Shown here piece by piece: positions 1 through 44,792 of a stretch of DNA of 44,792 bases. Numbering within the stretch: the first letter of the stretch is position 1; every line of letters begins with the position of its first letter. The translations under genes were made by a program, and so were the position numbers. The notes beneath the pieces are model-generated. The model searched no databases and was not told the origin of the DNA. It was given only the letters and a program-made list of their open reading frames with translations. Location: positions 1 to 44,792 of the IMG/VR virus record IMGVR_UViG_3300037137_000286; one strand, 5' to 3'. The stretch is from a virus.

Positions 1-1
1 C

Positions 2-661
2 GTCGAGCAAGACCTCGAACGCTGGCTCGATGGTGGCCACCCGGTCATGCACCGCCCGCCGTGGGCGATCACTGACAACAACTCGGCCGACTGGGCTATC
101 CAACGTCTCGCAGAATGTCGAGCCCGCGTGCAGGAGTACCGCGACACCATCGCGCTCTGGCAGAACGCACTCGACCGGATCGACGCCGCTGGCGACTGGT
201 TCGAGGATCGGCTCAAAGAATGGGCCGTCGCCAACCGCACGCCGCAACGCAAGTCGTTCCCACTCGCGCACGGCACCGTGGGCACCCGCTCGAGTCAACA
301 GCGGATCGAGGTCGTTGACGAACCCGCCGCCATCGCGTGGGCGAAGGTCGCTGCGCCGGCCGCAGTGAAGTCGACCGAACGATTCCTCAAGTCCGAGGTC
401 GGCGGCGCGGCTTCGATCGTGCAGTGCGTGATGGCGCTCAGGGCCACCGACAAGGCGACCGGCGAGTACGAACTCATCGCGGTTGACGTGGCACCCCTCG
501 ACCCGGCACGGCTCGCCAAGCTGCAGACCAAGCTCGGCGACGGGTTCGTGGTAGAGCCCGTGTTCGAGCAGTACGTCCTCGACCCGACCGGCGCTCAAGT
601 CCCGGGCCTGACGGTCAAGCCCGCCGAAGTCACCGCGTACGTCACGCCGCTCGGTCTGTGA
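2..661 (+). CDS. gam: Gam-like host-nuclease inhibitor (5' partial)
   Basis: The frame is open to the left edge, so the gene probably starts outside the window; an internal ATG lies at 47. The protein resembles the Mu Gam family (end-binding inhibitors of RecBCD-type nucleases). It has an N-terminal segment containing SADWAIQRLAE, a charged helix consistent with the Gam coiled coil, then the segment KSFPLAHGTVGTR followed by a V-x-D-E-P-A-A-I-A-W stretch, all typical of the family. Gam protects linear phage DNA ends during recombination. The ERF annealing gene two genes downstream fits that role. The stop overlaps the next start (GTGA at 658). Family assignment is by motif recognition only. 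Confidence 0.72.
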   Translation, partial: VEQDLERWLDGGHPVMHRPPWAITDNNSADWAIQRLAECRARVQEYRDTIALWQNALDRIDAAGDWFEDRLKEWAVANRTPQRKSFPLAHGTVGTRSSQQRIEVVDEPAAIAWAKVAAPAAVKSTERFLKSEVGGAASIVQCVMALRATDKATGEYELIAVDVAPLDPARLAKLQTKLGDGFVVEPVFEQYVLDPTGAQVPGLTVKPAEVTAYVTPLGL

Positions 662-1212
662 ACGCCGCCGAGGCCGCCGCGCTCGTGCGAGCCGCCAAAC
701 GTATGTGGCCGCACTCGTTCGCCAACGAGTCGGGCGGCGACATGACGGAGATAGCCAAGACGTGGCAACTGGTCATGGTCGACGTCCCGTACGACGACGC
801 CGTGAACGTCCTCGTCGCGCTCTGTCGGACCGGGGTCAAGTTCGCACCAGGACCCGGCGAGATCGTGGAAGCATTCCACCACACGGTCGACCCTGACACG
901 CCCGCCGCTGACGTGGCATGGGCCGAGATGGTGACCGGCGTCCGCAACTGCTCAGGTGGATACCACTACGGCCAGCCGCCCGCCTGGTCACACCCGGCCG
1001 TCGCTGACGCCGTCGCCGGGATCACATGGCGCGAACTCTGCCTCGGTGACGAGATGACCAACCGGGCTCACTTCCTCAGAATGTACCCGGACATAGCCCG
1101 CCGCCATGAGCGCCAACGCAACGCCGCCCACACCGCCGAGGCAATCGCCCGACTCACTGCGCCGGCCCTCGGCCCCGGTGTAATCCGTTCGCTCGAGGAT
1201 GGTTCTCTGTAG
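658..1212 (+). CDS. Putative replicative-helicase loader/inhibitor (G39P-like)
   Basis: 184 residues from GTG 658, which overlaps the upstream stop (GTGA) and implies translational coupling. The N-terminal half shows AAKRMWP, a Trp-containing helix, a YDDAVNVLVAL helix and FAPGPGEIVEAF. This is the layout of small helicase-loader/inhibitor proteins of the SPP1 G39P type, in which a helical N-terminal domain is followed by a loosely conserved tail. Its place between Gam and ERF supports a replication/recombination role. The function is inferred from the pattern and position; no catalytic motif is expected. It could instead be an uncharacterised replisome accessory protein. Confidence 0.5.
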   Translation: MNAAEAAALVRAAKRMWPHSFANESGGDMTEIAKTWQLVMVDVPYDDAVNVLVALCRTGVKFAPGPGEIVEAFHHTVDPDTPAADVAWAEMVTGVRNCSGGYHYGQPPAWSHPAVADAVAGITWRELCLGDEMTNRAHFLRMYPDIARRHERQRNAAHTAEAIARLTAPALGPGVIRSLEDGSL

Positions 1213-1223
1213 CACCCCTGAGA

Positions 1224-1240
1224 TAAGATAACGTCCGTTA
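1224..1240 (+). promoter_or_regulatory. Putative promoter with AACGtcCGTT operator upstream of erf
   Basis: A TAAGAT -10-like hexamer (1224-1229) runs into the inverted repeat TAACGTCCGTTA (1229-1240). It lies in the only gap of this operon, 35 bases before the erf start. The same AACGTNCGTT core recurs at 34225 and 42687, each time beside a promoter-like element. The -35 element is not clear. Confidence 0.45.
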
Positions 1241-1274
1241 GGTACACACCCGTACAAACAAACCAGGAGCAACC

Positions 1275-2264
1275 ATGTCAGACCAAGAACCAGCCGCGGT
1301 GGAACTTTTTTTGCCACCGCCCACCAACGTCATCGAGGCCCTAGCCCGTTGCACCGCCGAGATCGGTGGTATCGCCAAGCAACGCAAGCTCACCGAACCG
1401 GGCGAACGTGACACGCTCAAGTTTCCATTTCGAGGCATCGACGCGATCGCCTCGGCCGCGCAGCCGCTGCTCGGCCGGTACGGCGTCGTGATCGTGCCCA
1501 CCGAAGCGAAGATCACGACCATCGAGAACATCACCCTCGGCGGCAACCCGTGGACTGACACGTTCGTCACGGTCCTCTGGACGGTGTACGGCCCCGGTGG
1601 CCTCGATGACTCGTTCGAGTCGATCACGCAAGGCATCGGCCGTGACAACTCCGACAAGGGTTACAACAAGGGCGCGACGCAAGCGTTCAAGAACCTGCTG
1701 CTACGCCTGCTCTGCATCGGTGACCCGAAGGACGACGCCGACGAGCACCAGAACAACGTCAACGAGGTCCAGCCCCGTGTCGAAACCGAGGAAGATCTCG
1801 CCGCCGTGAAGTCCGACACCGATGACCTGATCCAATCGATCAAGGCTGCGAGCGACAACGTGCGGGCCGAACTCAAGACGTGGTCGAAGGGTCGCTCGAT
1901 GGGCGGCAACGAGCTATACCGATTCGATGACTGGCGACAGATGGTCCGTGACAAGCTCACCGCCCTCATCGCTCTCGAATCGCCCACACCGGTCGGGCCG
2001 TTGGCCGCGGCGCTCGCTGAGGTCGACCAGGAAGTTGATCCGAACGCGGACGCACCGCACGCCGACGAGTTCGAAGTCGGCGACGCCGAGCAACCCATCG
2101 AGGCTGCGCCGGCCGATGACGGACCAGTACCCGACGCGATCGTGCCGGATGAGCCCGACGCTGACCCGCTGGCAGTGACAGAGGATGGTCAGCGCCCGAA
2201 GGTCGGATCACGGGGGCGACGTGAGCCGATTGCAGATCGGGCCGACAAAGCTGGCCTCAAGTGA
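1275..2264 (+). CDS. erf: ERF-family single-strand annealing protein
   Basis: 329 residues. ATG 1275 is preceded by an AGGAGC ribosome site. The N-terminal 150 residues match the ERF superfamily: a helix with VIEALARCTAEIG, the segment FPFRGIDAIASAAQPLL, the GVVIVP strand, a QGIGRDNSDKG loop and a terminal ATQAFKNLLLRLLCIGD helix. ERF proteins form rings that anneal complementary single strands in phage recombination and replication. After about residue 160 the protein is acidic and probably disordered, ending in a basic tail. It overlaps the next gene (GTGA at 2261). The Gam plus ERF pairing is typical of a phage recombination module. Confidence 0.88.
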   Translation: MSDQEPAAVELFLPPPTNVIEALARCTAEIGGIAKQRKLTEPGERDTLKFPFRGIDAIASAAQPLLGRYGVVIVPTEAKITTIENITLGGNPWTDTFVTVLWTVYGPGGLDDSFESITQGIGRDNSDKGYNKGATQAFKNLLLRLLCIGDPKDDADEHQNNVNEVQPRVETEEDLAAVKSDTDDLIQSIKAASDNVRAELKTWSKGRSMGGNELYRFDDWRQMVRDKLTALIALESPTPVGPLAAALAEVDQEVDPNADAPHADEFEVGDAEQPIEAAPADDGPVPDAIVPDEPDADPLAVTEDGQRPKVGSRGRREPIADRADKAGLK

Positions 2265-2611
2265 GCGCCCCGATCGAACGGCCTGAGCGACTGGTCATCG
2301 CCCGGTACGACATGCCCGCCTTCACCGACCAGATCGACGTGACGACCACCGCCATGTTCGACGCCTGGCTGTGGAAGCTCGGCCCGACCTGCTGCTGCCT
2401 CTGGCAAGTCCTCGCACGCGAAATCGCCAACGGCGTCCGTGACGTGATCGTGGCCGACGTGGCCCAGTACCTCGGCGTACCAAAGTTCAAGCTGTGGAAG
2501 GCACTCGAACGACTGGAGCGGTTTGGACGCATCCGCCCGTGCGCTGACGGTTCGCTCGAGGTCCTGACTGCGACGCACTGGCCGAAGGTGCCCACCGAGG
2601 TCGCGTCGTGA
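2261..2611 (+). CDS. Winged-helix DNA-binding-like protein
   Basis: 116 residues from GTG 2261, coupled to erf by a GTGA overlap. The middle contains a helix-turn-helix/winged-helix pattern: CLWQVLAREI, then DVIVADVAQYLGV, KFKLWKALERLERFGRI as the recognition-helix region, and a short wing (DGSLEVLTATHWP). Similar small proteins sit next to recombination genes in actinophages. A role in replication initiation or regulation is possible. The fold is inferred from the pattern and the target is unknown. Confidence 0.55.
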   Translation: MSAPIERPERLVIARYDMPAFTDQIDVTTTAMFDAWLWKLGPTCCCLWQVLAREIANGVRDVIVADVAQYLGVPKFKLWKALERLERFGRIRPCADGSLEVLTATHWPKVPTEVAS

Positions 2612-2937
2612 CCGCGCACTCACCCTCAGGCAAGCTCGTCGCCCTCTCCGAGTGGATCGACGCATCCAACGCCAACCGTGACAGCGAGGCCGTGACGTGG
2701 GGGCGGCTCTCCAAGATCACCGAGGAAGCGGGCGAGGTCATCGGCGCGTTCATCGGCTGCACCGGGCAGAACCCACGCAAGGGCGTCACGCACACACGCG
2801 ACGACGTACGCAAGGAATTGCTCGACGTAGCCCTCACCGCGCTCGCCGCCTTCGAACACATGACCGGGCACCGCGGCTTGTCCATCACGTCACTGTTCGA
2901 TCACATCGACGCCGTGCACGAACGGGCAGGACTATGA
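2608..2937 (+). CDS. MazG-like nucleotide pyrophosphohydrolase
   Basis: 109 residues from GTG 2608 (GTGA overlap). It carries the all-alpha NTP pyrophosphohydrolase signature ExxE(n)ExxD: E40-A-G-E43 and E70-L-L-D73, preceded by WGRLSKITE. The family hydrolyses (d)NTPs to (d)NMP and pyrophosphate using Mg ions held by these acidic residues. In phages, MazG-like enzymes may adjust nucleotide pools or stringent signalling. A phage with modified-base genes (42705-44792) could have a reason to sanitise its dNTP pool, but that link is inference. Confidence 0.8.
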   Translation: MTAHSPSGKLVALSEWIDASNANRDSEAVTWGRLSKITEEAGEVIGAFIGCTGQNPRKGVTHTRDDVRKELLDVALTALAAFEHMTGHRGLSITSLFDHIDAVHERAGL

Positions 2938-3791
2938 CCGCCGCCGCGATCGCACGAGTAGTCGAGGACCTTCGAGCCGGCCGAATCAACAACATCACCG
3001 GCCACGACTGGGGCGAGCTTCACCACGTCACCCGTGACGGTTGCCCCGTGGTCGACGCCACCGCGATCTACGACTCCATCGTCAGCAAGGATGAGCCGAT
3101 CTATCTGTACGAGGATCACCCGTGCATCGCGCCGCCGTGGTCGACCGGGCTGATCTGCTACGTCAACGCCCACGGCAACGTCACCGCCATGCTCACCGTC
3201 GCCTTCGATGAACGTGACGGCGACGGGCCACGCTGGCAGACCGACAACACGGTCGACTGGGATCGTGTCCGCTGGATCGTGAGCACCGTCGTCTACATCG
3301 GTGGCCGCGCAGGCGACGGTCGCCCGTTCCCAACGTCGGGGCCGCTGCACCTGTTCGAGTCGGCCGTCTACGACGACGGCAAGCCCGCCGACCTGCACTG
3401 GACACAACTCGTGCCCGACTATCCCATCGACAACTGGGAGAACGCCCACCTCGTCATGCTCGGCGTCCACAACTTTATGAACTGCCGCAACGTCCAACTG
3501 GTCGAACCGATACGGCCACGCGCCGAAGCGAGATGCATCGCCCGCACCGGGGTCACAGTGTCCACCGTCAGCGTCTTTCCAACGTCGAAGTCGACCAAGG
3601 GCACACCCGGACCCGGAGCCGGCCTCGGCGTGCCACTCACCTCGGTCGTCGGCCACTTCGCTAGCTACGGCCCGAAGTACGGGCGCGGGCTCCTGTTCGG
3701 AAAACTCGAGGGCCGGTTCTGGCATCCGCAACACGCCCGTGGCAAGGCAGAACTCGGGGAACGTCGCCATGACTACGACCTCATCGAGTGA
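2934..3791 (+). CDS. Conserved actinophage protein of unknown function
   Basis: 285 residues. ATG 2934 overlaps the stop of the MazG-like gene (ATGA). The function is not recognised. The N-terminal half contains EDHPCIAPPW followed by strands rich in aromatic residues. The C-terminus has a highly patterned RGLLFGKLEGRFWHPQHARG segment. Its position inside the early operon suggests a role in DNA metabolism or host takeover, but no catalytic motif can be named. The 3' end overlaps the next gene by 23 bases. Confidence 0.72.
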   Translation: MTAAAIARVVEDLRAGRINNITGHDWGELHHVTRDGCPVVDATAIYDSIVSKDEPIYLYEDHPCIAPPWSTGLICYVNAHGNVTAMLTVAFDERDGDGPRWQTDNTVDWDRVRWIVSTVVYIGGRAGDGRPFPTSGPLHLFESAVYDDGKPADLHWTQLVPDYPIDNWENAHLVMLGVHNFMNCRNVQLVEPIRPRAEARCIARTGVTVSTVSVFPTSKSTKGTPGPGAGLGVPLTSVVGHFASYGPKYGRGLLFGKLEGRFWHPQHARGKAELGERRHDYDLIE

Positions 3792-4101
3792 CGTGACGCT
3801 GTGGGGCGGCTCCAACACCGTCACCGTCCACCTCAACCGCCACGACGAACACGAACGCGGACGCCTGGTCATCGGCTGCCCCGGCTGCATCGAAGTTGTC
3901 GCCCGCGACCAGATCACCGCCGCCCTGTCCGAATGGCTCGACTCGGCAGACCCGTGGGACGAACGCGAAGCACCAGACCTGCCCCGACAGGCACCGTCCT
4001 ACGAACGCCTCCGCGTCGTCTACCGGCTGCTGCGCGGCCAGGGCTACGACATTCACGAGGTCCGCGTCGTGCTGGCCCTCTGGACCGCAGAGCACGCGTG
4101 A
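3769..4101 (+). CDS. Hypothetical protein with CPGC motif
   Basis: 110 residues. ATG 3769 was chosen because GGGGAA lies upstream at a good distance; a GTG at 3739 would add ten residues. A CPGC pair at about residues 40-43 follows a strand rich in His and Arg, so metal binding is possible but only one Cys pair is visible. The C-terminal half is helical (YERLRVVYRLLRGQGYDIHEVRVVLALW). The gene overlaps its upstream neighbour by 23 bases and the HNH gene downstream by GTGA. Function unknown. Confidence 0.6.
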   Translation: MTTTSSSDVTLWGGSNTVTVHLNRHDEHERGRLVIGCPGCIEVVARDQITAALSEWLDSADPWDEREAPDLPRQAPSYERLRVVYRLLRGQGYDIHEVRVVLALWTAEHA

Positions 4102-4457
4102 AGCGAGGCGGGCCGCTCAAACGGACCGGGTTCATCCGCCGCCGCACACCGCTCAGGCAGCAGTCGGCCAAGCGCAAGCGTGAAGCGGCCGACCGTCGTG
4201 CCGTCGTCGCTGAGGTCATCGCCCGCGACGGCAACCGCTGCTCGATCGCACACCTCGTGCCCGAAGTGGCCTGCGCCGGCCCGCTCGACCCGGATGAGGA
4301 AGTCATGCGAGGCCAACGCAAGGACGCTCACCTCGACGCGTCGAACGTGCGGATGATCTGCAGAGCGCACCACGACTGGTCACACCGTGAACGCCTCGAA
4401 GCGGCCCGCCGCGGCATCCGCCCGTGGCCGAAGGGCTACCTCGGACCCACCGAATAG
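4098..4457 (+). CDS. HNH endonuclease
   Basis: 119 residues from GTG 4098 (GTGA overlap). A basic N-terminus leads to RDGNRC, a Cys-containing stretch and DASNVRMICRAHHDWSH, the HNH/beta-beta-alpha metal pattern with paired His and Cys residues. HNH enzymes nick or cut DNA with a single metal ion. In many siphophages an HNH protein assists terminase cleavage. Here the gene ends the early operon, far from terL, so it could instead be a recombination nuclease or a relic of a free-standing homing enzyme. Confidence 0.75.
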   Translation: MKRGGPLKRTGFIRRRTPLRQQSAKRKREAADRRAVVAEVIARDGNRCSIAHLVPEVACAGPLDPDEEVMRGQRKDAHLDASNVRMICRAHHDWSHRERLEAARRGIRPWPKGYLGPTE

Positions 4458-4703
4458 CGTAATTCTGCGCTAATCGTGGCCGGATTCGACCGCTGAGCCC
4501 CGTCAGACCCGTTCCGGCAGTACCTACAGCGCCCAAACCGCAGAACGGCACAGCGCCCGGAATGACGGCGAGCGTCCGGGCAGTCGACCCGCCCGGACGC
4601 TCACACACCCGTGACCTGGCACCGCAACCAAGGAGTGACGACAGTGCCAGTGCCGGCCACGATAGCCGATCGAGCCCCTGAAACATGGCAACCCTCTCGC
4701 CCG
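4458..4703. other. Convergent intergenic region without a gene
   Basis: About 246 bases between the plus-strand early operon and the minus-strand tail fibre. Apart from the hairpin at 4570-4602 no coding or regulatory pattern is visible. Confidence 0.6.
4570..4602. terminator. Bidirectional hairpin terminator
   Basis: GAGCGTCCGGGC (4570-4581) and its exact complement GCCCGGACGCTC (4591-4602) form a 12-bp GC-rich stem with a 9-base loop, between convergent operons. No U tract follows on either strand, as is common for actinobacterial terminators. Confidence 0.7.
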
Positions 4704-5801
4704 TCAGGTCCTCACGATCCGGTAGGCGAGGATGTACGGCGGCATGTTGTCATGAGCAAGTCCTCCTCCTGTGTTCTGGTTCGTTGCCGTGGCTGCTTGG
4801 TTTGCCGCCGTAACGGAGGAAGTGTTAATCGTCGTTCCTGGCGATTGAACGATGGCGTTGTAGGTGCTGCCAGCGTTCGGATTTTGCAGAGCGCTCAGAT
4901 ATGCATTGGTCAGCGTATGCGCGTGTGCATCCTGCGTGTGGTTGTGAGAGTTCTGCGTGTGCGTATGACTCGGGATCATTGTCGTGTCAAGCGTGACCGT
5001 TTCCAGACCGCCGCTGCCGCCGAGCGTGTTCGCCGCAGCCAGCCGCGCAGCATCCGAACCACCCTGGTTATCCAACGCCACGAACACACGACCTCGACTG
5101 TCGGGAAGGTTGAACGTCGTCGACCCGTTCCCCGCCCCGAACGTCGTCCCGAAGTGCTCGAACAGGCGGGCGTAGGTCGTACGCGAAACAGCGGCCCCGT
5201 CCTCGATCAACCAACCATTCGGTGCGATCGGGTCGTACGTCTGCTTGCTCGTACCCGGCGAGTCACGGAACCCGGCGCACAGCCCCACACCCGCCACACC
5301 GGCAGGCCCTGTCCCAGTGTGCGCCGTGTGGATCAACGCCGACGTGATCTGAGTCGTGGACGGCACTATCGGGCCGATGATCGCAATGGGATTGCACGAG
5401 TTCGGCACAGCAGGGATGACCGGCGACGCGGCAGCGGTCCCAGCGATGCGAACAGGAATCGCGTTGTTCCCGGCAGCGCCGCCAGCGTTCGGGTCGTTGA
5501 TCTGTATTCCGACGATGTCGTAGCGCGAGTTCGACCCGGGCGCAGTGAACCCGGTCAGGTTGTAAACGGCGTCGTTGAACACGTCATAGTTGCCCTGGTT
5601 CGCCTGGTCGTCACCAGCGACGACGCATCCGCCGACCGCGATGTCCACTGACAGGTTCGCTCCACCCGACACACGAGGGCCGACCTTGAGGTCGAGCCGG
5701 GACAGCACACCTTCGTCGTAGAGCGACGCCTTGGAATTGATCCGGTCGTGCTGAGCCGAATATGAGCCGCCCTGCAACCAGCCGGGCACGAAAATCGTCA
5801 T
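4704..5801 (-). CDS. Tail fibre protein with phage tail collar domain
   Basis: 365 residues. The start is ATG at 5801 (MTIFVPGWLQGG), preceded by TAGCAT-N7, a leaderless arrangement. The N-terminal half is a beta-rich attachment region (PRVSGGANLSVDIAVGGCVV). The second half has the collar-domain pattern PNGWLIEDGAAVSRTTYARL, FGTTFGAGNGSTTFNLPDSRGR and a C-terminal His-Thr-rich stretch (SHTHTQNSHNHTQDAHAHT), ending NMPPYILAYRIV as in microcystin-dependent/collar proteins. It probably forms a distal fibre or receptor-binding part. It is the last gene of the leftward late cluster. Confidence 0.82.
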   Translation of the reverse strand: MTIFVPGWLQGGSYSAQHDRINSKASLYDEGVLSRLDLKVGPRVSGGANLSVDIAVGGCVVAGDDQANQGNYDVFNDAVYNLTGFTAPGSNSRYDIVGIQINDPNAGGAAGNNAIPVRIAGTAAASPVIPAVPNSCNPIAIIGPIVPSTTQITSALIHTAHTGTGPAGVAGVGLCAGFRDSPGTSKQTYDPIAPNGWLIEDGAAVSRTTYARLFEHFGTTFGAGNGSTTFNLPDSRGRVFVALDNQGGSDAARLAAANTLGGSGGLETVTLDTTMIPSHTHTQNSHNHTQDAHAHTLTNAYLSALQNPNAGSTYNAIVQSPGTTINTSSVTAANQAATATNQNTGGGLAHDNMPPYILAYRIVRT

Positions 5802-5808
5802 GCCACGG

Positions 5809-5814
5809 ATGCTA
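5809..5814 (-). promoter_or_regulatory. TAGCAT -10 element, 7 bases before ATG 5801
   Basis: Minus-strand TAGCAT followed by seven bases and the start codon of the tail fibre gene. The spacing would place the transcript start at the start codon. It is one of a recurring set. Confidence 0.45.
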
Positions 5815-6015
5815 CGCCCCGGTGGCCTCCGCTGGTGGAACCTTCGCAGCGCGTCGCTGGTCGTGCACAAACCTGGCCTTGTCGATAAGGCTGTACGCCG
5901 CCGCCATGATGAGCGGGTGTAGCTCGTCAAGCTCACCAGCCGACAGCGCTGCCACCTGCTCGCACCACGCTTGGTCGCTCATTCGTTGAGTCGGAAGGAA
6001 GTCACGCGCGTTCAT
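5812..6015 (-). CDS. Small hypothetical protein
   Basis: 67 residues. ATG 6015 overlaps the upstream stop (ATGA) and has AGGAGG ten bases upstream. Mostly helical with acidic and hydrophobic residues (ELDELHPLIMAAAYSLIDKARF), no membrane segment. It sits in the chain of tiny genes between endolysin and tail fibre. Function unknown. Confidence 0.6.
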   Translation of the reverse strand: MNARDFLPTQRMSDQAWCEQVAALSAGELDELHPLIMAAAYSLIDKARFVHDQRRAAKVPPAEATGA

Positions 6016-6197
6016 CGCGCCCGCCTCCTAGCTCGATAACGCTCGGTGGCCCGGTTCTCTTCGGCCTTGCGACGCTCTCGCCGTGCGTCCGCCTCGTGAC
6101 GCCGCCGTTGGGCATCCACGATCGCTTGCTTGTCTCTGCGTCTCTGATCATCACGCTTGGCCCGTGGGTCGTCGTCGGAACCGAATAACCAGCCCAT
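6012..6197 (-). CDS. Small highly charged coiled-coil-like protein
   Basis: 61 residues from ATG 6197, which shares its A with the TGA of the upstream gene (TGATG). After MGWLFGSDDDP the sequence is almost entirely Arg, Lys, Glu, Asp, Gln and Ala with heptad-like spacing (KAEENRATERYRARRRAR), so a long charged helix is likely. An in-frame ATG at 6257 would overlap the upstream gene and is less likely. Nucleic-acid binding or a spanin-like periplasmic helix are possibilities; neither is shown. Confidence 0.55.
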   Translation of the reverse strand: MGWLFGSDDDPRAKRDDQRRRDKQAIVDAQRRRHEADARRERRKAEENRATERYRARRRAR

Positions 6198-6346
6198 CAG
6201 TCGCCGTACCTTTCTATGCGCCAACGGCCGTCTGAGCCGCCGCAGACACGCCTCCAACCCATGCGTAATTCACGGCATGCCTTCAAGAAGGAAACCACCG
6301 ACGCAAGTGCCCCGACAATGGAGGCGTCTAACCAAGGATTGATCAT
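6197..6346 (-). CDS. Very small membrane-associated protein
   Basis: 49 residues starting MINPWLDASIV. ATG 6346 overlaps the upstream stop (ATGA); the stop overlaps the next start (TGATG); AAGGAAG lies upstream. Residues about 6-23 (LDASIVGALASVVSFLKA) form a short hydrophobic helix, followed by a basic tail (RELRMGWRRVCG). Overlaps on both sides support its reality despite its size. In a lysis neighbourhood a holin or antiholin role is conceivable. Confidence 0.6.
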   Translation of the reverse strand: MINPWLDASIVGALASVVSFLKACRELRMGWRRVCGGSDGRWRIERYGD

Positions 6347-6654
6347 TTCATTTCTTCCTTTGTTTCGGGCTCGGGCAGCACGTCGAAGCGCAGCACCAAG
6401 CGACCACTAGAATCAATGCCACCCGCAGCATCGACAAGCTCGAACCATTCGTCGGTGCGGAACGTCAGCGTGCCAGCGTTGCCCCTCGCCCCTTCGTTGC
6501 GCCCTGCCCATACTGCGACGTGCACATGGCCCGCGTTGCGGCTGATTACCCGCACAGCGCACGACACCGGCCGAGGCCACTGCTCACGCTCGGCCAGTTC
6601 GTCGCCTACCTCGTCGTCGTGGGCAACGAGGGCGTCATCGTCGTGCGCGGTCAT
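6343..6654 (-). CDS. Hypothetical acidic protein
   Basis: 103 residues from ATG 6654, which overlaps the upstream TGA (ATGA); an ATG at 6675 is in frame but overlaps the neighbour. An acidic N-terminus (MTAHDDDALVAHDDEVGDEL) is followed by beta-strand-like segments (SCAVRVISRNAGHVHVAVWAG, LTFRTDEWFELVDAAGG, RLVLRFDVLPEPE). Function not recognised. Coupled on both sides in the small-gene chain. Confidence 0.6.
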   Translation of the reverse strand: MTAHDDDALVAHDDEVGDELAEREQWPRPVSCAVRVISRNAGHVHVAVWAGRNEGARGNAGTLTFRTDEWFELVDAAGGIDSSGRLVLRFDVLPEPETKEEMK

Positions 6655-6896
6655 GGCAGCACCGGTGGCACCCATGATGCCCAGTCATCGGCCCGCTGCT
6701 GAGTGGAGAGCGGCGCAGACGGCCGACGCTCCTGAGAATTGAGCGCCCTCTCTACGACGTTGCGCGGCAGCACCATGTCAGCATGACGCTCGTGCCAGCC
6801 GAGGTCATAGCCCTTGCAGAACGCCGCATACGTCGCCGCACACAACGCCACCAGAAACGACAGAGCAGCGAGGCCGTACTCGATCCACAACATCAT
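6651..6896 (-). CDS. Single-span membrane protein, holin candidate
   Basis: 81 residues from ATG 6896 (ATGA overlap with the upstream gene). A clear N-terminal membrane helix runs from about residue 6 to 26 (YGLAALSFLVALCAATYAAF), followed by KGYDLGWHERHAD and a soluble tail. The position four genes downstream of the endolysin makes it a holin or lysis accessory candidate, but single-span phage proteins are diverse and no family is recognised. Confidence 0.55.
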   Translation of the reverse strand: MMLWIEYGLAALSFLVALCAATYAAFCKGYDLGWHERHADMVLPRNVVERALNSQERRPSAPLSTQQRADDWASWVPPVLP

Positions 6897-7171
6897 GGCG
6901 ACACCTGCGTCCCGTTGTGCTCGAGGCAGCGGGCCTCCTGGCGGAACCGGTTGCAGGTGCACGACCCGTGCTCGTGCTCGAAGTTGTAGCAGCGGCCACG
7001 ATGGTCGGGCCACGGCTCACAAGGATCGCCGGCCGGCCGCAACGCCGACAGGTCAGCGCACAGATCGTGCACCACCTCGGCCATAGTCCTGTCCGTCAAC
7101 GGAAGGTCACGCCGCGCACGCCGCTTCGACCGGCGTTCGATCCACTCACCGAAGATCACCCGGGGCTTCAT
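6893..7171 (-). CDS. Cys/His-rich small protein, possible zinc binder
   Basis: 92 residues from ATG 7171 (ATGA overlap with upstream stop). The N-terminus is basic (ERRSKRRARRDLPLTDRTM). The C-terminal half contains six Cys and several His (CEPWPDHRGRCYNFEHEHG, then CTCNRFRQEARCLEH), a pattern compatible with a structural zinc site. Function unknown. Confidence 0.58.
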   Translation of the reverse strand: MKPRVIFGEWIERRSKRRARRDLPLTDRTMAEVVHDLCADLSALRPAGDPCEPWPDHRGRCYNFEHEHGSCTCNRFRQEARCLEHNGTQVSP

Positions 7172-7413
7172 AGCGAAAGACCGGGACACGAGCGTAGGTC
7201 CGGGTTCGAGATGACGGCAGCACAACGCGTCCGCCAATTGTCGGTATCGGCCAGATCAACCTTCACGGGCTCCTCATGCAACAGGTGGTTGATCGATCCA
7301 ACGAGACGAACGGTCAACCTGCCACCGTCGCCGTCGCGCACCACCCTGCAGTCATAGAGCCCTGAGTCGTAGCGGGTCTGAGCCCACACTGTTTCTAACT
7401 GTTGAGTATCCAT
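7168..7413 (-). CDS. Hypothetical protein downstream of endolysin
   Basis: 81 residues from ATG 7413 (MDTQQLETVW). TATAGT lies exactly seven bases before the ATG and no ribosome site is visible, so this gene looks leaderless. Alternating strand-like segments (YDCRVVRDGDGGRLTVRLVG, EEPVKVDLADTDNWRTRC) suggest a small beta-containing domain. It opens the chain of overlapping small genes that continues to 5812. Function unknown. Confidence 0.6.
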   Translation of the reverse strand: MDTQQLETVWAQTRYDSGLYDCRVVRDGDGGRLTVRLVGSINHLLHEEPVKVDLADTDNWRTRCAAVISNPDLRSCPGLSL

Positions 7414-7420
7414 GACCGGG

Positions 7421-7426
7421 ACTATA
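7421..7426 (-). promoter_or_regulatory. TATAGT -10 element, 7 bases before ATG 7413
   Basis: Minus strand GGTTATAGTCC followed by the start codon seven bases after the hexamer. The nine-mer GTTATAGTC is shared with 34232-34240 and 38936-38944. Confidence 0.6.
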
Positions 7427-7457
7427 ACCCGCCTATGGTCCGGTTCTGCAACGACCG

Positions 7458-8351
7458 TTATCCGACAGCCATGAACGCGCAGAGCGACCCACGAGTCCAC
7501 TCGCCATAGATACCGTCGAGCGGCCCCTCGTACGCTCCCTGCTCCCTCAAGAACTTCTGCATCTGCTGAACACCCTGACCGGTTCGAGGCCCGTAGTTGC
7601 CGTCGATCGTGTACGGATACCATCCGTCAGCCTGCAACAAGGTCTGCAACTCGACCACCACGTCACCCGTGTCGCCCGGATGACTGGTCGCCGGTTGCGA
7701 GCACTCAGGCGGCGGCAACGGGTTCGGGCCAGCCACGAGGGTCAAGAACACCTCGCCACGAAACGCGTCCATGTTCCATGCGCCGGCCTGGTAGCTGTTG
7801 AACTTCGACGGGCCAGCCGGGTCACTCTTGCGTGACGGTGCCCACTCCCGGTGAGCCCACACGTCACCCGCGCCGAGTGGAGCTCCTGGCGTGCACTCGT
7901 TCGCCCAGTCGATAATCGCCGCAACCGCTCGCACGTACAGATCGCACTGGTCATCCGGCCACGGCTCATCGATTCCATTGTTCTCAGCCTCCATGCCGAA
8001 GGACACCCGGTTCGCAGCGTCCCTCCCGATCACGCCCCGCGACGACAGCTTCGGTCCGCCCCGGCCCGCATGGTTCGAGGCGAGGCCCGCCCACAGCACA
8101 ACCTTCGGGCCGTCATAGTCGCGGCTGACGCACCCGTTCGCAATCGGATGATCGGGGCCGTTCAACGCGTAGCGGATCGTGCTCGACAGTGGCGTCGTGG
8201 ACTTAGTTGCCGTGTGATGGACGATCACACCACAGAAGTCATCGAACCCGCCCGACGACCGACCGACAGTCAGCCAGTCGCCAACCGTTTCGTAACGCAC
8301 CGCCCACTTTTGGAAGAACTCCGGCAGCCGCTCAAGATCGATCGCGCCCAT
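7458..8351 (-). CDS. lysA: Endolysin: N-acetylmuramoyl-L-alanine amidase with peptidoglycan-binding domain
   Basis: 297 residues from ATG 8351, which shares its A with the TGA of the small upstream gene (TGATG). Residues about 35-195 form an amidase_2/PGRP-type domain: VIVHHTATK with the first zinc His at 45-46, GMEAENNG, and AHREWAPSRKSDP with His167 and Asp177 as the remaining zinc ligands, the usual variant in actinophage lysins. A Pro-rich linker at about 208-216 leads to a C-terminal PG_binding_1 repeat (GDTGDVVVELQTLL, YTIDGNYGPRTGQGVQQMQ). It cuts the amide bond between muramic acid and the stem peptide. A lysin B esterase was not seen. Confidence 0.9.
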   Translation of the reverse strand: MGAIDLERLPEFFQKWAVRYETVGDWLTVGRSSGGFDDFCGVIVHHTATKSTTPLSSTIRYALNGPDHPIANGCVSRDYDGPKVVLWAGLASNHAGRGGPKLSSRGVIGRDAANRVSFGMEAENNGIDEPWPDDQCDLYVRAVAAIIDWANECTPGAPLGAGDVWAHREWAPSRKSDPAGPSKFNSYQAGAWNMDAFRGEVFLTLVAGPNPLPPPECSQPATSHPGDTGDVVVELQTLLQADGWYPYTIDGNYGPRTGQGVQQMQKFLREQGAYEGPLDGIYGEWTRGSLCAFMAVG

Positions 8352-8494
8352 CACACCCATCCTGTTTCGCGGAGCAGCGCAAGCAGTTCGTTGCGAAGCT
8401 CGTTGACGACCGCGAGGCTCGTCTCTGGCACCTCGCCTTGGTCGAGTGCGTCGTAGCCCTCGCCCGCTGCCGGACGGTCCTGTTTTGTAGTCAT
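8351..8494 (-). CDS. Small protein encoded immediately before the endolysin
   Basis: 47 residues (starts MTTKQDRPAAGEGY). The stop overlaps the endolysin start (TGATG). ATG 8494 is preceded by TAGGGTAACGGCC, a TANNNT box with a seven-base spacer. Acidic N-terminus, then a helix (SLAVVNELRNELLALLRETG). Too short for standard gene calling, but the overlap and the shared start motif support it. It may serve to couple lysin translation. Confidence 0.6.
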   Translation of the reverse strand: MTTKQDRPAAGEGYDALDQGEVPETSLAVVNELRNELLALLRETGWV

Positions 8495-8501
8495 GGCCGT
8501 T

Positions 8502-8507
8502 ACCCTA
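8502..8507 (-). promoter_or_regulatory. TAGGGT -10 element, 7 bases before ATG 8494
   Basis: Minus strand TAGGGT-AACGGCC-ATGAC. The block GTAACGGCCATGAC is identical before the starts at 14455 and 24138. Confidence 0.5.
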
Positions 8508-8536
8508 CCCACATTGCCAAGAGCGACACGGGACAG

Positions 8537-9082
8537 TCAGACGCGCCATACCGACAGGTACGGAAGTGGAGCCGTGAACGCTGACCCGGCGAACGTTGTC
8601 ACAGTGATATTGCCAGGCGAACCGTTGTAGACAGTCGCCGTGATCGTGTCACCGTCATCCAACCGCCAAGCCCGCCCGACCTCGGCGCTGGCAGCAGTAC
8701 CCGCCCCAAGGATCGGGCTACCGCACACGGCCGTTCCATTGACGGTGACGGTCACACCAATTCCAGTCAGGTTCGCATTCCACCATGCCCCGGCGTTCAG
8801 TTGGTACACACCAGCACCGTGAGCGGGAACCACGAATGATGCCTGCGGTGTTATCGCGCCCGGGGTTACGGCACCAAGAAACCCGTTGTTATGGACGCAG
8901 GTGTCGAATGCAATCTGGAATGACTGCAACGTGCCACGAGCTGCCTCGTTGACTGCACGACGGACAGCGAACCCAAACCGTTCGTGAACGTGGCCAACCT
9001 TCTCGATCGCCTGCACCCGTCGAAGCATGTCAGCGAGCATGTCCGCCTGCTGGTCAACCGGAGCACCCGACGTCGGCCTCAC
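8537..9082 (-). CDS. Minor tail protein
   Basis: 181 residues from GTG 9082 (GTGA overlap). An N-terminal coiled-coil-like helix (QQADMLADMLRRVQAIEKV) is followed by a beta-rich domain with the layout of C1q-like or collar-type jelly rolls (FVVPAHGAGVYQLNAGAWW, VTVTVNGTAV, WRLDDGDTITATVYNG, ending SVWRV). Such trimeric domains are common at tail tips and fibres. Its place after the tail-tip genes supports a virion role. Confidence 0.68.
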   Translation of the reverse strand: MRPTSGAPVDQQADMLADMLRRVQAIEKVGHVHERFGFAVRRAVNEAARGTLQSFQIAFDTCVHNNGFLGAVTPGAITPQASFVVPAHGAGVYQLNAGAWWNANLTGIGVTVTVNGTAVCGSPILGAGTAASAEVGRAWRLDDGDTITATVYNGSPGNITVTTFAGSAFTAPLPYLSVWRV

Positions 9083-10122
9083 GCTACCTCCACCGCCGTC
9101 AACCCGACCGAGGTCGAACCGCTGTCATCGAACGCGATGGACAACTCGGTGATCTGCGCGTTCACGTTCACCGGGGGCACACCGATCTCATCCACAGCAG
9201 ACGAAGGCACAACAATGGTGACGAACTCGCCCTCGTTGTAGCCGCTGTCACCCTCGAAGTATGACGCAGGGTCCAACGCAGCAGTCCACACCGACGGCGG
9301 GTGCAGACGTTCAGCCAGCAGCCCGTCCGCGTAGTCCTGAACTGTTGCCTGCAAGGTCGCCGACGAATGCGACGAGTCGAACGCCTCCCACCGGCCACGC
9401 GGGTCAGTTCCAACGCCCGCGTCGGTCGCCCACGCGACGACGGTCTGCTCTTTCGATCCGACCGACCCGGCCACGTTAGCGAACCCGCTGCCGCGAGAGC
9501 GCCGAAGGGTTCGGGCGTTGACGCCGCGCACGAGCGGTGCGAGCGCAGTCGGGAACGCGGACCACAGCAACGCCGTCAGCACCTTGGCAGAGTCGATACC
9601 CCACCACAGCCCAGTCTCGACGTTCGACAAGTCCGTGAGCAGTTTCCCGAGGTTGTCCCCGATCAGGTACTCGGTTCGGTCACGAGGCACGCCCGTGACA
9701 ACGGTGCCCGACGTAATGCCTAGATCGCCACCGGTCTGCGCCTGCGTATGTTGGATGAGGTTCCAAACGATCGTGCCCTGATCGACGGCAGTGAACGTAG
9801 GCGGGGCAGAGATGATGTTGCGCGCCTCCACCAGACGCCGATAGCCGACGGCGGTCACCGTCGCGTCTGTTCCACCGTCCTCGGTCCAAGACTGATCGAC
9901 CGGCAGCACCCGCAACCGCTGCCACAGCACACCACGCCGGTACACCCACACGTCCGTCACCAGCCCGTCAGTGAGCAAGGCAGCAGGCGACTGGCCGGGC
10001 ATCGTGAACGACACCTCAGGTCCGGTCAACCCGAGTTTGAGTGTCCCACCAGAGAACTCGGTGACCTTCTGTGTCGGGGCGGCACCCGACGCAGGGCCGA
10101 TGGACAACTCAACGCGCTCCAC
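9079..10122 (-). CDS. Minor tail protein (tail-associated/baseplate hub-like)
   Basis: 347 residues from GTG 10122, one base after the upstream stop. Beta-rich throughout, with VTAVGYRRLVEARNII, GTIVWNLIQHTQ, and a C-terminal LTAVEV ending that resembles the ReqiPepy6 gp37-like tail proteins of actinophages. It follows tape measure and distal tail protein in the expected order (TMP, Dit, hub), so it probably forms part of the tail tip that contacts the cell surface. No lytic motif was seen. Confidence 0.75.
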   Translation of the reverse strand: MERVELSIGPASGAAPTQKVTEFSGGTLKLGLTGPEVSFTMPGQSPAALLTDGLVTDVWVYRRGVLWQRLRVLPVDQSWTEDGGTDATVTAVGYRRLVEARNIISAPPTFTAVDQGTIVWNLIQHTQAQTGGDLGITSGTVVTGVPRDRTEYLIGDNLGKLLTDLSNVETGLWWGIDSAKVLTALLWSAFPTALAPLVRGVNARTLRRSRGSGFANVAGSVGSKEQTVVAWATDAGVGTDPRGRWEAFDSSHSSATLQATVQDYADGLLAERLHPPSVWTAALDPASYFEGDSGYNEGEFVTIVVPSSAVDEIGVPPVNVNAQITELSIAFDDSGSTSVGLTAVEVA

Positions 10123-10123
10123 G

Positions 10124-10990
10124 TCAACTCACCCACGTGTCATACCAACACACGTCCACGCTCGCGTCTGCACCGATCGACGTACCATCGAACCGCAGAG
10201 TGTTCACGCCAGGGTCGAACAACAGGTCGGACCACGACCACTCTGTCAGGTTCGTCTTGTCGTAACGCGGCGTCGACGGGTCACCGTTGAGGTAGATCGT
10301 GCGAGCACGCGTATCTATCACGAGAGTCGACCCTGAGGCGAGGACCACGCCGCCACCCTCGTCAAAGTTGATCGTTATTCCGTTGACGGACAGCAACGGG
10401 TCCGTGATCGCCCCGTGAAGCGTCGCCACCCAATGGGCCACCTCGTTGCCGCCAACAGTGACCAGTCGAGCACCAATGCCCGGTGACGCCGGATAGGTGC
10501 GAGGGAACGTCAACGGGTACGTGCGCCCGGGCTCGGCCGTTGCGGCTGACGGCGTGATGTTCGCGCACTGCTGAGCGACGCTCGTTATCTCACCCTCGGC
10601 CGCAACGAACGACAACGCCAGAACAGGGTGCTTCGGACCGGCGACCACCACCGGCGCATCGACACCGCGCACCGTCAACTGTCTCACCGTCGCATCGGAG
10701 CCAGGCAACGACCACGACAGCACCGGGCGACGCCGTGCAACCATGAACGGCATCACCTGATCAAACAGGTCCTGCATCGACACGCCGCCGCACGCCTTGT
10801 CGTTTAGCCGCAGCCCGACCGTCACAGCGCGAGCACCAGAGAATCTGGTGTCGTCAATGACACCGTTGGCAAGCGCACGGTTACGCATCACAGACCTAGC
10901 CACCGGCCAACCGATCTGAAACGACACGACAGTGAACGGGTCATCTAGCAGCTGCAGCAGACCGAGGTCCGGTTCGGCAAGTGTGATCAT
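10124..10990 (-). CDS. Distal tail protein (Dit-like minor tail protein)
   Basis: 288 residues from ATG 10990, which overlaps the tape-measure stop (ATGA). The N-terminal half has DPFTVVSFQIGWPVARSVM and SGARAVTVGLRLND; the C-terminal half is a galectin-like beta sandwich typical of distal tail proteins (ITINFDEGGGVVLASGSTLV, IDTRARTIYLNG, WSDLLFDPGVNTLRFDGT, DASVDVCWYDTW). It is placed directly after the tape measure, the standard position for Dit. Confidence 0.78.
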   Translation of the reverse strand: MITLAEPDLGLLQLLDDPFTVVSFQIGWPVARSVMRNRALANGVIDDTRFSGARAVTVGLRLNDKACGGVSMQDLFDQVMPFMVARRRPVLSWSLPGSDATVRQLTVRGVDAPVVVAGPKHPVLALSFVAAEGEITSVAQQCANITPSAATAEPGRTYPLTFPRTYPASPGIGARLVTVGGNEVAHWVATLHGAITDPLLSVNGITINFDEGGGVVLASGSTLVIDTRARTIYLNGDPSTPRYDKTNLTEWSWSDLLFDPGVNTLRFDGTSIGADASVDVCWYDTWVS

Positions 10991-13701
10991 GCGGCCACCA
11001 ACCTTGTCAGTACGGCGACGTTGACCCGCTGAGCAACAAGGTCGGCGTCCGTCGCGTCTTGGAACGTCGCATTCTCGATCGCCACCGCTGGCCCGGACCA
11101 GCGGCTCGCCCCCTGCGAACGTTCCCACATCGCACCGAGCCCAGAGTCCTGCATCAACTCCATCGCACGTCCCGGTTGCGTCGTCGGGATCACAACCTCA
11201 CGCCGCCCGCCCTCACCGAGCAGAGCGAACGTCGGGTCATCGATAATGTCACCGGCAGACAACTTGAGGAAGTCGAACGACAGGTGAATCGCGGGCCCGA
11301 ACCGGCCGAGCGGGTCAGCATCGAATTCGGGCAACGAATCCACGATCTTGTTCCACACATTCTTAAACGCATCCTTCACCGACTTGAACAGCGACCCGGC
11401 TAGGTCACCAATCGCCGCTATGGCCTTGCCCGGAAGTGTCGCGATCTCTTTCACCACGTTGACGACAAAGTTCGCCGCCGCCTTCACGGCCGTCACCTCT
11501 GCGTTGCCGATCGCCGTGAAGATATCCGCGCCGAGGTTCACGATCGCTGACACGGCCTTGCCCGGTAGCTCGAGGAACTTGCCGACAATGTTCGTCACGA
11601 AGTTCGCCGCCGCCGTCACAGCGGTGGTTGCCATGTTGCCAAGACTGCCAGCGATGCTCGAACCGAGCGACGCAATCGCGCTCAGCAACTTGCCAGGCAG
11701 TTCGGTAAAGAACGACACGACGTCCGAGATGAACCCGGTCACCGTGTCCTTGGCCGTGGTCGCCATCGTGGCGAACAGGCCCGCGACGTCGGCCGCGATG
11801 TTCTTGATCGCATCCCATATCTTCCCTGGCAACGCAGCAAAGAACGCTCCGACCTGGCCTACGAACTCGTCAATCTTGCCCGGAGTCTCGAACAACGAAT
11901 CAACGAACCCGGCAATGGACTCCACAACGGAAGTGACGACGCCGGCCACAAGCTCGACCAGCATCGCGAACTTCTCAGCCAAGAACCCGACCGCTTCCGC
12001 AATAGCGAGCAGAACCGGCGCACCGATCTTCTCGATGAGCAGTGCAGCCAACTGCGCGATCGGCGGGATCAACGGCAGCAACGCAGTCACCAGGGGCACG
12101 AGCGCCAACGCCAGCTGCACGAACGCGTCGACCAGCTGAGGCAGGATCGGTTGCAACGCCGTCAATATCCGCATGAGCGCCTCGCCCACGATCGGGATAA
12201 TCGGCTGGATCGCCGCCACCAGCTGAGTGAACGCCGCCGCCAACGGTGGCAGCGCCGCTGCGATCACCTCACTGAATATCTGGCCGGCCAACGCCAACAC
12301 GGGCGCGAGCTCCTGAAACAGACTCAGGATGATCGGCAGCACCGCAGCCAGGACGTCACCAAGCACCTTGCCGATCACGTTCAGCGCTGGCGTGATCGCC
12401 TCGATCGAATCGAACAGCATGCCGCCCAACGTCTCAGCGAACGAATCGAGGAACTTACCGACCACCTTGATCGCTGGCTCCAACGCCTTGAACGCCGCAC
12501 CGAGCGCCCCCGACAACGCCGTCGCCAACACACCGACGATCTGCACGATCGGAGAGATCAGCGGCGCAAGCGACTGGAATATCCCACCGAGGTCACCCAT
12601 GACGACGGAGAACTGACGCGCCATGACACCGAGCGCCGGCCCCAACGCTTCGAGCAGCGGGCCCAGGGCAGCACCCAGAGAATCGCCAAGCTCACCGAGG
12701 ACCGGTTGCAGATCGTTGAACAGAGCAACGACGGGTCCTGCTATCCCTTCCATCGCCGCCGCAATGCCACCGCCGAGCGACTCCTTCAACTCACCAAACG
12801 CGACGCTCATCTTCTGAGCCCCGGTTGCGCTCGCCGCCGCCGCCCCGGACACCTGGCCCTCGACCTCGCCCATGATGATCGCCTGAGCACCGGCGACGTC
12901 GCCGCCCTCGACCATCGCCTTGATCATGGCCTTCTGGTCGTCGGTGAACTGTATGCCGACACGCGACAGGGCCGACACGCCCGCAATCGGATCGTTCAGC
13001 GCCTTGCCCAACTGTGTTGCGCTCGACGTCATGTCGCCACCGAACACGGCGCTCATGTCCGCCGCCGCAGCGGTAACGTCAGCGAACGAATCGGAGCCGA
13101 TGTTCTTGAACGTCAACAAGATTTCTTGCGCCTGGATGATCGCGTCGTCATCGACACCGATCTTCACGCTGAGGTCTTGCGCTATCCCCGCGACCTGGTC
13201 GGCCGTGAGCCCAGCAGCACCACCAGTCGCTGTGATGACCGCCTCGAGCCCGCGCATACCAGACGCCGCAGCGGCAGCGTCGCTGGTCGCGGACTTGAGA
13301 AAGAACCCGACGCCGGCCGCAGTCGCCAGACCAGCGAGCTTGGTGAACATCGAGGACCCTGCCGCCGATATCCCGTCGAGATGTTTGTTCGACTGGTTCG
13401 CAGCCTCACGCATCGACCCTTCAATGCCCTCACCGGCCTTCTCGGCGCCACCCTTGAGGTCACCCCAAACGTCCGGGCCACCGATCTTCTCCAGCGACGC
13501 ATCCGACGACTTCGCCGCCTCACTGAACGAATCCTCGATCGACTCGCCCGCCTTGGCAGCGTCCGACATGATGTCGGCCCACAACCCATTCGCCTTCGCG
13601 AGCGACTTCTCCAGCTGCGACATGCCCTGCTTGGCGTCGTTGTCGAGCTTCGTGAAATCGGCCCGAAGTTCGACGGTCGCTGACGCAATAGGTTCGGCCA
13701 C
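10987..13701 (-). CDS. tmp: Tape measure protein
   Basis: 904 residues from GTG 13701. The N-terminus has ATVELRADFTKLDNDAKQGM, a typical tape-measure opening, then long helices, a hydrophobic central region (many ALGPLLEALGPALG- and VALVPLVTALLPL-type repeats) and repeated GKFLELPGK/FTELPGK units around residues 590-770. The C-terminus carries FALLGEGGRREVVIPTTQPG. It sets tail length: by the usual rule of about 1.5 angstrom per residue the tail would be near 135 nm (estimate). TAGACT lies six bases before the GTG with no ribosome site. Confidence 0.93.
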   Translation of the reverse strand: MAEPIASATVELRADFTKLDNDAKQGMSQLEKSLAKANGLWADIMSDAAKAGESIEDSFSEAAKSSDASLEKIGGPDVWGDLKGGAEKAGEGIEGSMREAANQSNKHLDGISAAGSSMFTKLAGLATAAGVGFFLKSATSDAAAAASGMRGLEAVITATGGAAGLTADQVAGIAQDLSVKIGVDDDAIIQAQEILLTFKNIGSDSFADVTAAAADMSAVFGGDMTSSATQLGKALNDPIAGVSALSRVGIQFTDDQKAMIKAMVEGGDVAGAQAIIMGEVEGQVSGAAAASATGAQKMSVAFGELKESLGGGIAAAMEGIAGPVVALFNDLQPVLGELGDSLGAALGPLLEALGPALGVMARQFSVVMGDLGGIFQSLAPLISPIVQIVGVLATALSGALGAAFKALEPAIKVVGKFLDSFAETLGGMLFDSIEAITPALNVIGKVLGDVLAAVLPIILSLFQELAPVLALAGQIFSEVIAAALPPLAAAFTQLVAAIQPIIPIVGEALMRILTALQPILPQLVDAFVQLALALVPLVTALLPLIPPIAQLAALLIEKIGAPVLLAIAEAVGFLAEKFAMLVELVAGVVTSVVESIAGFVDSLFETPGKIDEFVGQVGAFFAALPGKIWDAIKNIAADVAGLFATMATTAKDTVTGFISDVVSFFTELPGKLLSAIASLGSSIAGSLGNMATTAVTAAANFVTNIVGKFLELPGKAVSAIVNLGADIFTAIGNAEVTAVKAAANFVVNVVKEIATLPGKAIAAIGDLAGSLFKSVKDAFKNVWNKIVDSLPEFDADPLGRFGPAIHLSFDFLKLSAGDIIDDPTFALLGEGGRREVVIPTTQPGRAMELMQDSGLGAMWERSQGASRWSGPAVAIENATFQDATDADLVAQRVNVAVLTRLVAA

Positions 13702-13707
13702 GCCCGG

Positions 13708-13713
13708 AGTCTA
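13708..13713 (-). promoter_or_regulatory. TAGACT -10 element, 6 bases before GTG 13701
   Basis: Minus strand TAGACT-CCGGGC-GTG ahead of the tape measure gene, another member of the TANNNT set. Confidence 0.42.
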
Positions 13714-13739
13714 TGACTACGACCGTCACGCAGAGCGTG

Positions 13740-14455
13740 TTACCAAACCTGCATGCCGTCATCGTCCTCGCTGGACCATCCAGCGGGCAGACCAGTCACA
13801 GGGTCACGCCAGTCGGCGGGCGGCTCGAGGGCGTCTGCGATCCGGTCGAGAGTGGCCTGGTTCGCCCACTCCTTGATCATGATGAGGTAGAGGTTCAGTG
13901 CACGCCCGAACGGCAACCGATCAAGGTCTACGCCTCGGCTGGCGCACCATCCGTCGAAGTGTCCGAAGTTGGCACCGACCCATCTGAGGACGACGCCCGT
14001 CGCGTAGGGTCCATCGGGCTCATCTCAGACAGCAACCAGTTCACCAGCTGGCCGAGCATGATGACGTCGACCGACTCGACAACCTCGTCCCACTTCAACC
14101 GGGACGGTGGCACGAGGCACTCGCGCAGCGCCGCCCGAATCTTTGGCACCTCCCGATCGATCAGCGACAGCTTGTCCGACAGGTCGCTCATACCTTCCGA
14201 GGTCGTGTCGGGCTTCAAGCCCTGCAGCACCCCGGCGAACGTCCCGAACGCTGCACCCATCCGCAGAATGTCGAGCAACGGGTCGACCTTGAGGATGACC
14301 TCGGCCTCGCGGCCACCGGGCCACTCAGGTTCGTTGTCGGTTGCAACCCAGTCGACGGGCGGCTCCATGTACTGCCAGTTCTGGACGGAAAACTCGAGGG
14401 GCTTACCGCGTCGCCGCCACGCCGCCGTCTGAAACTGCTTACCGGTAAATGTCAT
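13740..14455 (-). CDS. Tail assembly chaperone gpGT (-1 frameshift product)
   Basis: The frame -1 to gpG is open from 14024 to a TAA at 13740-13742 and has no ATG or GTG start. It encodes a protein-like sequence including GWCASRGVDLDRLPFGRALN, then LYLIMIKEWANQATLDRIADALEPP and PADWRDPVTG. This is the classic T domain that binds the tape measure. The shift must occur between 14024 and 13928. No perfect XXXYYYZ slippery heptamer was identified, so the exact site is undetermined. The fused product would be about 238 residues. Confidence 0.72.
13928..14455 (-). CDS. Tail assembly chaperone gpG
   Basis: 175 residues. The start MTFTGKQFQTAAW at 14455 follows TATGGT-AACGGCC. Contains a beta-rich start (PLEFSVQNWQY), EVILKVDPLLDILRMGAAFG and helices DKLSLIDREVPKIRAALREC and WDEVVESVDVIMLGQLVNWLL, then a disordered Ser/Thr/Asp tail. 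Located immediately upstream of the tape measure with a -1 frameshift extension, the hallmark organisation of G/GT chaperones that load the tail tube onto the tape measure. Confidence 0.85.
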   Translation of the reverse strand: MTFTGKQFQTAAWRRRGKPLEFSVQNWQYMEPPVDWVATDNEPEWPGGREAEVILKVDPLLDILRMGAAFGTFAGVLQGLKPDTTSEGMSDLSDKLSLIDREVPKIRAALRECLVPPSRLKWDEVVESVDVIMLGQLVNWLLSEMSPMDPTRRASSSDGSVPTSDTSTDGAPAEA

Positions 14456-14462
14456 GGCCGTT

Positions 14463-14468
14463 ACCATA
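14463..14468 (-). promoter_or_regulatory. TATGGT -10 element, 7 bases before ATG 14455
   Basis: Minus strand TATGGT-AACGGCC-ATGAC before gpG. Shares the AACGGCCATGAC block with 8494 and 24138. Confidence 0.48.
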
Positions 14469-14473
14469 GCCAA

Positions 14474-14917
14474 CTACGGGCCGACAACAGAGTTCAACGC
14501 GTCCAACAAGAACGGCCGACCCTTCATGCCACGAGTCGACCTGGCGAACACGTACGCCGCCGTCTTGCCACCTGAGTAGCGCCGAGCGCCGACACCACTG
14601 TTGTTCTTACGAGGCCACACCATCACACGCGAGGTCTTCGGGCGGATCCTCGAACCGGTCGGCCCATACAGACCCGTGCCCTCATGGACGAAGATCGCAT
14701 ACGGAAGGTTCGAGCCGATACGCGCAATCGGAGCTCCACCCGGGCCGGACGTGAACTCGACAGTCAGCGAGGCCCGCAACGCGCCCTGGTCAACCGGTGC
14801 GTTACGACGGGCAGCGTTCAGGACCTGGTTCGCCTTCTTGCGAAGGTGATCTTCCGACACCGCAATCGCGATCGACCGTAGCGACGGCCCGTTCAGTGTG
14901 ATGTTCACACCGGCCAC
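14474..14917 (-). CDS. HK97 gp10-like tail completion/neck protein
   Basis: 147 residues from GTG 14917, one base after the upstream stop. Shows NAARRNAPVDQGALRASLTV, the family signature (APvdTGaLR), then PYAIFVHEGTG, PKTSRVMVWP and a C-terminal GRPFLLDAL. Proteins of this family join the head-tail connector to the tail tube. Position between connector genes and chaperones fits. Confidence 0.82.
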   Translation of the reverse strand: MAGVNITLNGPSLRSIAIAVSEDHLRKKANQVLNAARRNAPVDQGALRASLTVEFTSGPGGAPIARIGSNLPYAIFVHEGTGLYGPTGSRIRPKTSRVMVWPRKNNSGVGARRYSGGKTAAYVFARSTRGMKGRPFLLDALNSVVGP

Positions 14918-14918
14918 G

Positions 14919-15443
14919 TCACTCGCTCCCGGTCAAGCACCAGTCATACGACGGCACACCAAACGTCACACGAGTCTCCACACCGACGCAGCCGCCCTCG
15001 GCACCGACGAATAGCTGCGACAAGCTCGCCCTCTCCCACGCCGGATCACCCGCGGCGTCGCTGCCAAGAACGTCGCGACCGGCGAGGACGTTCCACACGA
15101 CCGCAGCGTCAGCGAGCAGGGCGCAGAACGCCGCCTCCTGATCTGCGACGGACGGTGGCTGGCCCGTGTCCGACAGAACCGGCACGCACCGGTCAACGCG
15201 CACGACGAGGTCCACCGCGATCGGTGACCCCTCACAAACCTGGTCGGCGCTCGCCTCCGTGGGAAACGGCTCCATCGTGCGGAACACGCGTTCGGGGGCA
15301 ACGATCAGCGACCCGACACAACAGTCATCGATCACAAGCCCGCCCGCAGCGACCATCGCCTGCCCGACAGCACGCTCGGCGTCAATCAGACCGGCCTGCA
15401 CACACGCCAGAACGGCCGCAGCGACCGTGAACGGGCTACTCAC
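14919..15443 (-). CDS. Tail terminator-like connector protein
   Basis: 174 residues from GTG 15443 (GTGA overlap). Pattern of a tail terminator: N-terminal helix (VLACVQAGLIDAERAVGQAM), strands DDCCVGSLIVAPERV and IAVDLVVRVDRCVPVLSD, helix QEAAFCALLADAAVVWNVLAG and final strands VGVETRVTFGV. Identity is inferred mostly from gene order between adaptor and gp10-like protein. Confidence 0.62.
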   Translation of the reverse strand: MSSPFTVAAAVLACVQAGLIDAERAVGQAMVAAGGLVIDDCCVGSLIVAPERVFRTMEPFPTEASADQVCEGSPIAVDLVVRVDRCVPVLSDTGQPPSVADQEAAFCALLADAAVVWNVLAGRDVLGSDAAGDPAWERASLSQLFVGAEGGCVGVETRVTFGVPSYDWCLTGSE

Positions 15444-16219
15444 GCCCGGATCGCCATATCAGGCGAATAGACCCTCGACCGGGCCTGCTTGCGGTTCGGG
15501 TTCACCGTCAGAATCAGAGCGTCGGCCAACGGCAGACCGAGCAACCGCGACTCCAACGTGGTCGTCGGATCAGCAAGCTGCACCGTGACACCCTGCCTGG
15601 TGATGGTGATGGCACGCGACGGCAACTTGCACGGCCGGCCACACATGGCATGCATCACCTCGACCGTGACCTCGCCCATCGCTGCCGCAACCATGCCCCA
15701 CAACTCCGACCCTGGCACCGCATCCACGCCGACGACAGGCGGCTCGCCGTCCGGGTCAGCCGCAACAGCGTCGACCGGAGCGACGATCGGCACGCCCCAC
15801 TGATAGGTGACCTCGACCGGCGCAGGATCGCACGACAAGGCAACCGGCCAACAGGACCCTCGCCGCATGAGTAATCCAGGCGATTCCAGCCACCATGCCG
15901 TCTCGGGCAGCACCTGGCCGAACTCTCGAACATCGACAACGTGCTGGACTGGCAGCGACACAAGGTTGATCGCGCAGCACGGCCCACCACGCCCGCCATT
16001 GTGCCACACGAGGTCGTCGGTCATGTACGGCCTGCCACACTCGCCGCCACCCGCGGGCCGATACTTCTCCGTGACGGTGCATGTACCATGCCGACGCCCG
16101 GTTCGTGCCCACAGCATCGACTGAGCAGCAGATAGGGCAGCGTCGATCTGCTCCTGCGACCCCTGGTCCAACGGATTGCACGGCCACACGATCGGCCACG
16201 GCTCACATGCTGAAGTCAT
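15440..16219 (-). CDS. Head-to-tail adaptor
   Basis: 259 residues from ATG 16219, with TAGGCT six bases upstream and no ribosome site. Begins with a helical segment (SQEQIDAALSAAQSMLWART), carries several Cys (CTVTEKYRPAGGGECGRPYM) and strands HVVDVREFG and PVEVTYQWG, as in actinophage adaptor proteins that bridge portal and tail. Assigned by pattern and position. Confidence 0.62.
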   Translation of the reverse strand: MTSACEPWPIVWPCNPLDQGSQEQIDAALSAAQSMLWARTGRRHGTCTVTEKYRPAGGGECGRPYMTDDLVWHNGGRGGPCCAINLVSLPVQHVVDVREFGQVLPETAWWLESPGLLMRRGSCWPVALSCDPAPVEVTYQWGVPIVAPVDAVAADPDGEPPVVGVDAVPGSELWGMVAAAMGEVTVEVMHAMCGRPCKLPSRAITITRQGVTVQLADPTTTLESRLLGLPLADALILTVNPNRKQARSRVYSPDMAIRA

Positions 16220-16225
16220 GCCCGC

Positions 16226-16231
16226 AGCCTA
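16226..16231 (-). promoter_or_regulatory. TAGGCT -10 element, 6 bases before ATG 16219
   Basis: Minus strand TAGGCT-GCGGGC-ATG ahead of the adaptor gene. Confidence 0.42.
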
Positions 16232-16258
16232 CGCGCACCGGCACCAACGGTTGTCGAT

Positions 16259-16293
16259 GGGTCCCGACCTCGCCGTCCCGAAGTCGGGCACCC
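16259..16293 (-). terminator. Possible weak hairpin between tail tube and connector genes
   Basis: CCCGAC (16263-16268) pairs with GTCGGG (16283-16288), extended by GGGT/ACCC with one bulged base. Loop of 14 bases, no U tract. It lies in an 81-base gap followed by a TANNNT start, so partial termination or RNA processing is plausible. Confidence 0.3.
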
Positions 16294-16301
16294 AACCGAC
16301 C

Positions 16302-16550
16302 TCACTCCAAGTCGGCAAGCGCCTCTAGCAGAGTGATGCGGCCCTTACCGGCCGCCTCGAGTTCGAACACACGAGTCCGGTCGTCGGGGTGGTCCGTAAC
16401 GTACGCGATCGCCGCGGCGACTGTCGCATCGGCCGGATCGAACGTCGGATCGGCAGGCGAGGCCGAGATGACGCCGGCCATGCGTGTCGCGCCTCTCGGT
16501 GCCCTGCTGCCTCGTGATCGCATGTTCTGGTTCGACGTGATGATACCCAT
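16302..16550 (-). CDS. Small virion-region protein
   Basis: 82 residues from ATG 16550, sharing its A with the upstream TGA (TGATG). Basic N-terminus, then DPADATVAAAIAYVTDHPDD and a helical end (TRVFELEAAGKGRITLLEAL) of a type often seen in small proteins encoded near connectors in actinophages. Function not recognised. Confidence 0.58.
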   Translation of the reverse strand: MGIITSNQNMRSRGSRAPRGATRMAGVISASPADPTFDPADATVAAAIAYVTDHPDDRTRVFELEAAGKGRITLLEALADLE

Positions 16551-17407
16551 CAGGCGTGCGCTCCTGCCGCCCACGCGGCGCCGGACCAGTTGAACTTGAA
16601 CGTACCGATCGAGAAATACTCGCCCATCGCCCACGCCGTGAGCGGCAGAGCGACGTAGCCGAGCGCTGCGAGCTTCGCCGCATTCGGCGCGTCCTCGGCT
16701 GTGATCGTCGGCTCCAACAAGAACACGTCAGTCGGGGCCGTCTTGGCCCGCTCAGGAAGGTCAGCGCAACCCACCGTCGCAGCGGGCGGCTGCTGCGTCG
16801 TGACGACGTACCCGAACACGTCGCCCGTTGGGAACGTGGCGAGCAGCGGGTTGTCACCATGCGGGCCACGACCCCACGCTGCAGGTACGGCGAACCCTTG
16901 GCCGGCCAGCGACACGTTCAGTGGATTCGCCTCGATGGTGATATCACCGTCGAGCTTGCCGTTCTTCACGAACGGGACAGCGAAGTAACCCCACTCGGTC
17001 ACACCGCCAGCGCACGCGTCAACGCCGGTCTTCTTCGTCCACACCTCGAGAGCGAACCCGCCAGTCGGTTGCGCCGTCCCGAACGTTGCACCGATCGTGT
17101 CGGCCCCTGACACGACGGCGTTCGCGTCCGCGATGATGTCGAGAATGTCAGGGTCGACCTCGCAGAACTGCACCGATACGTTGACCCACTTGAGAATGTC
17201 AGGGTCCTTTTCGTTGATACAGAAGTCACCCCATGCGTTCTTCTGGACGTACTCGGCCCCGGCCTCCTCTTCGCGACCGATCGTGACGGTAATGAACCCT
17301 TCTGACACGACCTGCGAACACGTCGAGTACACCGGGATACCACACGAGTCCAGTCGGGTGATTCGGACTCGACGGCCCTTGATCGATCGAAGCTTCTTGG
17401 TTGCCAC
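16550..17407 (-). CDS. Major tail (tube) protein
   Basis: 285 residues from GTG 17407 with AAAGGA upstream. Opens with KLRSIKGRRVRITRLDSCG, then repeated strand patterns (SEGFITVTIGREEEAGAEYV, WVNVSVQFCEVDPDILDII, GFALEVWTKKTG, GYFAVPFVKNGKLDGDITIE) ending LPLTAWAMGEYFSIGTFKFN. This is the layout of actinophage tail tube proteins. Several Cys residues may form disulfides. Unusually it lies before, not after, the connector genes. Confidence 0.72.
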   Translation of the reverse strand: MATKKLRSIKGRRVRITRLDSCGIPVYSTCSQVVSEGFITVTIGREEEAGAEYVQKNAWGDFCINEKDPDILKWVNVSVQFCEVDPDILDIIADANAVVSGADTIGATFGTAQPTGGFALEVWTKKTGVDACAGGVTEWGYFAVPFVKNGKLDGDITIEANPLNVSLAGQGFAVPAAWGRGPHGDNPLLATFPTGDVFGYVVTTQQPPAATVGCADLPERAKTAPTDVFLLEPTITAEDAPNAAKLAALGYVALPLTAWAMGEYFSIGTFKFNWSGAAWAAGAHA

Positions 17408-17431
17408 GATATGTGTCCTTTCGGGTCAGGC

Positions 17432-18226
17432 TTACGCTCGTGCGGTCAGGACAGCAGTCCGCATTGCGGTGCAGTCCCAACCGACGACATAGGTACGTTC
17501 GACTACGGCAGAGATGTCGTTGATCTCGGTGTCATAGACCGTGCCGAGGTCGAAGACTTCGCCATGCATGAGCACCAATGCACCCGTCACGATGATCTCT
17601 GCATCATCCTCGGAGAACGGCGAATCGGGGGCAGGCAGGTATCCGGCACCCGCGGCGACAGGCGTGCCGAGCAGCGTGCGCAGCCGGGCACCGTCGACGC
17701 GCAACACGTCAATGCCCGCCATCGTTGCCGTGTAGCGGCTCATATGCATGACGCCCGTGCCGCCATAATTGACGTTGATCAAACCCTCGGCCATCGCGAT
17801 CGCTTCCTGAATCGAGCCGCCCGTGGCCGACGAGACGCCGGCCCCGATCGCATCATCCAGCAGCGCCCACAACGCCGACTCGACCGCGTACTGCTCGCCC
17901 GCCATCAACAGCGCACGCGCCGCCGCGAACTTCTCGCTGAGCGCCGAGCCGCCCATCGATTCGTCCGAGCGGGCGTACACAGTGAAAGACGGCGCGGTGA
18001 TGATGCCGCACTGCACGTTGACGCTCTTTGGCGGGACAACGTCTTCTACCTGGCACGGCAAGTACGTGACACCGACGCTCGCGCACGCCTCCGACCTCCA
18101 CCACACACCCGCTTGCCAGTGCGGATCGACGGACGTCTCGGGCGTGACGACGGAGAACAGACCGAACGGGTAGGGCACCACGCGTGGCGCGGTTACCTCG
18201 ACGCTCGGGATCATCGTGTCTGTCAT
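17432..18226 (-). CDS. Virion structural protein encoded next to the capsid gene
   Basis: 264 residues from ATG 18226 with GAAGGA upstream. Not firmly recognised. Mixed alpha/beta with GGSALSEKFAAARALLMAGE, YAVESALWALLDDAIGAG, a GGTGVMHMSRYTATMAGIDV stretch and a C-terminal VFDLGTVYDTEINDISAVVE then RTYVVGWDCTAM. The C-terminal pattern recalls capsid-type folds, so a capsid paralogue or connector is possible. Position between capsid and tube supports a virion role. Confidence 0.55.
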   Translation of the reverse strand: MTDTMIPSVEVTAPRVVPYPFGLFSVVTPETSVDPHWQAGVWWRSEACASVGVTYLPCQVEDVVPPKSVNVQCGIITAPSFTVYARSDESMGGSALSEKFAAARALLMAGEQYAVESALWALLDDAIGAGVSSATGGSIQEAIAMAEGLINVNYGGTGVMHMSRYTATMAGIDVLRVDGARLRTLLGTPVAAGAGYLPAPDSPFSEDDAEIIVTGALVLMHGEVFDLGTVYDTEINDISAVVERTYVVGWDCTAMRTAVLTARA

Positions 18227-18268
18227 GGCTCAGATCCTTCTGTTCGGCTCGACTAGGTCCTGTTCGGA

Positions 18269-20305
18269 TCAGGTCGGGCCGGTCGGACCGGTCGCTCCGG
18301 TGGGACCAGTGGGACCGGTGGGACCCGTCGGACCGGTCACGTCGCCGCAGCATGCGGTCACGCCATCGGTCGAGAGTGTCACGGTCACCTTGCGGCCCTT
18401 CGGACCACGACGGGCCAGCAGACGGAAGTCCTCCGTCCACGCCGCCGTGAAGTCGTTCGTCGCGTTCAGACGCGAGTCACGCAGCACACCGAGATCGATC
18501 GATCCACCGTTGCCCTCGATGATCGACCCGGCCGGATACATGAGGAACTGCGTCGTGCTCGGCCACACCTGCGACGGCGAACCGCCAAACAGCGGGAGGT
18601 AATCCTCCAAGAACTGAGGGCGCACGTTCCGGACGGCGAAGTGGCCTGCGATCTGAGCGTCCGACACCGAGAGCAGATCGACACCGGCTCGCATCGCGAG
18701 GTTCGAACGCAACATCTCCGTGGTCCACGACGGCAGCAGAATCTCGAGGACGACGTTGCCGCTGATCTTGTGCTCGGAGCGGTAGTCGGTCACCTGCAAC
18801 TCGATCGCTGACATGAGTTCACCGAACGAGTCGGTGCCCACAGCGGTCACGGTCACGGCGGCGCTGTTGCCGCTCGCTGCGATCTTGGCAATGTTGATCG
18901 CAGACATGCGGTGAAGGTGAGCGTTCATCACGAGCGACACGTAACGCCGTGTCAATTCTGGGTACGCACGGTCGGACAGGTTGCCGTGCTTCAAGCACAA
19001 CCCGTACGCACCGAGGCGAATGTCCGCCCACGTCGGGCAAGGGATCGTGAAACATCCCTTCTGGCGGGTGAACGTCCCGACACCGTTCGACACCGACGCT
19101 GCTGACTCGAACGTGAACGTATCCGAATCGGTCACACCGGTGACGGTCTGCGGGCCGTCAACGGCAACGTTGCCGATGTTGATATCCACCATGTCGCCCA
19201 CGACGACCAGGTGCGCTCCGGTCGTGTTGACCGTCGCCGTTCCACCACCGGCGTCCAGGTCCGCGATCACTACCGAGATATCGCTGTCTTGATCCTCGCT
19301 CCACGTCCACAGCGCACCATCGGCCGAGTCGATACCGATGTACGACGGAATGTTGATACCGCCGCGCTCGATACCGACCGACGGAACGTTGAGCAGCCCC
19401 GTCGCACCGTCGAGCGTCAAAAGCTCGTACATGTTCTGTGACGGCGTGCACCATCCGCCCGACGCCACCAGCGCTAGGCCCTTGCCCAACTGCGACGGGT
19501 TCGCCACTCGCTCGATGACGTCGAGAGCGCTCTCTCCCGACATGGCCTTGCCGATCACGTCGCCCTTCGCGTAGGGCAGGTTGAACTTCGCGACCGGGAC
19601 CCGTGCCGAATGATCGGCAAGGGCTCGGGCCTTGTCGTGCATCGCCACAGCGACCTGCGTCAGATCGATCGTCGCACCAGCGCCGACACCTGGAATGTCA
19701 GCCGCTGCCGTGATGACAACGTGCGGGTCGGCCTCCGACACACGAGGACGCACCGAGCGCCGCGACGTGGCCGCTGCCGACGCCGGCCGACGCTTCGCCG
19801 CACCAGCGCTCGCCGTCACAAGCTCCTTGCCTTCGACCGGCGCTGCCGCACCAGAGTCGTCGGGCTCCGCTGGCGCATCGCCGTCACCCGGGTCGTCGCC
19901 GCCCTCGTCACCGTCGTCGGGTGCGTCCGGGTCGGCCGAATCGTCCGCGTGCACACGGTCGCGCAGCGCGTCGATCTGCTCCTGCGCCAACGCCTCGGCC
20001 TCCGTGCGGTTCGTCCGCTCAGCCCGGATTCGATCCAGGCCCTCCGCGAGCTCCGTCATGGCCGCAACGTCCGTCGAGCCCTCATCGAGCAGACGGTCGA
20101 ACTCGGCTACAACCTGGTCCTCGAGTGCGGCGAGGTCGTCGTCGCTGAACAGGTCGTGATCGGTCAGGTCCTCTGCGATCGTCACAGGGGCCTCGTCGCC
20201 GTCGCCACCTGCGACAACCGGCACGCGGCTGCCGTCAGGGAATAGCCAGAAGCGACCGAGACGGATCGGGGTCATGGAATCGATGCTGCGGCGGGCTGCG
20301 TTCAT
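18269..20305 (-). CDS. Major capsid protein with N-terminal delta-like domain and C-terminal collagen-like tail
   Basis: 678 residues. ATG 20305 was chosen for AAGGAG upstream; an ATG at 20275 is in frame. Residues about 1-190 are acidic and helical (a delta/scaffold-like region expected to be removed by the protease encoded upstream). The HK97-type core is seen in the C-terminal half (RAYPELTRRYVSLVMNAHLH, FLEDYLPLFGG, PAGSIIEGNGGSIDLGVLRD). A beta-rich insertion sits near residues 360-430 (HLVVVGDMVDINIGN, DSDTFTFES). The last 21 residues are seven GXT triplets (GPT with one GAT), directly after a CC pair. Confidence 0.88.
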   Translation of the reverse strand: MNAARRSIDSMTPIRLGRFWLFPDGSRVPVVAGGDGDEAPVTIAEDLTDHDLFSDDDLAALEDQVVAEFDRLLDEGSTDVAAMTELAEGLDRIRAERTNRTEAEALAQEQIDALRDRVHADDSADPDAPDDGDEGGDDPGDGDAPAEPDDSGAAAPVEGKELVTASAGAAKRRPASAAATSRRSVRPRVSEADPHVVITAAADIPGVGAGATIDLTQVAVAMHDKARALADHSARVPVAKFNLPYAKGDVIGKAMSGESALDVIERVANPSQLGKGLALVASGGWCTPSQNMYELLTLDGATGLLNVPSVGIERGGINIPSYIGIDSADGALWTWSEDQDSDISVVIADLDAGGGTATVNTTGAHLVVVGDMVDINIGNVAVDGPQTVTGVTDSDTFTFESAASVSNGVGTFTRQKGCFTIPCPTWADIRLGAYGLCLKHGNLSDRAYPELTRRYVSLVMNAHLHRMSAINIAKIAASGNSAAVTVTAVGTDSFGELMSAIELQVTDYRSEHKISGNVVLEILLPSWTTEMLRSNLAMRAGVDLLSVSDAQIAGHFAVRNVRPQFLEDYLPLFGGSPSQVWPSTTQFLMYPAGSIIEGNGGSIDLGVLRDSRLNATNDFTAAWTEDFRLLARRGPKGRKVTVTLSTDGVTACCGDVTGPTGPTGPTGPTGATGPTGPT
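18272..18334 (-). repeat. Collagen-like GPT repeat at capsid protein C-terminus
   Basis: Seven consecutive Gly-X-Thr triplets encoded by GGN CCN ACN codons, ending at the stop codon. The same triplet type makes up most of the collagen-like protein at 30880. Confidence 0.85.
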
Positions 20306-20408
20306 GTCGGCAGCTACTCCTTCGTGGTGTCGTTGTTCGAAGTGTGGCGACCGAGCTAGGCCCGATTCGCAAGCCTGCGGGACTTCGCCGCGCTGACTCG
20401 TTGCCAGG

Positions 20409-20414
20409 ATCATA
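20409..20414 (-). promoter_or_regulatory. TATGAT -10 element of a possible capsid promoter
   Basis: Minus strand TATGAT differs from TATAAT at one position and stands after a hairpin and before the capsid ribosome site. No good -35 is visible. Confidence 0.4.
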
Positions 20415-20470
20415 CACACACGCCGTCACGCAATGCACGGACCATCGGACCCGCCACCGTTGACACGCGG

Positions 20471-20511
20471 AACGGCCAACCAGATTGCGGCGGGCAGCCT
20501 GGTGGGCCGTT
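20471..20511 (-). terminator. Imperfect hairpin upstream of the capsid gene
   Basis: AACGGCC (20471-20477) pairs with GGCCGTT (20505-20511), and ACCAG (20479-20483) with CTGGT (20499-20503), separated by one A-G mismatch. The loop is 15 bases. It follows the small Cys-protein gene on the minus strand. No U tract. Confidence 0.4.
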
Positions 20512-20604
20512 CTTGGCGTTGTCGGGCTCAATCGGAGCACGAGTCGCCGCACGTGGCCATGATCCGGGGAACCGGGGCCGTTGTGAAGTCCTGGTGATCG
20601 TACC

Positions 20605-20826
20605 TCAGTCGGCCGGCCGTGTCGACCCACCGATACGTGTCGCGAACCCTGTCGCCGCGACAAGCGACGAGAACTTACGCCCGGTCGACTTACCCGCCGC
20701 CGTCACAACCTCGTACATGGTGGCCGAGCCGATCTGCGCTGCAGCCTGACGGGTCTGCGCCTGCGACTGAATCGGTTGCGACTGGTTCACGGTGCGCCGG
20801 CCACCACCGCATGATCCACACCCCAT
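20605..20826 (-). CDS. Small CGSCGG protein between protease and capsid
   Basis: 73 residues beginning MGCGSCGGGRRTVNQSQ. AGGAGG precedes ATG 20826, which lies one base after the protease stop. The N-terminal CxxC within a glycine run is followed by a Gln/Ser-rich linker and a C-terminal helix/strand region (ATMYEVVTAAGKSTGRKFSS). Small proteins of this type are seen beside actinophage capsid genes. Function unknown; metal or membrane association via the Cys pair is possible. Confidence 0.65.
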   Translation of the reverse strand: MGCGSCGGGRRTVNQSQPIQSQAQTRQAAAQIGSATMYEVVTAAGKSTGRKFSSLVAATGFATRIGGSTRPAD

Positions 20827-20827
20827 G

Positions 20828-22309
20828 TCACTCGCCTCCTGGGTGGACTCGCGACCTGAGGGCAGCGATTCGATCGTGACGTGAGCGCCCGACCGAGGCA
20901 GCGATTCGTTCCACGGCCTTGCGCGCGACGCCTGGCTCGAGGCCGGCCACGGTGTCGGGTCGGTGCGCAGGGTGCGAGATGATGAGCGACGCAACGAGCC
21001 CTGCGTCCTTGCGGACCCATGCCCTCGGCACGTTGAAACCTGGCACCGGCACCGACAGCGCCGCAACCATGTCCAACTCGTTGCCGAACAGTCGCCAGTC
21101 GCCAGACGGAGGCGTGCTCATCACTTCACGCACCTGCTCCAACGTGAGCGTCGACCGCGCAGCGCCACAGACCCAGATTCCGAACTCGCCGTCCAGAGCC
21201 CTCAGATCGGCAGCCACCGACCCGCTGTTGTCGTAATGGGCCTGCGTGGGACCAGCGCCGAGCTTGCGGTCAGCGTGGCCCGTGTGGAACGTCAACCGGC
21301 CGACACTGACTCGTCCACCGTCGTCCACAGGTATTTCCCCAACGTGGAACCTTGCATAGTTCGACGGTGACGGCGGGGCCTGCACGCACTCGCCCATGAT
21401 GCCGATATGGCATTCGCCCCACGTCGCCAGGTGCCCAAACACTTGACCCGAATCGAGGATCGTCAACGGCATCTCGCCCGGAGCCTCAGGCACCTCGAAC
21501 CACTCACGCGGCGGGATCACCGGGAACTCGAACCGGGTCGGGGTCGCCTCCCGTGCGCCGGCCGCGGTGGCCGAGGAGCCGTTGGTGAGCACGATCGTCG
21601 GGAGCATGACGCCCGTGACACCGTTGCGAGCGAAAACTCGAGCCGCCGACGCCGCGAGTGAAGGCTCCACGTCGGTCGTCTCATCCTCAATGAACGCCTC
21701 CTGCAGAGCAGGGAACGTCAGCACCGTAATGCCCATGAGCCGGCCCTCGGTGACCCTCATCAACGGCTGGTCGATCGGCATTACCTCGTACTCGACACCA
21801 TCGATCGTTTCCGTTTCCGGGGGCTCCGGTTCGCCACCTTCGAGCATCGTCAGGAACGGGTCCTGCGGCAGCGGGTTACCGTCCTTGTCCGTCAGCGGAA
21901 ACAGGATCTCGAACTCGACGTCGTCGATATCGGCCGACACGCCGCGAAGCTCGCCCGACTGCACTAGGCCGATCAGGTGAGCTTGCTCGTCGTCCGGGTT
22001 CGAAAGGTAGTCACCCCACACATGGATCGCGGTTCCCTGCCGTTCGACCTTGTCGATATTGCCGATCAGGACCGAGCCCATATGTTCGGGCGTATTGTCC
22101 TGCTGCGCCATGACAGGCAGAGGAAGGTCGCGCCACGTCAACGAGTTCTCGGTAAACAGACGCTTATCGCCCGTCTCGACTCCCTCGATTATCGCGAGAG
22201 CGTGGAATCGGCCGGCCGACGCTGGCGGCAACGCGTCGCCCGTTCCATCGGCTGGTGCGAGAGTGGCGTCGCCGTCAGCGACCATCACCATTCGGATGCG
22301 AGGCTTCAT
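20828..22309 (-). CDS. Capsid maturation protease
   Basis: 493 residues from ATG 22309 (TACCCT seven bases upstream; a GTG at 22330 is less likely). The N-terminal domain has the prohead protease layout (HALAIIEGVETGDKRLFTEN, HVWGDYLS, GELRGVSADIDDVEFEI, MGITVLTFPALQEAFI). The C-terminal part contains the actinophage-specific VFGHLATWGECHIG, YARFHVGEIPV, VGRLTFHTGHAD and AHYDNSGSVAADLRALDGE pattern. Catalytic residues cannot be assigned by eye with certainty. It should cleave the N-terminal region of the capsid protein during maturation. Confidence 0.82.
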   Translation of the reverse strand: MKPRIRMVMVADGDATLAPADGTGDALPPASAGRFHALAIIEGVETGDKRLFTENSLTWRDLPLPVMAQQDNTPEHMGSVLIGNIDKVERQGTAIHVWGDYLSNPDDEQAHLIGLVQSGELRGVSADIDDVEFEILFPLTDKDGNPLPQDPFLTMLEGGEPEPPETETIDGVEYEVMPIDQPLMRVTEGRLMGITVLTFPALQEAFIEDETTDVEPSLAASAARVFARNGVTGVMLPTIVLTNGSSATAAGAREATPTRFEFPVIPPREWFEVPEAPGEMPLTILDSGQVFGHLATWGECHIGIMGECVQAPPSPSNYARFHVGEIPVDDGGRVSVGRLTFHTGHADRKLGAGPTQAHYDNSGSVAADLRALDGEFGIWVCGAARSTLTLEQVREVMSTPPSGDWRLFGNELDMVAALSVPVPGFNVPRAWVRKDAGLVASLIISHPAHRPDTVAGLEPGVARKAVERIAASVGRSRHDRIAALRSRVHPGGE

Positions 22310-22316
22310 GGCCGAC

Positions 22317-22322
22317 AGGGTA
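22317..22322 (-). promoter_or_regulatory. TACCCT -10 element, 7 bases before ATG 22309
   Basis: Minus strand TACCCT-GTCGGCC-ATGA before the protease gene. The spacer resembles the AACGGCC spacer of three other genes. Confidence 0.42.
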
Positions 22323-22342
22323 CTCGTCACGCAACCCTCGGT

Positions 22343-22356
22343 GTGAGTATCCTCAC
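22343..22356 (+). promoter_or_regulatory. Inverted repeat overlapping a TATCCT -10 element
   Basis: GTGAG-TATC-CTCAC is a 5-bp inverted repeat; TATCCT (22348-22353) inside it is a candidate -10 for the plus-strand gene at 22423. This looks like an operator over a promoter, but no -35 is clear. Confidence 0.35.
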
Positions 22357-22422
22357 TGGCACGCCCAGCGACGGGCGCGCAAGACCATCGACAGATAGAC
22401 CGACAGACAGGGAGAACATGAC

Positions 22423-22743
22423 ATGAGTGAGTTCGTACTCAAGCTCGCCGGATGGGACCACAACGCACCAGTTGTTTGGTTGCCCGGTGTAACCAAGGTC
22501 CAACGCATGGACACCGCCTCGTGGGGCTCCGTGATGCCAACCAGTGAGCCCACCGCTGGCGTCAGAGGCGTGTTCGATGACTACGAACCGGATTACCAGT
22601 TCATGTCGAACACGATCGGCAAGGACGCTGTCGTGACGCTGCTCTGGATCGAGACGGGCAGCTACGGCGGTTACGCATGCGTCGAGCAAGCATGGCTCGT
22701 CGGCCCCGGTGGCGGCACCGTCGACCGGCTGAGCGGGACATGA
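22423..22743 (+). CDS. Moron-like hypothetical protein
   Basis: 106 residues. ATG 22423 follows AGGGAGAA. It is the only plus-strand gene inside the 29-kb leftward structural region. Trp- and Tyr-rich with WDHNAPVVWLPGVTKV, DAVVTLLWIETGSYGGYACV and VGPGGGTVD; no motif recognised. Own promoter and terminator signals (22343, 22775) suggest independent expression, as in moron genes. Confidence 0.65.
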   Translation: MSEFVLKLAGWDHNAPVVWLPGVTKVQRMDTASWGSVMPTSEPTAGVRGVFDDYEPDYQFMSNTIGKDAVVTLLWIETGSYGGYACVEQAWLVGPGGGTVDRLSGT

Positions 22744-22774
22744 GGCCCTAGCGCATCGTCAGCAGGTGGCGCGA

Positions 22775-22818
22775 GAGTGCCCCGGAACCCACCGGCAAGG
22801 AATGGGTCCGGGGCACTC
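22775..22818. terminator. Strong bidirectional hairpin terminator
   Basis: GAGTGCCCCGG (22775-22785) pairs with CCGGGGCACTC (22808-22818) and ACCCA with TGGGT inside, one bulged A, loop of 11 bases: 16 base pairs in all. It lies between the convergent ends of the 106-residue and 300-residue genes. Confidence 0.8.
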
Positions 22819-22847
22819 AGGAGTCTCTTCGCTCCCGACCGGGAAGT

Positions 22848-23750
22848 TTAGAGCGTCGCACCGTCCAACACTGCGAGCGCCAACGGTGTCGCATGGCCGA
22901 GGTTGTCGACAAGCGAGCGGCCACCGAACGTCGGGTCCGGGGTCAGGTCCGACAGGTACGGGAAGCTGCCACCGAAGATCAGGAATCGGTCGGCACCCTC
23001 GGCCCGAAGGGCGGTCATCATGCCGACGATCGACTCGACGGACGGAGTGCCCGCCCCGTAGTCGAGCGCCGACACGGCGACCATGAGGTCGTCGGTCAGC
23101 GGGGCGAAGGTCCTGGTCAGTTCAATCGCCTGCTTGACGTCGTAGCAGTCGAACGACAGAGCGTCGTGTCCGAGGTCGGCCAGCGCCCGTTCGATCACTG
23201 CCGCGTCGGGCAGATGGTTCGTGAACGGGCCGACCGTGGTGACGGGCTCGACCTTCTCGACCATGATCGCCCACCGGCCGACCAGGATGGCCCAGTCGCC
23301 ATACTTCGGGTCGAACTCGTCGCCCATGTCCCACGCCGCAACGTGATCGAGACGGTCGTTCAGCATCCAGAACTGGTAGGCCGTCAACCGGGTGCCGGGG
23401 TTCTCGCTCCACAGCCGGTCGTCGTAGACCACGGTATCCATGCCGACCGAAGCGTTGAGGTCGACCAGTCGGGCGTAGGTGGCCGGGTCGACGTAGCGGG
23501 CTCCTGGCTCCGCTGTCGTGTAGGTCGCACGATCCGGGGGCATGCACGGCCCGAACGTGGCGTCAACATGAGCCCCGGCGAGGACTGCGACCGCTGCCGC
23601 GGCGTTCGGGTCGTCCGGGTGGACTCCACAGAACGCCCACGCAACTGCGGGCTGAACGGGGGCGGGCGGGGCTGCGTGAACAGCTGCCGTTCCGAATGCG
23701 AAGGTGGCGAGCATGGCCACCGAGAGCGTCGAGAGCAGGTTCTTCGTCAT
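22848..23750 (-). CDS. Secreted protein, possible TIM-barrel hydrolase
   Basis: 300 residues from ATG 23750. A clear signal peptide (MTKNLLSTLSVAMLATFAFG, then TAAVHAAPP) with Lys after Met, hydrophobic core and an AxA-type cleavage site near residue 27. The mature part alternates strands and helices (GMDTVVYDDRLW, VAAWDMGDEFDP, VTTVGPFTNH, DALSFDCYDV, MVAVSALDYGAG, DRFLIFGGSF), which suggests a TIM barrel like those of glycoside hydrolases; Glu in WDMGDEFD is a candidate catalytic acid. The substrate is unknown. An export signal is unusual in the middle of a capsid operon and suggests a moron acting on the host envelope. Confidence 0.7.
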   Translation of the reverse strand: MTKNLLSTLSVAMLATFAFGTAAVHAAPPAPVQPAVAWAFCGVHPDDPNAAAAVAVLAGAHVDATFGPCMPPDRATYTTAEPGARYVDPATYARLVDLNASVGMDTVVYDDRLWSENPGTRLTAYQFWMLNDRLDHVAAWDMGDEFDPKYGDWAILVGRWAIMVEKVEPVTTVGPFTNHLPDAAVIERALADLGHDALSFDCYDVKQAIELTRTFAPLTDDLMVAVSALDYGAGTPSVESIVGMMTALRAEGADRFLIFGGSFPYLSDLTPDPTFGGRSLVDNLGHATPLALAVLDGATL

Positions 23751-23767
23751 GCCCTAATTGTCAACCC

Positions 23768-23793
23768 AACGGCCCTTGGTTGATAGGGCCGTT
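23768..23793 (-). terminator. Hairpin upstream of the secreted-protein gene
   Basis: AACGGCCCT (23768-23776) and AGGGCCGTT (23785-23793) form a perfect 9-bp stem with an 8-base loop in the 103-base gap between the 94-residue gene and the secreted protein. Its left arm includes the GTAACGGCC block found before three start codons, so it may be an operator rather than a terminator. Confidence 0.5.
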
Positions 23794-23853
23794 ACCCTGG
23801 TTTAGTCCTGAAACCTCACGACCTTCGTCCTGGTGAAACCGGCCCTCCGCTCG

Positions 23854-24138
23854 TCAGTACACCACGTCGGGATCGTATGGCACGTCGGGGATCGGTGGCA
23901 GATCACGCAACACGAGCATCACGCCCGACGCCTGGCCAGCCTCGAACATGGCGTGCGAGAAAGCGAGGAAGGTCACCGCCTCATCCGGTCTGGTGACCCA
24001 CGGGCCGGTCGGAGTGACACCCACCGGCCCTGCTTCGACCTCGGCGTTCGCCAGGCGTTCGACGCGTTCGTCCGAGCACTGCACCGACACACCGTCGCCG
24101 CTAGCGAGGATCGAGCCCCATCGCACTTCCCAGGTCAT
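23854..24138 (-). CDS. Hypothetical protein after MuF
   Basis: 94 residues from ATG 24138, preceded by TACCGTAACGGCC (TANNNT plus seven bases). Strand-rich (TWEVRWGSILASGDGVSVQC, AVTFLAFSHAMFEAGQASG, VMLVLRDLPPIPDVPY). Not recognised. It stands between the MuF gene and the moron island. Confidence 0.6.
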   Translation of the reverse strand: MTWEVRWGSILASGDGVSVQCSDERVERLANAEVEAGPVGVTPTGPWVTRPDEAVTFLAFSHAMFEAGQASGVMLVLRDLPPIPDVPYDPDVVY

Positions 24139-24145
24139 GGCCGTT

Positions 24146-24151
24146 ACGGTA
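24146..24151 (-). promoter_or_regulatory. TACCGT -10 element, 7 bases before ATG 24138
   Basis: Minus strand TACCGT-AACGGCC-ATGAC, third copy of the GTAACGGCCATGAC block. Confidence 0.45.
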
Positions 24152-24156
24152 CTGGC

Positions 24157-26166
24157 TCAGATCGCTGCGAGTAGGCCAAGCACGAACGTCCGCCAATCGT
24201 CATCGGTGTAGAAACCGAACTTGCCGGTCACCATGCCCTGCGTACCCATCGTCAGAACCTCGCTCGAGGCTTCCGCCGTGTTGCCGTACACCTTGCCCGT
24301 GTACGGGTCGAGGAAGTGGTCCTTGACGGCCACCTCAGCGTCGCGGTACGTCGAGCCTGGCACGAGGTCCGACAGCTTGGACGGAACCTCACCAGCGGCG
24401 CGCCTCACTTTGAACGCCCACTCGTTCGCCTTGATCGCTGGCGTGACGGCCTCCATCCGGTGGCCCATCTCGTGCACCATGAGGTCGTACCCGTCCTGAA
24501 ATCGGTGCACCGGAATGTTGATCATGCCCCGACCCGCACTCGTCGCCGCGTCGTAGACCGTGCCTGGTCGCGTGTGGCGAACGGTCAGCTGCCAGCCGCG
24601 CATGTCACCGTCAATGTCACCGACCCACATCTTGCCGTCGTTCCACCCGGCCTTCTGATTCCACGCCTGCGGGTACATTTCGCCGCCCCGGTCGATGATC
24701 GGCTTCACCTGGTTCTGCGGACCCCACGGAGCCTTCGCACGCACGGACGGCGTGTCGAGTGACTGCTCCCAGTTCACGCCGCCCATCCTGCGAACGTCGG
24801 CCATCTGCCGCCGCCACTCGGCAGAGTACTCCGTCGAATAGTCGCCCATGTACTGGCTTGTCGAGATTCGGCCCTGCGTCTTGTACGCGTCATCGAGACG
24901 CTTCGAGGCCATACGGAAATCTGGATCGTACGACCGCATCGCTGAGCGCAGATCGTTCAGCGTGTCGCCAGGGCTGAACAGGTCCTTATGGTCAGACCAG
25001 AAGTCGAGCGGTTTGCCGATGTCTCGATATCCGAGAGCTTCCGCCCGTTTCACAATGGCGCGGTCGAGTGCTTCGATCTTGGCGTCACGCAACGTGTTGA
25101 TCTGCTCGTCAATCTGGCGTGGCGACAGCATGCCACGCTGAGCCAACGCGTCCTGCACCGAGTCGTCCACCACCTTGCCGATCTCACGGAGCCGCTGCTC
25201 TGACGCCATGAGCTTCGCCCTCGGCCGGCCGCTCGGTGTCGAGAACTTGTCGTGACGGTTGCCCATCACGCCCGACTTCATCGACTCGATGCGATCTTTC
25301 AGCGACAGCGAGGCCGGATCGATCTCGTCGGGTGGCGTCACGCCCGGTAGCTCATCCGCGCCGATCGTTGTACCGTCCGGGCGCGTGTCGCCGTCGTACA
25401 ACATCTCGACGTAGCACCGGCAGTTGACCACCTCGCCTGGTGGCGCGCCAGGGGCGTGCGGGCTATCCATCGGCACACCGCCCACATCGAACGGTTCGTC
25501 CATCGTCATGCACTGGTTGTGCGCCTCGGCGTGCGACTCGCGGGTACGCCGATCGAGAGTCGCCACCCACACCTTCTCGACAGGGCCGTGGTCACCGAGC
25601 GCCCGTGCGCCGGCCATGTCGCCCTGCACGTACGCTCCGACCGTCTCGGTGCGTGCGATTGTGTCGGCCCGGAACTCCGAGAACGCCGACACGCCTCCGA
25701 TCTTGCCCTTCATGTCTTCAACGCTGAGCCCGTCACGTATCCCGTTCGACACGACCTGACGCACCTGCAACCGGGTGCGGTTGCCCACGTCCACGATCCG
25801 CGGTACATGCTGGTCCGCATAGGACACGGCGTTCTGGTTGACCACCGAGGTCCACCCTTTCGTGAACTCGGTCGACGGCTCATCCCGCATGCCCAACCAC
25901 GCCGCCATAGACCCGGCCATGTTCGTCTCGGCCAGCGCCGGCGCGAGGTCGTCGTACACGAACCTGGACCACTCCGTTGCAATGGAGTCGAGCGCAGCAA
26001 GATCACCCGACGCCGTGAGCGACGCCTCATACGCAGCGAAGGCTTCCGAGATGATCCGACGCAACGTCGTCCGCACGAGCGCCGCCACTTCCTCTTCGCG
26101 TGCGGCCAGCCAGACCTCGGTCGCCGCCCTATCAGTGGGCAGCAACGAGTCGTCGATGACTGTCAT
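24157..26166 (-). CDS. MuF-like capsid protein fused to a putative zinc metallopeptidase domain
   Basis: 669 residues. ATG 26166 has GGGAG upstream and overlaps the portal gene by 35 bases. Residues about 1-275 are the phage head morphogenesis (MuF/SPP1 gp7-type) domain: helices, then FRADTIARTETVGAYVQG, VEKVWVATLDRRTRESH and VNCRCYVEML. After a long helical linker (about 300-500) comes a C-terminal domain with an HEMGH motif (H565-H569, context YDLMVHEMGHRMEAV) followed by a helical/strand region with DPYTGKVYGNTAEASSEVLT. The MuF part sits at the portal and is packaged; the C-terminal part could act as an injected effector or in head maturation. Confidence 0.85.
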   Translation of the reverse strand: MTVIDDSLLPTDRAATEVWLAAREEEVAALVRTTLRRIISEAFAAYEASLTASGDLAALDSIATEWSRFVYDDLAPALAETNMAGSMAAWLGMRDEPSTEFTKGWTSVVNQNAVSYADQHVPRIVDVGNRTRLQVRQVVSNGIRDGLSVEDMKGKIGGVSAFSEFRADTIARTETVGAYVQGDMAGARALGDHGPVEKVWVATLDRRTRESHAEAHNQCMTMDEPFDVGGVPMDSPHAPGAPPGEVVNCRCYVEMLYDGDTRPDGTTIGADELPGVTPPDEIDPASLSLKDRIESMKSGVMGNRHDKFSTPSGRPRAKLMASEQRLREIGKVVDDSVQDALAQRGMLSPRQIDEQINTLRDAKIEALDRAIVKRAEALGYRDIGKPLDFWSDHKDLFSPGDTLNDLRSAMRSYDPDFRMASKRLDDAYKTQGRISTSQYMGDYSTEYSAEWRRQMADVRRMGGVNWEQSLDTPSVRAKAPWGPQNQVKPIIDRGGEMYPQAWNQKAGWNDGKMWVGDIDGDMRGWQLTVRHTRPGTVYDAATSAGRGMINIPVHRFQDGYDLMVHEMGHRMEAVTPAIKANEWAFKVRRAAGEVPSKLSDLVPGSTYRDAEVAVKDHFLDPYTGKVYGNTAEASSEVLTMGTQGMVTGKFGFYTDDDWRTFVLGLLAAI

Positions 26167-28066
26167 CGATCACTCCCAACGCCGCGGCTAGCAGGTCGTA
26201 GTCGTGCGCGTGCCCTGAGGCCAACAACGCCCTCGTGTAACCATCCAGACAGGCGTGCAACGACTCGGCACCCACACCGAACCGCTGAGCGACCTGCGGC
26301 ACCCTGTCCCACGCCCCGCCGAGCAACGAATCGAGCGACGCGTACTGCGTGGCTGACATGGCACAGTGCAACGTCACCGGATCATCGCACGGCACCGACG
26401 CGCTACCACCGCCCTTCGAGCGGCCCGCCGCCGAACGCAACCGGGACCCGGCTCGCTCGAGGGCGCGCACCACCAGACCATCCGTCGCCGCGAGCAGACC
26501 TGACGCCGCCTGCGAATCCGGTGGACCCTGGTCATCCTCGGGTGGCGTCGTGTCCTCGACGGGTGGCCCATCCGCTGCCGGTTCGGACCCATCCGAAGGC
26601 GGCTGCGAACCGCCACCCGGCAGAGTCGACGCCTGCTGCGCCTCATCCAAACCATCCGCCTCTGCTTGCGTGATAACGCCGGCCAGCAACAGAAGCTCCG
26701 ACGCCAGAGCGGGTGCTGCGATCGCAATGTCAATCAGGGTGCGCCTGCGGAACTCGGCCTCATCGGGCTTGTCGTCAACGTTCAGACCCACATAGCCGAG
26801 GTACGCGTCATCGGAGATAACACGCTCCTTGTGCGCCTCCGTGGCCGCCGCCGTCAGATCGGGGCGCGTCGTGAGGTCGGTCGTGTCATACCAGACAATC
26901 GCAGAGTCCTTGTCGAGCCCTTCGCCCTCGAGCGCGGGCTGCAGATACCCGACCGTCAACGCATGACAGATCGTTTCGGCCAATGGCTCGATCTGCATGG
27001 TGACGTCTTCTTCTGCGATCTGCCACGCCGACCAGTGGTTCGTTTCACCCTTCCCGGTCAACGTTTCAGGTGCCATGTCGAGACTGATCGCGAGACGCTT
27101 CACCGCCGCGTCACGCAAGTTGTTCGTCTCGGCGTCGAACTCGGACCAGAACGTCAAGTGCTGGACGTGCTGCACGAACTCGCCAGGCATCGTCACGACC
27201 AGCGGCACCTTCGCAGCGGGCGACTCCTGGTCCTGAGTCGCGATCGACGACACTTGAACGAACGTCTGTATGAACTCGTCAGAGTCGGCGTCGACCTGGT
27301 TCTCGTTGCCGGTCTGACCGGCAGGGAACTGAGCCTCTTCGGGCATGATGAGCAGCCCCGCCCCCGTGAGCCTCGACCCTGCATCCGCAGCGACACGCAT
27401 CGACATGAGCCTGATCTCGTTCAGCGCCGTCAGGGCAGAACGCACCGGACTGTCGGGCTCCCACGACTTTCGAGGATGAGCACGCCACACCTTGATTAGC
27501 AGGTCGGTCGCCTTGATCGGTTCCCAATCGCCCGTCTCAGAGTTCGTGACCTCAATGCCCGGATCATTCGGATCGCTCGAACCCTGCGACTTCTTCGCTT
27601 CCTCGTTCGACAGGACCCGCCACTCAACGAACCGGTCAAGCTCGTCAGCGACAGCGAGAATGTAACCGAGGCCCGGAACGGTCAACTGACGCGTCGCACC
27701 CGCCAACAACTGGCCCTGGCCTGCGACACCGCCAGCGATCTGCGACACGAGCTCCACCTGGCGGGCGAGGCCCGGGTCAGTGTCTAGATCGATCGGTGTC
27801 GGTTCGTCACCCTGTTGCACCGCTGGAATCGCGGCCACCAGGTTGACCCTCGACAGGGCGTTCGCCAACCAGTTCACACCGAACCGCAACTCGCCAATAT
27901 CGTCGTAGAACGACCACGCCAACGCCTGCCATTCCTTCACTTCGAGCTTGGCCTTCGAGCGGTTCGGGCCGGTCATAATCGCGGCTGACGCCACGAGGCT
28001 GTTCGGGTCGCGGGGTCGACGTAGGTCGCGACGCTTCTCTCGGATCACAGACTCAGGTCGTGCCAC
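26132..28066 (-). CDS. Portal protein
   Basis: 644 residues. GTG 28066 was chosen because TAGATT stands seven bases upstream; an earlier GTG at 28096 overlaps the upstream gene. Portal pattern: EWQALAWSFYDDIGELRFGV, ATDLLIKVWRAHPRKSWEPD, SPVRSALTALNEI, LTFWSEFDAETNNLRDAAVK, RLAISLDMAPETLTGKG and NHWSAWQIAEED. The C-terminal third includes a Pro/Gly/Asp-rich region and a small Cys-containing end. It forms the dodecameric DNA channel and is placed directly before the MuF protein, as expected. Confidence 0.9.
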   Translation of the reverse strand: MARPESVIREKRRDLRRPRDPNSLVASAAIMTGPNRSKAKLEVKEWQALAWSFYDDIGELRFGVNWLANALSRVNLVAAIPAVQQGDEPTPIDLDTDPGLARQVELVSQIAGGVAGQGQLLAGATRQLTVPGLGYILAVADELDRFVEWRVLSNEEAKKSQGSSDPNDPGIEVTNSETGDWEPIKATDLLIKVWRAHPRKSWEPDSPVRSALTALNEIRLMSMRVAADAGSRLTGAGLLIMPEEAQFPAGQTGNENQVDADSDEFIQTFVQVSSIATQDQESPAAKVPLVVTMPGEFVQHVQHLTFWSEFDAETNNLRDAAVKRLAISLDMAPETLTGKGETNHWSAWQIAEEDVTMQIEPLAETICHALTVGYLQPALEGEGLDKDSAIVWYDTTDLTTRPDLTAAATEAHKERVISDDAYLGYVGLNVDDKPDEAEFRRRTLIDIAIAAPALASELLLLAGVITQAEADGLDEAQQASTLPGGGSQPPSDGSEPAADGPPVEDTTPPEDDQGPPDSQAASGLLAATDGLVVRALERAGSRLRSAAGRSKGGGSASVPCDDPVTLHCAMSATQYASLDSLLGGAWDRVPQVAQRFGVGAESLHACLDGYTRALLASGHAHDYDLLAAALGVIDDSHRRLVAAH

Positions 28067-28073
28067 ACGCGGC

Positions 28074-28079
28074 AATCTA
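28074..28079 (-). promoter_or_regulatory. TAGATT -10 element, 7 bases before GTG 28066
   Basis: Minus strand TAGATT-GCCGCGT-GTG; the TAG is also the stop codon of the upstream gene. Confidence 0.42.
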
Positions 28080-28376
28080 GTCTCCGAAGTCTTCACGCGG
28101 GTCGATCAACGACACGAGGCCCGCGACGAGCGACCCCGACAGGGCCAGCCACGATCCAATAACTATCCGGTTCGCCGGCCACACGACCGTCACCCATCCG
28201 ACCAGCAGACCTATCCAGAACGAAGCACACCAGGAGCACCCGACAAGGTACGCGACCGACTCGGGCACACGGGCCTGCACCCAACGGCGCGGACGTTCCG
28301 TGAGAAAGTCGGCCGTAACCAAACGTGTCAGACGGGCCGTCGCTCCGAGAGCGAGCAGAATCAACCACCCGGTCAT
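28077..28376 (-). CDS. DUF1360-like membrane protein
   Basis: 99 residues from ATG 28376 (ATGA overlap with the adhesin stop). N-terminal helix (TGWLILLALGATARLTRLVT), then CSWCASFWIGLLVGWVTVVW and a third hydrophobic stretch (IGSWLALSGSLVAGLVSLI). The CxWCxSFW motif is typical of the DUF1360 family of small phage and bacterial membrane proteins of unknown function, often beside portal and capsid genes in actinophages. A holin role has been suggested for such proteins but is not established. Confidence 0.78.
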   Translation of the reverse strand: MTGWLILLALGATARLTRLVTADFLTERPRRWVQARVPESVAYLVGCSWCASFWIGLLVGWVTVVWPANRIVIGSWLALSGSLVAGLVSLIDPREDFGD

Positions 28377-30874
28377 GCAGCCCTCGAGCCCCAGAACGCA
28401 CCAACCTGCGGTGTCAAGAGTGCGATCACGCCATAGCAGATGTAGAACTCCAACGTCGTCACCGCGTCGTCGTCGCCTCGCTCCTGGAACGCGAGGATTT
28501 TGTCGCCTCCCAGGTTGTAGGCCGCTGTCGCGTCGGCGTTGCCCATGCCCGTGCCGAACAGAACGGTGGCACCACTCCACGACCCCGTTGTGACCGCCGA
28601 ACCGGTGACGGTGTAATGCTTGTAACGCACCTCGGTCGTGTTGCCACCAGAGCCCGCTTCGGCACCGGTGTAGAACAGGTAGCAACCGCGAGCGCCGTCG
28701 TCAACGACCCACACACCATCGACCGACACGCCGTCCATCGTGACTGCCGGGGTAGTGCACGTCGTCCAGGTCGCGCCGCTGTCTTGCGACACGCGCAGCA
28801 CGAGCGCACCAGTGTCGCTGCCCGCCGCCCCGTCAGAGTGCCCAAAGAAGATGTCGGCCGACGAGTTCTTGAACGCCGACCAGTTCGTCGGATGACAGTT
28901 CGTCGTCGCGTTGACCTGGACCGTCGACCCGTCGAACGAGATCGTCCCACCCGACCCTGAGACTCGACGGCAATACAACGTCCCGGCCGTCGCGTTGTCC
29001 GAAGCGATACCGAACAGCAACACCGAGTTATTTCCGAGCGACACACCAATCGTGTGGTCGGCCTGCGCTGCGGCGACACGCGCTGCCGCGCCACCGCCGT
29101 CAGCAATAGTGCCCCACGCCGAAGCGTCGTAGGCGTTCGTGGAGCGCATCACCCGGAAGATGTTGGTCGTGATCGCCGTCGTCAACCCGTGGTAGAACAG
29201 GAACCCGTCATCGCTGATCGTGAGAGCGCCTTGGCTGGTGGTGTCCATCGTCGTTGTCACCGACGTCTCAGCAGTCCAGCTGCCGATCGTCGCGCCAGAG
29301 ATGGTGCCCCGATAGAACCGGGTCACGGTCGAGGACGACTGGTAGGCGACGAACACGTGCTTGGTGCCCGCGTTGTTTCCGAACTGGACGCTCAGCCCGT
29401 ACATCTTCAGGGTCGTGTACGCCGTCGTCAGCGTGAACGTTGATTCGGCCGACCAGGCGGTGCCGTTGTATGAGCGGTAGTACAACGTCGTGCGAACGGC
29501 CGCACCACCGTTCTCGACTTCCTTGAAATAGAACATCCACCACAACGACCCGTCGTAGATCAGGCGAGGCCGGAACGCTTCAAAGTTGCGGGCGTCAGCA
29601 CCCGACGTCGGCCCGAACGTCTTGGACACAATGCCGTGCACGCCGTTGTTATCTTCCCAGTCGGCCTCGGCAGGGCTGTCGAGCGCGATGCCGGTTAGCC
29701 CTTTGGCCTCCCACGCTCCGCCCGCACCGTTGATCCTGAAATAGATTCGTGTCGCGGGCCACGCATATCGGATCGACACCGACCAGTCGAACTCCTTGTC
29801 GTTGTCGGCAATGTTCACCGTCTGCGACGACGCCGTGGCTTCAATGTAGACACCGTTCGTGTCAGCGCCCGTGAGCACCCGCGCCACAGCGTTGCCCGCC
29901 GTGTCGGCACCGTTGGCGTAGCGGGGCATGTCCTTGAGCGTCGACGCGATCGCAGGGACCGTGACCCACGTGCCCGACCAGTCGGTCTTGTATTGCAACG
30001 ACAGGGTTTCGGTCACGTTCGCATTGGCTCTCAACGTGGCCCGCAGCCGCAACACGACGTTCTTGTTCTGGGCGGCGGTCAGCACCGGGATCGTGTTCTC
30101 CGCGGCGAGTGCTGCGCCGAGGCCGACACCATCGGCGTACCAACGCCACGCCGTCACTGCTCTCGCCGTCGTGGCTTGCGTGTAGGTGACGTAGCCGACA
30201 ACGCAGTCAGCAGCCGCGCCAGTCGTCGGGTTGTACGTCTGCGTCGCTGTGCCGGTCACGACCTTGTACTGCGCGGCAACGGTCGTGGACGTTCCCAACG
30301 TGCCAGAGTCGGACTTGCTCGTGAGTTGCGCCGACCATGACCCGTTCGACGTGTCGGAGTCCAACGTGACCGTGGCATTCGTCGCACCCGAATACCCGGC
30401 GATGATGATGTCGCCCGACGTGACGTTCGCCGCTGTCGTGTGCGTCGGGGCAGCGGTCGACGCTCCTGTCGTGCCACCCGTCGCGCTGAACGCGAGCGCG
30501 AACCCTGGATCGGGCTGGACCCGAATGACACAGGCGCTCATCCGGTCTGACGCCGACGAGTTACATTGGATCCAGTCGGTTGCTTCGACCGGGGCGGTCA
30601 GCAGGAGTTCGTATATGCCTTGCGTGATACCGGCGTCGGCCGCACCGGGGTCCCAGTTCTGTTGACGGCGGCTCGTGACTGTGCCCTTGCCGGTAGTCGA
30701 GTTGATCAACGTTGGAGCAGTCAACGACTGCACCCCAGACGAACCGCCGTTGTCTTGGCTGAGCACGATGACCAGAACGTCACCTGCGCTGGCGGCGATA
30801 CCGACCTGGAACCCGAACGAGGTCGCGGCCGCGCTGCTGGAGGCGGCAGCACCGAGTGTGGCGGTGATGGCCAC
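28373..30874 (-). CDS. Large beta-rich virion adhesin with propeller-like C-terminal half
   Basis: 833 residues from GTG 30874, six bases after the collagen gene stop. The N-terminal half has repeated beta sandwiches rich in Ser, Thr and Ala (DVLVIVLSQDNG, VIRVQPDPGFALAFSATGG, NVVLRLRATLRANANVTETL). From about residue 410 the pattern repeats blade-like units (FRPRLIYDGSLWWMFYF, TLYYRSYNGTAWSAESTF, KHVFVAYQSSSTVTRFYRG, QGALTISDDGFLFYHG, LRVSQDSGATWTTC, GCYLFYTG), as in sialidase-type beta-propellers that bind glycans. No catalytic triad is assigned. Probably a head or tail decoration that binds carbohydrate. Confidence 0.68.
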   Translation of the reverse strand: MAITATLGAAASSSAAATSFGFQVGIAASAGDVLVIVLSQDNGGSSGVQSLTAPTLINSTTGKGTVTSRRQQNWDPGAADAGITQGIYELLLTAPVEATDWIQCNSSASDRMSACVIRVQPDPGFALAFSATGGTTGASTAAPTHTTAANVTSGDIIIAGYSGATNATVTLDSDTSNGSWSAQLTSKSDSGTLGTSTTVAAQYKVVTGTATQTYNPTTGAAADCVVGYVTYTQATTARAVTAWRWYADGVGLGAALAAENTIPVLTAAQNKNVVLRLRATLRANANVTETLSLQYKTDWSGTWVTVPAIASTLKDMPRYANGADTAGNAVARVLTGADTNGVYIEATASSQTVNIADNDKEFDWSVSIRYAWPATRIYFRINGAGGAWEAKGLTGIALDSPAEADWEDNNGVHGIVSKTFGPTSGADARNFEAFRPRLIYDGSLWWMFYFKEVENGGAAVRTTLYYRSYNGTAWSAESTFTLTTAYTTLKMYGLSVQFGNNAGTKHVFVAYQSSSTVTRFYRGTISGATIGSWTAETSVTTTMDTTSQGALTISDDGFLFYHGLTTAITTNIFRVMRSTNAYDASAWGTIADGGGAAARVAAAQADHTIGVSLGNNSVLLFGIASDNATAGTLYCRRVSGSGGTISFDGSTVQVNATTNCHPTNWSAFKNSSADIFFGHSDGAAGSDTGALVLRVSQDSGATWTTCTTPAVTMDGVSVDGVWVVDDGARGCYLFYTGAEAGSGGNTTEVRYKHYTVTGSAVTTGSWSGATVLFGTGMGNADATAAYNLGGDKILAFQERGDDDAVTTLEFYICYGVIALLTPQVGAFWGSRAA

Positions 30875-30879
30875 GGGGG

Positions 30880-33249
30880 TCAGCCTGCGAGGTCGACGGT
30901 CACGACGGCGTTCGCTGCTGGCCCACCGATCGAGTCAACGTCGACGGTCAGCTTGTCACCGGCAGCGAGCGTGGTCACGTCCGGTGTCGCTGAGGCCGAC
31001 ACCGTGTTGCCTGTCGTGATGGTGGGCCGGTTGCCTTGCGTCGTGAAGATCGTCGTGCCGTTCTTGTGTACGTCGAACACGAGCGAGCTACCTGACGGCG
31101 CGGTCCCGACTGCCGCATAGCATGGTCCGATCGTCAGTGTGCGCGTGGCAACGAACGGGATCACGCCTGGCCCAGTTGCGAGAGTGCCTGGAATTGACAT
31201 CGCCATCTGCGAATGGGTTGACGCCCCGGTCGGCCCCGTGACGCTCGGCCCTGTCGGCCCTGTCGAGCCGGTCGGCCCGGTCACCGTCGACGTCGCACCG
31301 GTCGCGCCTGTCGGCCCGGTGACTGTCGAGTTCGCCCCTGTCGGCCCGGTCGGCCCTGTGACGGTCGACGCTGGCCCGGTGGGCCCGGTGATGCCAGGAC
31401 CCGTCGCACCTGTCGCTCCCGTGGGACCAGTTACCGTTGACGGAGCGCCGGTCGGACCGGTCGCGCCTGTGGGCCCGGTCACCGTCGATGGAGCACCGGT
31501 CGCGCCTGTCGGCCCGGTGACCGTTGACGGTGCACCCGTTGGCCCGGTCGGCCCTTGCGAACCTGTCGGCCCGGTCACCGTCGATGGAGCGCCCGTCGGC
31601 CCGGTCGGCCCCTGAGGTCCGGTCACCGTGCTCGGCGCACCCGTCGCTCCCGTAGCACCGGTCGGGCCGGTCACCGTCGACGCGGCACCGGTCGGGCCTG
31701 TCGCACCCTGCGGCCCGGTGACGGTCGACGCAGCGCCGGTCGGGCCTGTTGGCCCTTGCGAACCCGTTGGCCCAGTGACGGTGCTCGGCGCTCCGGTAGG
31801 ACCCGTCGCACCCTGAGCCCCGGTCGGCCCCGTCACCGTCGACGCGGAACCCGTTGCACCTGTTGCGCCGGTCGGCCCTGTCACCGTTGACTGAGCACCG
31901 GTCGGACCCGTGGGACCGAGGTCACCCGTGCGACGAAACGACAACGTGACACCGGCATCGGCTGCAATCGCACCGATCGCGGACACGAACGTCACCACGA
32001 GTTTGCGATAGCCCGCCACCACCGTGACGGCCGTCAGATACCAGACCGCTACGTGCGTGTCGTCCGCCCTAATCGTGAGCGTGCCCTTCACCGGCCCGGT
32101 TGCGTCATCGAGCGAATCAAGCCACGCCGTCATATCGCTGCCGTCGGCGTTCAGCAGGTCCACGAACAACTGCGAAGTTGTCGCCGCCGTGGCCGCGTTG
32201 TATCGCAAGTTCCCAGAACCCGGATCGCTGTCGGTCGTTGACGAACGGTACGTCCACGGGAACGTGTCGACAGCGTCAACGCCTCGAGGCCCGGTCGGAC
32301 CCGTCGCACCAGCAGGACCCGTCACGGTGCTCGCAGCGCCGGTCGGGCCAGTCGGCCCAGTCACCGTGCTCGCTGCACCAGTAGCACCAGTAGCACCCGT
32401 CGGACCCGTCACCGTCGACGCTGGCCCGGTGGCTCCTGTCGGACCTGCTCCACCAGTCGGCCCCGTCACAGTGCTTGCCGCGCCGGTTGCACCAGTGGGA
32501 CCGCTGACACCTTGTGGCCCGGTTGGGCCTTGCGAACCTGTCGGCCCGGTCGGACCCTGCACACCGGCACCCGTCGCACCTGTCGCGCCGGTAGGCCCTG
32601 TCACGGTGCTCGCACTCCCTGTTGCGCCCGTAGGACCCGTCACGCCCTGAGGTCCGGTCGGCCCGGTGACCGTTGACGGTGGCCCTGTCGCACCCGTAGG
32701 ACCCGACACACCCTGCGGGCCTGTCGGCCCCGTGACCGTTGACGCAGCACCAGTAGGACCGGTCGCACCCTGCGCTCCGGTCGGGCCTTGAGGCCCGGTC
32801 ACCGTTGACGCAGCACCAGTAGGACCGGTCGAGCCGGTTGGCCCTTGCGAACCCGTGGGACCGGTCGCGCCCTGAGCGCCGGCCGTTCCACTCGGCCCCG
32901 TGGGACCCGTGACACCCTGACCACCCGTCGCACCAGTAGCACCGGTCGGACCCTGCACACCAGGAGCTCCGGTCGGGCCTTGCGAACCTGTCGGACCCGT
33001 CACTGTCGACGCGGCACCCGTTGGACCAGTTGCGCCGGCCGCACCCGTCGCACCCGTAGCACCCGTCGCACCGGCAGCGCCGGTCGGCCCTCCGACACCG
33101 GTCGGGCCTGTTGGCCCGGTGTCGCCACCACCGGGACCGATCGGACCGGATGGCCCGGTTGGACCGGTTGGGCCCTGTCGTACTTGGAGCACAATGGGCG
33201 GCTGCCCGTTGACGACGACGCGGATCGGGTCGTTTGGTGCGCAAGTCAC
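30880..33249 (-). CDS. Collagen-like virion protein with two triple-helical arms
   Basis: 789 residues from GTG 33249 (GTGA overlap). A 25-residue N-terminal anchor ([20 protein letters not shown]) precedes GXY repeats at about 26-322, a 120-residue globular domain ([51 protein letters not shown]), a second GXY tract at about 445-676 and a C-terminal beta domain (about 677-789). The Y position is almost always Thr (GPT, GAT). Four-residue STVT interruptions recur regularly, in all about twenty. Collagen-like tracts trimerise into rods; with two arms this could be a long flexible fibre. Thr-rich repeats are potential O-glycosylation sites. Confidence 0.88.
31222..31917 (-). repeat. Collagen-like tract 2 (GXT with STVT interruptions)
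   Basis: Encodes about 230 residues of [12 protein letters not shown] triplets broken at regular intervals by STVT, between the central globular and C-terminal domains. Confidence 0.85.
32284..33174 (-). repeat. Collagen-like tract 1 (GXT with STVT interruptions)
   Basis: Encodes about 297 residues of Gly-X-Y triplets, with Thr dominant at Y, Gln-Gly triplets mixed in and the same STVT breaks as tract 2. Confidence 0.85.
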
Positions 33250-33569
33250 GTCGTCACGTCCGCGCTGACGATCACACGACCACCGAGTCGGGTCGGCCCG
33301 CCCGCCTCTTGGAGGTCCCAGTACCCACCGTTCGGGATCGAGGATGAGTCGGCCAACTTCAACGTGAACTTGGTGTCGGGCGCTGAATATGTTGCGACGA
33401 CCGTGAGTTCATCCAACAGGTGCGACTTGCGAGACGGAGCCGCCCGGACCTGCGCCTTGTACGTACCCGACCAGTCGCAGTCCTTAACCCAGAACTCCAA
33501 GTCCACCGGATCGAACGCAACCCACTGCAAGTCGAGTCGTGCTGATTCTTGAGTGAGCACCGGGTCCAC
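33246..33569 (-). CDS. Small structural protein preceding the collagen-like protein
   Basis: 107 residues from GTG 33569, chosen because TACTAT stands exactly seven bases upstream; an ATG at 33578 in frame lacks any signal. A beta-rich sequence ([40 protein letters not shown]) ends with [20 protein letters not shown] and RVIVSADV, a pattern of small phage domains that cap or anchor fibres (BppU N-terminal-like). It is coupled to the collagen gene by GTGA and probably forms its attachment platform (inference). Confidence 0.62.
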
Positions 33570-33576
33570 GCCTCGC

Positions 33577-33582
33577 ATAGTA
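33577..33582 (-). promoter_or_regulatory. TACTAT -10 element, 7 bases before GTG 33569
   Basis: Minus strand TACTAT-GCGAGGC-GTG in the 53-base divergent gap. It would drive the collagen-adhesin-portal transcript leaderlessly. Confidence 0.5.
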
Positions 33583-33607
33583 CCCGGCTCGGCACTCTCA
33601 GCCCGGA

Positions 33608-33613
33608 TAGGGT
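33608..33613 (+). promoter_or_regulatory. TAGGGT -10 element, 9 bases before GTG 33623
   Basis: Plus strand TAGGGT in the same divergent gap, driving the membrane protein/glycosylation operon. Spacing is slightly longer than in other members. Confidence 0.4.
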
Positions 33614-33622
33614 CCACGGGCA

Positions 33623-34006
33623 GTGCGCAACGTCGACGTTCTGGTGCGAGTCGTCGCCCGCTGGGTTTGGCCCATCGTGCTCGCCGCCCGACTGATCGCC
33701 TACGCGCTGACGGACCGTCCGACACACACCGTGTTCTGGCACGCCACCCGGATCCAGCACGCGACCGTCTACCTCACCGCCGTAGTCATGCTCGCCGTTG
33801 CGGCCGGCCGTACACCGTGGCGTGTCGTGCTCGCCAAGTGCATGCTCATCTCGGCCGTCTGCATCGCGTCGGTGATGGGCGACGTCGTGGTCGGCACCGA
33901 CCGCCGCGAATGGCTCTCCATCACCTCGTGGGCCACGATCCTGTTCGCCAACTGGCTCGTCGTCCTGCTCCGGTTCACCTGGATCGATGAGGAAGGTCGA
34001 GCATGA
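33623..34006 (+). CDS. Four-span membrane protein
   Basis: 127 residues from GTG 33623. Four hydrophobic segments are visible: WVWPIVLAARLIAYAL, ATVYLTAVVMLAVAAG, VVLAKCMLISAVCIASVMG and ITSWATILFANWLVVLL. Short loops and a charged C-terminus. Holin-like topology, but the location beside a glycosyltransferase also allows a role in membrane-linked sugar handling. Overlaps the next gene by ATGA. Confidence 0.62.
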   Translation: MRNVDVLVRVVARWVWPIVLAARLIAYALTDRPTHTVFWHATRIQHATVYLTAVVMLAVAAGRTPWRVVLAKCMLISAVCIASVMGDVVVGTDRREWLSITSWATILFANWLVVLLRFTWIDEEGRA

Positions 34007-34224
34007 TCGCCGCCGAGCAAGTGCTAACCCTCACAGCCGAACTCGTGTCCATCGCTGGCGCGATCGCAGGCATGTTCACGATGATCCACTACACCGTGCG
34101 TTACGTCATGGACGTGTCGAACAACTGGCGCACCGAAGCGGTGGCCGAACGTGAACGGGCGCAGCTGGCCGAGGCCGAGCTTGCGAAGTGCCGAGAGGAC
34201 CTACGGAACCGGCCCTCACCGTAG
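34003..34224 (+). CDS. Single-span membrane protein with coiled coil
   Basis: 73 residues from ATG 34003 (ATGA overlap). One membrane helix (ELVSIAGAIAGMFTMIHYTV) followed by a charged helix (RTEAVAERERAQLAEAELAK) with heptad spacing. This layout is seen in small lysis accessory proteins (spanin- or antiholin-like), and the four-span protein before it could be its holin partner. Not proven. Confidence 0.6.
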   Translation: MIAAEQVLTLTAELVSIAGAIAGMFTMIHYTVRYVMDVSNNWRTEAVAERERAQLAEAELAKCREDLRNRPSP

Positions 34225-34239
34225 AACGTCCGTTATAGT
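34225..34239 (+). promoter_or_regulatory. AACGtcCGTT operator abutting a TATAGT -10 element
   Basis: AACGTCCGTT (34225-34234) runs directly into TATAGT (34234-34239), six bases before ATG 34246. It combines the operator core also seen at 1230 and 42687 with the GTTATAGTC promoter core also seen at 7421 and 38937. Confidence 0.6.
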
Positions 34240-34245
34240 CGGCGG

Positions 34246-34821
34246 ATGCCAAACTATCCCAACTGGTTCTTGCAGGTCGGGGCCGACGACACGTTCGCCC
34301 GCCACCTGTCCCACCTTGCCGGTACGCCGGCCAGAGTCCTGCAGATCGGGGCGTTCACAGGTGACGCCTCGGTGTGGCTGCTCGACAACATCCTGACGCA
34401 CCCCGACGCCCACCTGGTCGACGTCGAACCGTGGACAGGTTCAGGCGAGGTCGAACACGACCAGTTCGACTGGACCGTCGTAGAACTGGTCTACACGCTC
34501 AGAATGATCGGGCAGCGCAAGGTATGGGCCGTCCGCTCGACCAGCGCCGAGTTCTTCGCCAACTGCGATCACGACGACCTGTTTGACTTCATCTACGTCG
34601 ACGGCGACCACCACGCCCTCACCGTTCTGCACGACGGCCTCCAAGCGCTCGACCATCTCAGACCGGGCGGCATCCTCGCGTTCGATGACTACACATGGGG
34701 CCGACACCTCCACGTCGCTGATCGACCCGCCGCCGCAATTGACTTCATCCTCGACGTCTGCGCCGAAGGACTCGACCTGCTCGAACGCGGCAACCAAGTA
34801 TGGGTCCGGGCTCGCGCATGA
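34246..34821 (+). CDS. SAM-dependent methyltransferase
   Basis: 191 residues; ATG 34246 lies six bases after TATAGT and has no ribosome site, so it is probably leaderless. Rossmann-type class I pattern: RVLQIGAFTGDASVWLL (SAM-binding motif I), HLVDVEPWTG (motif II), FDFIYVDGDHHALTVLHDGL and LRPGGILAFDDYTWG, as in the Methyltransf_24 group that often acts on sugars. Next to a glycosyltransferase it probably methylates the transferred glycan. Confidence 0.8.
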   Translation: MPNYPNWFLQVGADDTFARHLSHLAGTPARVLQIGAFTGDASVWLLDNILTHPDAHLVDVEPWTGSGEVEHDQFDWTVVELVYTLRMIGQRKVWAVRSTSAEFFANCDHDDLFDFIYVDGDHHALTVLHDGLQALDHLRPGGILAFDDYTWGRHLHVADRPAAAIDFILDVCAEGLDLLERGNQVWVRARA

Positions 34822-35870
34822 GGATCGCTGTCTACTGCATCACCAAGAATGAGGCCGCACAGATCGAAGGATGGTGCGAGAGCGCCGCCGACGCTGACGC
34901 CCTGGTGGTCGCGGACACTGGGTCGACGGACCTCACCGTCAAGATCGCCCGCACAATGGTCCGCACCGTCGTCCACGAGATCACCGTCGACCCGTGGCGT
35001 TTCGACGTGGCCCGTAACGCCTCCCTCGCCCTCGTCCCGGCAAACATCGATTACTGCATCTGTCTCGACGCCGACGAACGGCTGCAACCCGGCTGGCGCG
35101 CCGCCCTCGAAACCATCACACCCGACGTGACACGGCCCCGCTACCGCTACGTGTGGAACTGGAATGCGGACGGCACACCAGGGCTCACCTACACGGGCGA
35201 CAAGATACACACGCGCCGCGGGTATCGCTGGGTTCACCCCGTCCACGAGGTCTGCGTACCCACAGCACCAGAGGTCGGGGCGTTCGTGGCCGGCCTCGAA
35301 ATTCACCACCACGCCGACAACTCGAAACCACGCCCGTATCTGCCGCTGCTCGAACTCGCGGTCCGAGAGGACCCGCACGACCCACGCAACGCCCACTACC
35401 TCGGCCGCGAGTACTTCAACACCGGCCAACCAGCACGCGCCGCCTATGAACTCAAACGACACCTCGCACTCCCGGGTGCGACGTGGGCTCCTGAGCGGGC
35501 GAAGTCGATGCGCCTCCTGGCCCGCTGCGAACCGGCGCTCGAGGAAACATGGCTCTTGCGTGCCGCGGCTGAGGACCCTGGCCGGCGCGAAGTCTGGCTC
35601 GACATGGCGAGCATGTACTACCGGACGGGCTCGTGGGAGCAGTGCGCCGCCGCCGCCGCCCGCTGCCTGTCCATCGTTGAGCGTGGCACCGAATACCTGG
35701 CCGAGGCCGAACCGTGGGGCGCTGCCCCGTACGACCTCGCTGCGATCGCCGCATTCCGGCTCGGCCGGTTAGCTCAAGCTGTCGGGTTCGCAGAGCAGGC
35801 GTGCGAACTAGCACCAGGCGACAAGCGGCTCGCCGCCAACCTGAAACTCTGTCACGATGCCCTGGTCTAG
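34818..35870 (+). CDS. Family 2 glycosyltransferase with C-terminal TPR-like region
   Basis: 350 residues from ATG 34818 (ATGA overlap with the methyltransferase). GT-A fold: RIAVYCITKNEAAQIEGWCE, nucleotide-binding VVADTGSTDLT (DTGSTD at 33-38), DVARNASL, and the metal site CLDADERL (D84-x-D86), then RYRYVWNWNADGTPG and HPVHEV. Residues about 200-350 are helical TPR-like repeats (HYLGREYFNTGQPARAAYEL, WLDMASMYYRTGSWEQCAAA). Such SunS/OGT-like arrangements can glycosylate proteins, with the TPR part selecting the substrate. The collagen-like protein is a plausible target. Confidence 0.85.
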   Translation: MRIAVYCITKNEAAQIEGWCESAADADALVVADTGSTDLTVKIARTMVRTVVHEITVDPWRFDVARNASLALVPANIDYCICLDADERLQPGWRAALETITPDVTRPRYRYVWNWNADGTPGLTYTGDKIHTRRGYRWVHPVHEVCVPTAPEVGAFVAGLEIHHHADNSKPRPYLPLLELAVREDPHDPRNAHYLGREYFNTGQPARAAYELKRHLALPGATWAPERAKSMRLLARCEPALEETWLLRAAAEDPGRREVWLDMASMYYRTGSWEQCAAAAARCLSIVERGTEYLAEAEPWGAAPYDLAAIAAFRLGRLAQAVGFAEQACELAPGDKRLAANLKLCHDALV

Positions 35871-36351
35871 CGGCGTCCTGCGCTCCGTGGCGGTCGAGCA
35901 CATGAATCTGCTGCAACCGGCCACGATCCTCGATATCGGCGCAGGAGCGGGCACCTGGCAGACCTGGTGGCGTTTCGGCCGCTGGACCGCTGTCGAAGTG
36001 TTCGAGCCCTACATCGCCCGGTTCGGGCTCGCTGAGCGGTACGCCGAGATCATCGTCGGTGACGCCACCGTGTGCGACCTCGGCGGACCGTACGACATCG
36101 CGATACTCGGTGACGTCATCGAACACGTCACAGACCCGTTCGCCCTCGTCCAACGAGCCCGACAGGTAGCCCGCATCGTGATGGTGCAAGCACCGGTCGG
36201 GTACTGGCCGCAAGGACCAGAGGAAGGCAACCCGCACGAGTGCCACCTCGTCACGATCGAGGCCGACCAGCTGCGCTCCTGGCCCGGACTCGACGCCATG
36301 TACGTCCTTGACGGCATCGCCCTCGCGTTCTACACCGGGCTGCTACCCTGA
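35857..36351 (+). CDS. Second SAM-dependent methyltransferase
   Basis: 164 residues from ATG 35857, overlapping the glycosyltransferase by 14 bases. Motif I is ATILDIGAGAGTWQTW, then WTAVEVFEPYIARF (motif II) and YDIAILGDVIEHVTDPFAL (motif IV, with the xGDVIEHV form of Methyltransf_11/23 enzymes). Shorter than the first methyltransferase and not closely similar, so it may methylate another sugar position. Last gene of the operon. Confidence 0.78.
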   Translation: MPWSSGVLRSVAVEHMNLLQPATILDIGAGAGTWQTWWRFGRWTAVEVFEPYIARFGLAERYAEIIVGDATVCDLGGPYDIAILGDVIEHVTDPFALVQRARQVARIVMVQAPVGYWPQGPEEGNPHECHLVTIEADQLRSWPGLDAMYVLDGIALAFYTGLLP

Positions 36352-36429
36352 CGGCCCGGGTCGGTTGTGCCAAAAGCTGCCGCAGCCCTTTCGAGAATCA
36401 CCACCACGATCCGAGAGGAACAACCACCC

Positions 36430-36682
36430 ATGTCCGACGCCGTAGTCGCCCACCTGTACCTTGCCGAACTGACGCACCAGTCGTACAACCCTGACGGAGC
36501 AACAGTCGTGTTGCGCGTCGTCACCAACGAGCACAACAAGCAATGGTCGACCGCCACCCCATCGGGCGAACTCAAGCTCGCGATCAAGAACCCGCTCGCC
36601 GCCGACCTGTTCCGTGGCAACCTCGGCCGCGAGTTCGAGGTCCGCATCACCCTGCTACCTGAGCCCGGGGACCCCCGCTTAG
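36430..36682 (+). CDS. Small protein paralogous to 37397, apparently frameshifted near its 3' end
   Basis: ATG 36430 with AGAGGA upstream. About 80 residues look coding: DAVVAHLYLAELTHQSYNPD, VVLRVVTNEHNKQWSTATPS, LGREFEVRITLLPEP. The literal frame then runs on to 37068 as antisense of the HExxH gene, with no protein-like character. Removing one base from the GGGGACCCCC stretch (36667-36676) brings a TAG at 36680-36682 into frame, overlapping the convergent stop of the next gene. The NxxNKxWxxATPSGExK pattern is shared with the gene at 37397. Function unknown. Confidence 0.5.
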
Positions 36683-37053
36683 CTGAGCCCGCCGTCGAGC
36701 GGCCACAACGCACACTCCAAACGTGCCAGAGCGACGAACGCAGCCAACCAGTTCGGGCCGTGGTCCTCATCCGGTGCAAGAACATGAGCCAACTCGTGCG
36801 CCACAACATGCAACGGGGCCTCCCGCGCGTACTCGACCCGCCGCCGCTGCGGCCAGCACCGCCCATCACGAGACGCCTCAAGGTGCCGCGGCAGAGGCAT
36901 CACCCGCACAGGCCCACGGCCCCACACCGCCACGATCGCCCGGTGCACCCGCTCGAGGTCGTCGTAACCGACGATCTGGTTCAGAACGTGGTTAGCGGCC
37001 GGCCTGCCAGCTGGCGAAGGCTCAACAACTCCAGCTGGCAGACGAACCCTCAA
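36679..37053 (-). CDS. Small putative zinc metallopeptidase (HELAH)
   Basis: 124 residues from TTG 37053, which lies eight bases after TAGGGT; other starts would shorten it. Basic N-terminal half with HRAIVAVWGRGPVRVMPLPR, then APLHVVAHELAHVLAPDEDH, holding the HExxH zinc site followed by an HGPNW segment (third His ligand likely), and WLAAFVALARLECAL. This is the SprT-like or minigluzincin layout. Substrate unknown; a role in host protein turnover or virion processing is possible. Confidence 0.68.
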   Translation of the reverse strand: MRVRLPAGVVEPSPAGRPAANHVLNQIVGYDDLERVHRAIVAVWGRGPVRVMPLPRHLEASRDGRCWPQRRRVEYAREAPLHVVAHELAHVLAPDEDHGPNWLAAFVALARLECALWPLDGGLS

Positions 37054-37061
37054 CGACCGGC

Positions 37062-37067
37062 ACCCTA
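37062..37067 (-). promoter_or_regulatory. TAGGGT -10 element, 8 bases before TTG 37053
   Basis: Minus strand TAGGGT whose TAG is the stop of the upstream gene, as at 28077. The TTG start makes this a weaker example. Confidence 0.3.
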
Positions 37068-37283
37068 GTCGACAACGACCACTTGCATCGTGAACCTGGT
37101 CAGCGGCCGGTTCGGTTCACCGTCGTGCGGGCGAGTCGGTACCGTCACCGACTGCGCCCGGTAGAGCAGCATCGCCTCGCCCACATGGTCGAAGCGCATC
37201 GCCTGAGCCGGGTCAGCAGTGAACGTCGCACGCCCGGACGGCGTCGTCGTCACAATCACCGACTCGGGCGAGAGCCACACCAT
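37065..37283 (-). CDS. Small hypothetical protein
   Basis: 72 residues from ATG 37283. Strand-rich with VIVTTTPSGRATFTADPAQA, RFDHVGEAMLLYRAQSVTVP and a terminal RFTMQVVVVD. No motif recognised and no clear ribosome site. Precedes the HExxH gene by 11 bases and is divergent from the gene at 37397. Confidence 0.55.
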   Translation of the reverse strand: MVWLSPESVIVTTTPSGRATFTADPAQAMRFDHVGEAMLLYRAQSVTVPTRPHDGEPNRPLTRFTMQVVVVD

Positions 37284-37396
37284 CCGTCGACGTCCGCAAC
37301 ACGGCGCGCTACGCTGACGCGAACGTCGGTCGGGCTGACATATGTCCCTCGCATCCGTGAGTCCACTTCATCACGTCGATACGAAACGAGGATGCC

Positions 37397-37819
37397 ATGA
37401 GCATTGTCTGCAAGATGTTCGTCCAGTCCGCCACCGAGCAGCCCGACGGGTCCAAGAGTTACCAGCTAGGCGTTGTCTGCCGCGGTGATGAGAACAAGTC
37501 GTGGGCGGCGGCGACGCCGAGCGGGTCGATGAAATGCGGACCCGACCCGCTGCTCGACGCCGTGTGGGCAGACCGGCTCGACGGCGAGCCGGTCGAGGTC
37601 GAGGTCTTGCAGACTCTCGATGCCGAGGGCGGGTGGGTGCTCGACGCCTGCGCGTTCAGCTACGGCGGTTGCTCGGTGAAGTTCCGTCAGACTGACAAGC
37701 CGTGGAGCACGTTGGAGTTGACGATCAACGCGACGGCCGCGACCAAGGTGCTGCGCGAGGCGTTCGCTGCGTCGCTCGTTGCGGGAGCCCCGGCCCGCTT
37801 CGCTGTCACGTTCCGATGA
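37397..37819 (+). CDS. Hypothetical protein, paralogue of 36430
   Basis: 140 residues; ATG 37397 with ACGAGG upstream. Contains SYQLGVVCRGDENKSWAAAT then PSGSMKCGPDPLLDAVWADR and EPVEVEVLQTLDAEGGW, matching the order of the shorter protein at 36430 (V, ENK-W, ATPSG-xK, EVEV). The C-terminal part (CAFSYGGCSVKFRQTDKPW, LELTINATAATKVLREAFAA) is beta-rich. Function unknown; probably a small accessory domain family of this phage. Confidence 0.65.
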   Translation: MSIVCKMFVQSATEQPDGSKSYQLGVVCRGDENKSWAAATPSGSMKCGPDPLLDAVWADRLDGEPVEVEVLQTLDAEGGWVLDACAFSYGGCSVKFRQTDKPWSTLELTINATAATKVLREAFAASLVAGAPARFAVTFR

Positions 37820-38034
37820 GACACGCGCCTAGCGCGCTCTGTCTCCACACCCGGCCCGACGAGCAGCCTGACACCGCGAACGTCCCGCACATGATCGAAC
37901 GGGACTATTGGTGGTATCGGCCGTCGTGCCGGTGGTGCGGGCAGGAGCACCACCGCGAGGACGACTGTCCGAACCGTCCGAGCCCGCGGGCCAAGTCGTT
38001 CCGCGAGCGCGTCGTGTCAGTCTCCAACGGCTAG
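37816..38034 (+). CDS. Small protein with CxxC and C-H-rich knuckle
   Basis: 72 residues from ATG 37816 (ATGA overlap). The segment YRPSCRWCGQEHHREDDCP holds a CxxC, HH and a third Cys in the spacing of a zinc knuckle, followed by a basic Ser/Arg tail (RAKSFRERVVSVSNG). Possibly nucleic-acid binding. Its TAG overlaps the stop of the convergent gene (CTAG at 38031). Confidence 0.6.
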   Translation: MRHAPSALCLHTRPDEQPDTANVPHMIERDYWWYRPSCRWCGQEHHREDDCPNRPSPRAKSFRERVVSVSNG

Positions 38035-38212
38035 CGCAGCCGCGCCCATGCCTGCAAGCCGCCCACGGCGTCCAGCCGGTCGAGCTTGTCGGCATATAGG
38101 TCGAGCACGAAGTCGACCGCAACGGCGGATACGGGGGCGGGGGCACAAAGTCAGGGTCGAACGATTCGAGATACTGACCGACGTCGAGGGAGAACAACAG
38201 CACGCCGGTCAT
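38031..38212 (-). CDS. Small protein, apparently frameshifted at C5 runs
   Basis: ATG 38212 overlaps the upstream stop (ATGA). Residues from MTGVLLFSLDVGQYLESFDP lead to a CCCCCGCCCCC stretch; the literal frame then continues to 37829 with non-protein-like sequence. One additional base there would continue as VSAVAVDFVLDLYADKLDRL then DAVGGLQAWARLR and a stop at 38031, giving about 60 residues and a CTAG stop overlap with the plus-strand gene. The length of 182 bases is one short of a multiple of three. Sequencing or natural indel; function unknown. Confidence 0.5.
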
Positions 38213-38433
38213 GTCGGCCCGTCCTCGGAGCGCAGCTGCACCGCTGGCGGCGACCAGGTGTCGCACTCGTGGCGACGGGTGGCGACGCGCATCACACCCG
38301 AAGCGGGCCAGAACTCGACCAGCGTCTGGTTCTCGAAGTGCTCGCCGCCCACGTTGCGGAACACACGTCGGATGACGCCACCAACCTGCGGCAGCAGGGC
38401 CGAGTCAGGCACCAGACGTTCGCCGCCGTTCAT
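38209..38433 (-). CDS. Small hypothetical protein
   Basis: 74 residues from ATG 38433 (ATGA overlap). Beta-strand-like segments with PQVGGVIRRVFRNVGGEHFE, QTLVEFWPASGVMRVATRRH and CDTWSPPAVQL. Not recognised. Third gene of a tightly coupled four-gene minus-strand operon (38893 to 38031). Confidence 0.6.
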   Translation of the reverse strand: MNGGERLVPDSALLPQVGGVIRRVFRNVGGEHFENQTLVEFWPASGVMRVATRRHECDTWSPPAVQLRSEDGPT

Positions 38434-38765
38434 GGCGTCACCTCGTACGATGACGGACCCTTGTTCATCCAATCGAACAGGTGATTCGCTGCCCGCAACG
38501 GATCGACCGCCTTCGAGCGGGCGACGATCGCCTCGCCGATCGCGCACCACTGGCCTTCCGGTATCGCGAAGTCCTGCGGGCGCAACTCGCCGTGGCCCAT
38601 CTCCATGAACTGCCGCCCCGTGGCCTCCGGTACTGCGATCGTGTAGAACCCGCCGATCGCCGCGATCAGAGCATCGACAGGAGTCGCCGCCCCGTTGATC
38701 GATTCGATGAGGCCCGACAGTTCGGTGTCGGATAGTGGCCGCTGCCACTTCGTGGTCGTGGTCAT
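38430..38765 (-). CDS. Hypothetical protein
   Basis: 111 residues from ATG 38765 (ATGA overlap with the 43-residue gene). Mostly helical: PLSDTELSGLIESINGAATP, DALIAAIGGFYTIAVPEATG, EGQWCAIGEAIVARSKAVDP. An ATG at 38918 is in frame but would run through another coupled gene, so the shorter form is preferred. Function not recognised. Confidence 0.62.
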   Translation of the reverse strand: MTTTTKWQRPLSDTELSGLIESINGAATPVDALIAAIGGFYTIAVPEATGRQFMEMGHGELRPQDFAIPEGQWCAIGEAIVARSKAVDPLRAANHLFDWMNKGPSSYEVTP

Positions 38766-38893
38766 GTCGGGCTCACTTTCAACACGTACTGCGTGTAGGT
38801 CCTCGACGCCTCTTCGCGGGCAGCGTAGTCGTCCATCGCATCGATGATCCGCTGCCACAGACGATCGGCCCTCACTCGCTGGTTCTTGGTCAT
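38762..38893 (-). CDS. Very small helical protein
   Basis: 43 residues starting MTKNQRVRADRLW. AAGGAG precedes ATG 38893 and the stop overlaps the next start (ATGA). A single amphipathic helix (RLWQRIIDAMDDYAAREEAS) followed by a strand (TYTQYVLKVSP). First gene of the operon expressed from the TATAGT element at 38937. Confidence 0.62.
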   Translation of the reverse strand: MTKNQRVRADRLWQRIIDAMDDYAAREEASRTYTQYVLKVSPT

Positions 38894-38936
38894 AGTCGGC
38901 TCCTTGGTTCACGGGCATTGCGCCCTGTCACCCCGG

Positions 38937-38942
38937 ACTATA
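38937..38942 (-). promoter_or_regulatory. TATAGT -10 element of the 38893-38031 operon
   Basis: Minus strand GGTTATAGTCCGG, identical over GGTTATAGTCC with the element at 7421. A transcript would start near 38930 and carry a leader of about 37 bases with an AAGGAG site. Confidence 0.55.
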
Positions 38943-38964
38943 ACCCCTGTTACACCGGTCTTGG

Positions 38965-39123
38965 CTACACCGTGAGAGTCGAACCCTCGCACGTCTCGCA
39001 CCCGGCCAGCACCGTGACGCGCAACCGAGGCCCATCTGCCGGCTGCTCAGTAACGAGGCAGCGCAGCAACGGGCACTCGTCGCACGGGCCGAGCGACACC
39101 GCATCCACCTGCAGGGTAGCCAT
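38965..39123 (-). CDS. Small four-Cys protein
   Basis: 52 residues from ATG 39123, six bases after CATAAT; an alternative GTG at 39168 overlaps the terL stop by GTGA and would add 15 residues. Two Cys pairs (CDECPLLRC and CETC) suggest a zinc ribbon. Function unknown; it directly follows terL. Confidence 0.58.
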   Translation of the reverse strand: MATLQVDAVSLGPCDECPLLRCLVTEQPADGPRLRVTVLAGCETCEGSTLTV

Positions 39124-39129
39124 ACACCC

Positions 39130-39135
39130 ATTATG
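39130..39135 (-). promoter_or_regulatory. CATAAT -10 element, 6 bases before ATG 39123
   Basis: Minus strand CATAAT-GGGTGT-ATG, close to TATAAT and in the same spacing as the TANNNT set. Confidence 0.45.
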
Positions 39136-39164
39136 CCAGACCGTGGCCGAACGCGACAGGAGTT

Positions 39165-40613
39165 TCACGCCGCCCGCGGCATATGCGCCCTCGCCCGTTT
39201 CAACTGCGTCGGCTTCAACAACCTCGTGACCAGGTGCACCAGAGCGTCGAGACGGTCGGGTGACTTCGACTCATCCGGCACCCATGTCGTCTGCTGAGAC
39301 TCCAACGCCGACATGATGCCGTAATGGTGGATCCAGCCGCGCGAGTACAACGTCGACACGGGCTCGGCCCTGTCCGACTTCGACTCTTTCGCCCTGATCT
39401 TCTCGACCGGCACGTTCGGGTCGACCGCGTGGATCGTGGAACGGGTCATGTCGCCGCCCTGGTTCGCCTCCACCACCACACCGTCAGCCTGGTACTTGCG
39501 GACGGCCTCCACGACACGAGCACCCCAAACCTCGGGCGGGCCGGCCAGCGAGTAGTCATCCAAGATCACCGCATGGTCATAGCTCGCCCGCCCGCCCCTC
39601 GGCGCGGTGCCGATGATGATGCCGCACTCGGCCGTCTCACCCGGTGGGTCCACACCCACGAACGTCACCCACGGCCTGCGCTCACCCTTGTCGGGCATCC
39701 AGCCGCCGAGGCCGAGCAGCAAGCGTCGCTCGAGGGTCGCCTGCGCCGCCACCGAGCCCCACGGATTCGTCGTGTCCCACGCCGTGAAGCGTGACGACTC
39801 GATCACGGCCAGCCTCCACAGCGCGCCCTCGACGTCATCGAGATACTGAGCGTGCAACTCCTGTTGGCCTAGCCGGGTGCCCTCGTAGCGGCCGAGCACA
39901 AGCGCGATAAACGCCGGCGCGAGATTCGCAATGTTGTCGTACGTCGACCCGGTGAGGACCCTCGTCCCTTCCGCCTTCTCGATCTCACGCAGCCACGGCA
40001 ACGGGCGCGGCGTCCCGGTCAAGATCGACCGGGGCGTGCCGATGCGGTTACCGAGCATGGCGTTGTCCCACGCCGCTCTGCCCGACTTCCACGAGGCCGG
40101 TTCGTCACCCCAAACCAGGTCGGAGTTCAGACCGCGCAGACCATCGGGTTCTTCGGCCGACCGGACCCGACCGACTGCACCATTCGGCCATTCGAGCAGA
40201 CGCTTCGACGGCGAGTACTCCGGGCGCACGTTCGGCGGATGCACCGCCAGCAACCCTGACGTCGGGTCCTCGATCATCACGTCACGAGCGTCCGACGCCG
40301 TGGGCGCAATGATGGTCAGTCGGCCGGCCTGCCCGTTCGTGACCAACTTGCGCACGCCCTCTGAGCCCATTCGGGTCTTTCCAAACCCTCGCCCTGCCCT
40401 CACGAACAGCGTGTCCCACGTCCCGTCTGGTAGCCGCTGGTTCGGTCTGCACCAGAGTGCATTCCACGCGAACCGGAACTCTTCACGTTCGAGGGCGGTG
40501 CACGCGCCCATGAATCGTGCGATCGCCATGTTGCGGTCGATCTGAGGTTCGAGGTCGGCCAGCCACCTTTCGATCCGGCTGAGCGTCTTCGGGTCGCGGG
40601 CGAGCGTCGCCAC
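39165..40613 (-). CDS. terL: Terminase large subunit
   Basis: 482 residues from GTG 40613, sharing its G with the upstream TAG (TAGTG). The ATPase has Walker A RAGRGFGKTR (72-81), Walker B LVWGDEP (166-172, catalytic E171) and a coupling motif LTGTPRPLP (198-206). The RNase H-like nuclease carries FVGVDPPGE (D322), VVVEANQGGDM (E382) and SPDRLDALVH (D456). It cuts and packages DNA through the portal. Complete by length and motifs. Unusually it is separated from terS by two small DNA-binding-type genes. Confidence 0.95.
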   Translation of the reverse strand: MATLARDPKTLSRIERWLADLEPQIDRNMAIARFMGACTALEREEFRFAWNALWCRPNQRLPDGTWDTLFVRAGRGFGKTRMGSEGVRKLVTNGQAGRLTIIAPTASDARDVMIEDPTSGLLAVHPPNVRPEYSPSKRLLEWPNGAVGRVRSAEEPDGLRGLNSDLVWGDEPASWKSGRAAWDNAMLGNRIGTPRSILTGTPRPLPWLREIEKAEGTRVLTGSTYDNIANLAPAFIALVLGRYEGTRLGQQELHAQYLDDVEGALWRLAVIESSRFTAWDTTNPWGSVAAQATLERRLLLGLGGWMPDKGERRPWVTFVGVDPPGETAECGIIIGTAPRGGRASYDHAVILDDYSLAGPPEVWGARVVEAVRKYQADGVVVEANQGGDMTRSTIHAVDPNVPVEKIRAKESKSDRAEPVSTLYSRGWIHHYGIMSALESQQTTWVPDESKSPDRLDALVHLVTRLLKPTQLKRARAHMPRAA

Positions 40614-40948
40614 TACCGCAACCGTCCACCGTGCGGCCAGTGGTCCGCCAGGTGACGGAGCACGAGCACGAGCGCCCGGTCAGGTTCGCCCGGACACCCG
40701 CACTGCGCCGCCTGAGTGACAAGCCAGTCACGAACGTCGGCGGGTAGCTGGTCGTCGCGCTTGGCTCGCACGAGGTTCACTATCCACCCGTTCATCGTCG
40801 TGCGCTCGAGGTACGCCTGCTCACGAATCCACGCCGCCAGAGCGGCCGGGACCCGTAGCGAGATGTTCACCGACCGGACCCTGAGCCCACGCGCATGCGG
40901 GTGCAACGGTGGCGCTACAGCATCGAGGTCGAGCACATCATCTGTCAT
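40613..40948 (-). CDS. Ribbon-helix-helix-like protein next to terL
   Basis: 111 residues from ATG 40948 (ATGA overlap). RVRSVNISLRVPAALAAWIR followed by EQAYLERTTMNGWIVNLVRA is a strand-helix-helix layout of Arc/MetJ-type repressors. The C-terminal part (DWLVTQAAQCGCPGEPDRAL, HLADHW) is helical. Its overlap with terL means it may serve as a packaging-linked regulator. Confidence 0.62.
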   Translation of the reverse strand: MTDDVLDLDAVAPPLHPHARGLRVRSVNISLRVPAALAAWIREQAYLERTTMNGWIVNLVRAKRDDQLPADVRDWLVTQAAQCGCPGEPDRALVLVLRHLADHWPHGGRLR

Positions 40949-41214
40949 GTCCACTGGCCGCGCATGTTGCGTGACGCCCCACAGTCGTTGCAGCGGGCGA
41001 GGCCACCTGACAGCAGGGCTCGATCCGCATGCCGACACTTGATCGGTGGGAGCGCCTTCGGGGCTGGCAGACCTAGCTCTGATCGGAGAATGTAATCGCG
41101 TACGTAATCATTGAACGTCTGTCCGGCAGCAACGGCCAGTCTCTCGACCCGTGCATAAACGTCGAGTGGCAGACGGAAGGTCACCGGATCAGACTTCGTC
41201 TTCGGGCGAGGCAT
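40945..41214 (-). CDS. Ribbon-helix-helix regulator with C-terminal zinc ribbon
   Basis: 89 residues from ATG 41214. SDPVTFRLPLDVYARVERLA then VAAGQTFNDYVRDYILRSEL is a typical CopG-type ribbon-helix-helix; the C-terminus has CRHADR and CNDCG, a likely zinc site. The start is seven bases after TACGGT, which lies in the centre of a perfect palindrome (41217-41231): a strong sign of autoregulation. Confidence 0.72.
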   Translation of the reverse strand: MPRPKTKSDPVTFRLPLDVYARVERLAVAAGQTFNDYVRDYILRSELGLPAPKALPPIKCRHADRALLSGGLARCNDCGASRNMRGQWT

Positions 41215-41216
41215 GA

Positions 41217-41231
41217 GCTATACCGTATAGC
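41217..41231 (-). promoter_or_regulatory. Palindromic operator with embedded -10 element
   Basis: GCTATAC-C-GTATAGC is a perfect 7-bp inverted repeat two bases upstream of the ribbon-helix-helix gene start. Minus-strand TACGGT (41222-41227) in its middle is seven bases before the ATG, so repressor binding would block a leaderless promoter. Confidence 0.68.
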
Positions 41232-41906
41232 CTACGGTGACGGCTCAGCGGGTGCGCCGGCCTCGATCGCCGGATACTCCGCTGACAAGCTCGCAGCAAT
41301 CTCCCGCATCCGGGCCTCCACCACATCGGTCACAGCATCGGTGTCGGTCATGTCCGTCACGTTCACGTTGAGCGTGGCCTTCGCCCCGTACACACCGGGC
41401 TCCAACTTCTCCAACTTCCACCGCACCATCTCCATGTCAGGCAGGGTCGTCTCGGTGATCGCCCACTCTTCGACCACCGTCGACCCCGTAGGCGTCACCA
41501 GCGACTTGCGCCTCGTCGTGGTCTTCGTGAGGCCACCACGCGCCGCCTGCTCAGCCAGCACCGACAAGCGGGCGATATGGCCCGACCTGGCCCGTATCGC
41601 CTCGCTCGCGAACACGGCGCAGTCCTGCTGGTCCGGCGTGAAGTCCTGAGTCCACTCGGCCCCGGCGTTCAGCCTCGAGAACACCTGAGTACCCTCACGC
41701 ATCCACGACATGAACTCGGCCGGGGTCACACCGACCACGCCCGCTGCGTTGATCGGATCGACGCCCGCCTTGATCTGCTCCACGATGAACACGCCTACGG
41801 TGACGTTGCGGCCCGGGGCCTGGTCGTTTGGCACGAGCGCCGCGATCGTGGGGCGCAGCGGCGGGGCTGGCACCTTGCGCTGCTGCGGGCGTTGTTTGGT
41901 TGCCAC
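41232..41906 (-). CDS. terS: Terminase small subunit
   Basis: 224 residues from GTG 41906 (starts with ATKQRPQQRKVPAPPLRPTI). Helix-turn-helix-like N-terminal region: FIVEQIKAGVDPINAAGVVG then VTPAEFMSWMREGTQVFSRL, then a helical core (FASEAIRARSGHIARLSVLA) and a C-terminal tail containing VVEEWAITETTLPDMEMVRW and KLEKLEPGVYG. This is typical of small terminases, which recognise packaging sites and load TerL. TACCAT stands eight bases before the GTG. Confidence 0.82.
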   Translation of the reverse strand: MATKQRPQQRKVPAPPLRPTIAALVPNDQAPGRNVTVGVFIVEQIKAGVDPINAAGVVGVTPAEFMSWMREGTQVFSRLNAGAEWTQDFTPDQQDCAVFASEAIRARSGHIARLSVLAEQAARGGLTKTTTRRKSLVTPTGSTVVEEWAITETTLPDMEMVRWKLEKLEPGVYGAKATLNVNVTDMTDTDAVTDVVEARMREIAASLSAEYPAIEAGAPAEPSP

Positions 41907-41914
41907 GTCGGGTG

Positions 41915-41920
41915 ATGGTA
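41915..41920 (-). promoter_or_regulatory. TACCAT -10 element, 8 bases before GTG 41906
   Basis: Minus strand TACCAT-N8-GTG ahead of terS, downstream of the hairpin at 41989. Confidence 0.4.
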
Positions 41921-41988
41921 GTCGTGGGTCGTGTAGTCGGCGCGGTTCTCCGGTTGACGTGCGAGGTCGCGCCGGTCTGTATGCGCGA

Positions 41989-42016
41989 AAGAACCCGGCA
42001 CGGTGGCCGGGTTCTT
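41989..42016 (-). terminator. Hairpin terminator after the Cys-rich gene
   Basis: AAGAACCCGGC (41989-41999) and GCCGGGTTCTT (42006-42016) form a perfect 11-bp stem with a 6-base loop. On the minus strand the stem ends in TTCTTTC, a short U-rich tail. It separates the 42025 gene from terS. Confidence 0.8.
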
Positions 42017-42024
42017 GTCGGAGG

Positions 42025-42636
42025 TTAGCGGGCGAGTTCGACGCTGGCTGCGAGTCCCTTCGGGTGGTCCTGGCAGTCCTTGGCGCACACGCACGAGCGG
42101 GCGACGTTGCACCCGCACCGTTCGCAGTAGACAACGGCCGCTGGCACGCCGAGGTAGTCGGCCTCAGGATCGTCAGCGACGGCCTCGATAAACTTGTCGC
42201 CGTAGCGGGCGGTCATGTCGAGCCGGTCTTCGATCCACACCCGGTCGAACCCGTGCTCGTTGACCAGAATGTCGACCGTCTCGGCCGCCGAGAACGGCAG
42301 CGGGTCGTCGTCATCGGCCAGCTTGGTCCACTCGGCTCCGACGTCATCGGCCCAGTCGGCCAGTTCGCCGTTGACCTCAGCGACCAGCGCTGCGGTAGCT
42401 GCCCGCTCGTCGTCGGTGAGTTCAGCCTCACGGGCCTCGGTCCGGGCGTGGGCCTCAGCGACCCGGTCTTGAACGGTTGCGAAGGTGGCGAACCCGACGC
42501 AAGCGCCCCGGCTGCGAGCGCAGGTTTCGGTCGTCACGCCAACGAGGCGAACGCGAAGCAAGTCGCACATCTCGCAGGTTCCCTCGTCGTGGGTGGTTGT
42601 GATGGTCATTTCGGTGGTCATTGCTGTGGTGGTCAT
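42025..42636 (-). CDS. Cys-rich hypothetical protein with acidic middle
   Basis: 203 residues; ATG 42636 follows AAGGAG. N-terminal CEMCDLLRVRLVGV with a further Cys pair, an acidic helical middle (AEAHARTEAREAELTDDERA, EVNGELADWADDVGAEWTKL) and a C-terminal Cys cluster (YCERCGCNVARSCVCAKDCQ). Probably binds zinc at both ends. Function unknown. It is a single-gene unit with its own promoter (42660) and terminator (41989). Confidence 0.65.
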   Translation of the reverse strand: MTTTAMTTEMTITTTHDEGTCEMCDLLRVRLVGVTTETCARSRGACVGFATFATVQDRVAEAHARTEAREAELTDDERAATAALVAEVNGELADWADDVGAEWTKLADDDDPLPFSAAETVDILVNEHGFDRVWIEDRLDMTARYGDKFIEAVADDPEADYLGVPAAVVYCERCGCNVARSCVCAKDCQDHPKGLAASVELAR

Positions 42637-42659
42637 GGTGGGCTCCTTGGTCTACTTCC

Positions 42660-42696
42660 ACTATCACCCTCACGACCGATAAACGCAACGTGCGTT
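42660..42696 (-). promoter_or_regulatory. Promoter with AACGcaCGTT operator over the -35
   Basis: On the minus strand TTGCGT (42683-42688) and GATAGT (42660-42665) are 17 bases apart, a canonical -35/-10 pair, followed by an AAGGAG site and ATG 42636. The inverted repeat AACGTGCGTT (42687-42696, plus-strand reading) touches the -35, so a repressor bound there could regulate the gene. Confidence 0.6.
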
Positions 42697-42704
42697 AGGT
42701 TGTA

Positions 42705-43667
42705 TCAGAGCAGGTCAGAGCGGTGACACGAAAGAAATTCGGCCCGTTTCGTCACGTCCTCGGCCAGCACGCCCCGGTACGTCGAAGTCATCATCGGGGC
42801 CTCCTTGCGCACGCCCCGGTTCGACATGCACGAGTGCTGAGCATCGATCGCCACCCCGACACCGAGCGGTTCGAGATGGGCCTCGATCGCGTCCGCAAGC
42901 TCAAGGGTCAAACGCTCCTGCACCTGCAGACGCCGGGCATAGCAGTCCACCAGACGGGCGAGCTTCGAGAGGCCAACGACACGCCCGGACGGAACGTAAC
43001 CGACCGTGGCGACACCGACGAACGGCAACATATGGTGCTCACACAGCGACGCGAACGGCACCCGTGCGACCACCACCAGATCGCCAGCCGCTGACGGAAC
43101 GTCGAACGTGGTCGACAGGATCGCACCCGGCACCTCCCGGTAGCCCGCCGTCAACTCCGACAGGGCCTTGACCACCCGGCGAGGCGTGTCGAGCAGACCA
43201 TCACGAGTCGGGTCCTCTCCGATGAACTGCAACAGACGGGTCACCGCGTCGACTGGTGCGCCGTCCTCACGTTCCCACGGGAAGCGCAGCCATGCGTGGC
43301 GCAACTCTGCGAACGGGCACAAGGTCTTCGGGCTCCACGGCTTGCGGTACAACGCGTCGACGTAGTGCCCGTTCGACTGGTACGCCTCCAACGTCCGCCC
43401 CGTGTCGATCAGATCATCGACCACGAGCGTGTCAGCGTCCGGGTGCTCGACCAGCGGCAGACTGAGCCCCTGAGCGACCATCACAGCGACCGGCGCTCCA
43501 CCCGTGGGCACCCCGTACACCGACCGGATCGGTTCGCCCCGCCACCGCTGCACGAGGTCGGCCGCGGCGTGGCGAATGTCCGCCCACGTCAACGACTCAC
43601 CGTTCGCAGCGTCGGGGTCTTGCGACCGGAACATCGACACAACGCCGTCATGCTCGACTGCGGTCAT
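42705..43667 (-). CDS. folE: Phosphoribosyltransferase-GTP cyclohydrolase I fusion
   Basis: 320 residues from ATG 43667, two bases after the queE stop. Residues about 25-120 form a type I phosphoribosyltransferase-like domain with the PRPP motif LVVDDLIDTGRTL (81-93) and SVYGVPTGGAPVAV. Residues about 138-320 are FolE: ASLCEHHMLPFVG with zinc Cys209 and His211/212, SGRVVGLSKLARLVDCYARR, and HSCMSNRGV with Cys280. All zinc ligands are present. FolE makes dihydroneopterin triphosphate from GTP, the first step toward 7-deazaguanines. The added domain is unusual; it might act on a deazaguanine base, but its substrate cannot be read from sequence. Confidence 0.85.
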   Translation of the reverse strand: MTAVEHDGVVSMFRSQDPDAANGESLTWADIRHAAADLVQRWRGEPIRSVYGVPTGGAPVAVMVAQGLSLPLVEHPDADTLVVDDLIDTGRTLEAYQSNGHYVDALYRKPWSPKTLCPFAELRHAWLRFPWEREDGAPVDAVTRLLQFIGEDPTRDGLLDTPRRVVKALSELTAGYREVPGAILSTTFDVPSAAGDLVVVARVPFASLCEHHMLPFVGVATVGYVPSGRVVGLSKLARLVDCYARRLQVQERLTLELADAIEAHLEPLGVGVAIDAQHSCMSNRGVRKEAPMMTSTYRGVLAEDVTKRAEFLSCHRSDLL

Positions 43668-43669
43668 GG

Positions 43670-44389
43670 TTATCTTCCTCTCTCCATGCCCCACACCTGG
43701 ACGTGCAATCGGGGCGAGATGTTCAGACGGCGCGCCAGGGCCTCGTCCGCGATCTTCGACAACGACACTGACAGTTCGCCCTCGGTGCGACCCTCGGGCA
43801 TGATCCAGCGTTGATCGTGCGGCACACCGCACAAGTCCATGAGCCCGTCAGCGTCACGGACCTCGCTTGCATCGTGACACACGATCTTGAACACCGCACG
43901 AGGATGAGTCGCCCACCGCTCGAGGACCGGGATCACCAGCGCGTTGTGCCCCGCCTGAGCCGAGGGCAGTTTCGGGCTCACAGAGTAGTGCGCTATCGGG
44001 TCGTAGTCGGACGGCGGCGGGCGAGTGCCGTTCGTCTCGACGTGCGTGTCGACGCCGTACAAGTTCAGCAGGCGGGCGGCGAGCTCCACCACGCCGGCCT
44101 TCTGGATCATCGGCTCACCACCCGACACGACACAGATCGGTACGCCGAGCTTGGCTACGTGGTCGGCCACTTCCTCGATCGTGAGGTTCTGACAGTTCTC
44201 TTCGCGTGGGTACTCGGTGCCGTTCATGCCGGTCGTGTCCCACGTGTACGCCGTGTCGCACCAGCGGCAGTGCAGGTTGCACCCGTAGAGCCTGACGAAC
44301 GTGCACAGACGGCCACAGAACGGCCCCTCGCCCTGGACGGTCGCCCGGTCGTAGACCTCGTTCACCCGTAGCTGAATCAATGAGTCCAT
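43670..44389 (-). CDS. queE: 7-carboxy-7-deazaguanine synthase
   Basis: 239 residues from ATG 44389 (a GTG at 44416 is also possible), overlapping queD by 13 bases. Radical SAM motif in RLYGCNLHCRWCDTAY (CxxxCxxC), preceded by VNEVYDRATVQGEGPFCG, the typical QueE opening. Later PICVVSGGEPMIQ (GGE motif), DTHVETNGTR and HYSVSPKLPSA match the family. QueE turns 6-carboxy-tetrahydropterin into 7-carboxy-7-deazaguanine. Complete by length. Works between QueD and QueC; queC is not in this window. Confidence 0.9.
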   Translation of the reverse strand: MDSLIQLRVNEVYDRATVQGEGPFCGRLCTFVRLYGCNLHCRWCDTAYTWDTTGMNGTEYPREENCQNLTIEEVADHVAKLGVPICVVSGGEPMIQKAGVVELAARLLNLYGVDTHVETNGTRPPPSDYDPIAHYSVSPKLPSAQAGHNALVIPVLERWATHPRAVFKIVCHDASEVRDADGLMDLCGVPHDQRWIMPEGRTEGELSVSLSKIADEALARRLNISPRLHVQVWGMERGR

Positions 44390-44792
44390 GTCGCACTGCA
44401 CGTTGGCGTCTCCCACACTCGGACGGTGGATAGTTCTGGATAGTCGCGCACGAGCAGCTGCGCGATCGTGGTCGCCAAGAATTCGGCGGTCGGTGGCGCG
44501 TCGAGCAAGATCACACCGGGGCCACCGTGGTCATCGTTCCGGTTGAACACCTGCTGCATTGCCGTCGCTCGAGGGTCGTGGCGCGACATGACAAACCGAT
44601 GATCGAACACGTCGATGACCTGTCGCGCAACGACTTCCTTCAACCGGCCGAAGTCGACCAGCATCCCGTTCTCCGGGTCGCCTGGCATGTCGAAGTCGAC
44701 TGCGCCGGCCAGCGTCACCTCGAAGCGGTATCGGTGCCCGTGCGGCCGATAGCACCCGCCTTCATGGTCCGGTAGGCAATGGCCCATGTCGA
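44377..44792 (-). CDS. queD: 6-carboxytetrahydropterin synthase (5' partial)
   Basis: The N-terminus is cut by the window edge: the frame is open upstream of an internal ATG at 44787, and the family's first zinc His lies in DMGHCLP. Seen are GGCYRPHGHRYRFEVTL (catalytic Cys and two zinc His), MLVDFGRLKEVV, the VIDVFDHRFV Asp-His pair, PTAEFLATTIAQLL and VRVWETPTCSATW. QueD converts dihydroneopterin triphosphate, the FolE product, into 6-carboxy-tetrahydropterin. With folE and queE it forms a 7-deazaguanine operon. Confidence 0.88.
   Translation of the reverse strand, partial: DMGHCLPDHEGGCYRPHGHRYRFEVTLAGAVDFDMPGDPENGMLVDFGRLKEVVARQVIDVFDHRFVMSRHDPRATAMQQVFNRNDDHGGPGVILLDAPPTAEFLATTIAQLLVRDYPELSTVRVWETPTCSATWTH

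What the first reader, a model, noticed from the sequence alone, without database searches (positions are those of the whole stretch)
18272..18334. Major capsid protein ends in a collagen-like GPT tail
The capsid protein's last 21 residues are seven Gly-X-Thr triplets after a Cys pair, directly before the stop. A short collagen tail on every capsid subunit would put hundreds of Thr-rich tails on the shell, or let it dock the large collagen-like protein by co-trimerisation at threefold positions. The repeats match those of the protein at 30880, pointing to a shared function.
Basis: partly seen in the sequence, partly recalled or inferred. Interest (0 to 1): 0.8.

Follow-up and report, generated by a model that had tools for sequence, protein, structure and literature searches.

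The report
Collagen-like sugar-acceptor tail on phage capsid
The coat protein of this uncultured phage ends in seven Gly-Pro/Ala-Thr repeats which, judging from a glycosyltransferase in the same genome and from many unrelated phages with the same kind of tail next to a glycosyltransferase gene, is most likely a tag to which the phage attaches sugars all over its shell.

Summary
A phrog_777 / HK97-fold major capsid protein (18269-20419, minus) ends ...TACCGDV-T(GPT)4-GAT-(GPT)2-stop. About 98 related capsid proteins lack the tail; the closest stop at ...DGVTACCP/A, so it is an addition behind a conserved C-terminus. Its codons drift mostly at silent positions.

The likeliest role is O-glycosylation acceptor, not docking by co-trimerisation. 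(1) The genome encodes a 356-aa GT2+TPR glycosyltransferase (34800-35870, plus), with the architecture and size of C. difficile SgtA, which puts O-GlcNAc on Thr of GPT repeats, even in short peptides. All six close homologues inspected lie near Thr-rich collagen genes. (2) Elsewhere, short C-terminal GxT tails sit on unrelated capsid, decoration and tail-tube proteins beside a different GT2 gene: 66 of 102 GT loci have one, 0 of 99 control loci do. Among decoration-protein homologues tail and GT come and go together (47 both, 28 neither; 8/8 independent changes concordant). (3) Mycobacteriophage capsids and tail tubes are glycosylated at their C-termini.

Not shown: glycosylation of this capsid. 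In the window the GT lies next to the collagen fibre, 14 kb from the capsid gene, so it may serve only the fibre.

The parts
18269..20419 (-). Major capsid protein gene, 716 aa (N-terminal ~200-aa scaffold-like region, then HK97-fold shell domain, then tail)
   Evidence: phrog_777, E 4e-115; AF2 model, HK97 Z 14.7
18272..18334 (-). C-terminal tail (GPT)4-GAT-(GPT)2, residues 696-716; absent from all ~98 relatives; predicted disordered (pLDDT about 50)
18347..18352 (-). Cys-Cys that closes the conserved capsid C-terminus; near relatives stop at or just after it
34800..35870 (+). GT2 + TPR glycosyltransferase, 356 aa, SgtA-like architecture; proposed enzyme
   Evidence: PF00535, TPR; DxD motif invariant; phrog_13126; TPR fold
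34246..34821 (+). Methyltransf_24 family methyltransferase beside the GT; possible glycan O-methylation
   Evidence: PF13578, E 1e-13
35857..36351 (+). Methyltransf_23/11 methyltransferase beside the GT
30880..33249 (-). Collagen-like fibre protein, 789 aa, T at 57% of Y positions; likely main substrate of the same GT
   Evidence: (PF01391)
16550..17407 (-). Major tail protein; has no GxT tail in this phage
   Evidence: (phrog_792)

Best explanation
The tail is a short, disordered, surface-exposed acceptor for O-linked sugars on threonine. The phage's own SgtA-like glycosyltransferase (34800-35870) would transfer a sugar, by analogy GlcNAc, to the Thr of the Gly-Pro/Ala-Thr triplets of both the collagen-like fibre and the capsid tail; the two methyltransferases beside it may modify the glycan. 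Each shell would so carry hundreds of sugared tails. Shown: the tail, its absence in relatives, the GT and its link to Thr-rich GxY proteins, and the recurrent link between C-terminal GxT tails on virion proteins and GT genes in other phages. Inferred: that this GT acts on this tail, the identity of the sugar, and surface exposure. What the sugars are for (shielding, stability or attachment) is open.
For: Window GT: 356 aa, GT2 (PF00535) plus TPR, same size and layout as C. difficile SgtA (358 aa, GT-A + 4 TPR), whose gene adjoins bclA3 and which adds beta-O-GlcNAc to Thr of GPT collagen repeats on synthetic peptides (PMC7157674). Its best-matching solved glycosyltransferase by sequence is GmaR. 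Homologues (51-55%) occur in 3 of 49 relatives, all among the 4 relatives with GxT repeats (Fisher 2e-5 over 50 records, window included); two more phages (DSL-LC01, 55%; MT838491, 47%) also carry it next to GPT collagens. Independent cases: an unrelated PF05065 capsid protein ending GATGATGES* is followed at once by a GT2 gene, and the same phage's tail-tube protein ends [12 protein letters not shown]. Reciprocal test: 66/102 loci holding that GT family have a GxT-tailed structural protein, against 0/99 control loci and 0/22 Methanobrevibacter loci with a distant GT. Within one decoration-protein family: 47 tail+GT, 28 neither, 4 without tail but with a distant GT behind the capsid gene, 1 tail without GT on a truncated contig; 8/8 independent changes concordant on a tree (p 0.008). 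T at 79% of Y, X variable. Tails lie on at least five capsid families, two decoration families and several tail-tube families. C-terminal glycosylation of capsid and tail tube is reported for mycobacteriophages (PMC12619734); Che8's C-terminus aligns shortly before the point where this tail starts.
Against: No glycan has been observed. In the window the GT lies about 14 kb away on the other strand, beside the fibre gene, and may act on the fibre only. The three relatives with the same GT have no capsid tail. The GT family that goes with tails in other phages is a different, smaller one. One relative (G035) has GxT repeats but not this GT. Remote relatives of the GT occur in jumbo phages with no collagen gene annotated nearby (PaBG). 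The tail is known from one metagenomic contig. Tail and GT could travel as one linked cassette, which inflates their correlation, though tail-tube genes 1-2 kb away are tailed too.
Confidence: 0.66

Rival explanations
1. The seven triplets from three neighbouring subunits form a short collagen triple helix at (quasi-)threefold sites, or co-trimerise with the 789-aa fibre to dock it on the shell.
For: Gly at every third position; repeats match those of the fibre. SPP1 gp12 shows that collagen-like trimers can sit on a capsid (PMC6316719).
Against: Only 7 triplets with Thr, not hydroxyproline, at Y; predicted disordered in the single-chain model (trimers not modelled). In other phages X varies freely and tails as short as 2-3 triplets occur. 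Relatives with a large GPT collagen protein lack the capsid tail. PHROG hits place the large protein with tail fibres.
Confidence: 0.1
2. A recent, neutral expansion of a 9-bp repeat, or a scrap of the collagen gene copied to the end of the capsid gene, tolerated because the C-terminus is free.
For: Present in one genome only; absent in about 98 relatives; tandem 9-bp array.
Against: Silent-site drift with the amino-acid pattern kept (drift could also predate a copying event); the same kind of tail recurs on many unrelated shell and tube proteins in step with a GT gene.
Confidence: 0.15
3. The unmodified tail is itself an adhesive or spacer that binds host surface, mucus or particles.
For: Likely surface position (inference); low-complexity tail.
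Against: Does not explain the constant Thr nor the link to glycosyltransferases.
Confidence: 0.05

Closest known systems
C. difficile SgtA / BclA3 (collagen-like spore glycoprotein and its O-GlcNAc transferase), PMC7157674
   Same: GT-A + TPR enzyme of the same size, gene near a GPT-repeat protein; Thr of GPT triplets is the acceptor, short peptides suffice
   Different: Acts on a long spore-surface collagen; here an additional acceptor would be a 7-triplet tail on a viral capsid protein; sequence homology to SgtA itself was not tested, activity unknown
Mycobacteriophage virion glycosylation (Che8, Corndog, Myrna; Freeman et al. 2023, read through PMC12619734 and PMC12363180)
   Same: Phage-encoded glycosyltransferase; capsid and tail-tube C-termini as acceptors; same structural position of the capsid C-terminus
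   Different: Che8 capsid ends VVFNKTGS* and tail tube EQYSDGS* with no GxT repeat; different capsid family
SPP1 gp12 collagen-like capsid accessory protein (PMC6316719)
   Same: Collagen-like sequence on a phage shell
   Different: A separate trimeric protein bound to hexamers, not a tail of the capsid protein; no glycosyltransferase link known to me
Rumen-phage GxT-tail + small GT2 cassettes found here (e.g. L106, L116, L139, L216, L245)
   Same: Short C-terminal GxT tails on capsid, decoration and tail-tube proteins with a glycosyltransferase in the genome
   Different: Mostly GAT/GET rather than GPT; GT is a ~214-aa GT2 without TPR, next to the tailed gene

Membership tests
HK97-fold major capsid protein (phrog_777) | Profile match and HK97 fold | tested here: met
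Collagen triple helix (PF01391) | Pfam match of the capsid tail | tested here: not met
   no Pfam hit for the capsid protein; only the 789-aa protein matches
Collagen triple helix (PF01391) | Gly at every third residue | tested here: met
Collagen triple helix (PF01391) | Forms a triple helix | not testable with these tools
   needs CD, NMR or cryo-EM
SgtA-type collagen O-GlcNAc transferase (window 34800-35870) | GT2/GT-A domain plus C-terminal TPRs, about 355 aa, intact DxD motif | tested here: met
SgtA-type collagen O-GlcNAc transferase (window 34800-35870) | Gene near a Thr-rich collagen-like gene | tested here: met
   (window and five homologues)
SgtA-type collagen O-GlcNAc transferase (window 34800-35870) | Sequence relationship to SgtA itself | not tested
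   SgtA sequence was not fetched; GmaR matched in PDB
SgtA-type collagen O-GlcNAc transferase (window 34800-35870) | Transfers GlcNAc to Thr | not testable with these tools
   needs an enzyme assay
C-terminal virion glycosylation (mycobacteriophage type) | Phage encodes a glycosyltransferase | tested here: met
C-terminal virion glycosylation (mycobacteriophage type) | Capsid C-terminus at the same structural place as Che8 | tested here: met
   model residue 490 (protein residue 679) aligns with Che8 269 of 273; the tail starts 17 residues on
C-terminal virion glycosylation (mycobacteriophage type) | Glycans present on the capsid C-terminus | not testable with these tools
   needs mass spectrometry of virions
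SPP1 gp12-type decoration protein | Separate trimeric collagen-like protein bound to the shell | tested here: not met
   the tail is part of the capsid ORF itself

The most novel reading that the evidence does not exclude
Phages of several host phyla use a portable C-terminal glycosylation tag: short Gly-x-Thr collagen-like repeats grafted onto whichever proteins cover the virion (capsid of several families, decoration protein, tail tube), gained and lost together with a glycosyltransferase gene; the window is an independent actinophage-like version with GPT repeats and an SgtA-like enzyme.
Probability: 0.55. Interest if true: 0.85.

Novelty: new variant of a known kind. Interest (0 to 1): 0.74.

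Why it matters
Phage virion glycosylation is known from a few mycobacteriophages without a recognisable sequence tag (as far as I know). A Gly-x-Thr tail readable from sequence, linked to a glycosyltransferase, would let one predict which phages sugar-coat their virions, name the acceptor residues and the enzyme, and test what the coat does. It would also explain why collagen-like sequence turns up at the ends of phage shell proteins, without invoking a collagen fold.

Tried and rejected
Two viral contigs pattern scans for other phrog_777-type capsid proteins with a GxY tail found none outside the window (the window's own record seems to be left out). phmmer and hmmsearch of the capsid against PDB sequences gave no relative; the fold had to be predicted. 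PF00535 alone is not specific: GT2 genes also occur in many relatives without tails, so I used close GT homologues instead. NCBIfam gave no name for either GT. Searching isolates with the small GT found only Methanobacteriales viruses and one partial hit. Che8 was checked for GxT repeats and has none. A distant GT behind the capsid gene in L363, L365, L371 and L372 explains the four apparent exceptions. The first tree, on the short decoration core alone, had too little support (3 pairs); the capsid tree gave 8. The AF2 model of the GT is weak in its GT half, so only its TPR part is used. The Freeman 2023 paper is not held; it is cited through papers that quote it. Folding a capsid trimer with the fibre was not possible with the tool. 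Some tailed proteins of the first scan (L108, L123, L129, L138) have no PF00535 match in their record, so the GT link is not universal.

Full report
Observation. The ORF at 18269-20419 (minus, 716 aa) ends ...[34 protein letters not shown]. Residues 439-696 match phrog_777, major head protein, at 4e-115. A model of residues 190-716 built on 59 sequences (mean pLDDT 74) matches HK97 prohead with Z 14.7 and Che8 with Z 12.3. The tail itself has pLDDT of about 50 and is predicted disordered. The window is a 44,792-base IMG/VR virus record.

Relatives. About 98 related capsid proteins from viral contigs were read to their stops; none has a GxY tail. The nearest ones stop right after the conserved end (DGVTACCP*, DGVTACCA*, DGVTACCPIA*), so the tail was added behind a complete capsid C-terminus. 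The best-scoring of 848 isolate hits, mostly actinophages, match up to about residue 694 and no further (the low-complexity filter could hide tails, and not all were read). Within the tail, departures from the majority codon fall at third positions (7 of 21) and hardly at first or second ones (1 of 42), p = 0.0013.

What the genome offers. The fibre at 30880-33249 has Thr at 57% of its Y positions. About 1.5 kb from it lies a 356-aa ORF (34800-35870, plus) with a GT2 domain and TPRs between two methyltransferase genes. Homologues at 51-55% identity were found in exactly 3 of 49 relatives, and GxT repeats in those 3 plus one more (Fisher 2e-5 over 50 records, window included; the three relatives are close to one another, so this overstates the evidence). 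DSL-LC01, an actinobacterial lake phage, has a 55% homologue 3 kb behind two GPT collagen genes, and a human-gut phage fragment has a 47% homologue directly behind a collagen-like ORF. C. difficile SgtA has the same size and layout, its gene adjoins the GPT-repeat protein BclA3, and it was shown to put beta-O-GlcNAc on threonines of synthetic BclA3 peptides (PMC7157674). The residues of the DxD motif are invariant among the phage homologues.

Tails elsewhere. A scan of viral contigs for ORFs ending in four G-x-(T/A) triplets returned, besides collagens and chance ORFs, a series of virion proteins: Phage_cement_2 (L102, L118), a phrog_909 head protein (L116, L126, L130, L139), major tail proteins (L106, L124) and others. 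In L106 both the PF05065 capsid protein (GATGATGES*) and the tail-tube protein ([12 protein letters not shown]) are tailed. Next to these genes lies a small GT2 gene, for example directly behind the L106 capsid gene and directly behind the decoration gene in L116, L126, L151 and L162.

Reciprocal test. Loci were fetched by this glycosyltransferase alone (a few are the seed contigs again). Of 80 viral and 22 bacterial-genome loci, 66 hold a structural ORF with a GxT tail; of 99 loci around relatives of the window's capsid protein none does, and of 22 Methanobrevibacter loci with a distant GT none does. The tailed proteins belong to phrog_10/PF05065, phrog_544, phrog_29/PF03864, phrog_422 and phrog_3270 capsid families, phrog_909 decoration, and phrog_117, phrog_885 and phrog_88 tail tubes. 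In 11 loci two proteins are tailed, often with nearly the same tail (L245: both [15 protein letters not shown]). GT8 and CDP-glycerol phosphotransferase genes also sit in these clusters.

Gain and loss. The core of the decoration protein, without its tail, was used as query. Of 80 homologues, 47 have tail and GT, 28 neither (7 of these on short contigs), 1 has a tail with its contig ending soon after, and 4 have no tail but a distant GT placed behind the capsid gene. Untailed ones end GVNA*, GVNS*, GVNE* or the like. On a tree of the neighbouring capsid protein both traits change 9 times and 8 of 8 independent, supported pairs agree (p = 0.008). Across 77 tails Thr holds 79% of Y positions, while X is Ala, Glu, Val, Ser or Pro.

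Reading. A tail whose Thr is kept, whose X and length vary, that sits at the C-terminus of the most abundant surface proteins and comes and goes with a glycosyltransferase is best explained as a glycosylation acceptor. Papers quoting Freeman et al. 2023 state that glycans occur at the C-termini of capsid and tail-tube subunits of mycobacteriophages (PMC12619734) and that these phages glycosylate capsid and tail tube with their own glycosyltransferases (PMC12363180). The window's tail starts 14 residues behind the last position that aligns with the HK97 C-terminus and 17 behind the one that aligns with Che8. By transfer, the window's capsid tail is likely glycosylated by the SgtA-like enzyme that also serves the fibre. 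This last step is inference: the enzyme is not next to the capsid gene, and the relatives that have it lack the capsid tail. Co-trimerisation with the fibre is possible but has nothing specific in its favour.

Novelty. Capsid glycosylation, collagen-like phage proteins and GPT-specific glycosyltransferases are each known. I found no paper that describes collagen-like GxT tails on phage capsid or tail-tube proteins as glycosylation tags, in a library that lacks most subscription journals. I therefore class it as a new variant of a known kind.

Noticed in passing
window 42705-43832 and 43670-44416 (minus): GTP cyclohydrolase I with an N-terminal stretch matching phosphoribosyltransferase weakly, and a radical SAM gene: probable 7-deazaguanine (queuosine/archaeosine-type) modification genes.
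   Followed up: no
window 28373-30874 (minus): 833-aa protein between the collagen-like fibre and the portal gene with no Pfam or PHROG match; possibly a virion adhesin.
   Followed up: no
L245, L235, L253, L257: Unrelated capsid and tail-tube proteins of one phage carry nearly identical C-terminal tails, as if tails are copied within a genome or shaped by one enzyme.
   Followed up: partly
L139:4379-5302, L182:2387-3100: CDP-glycerol glycerophosphotransferase (PF04464) and GT8 (PF01501) genes lie beside the tailed virion gene and the GT2 gene, hinting at larger, possibly glycerol-phosphate-bearing virion glycans.
   Followed up: partly
L276, L277, L279-L298 (22 Methanobrevibacter or archaeal loci): Methanobrevibacter genomes and a Methanobacteriales virus hold a roughly 38-43% relative of the small GT2, usually behind a small ORF of about 90 aa, without GxT tails nearby.
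   Followed up: no
L300 (OQ999401.1, DSL-LC01): Actinobacterial lake phage with 64 GxT repeat matches, a GT2-TPR homologue, a second GT, methyltransferases, a UDP-galactopyranose mutase and an annotated tryptophan halogenase in one region.
   Followed up: partly
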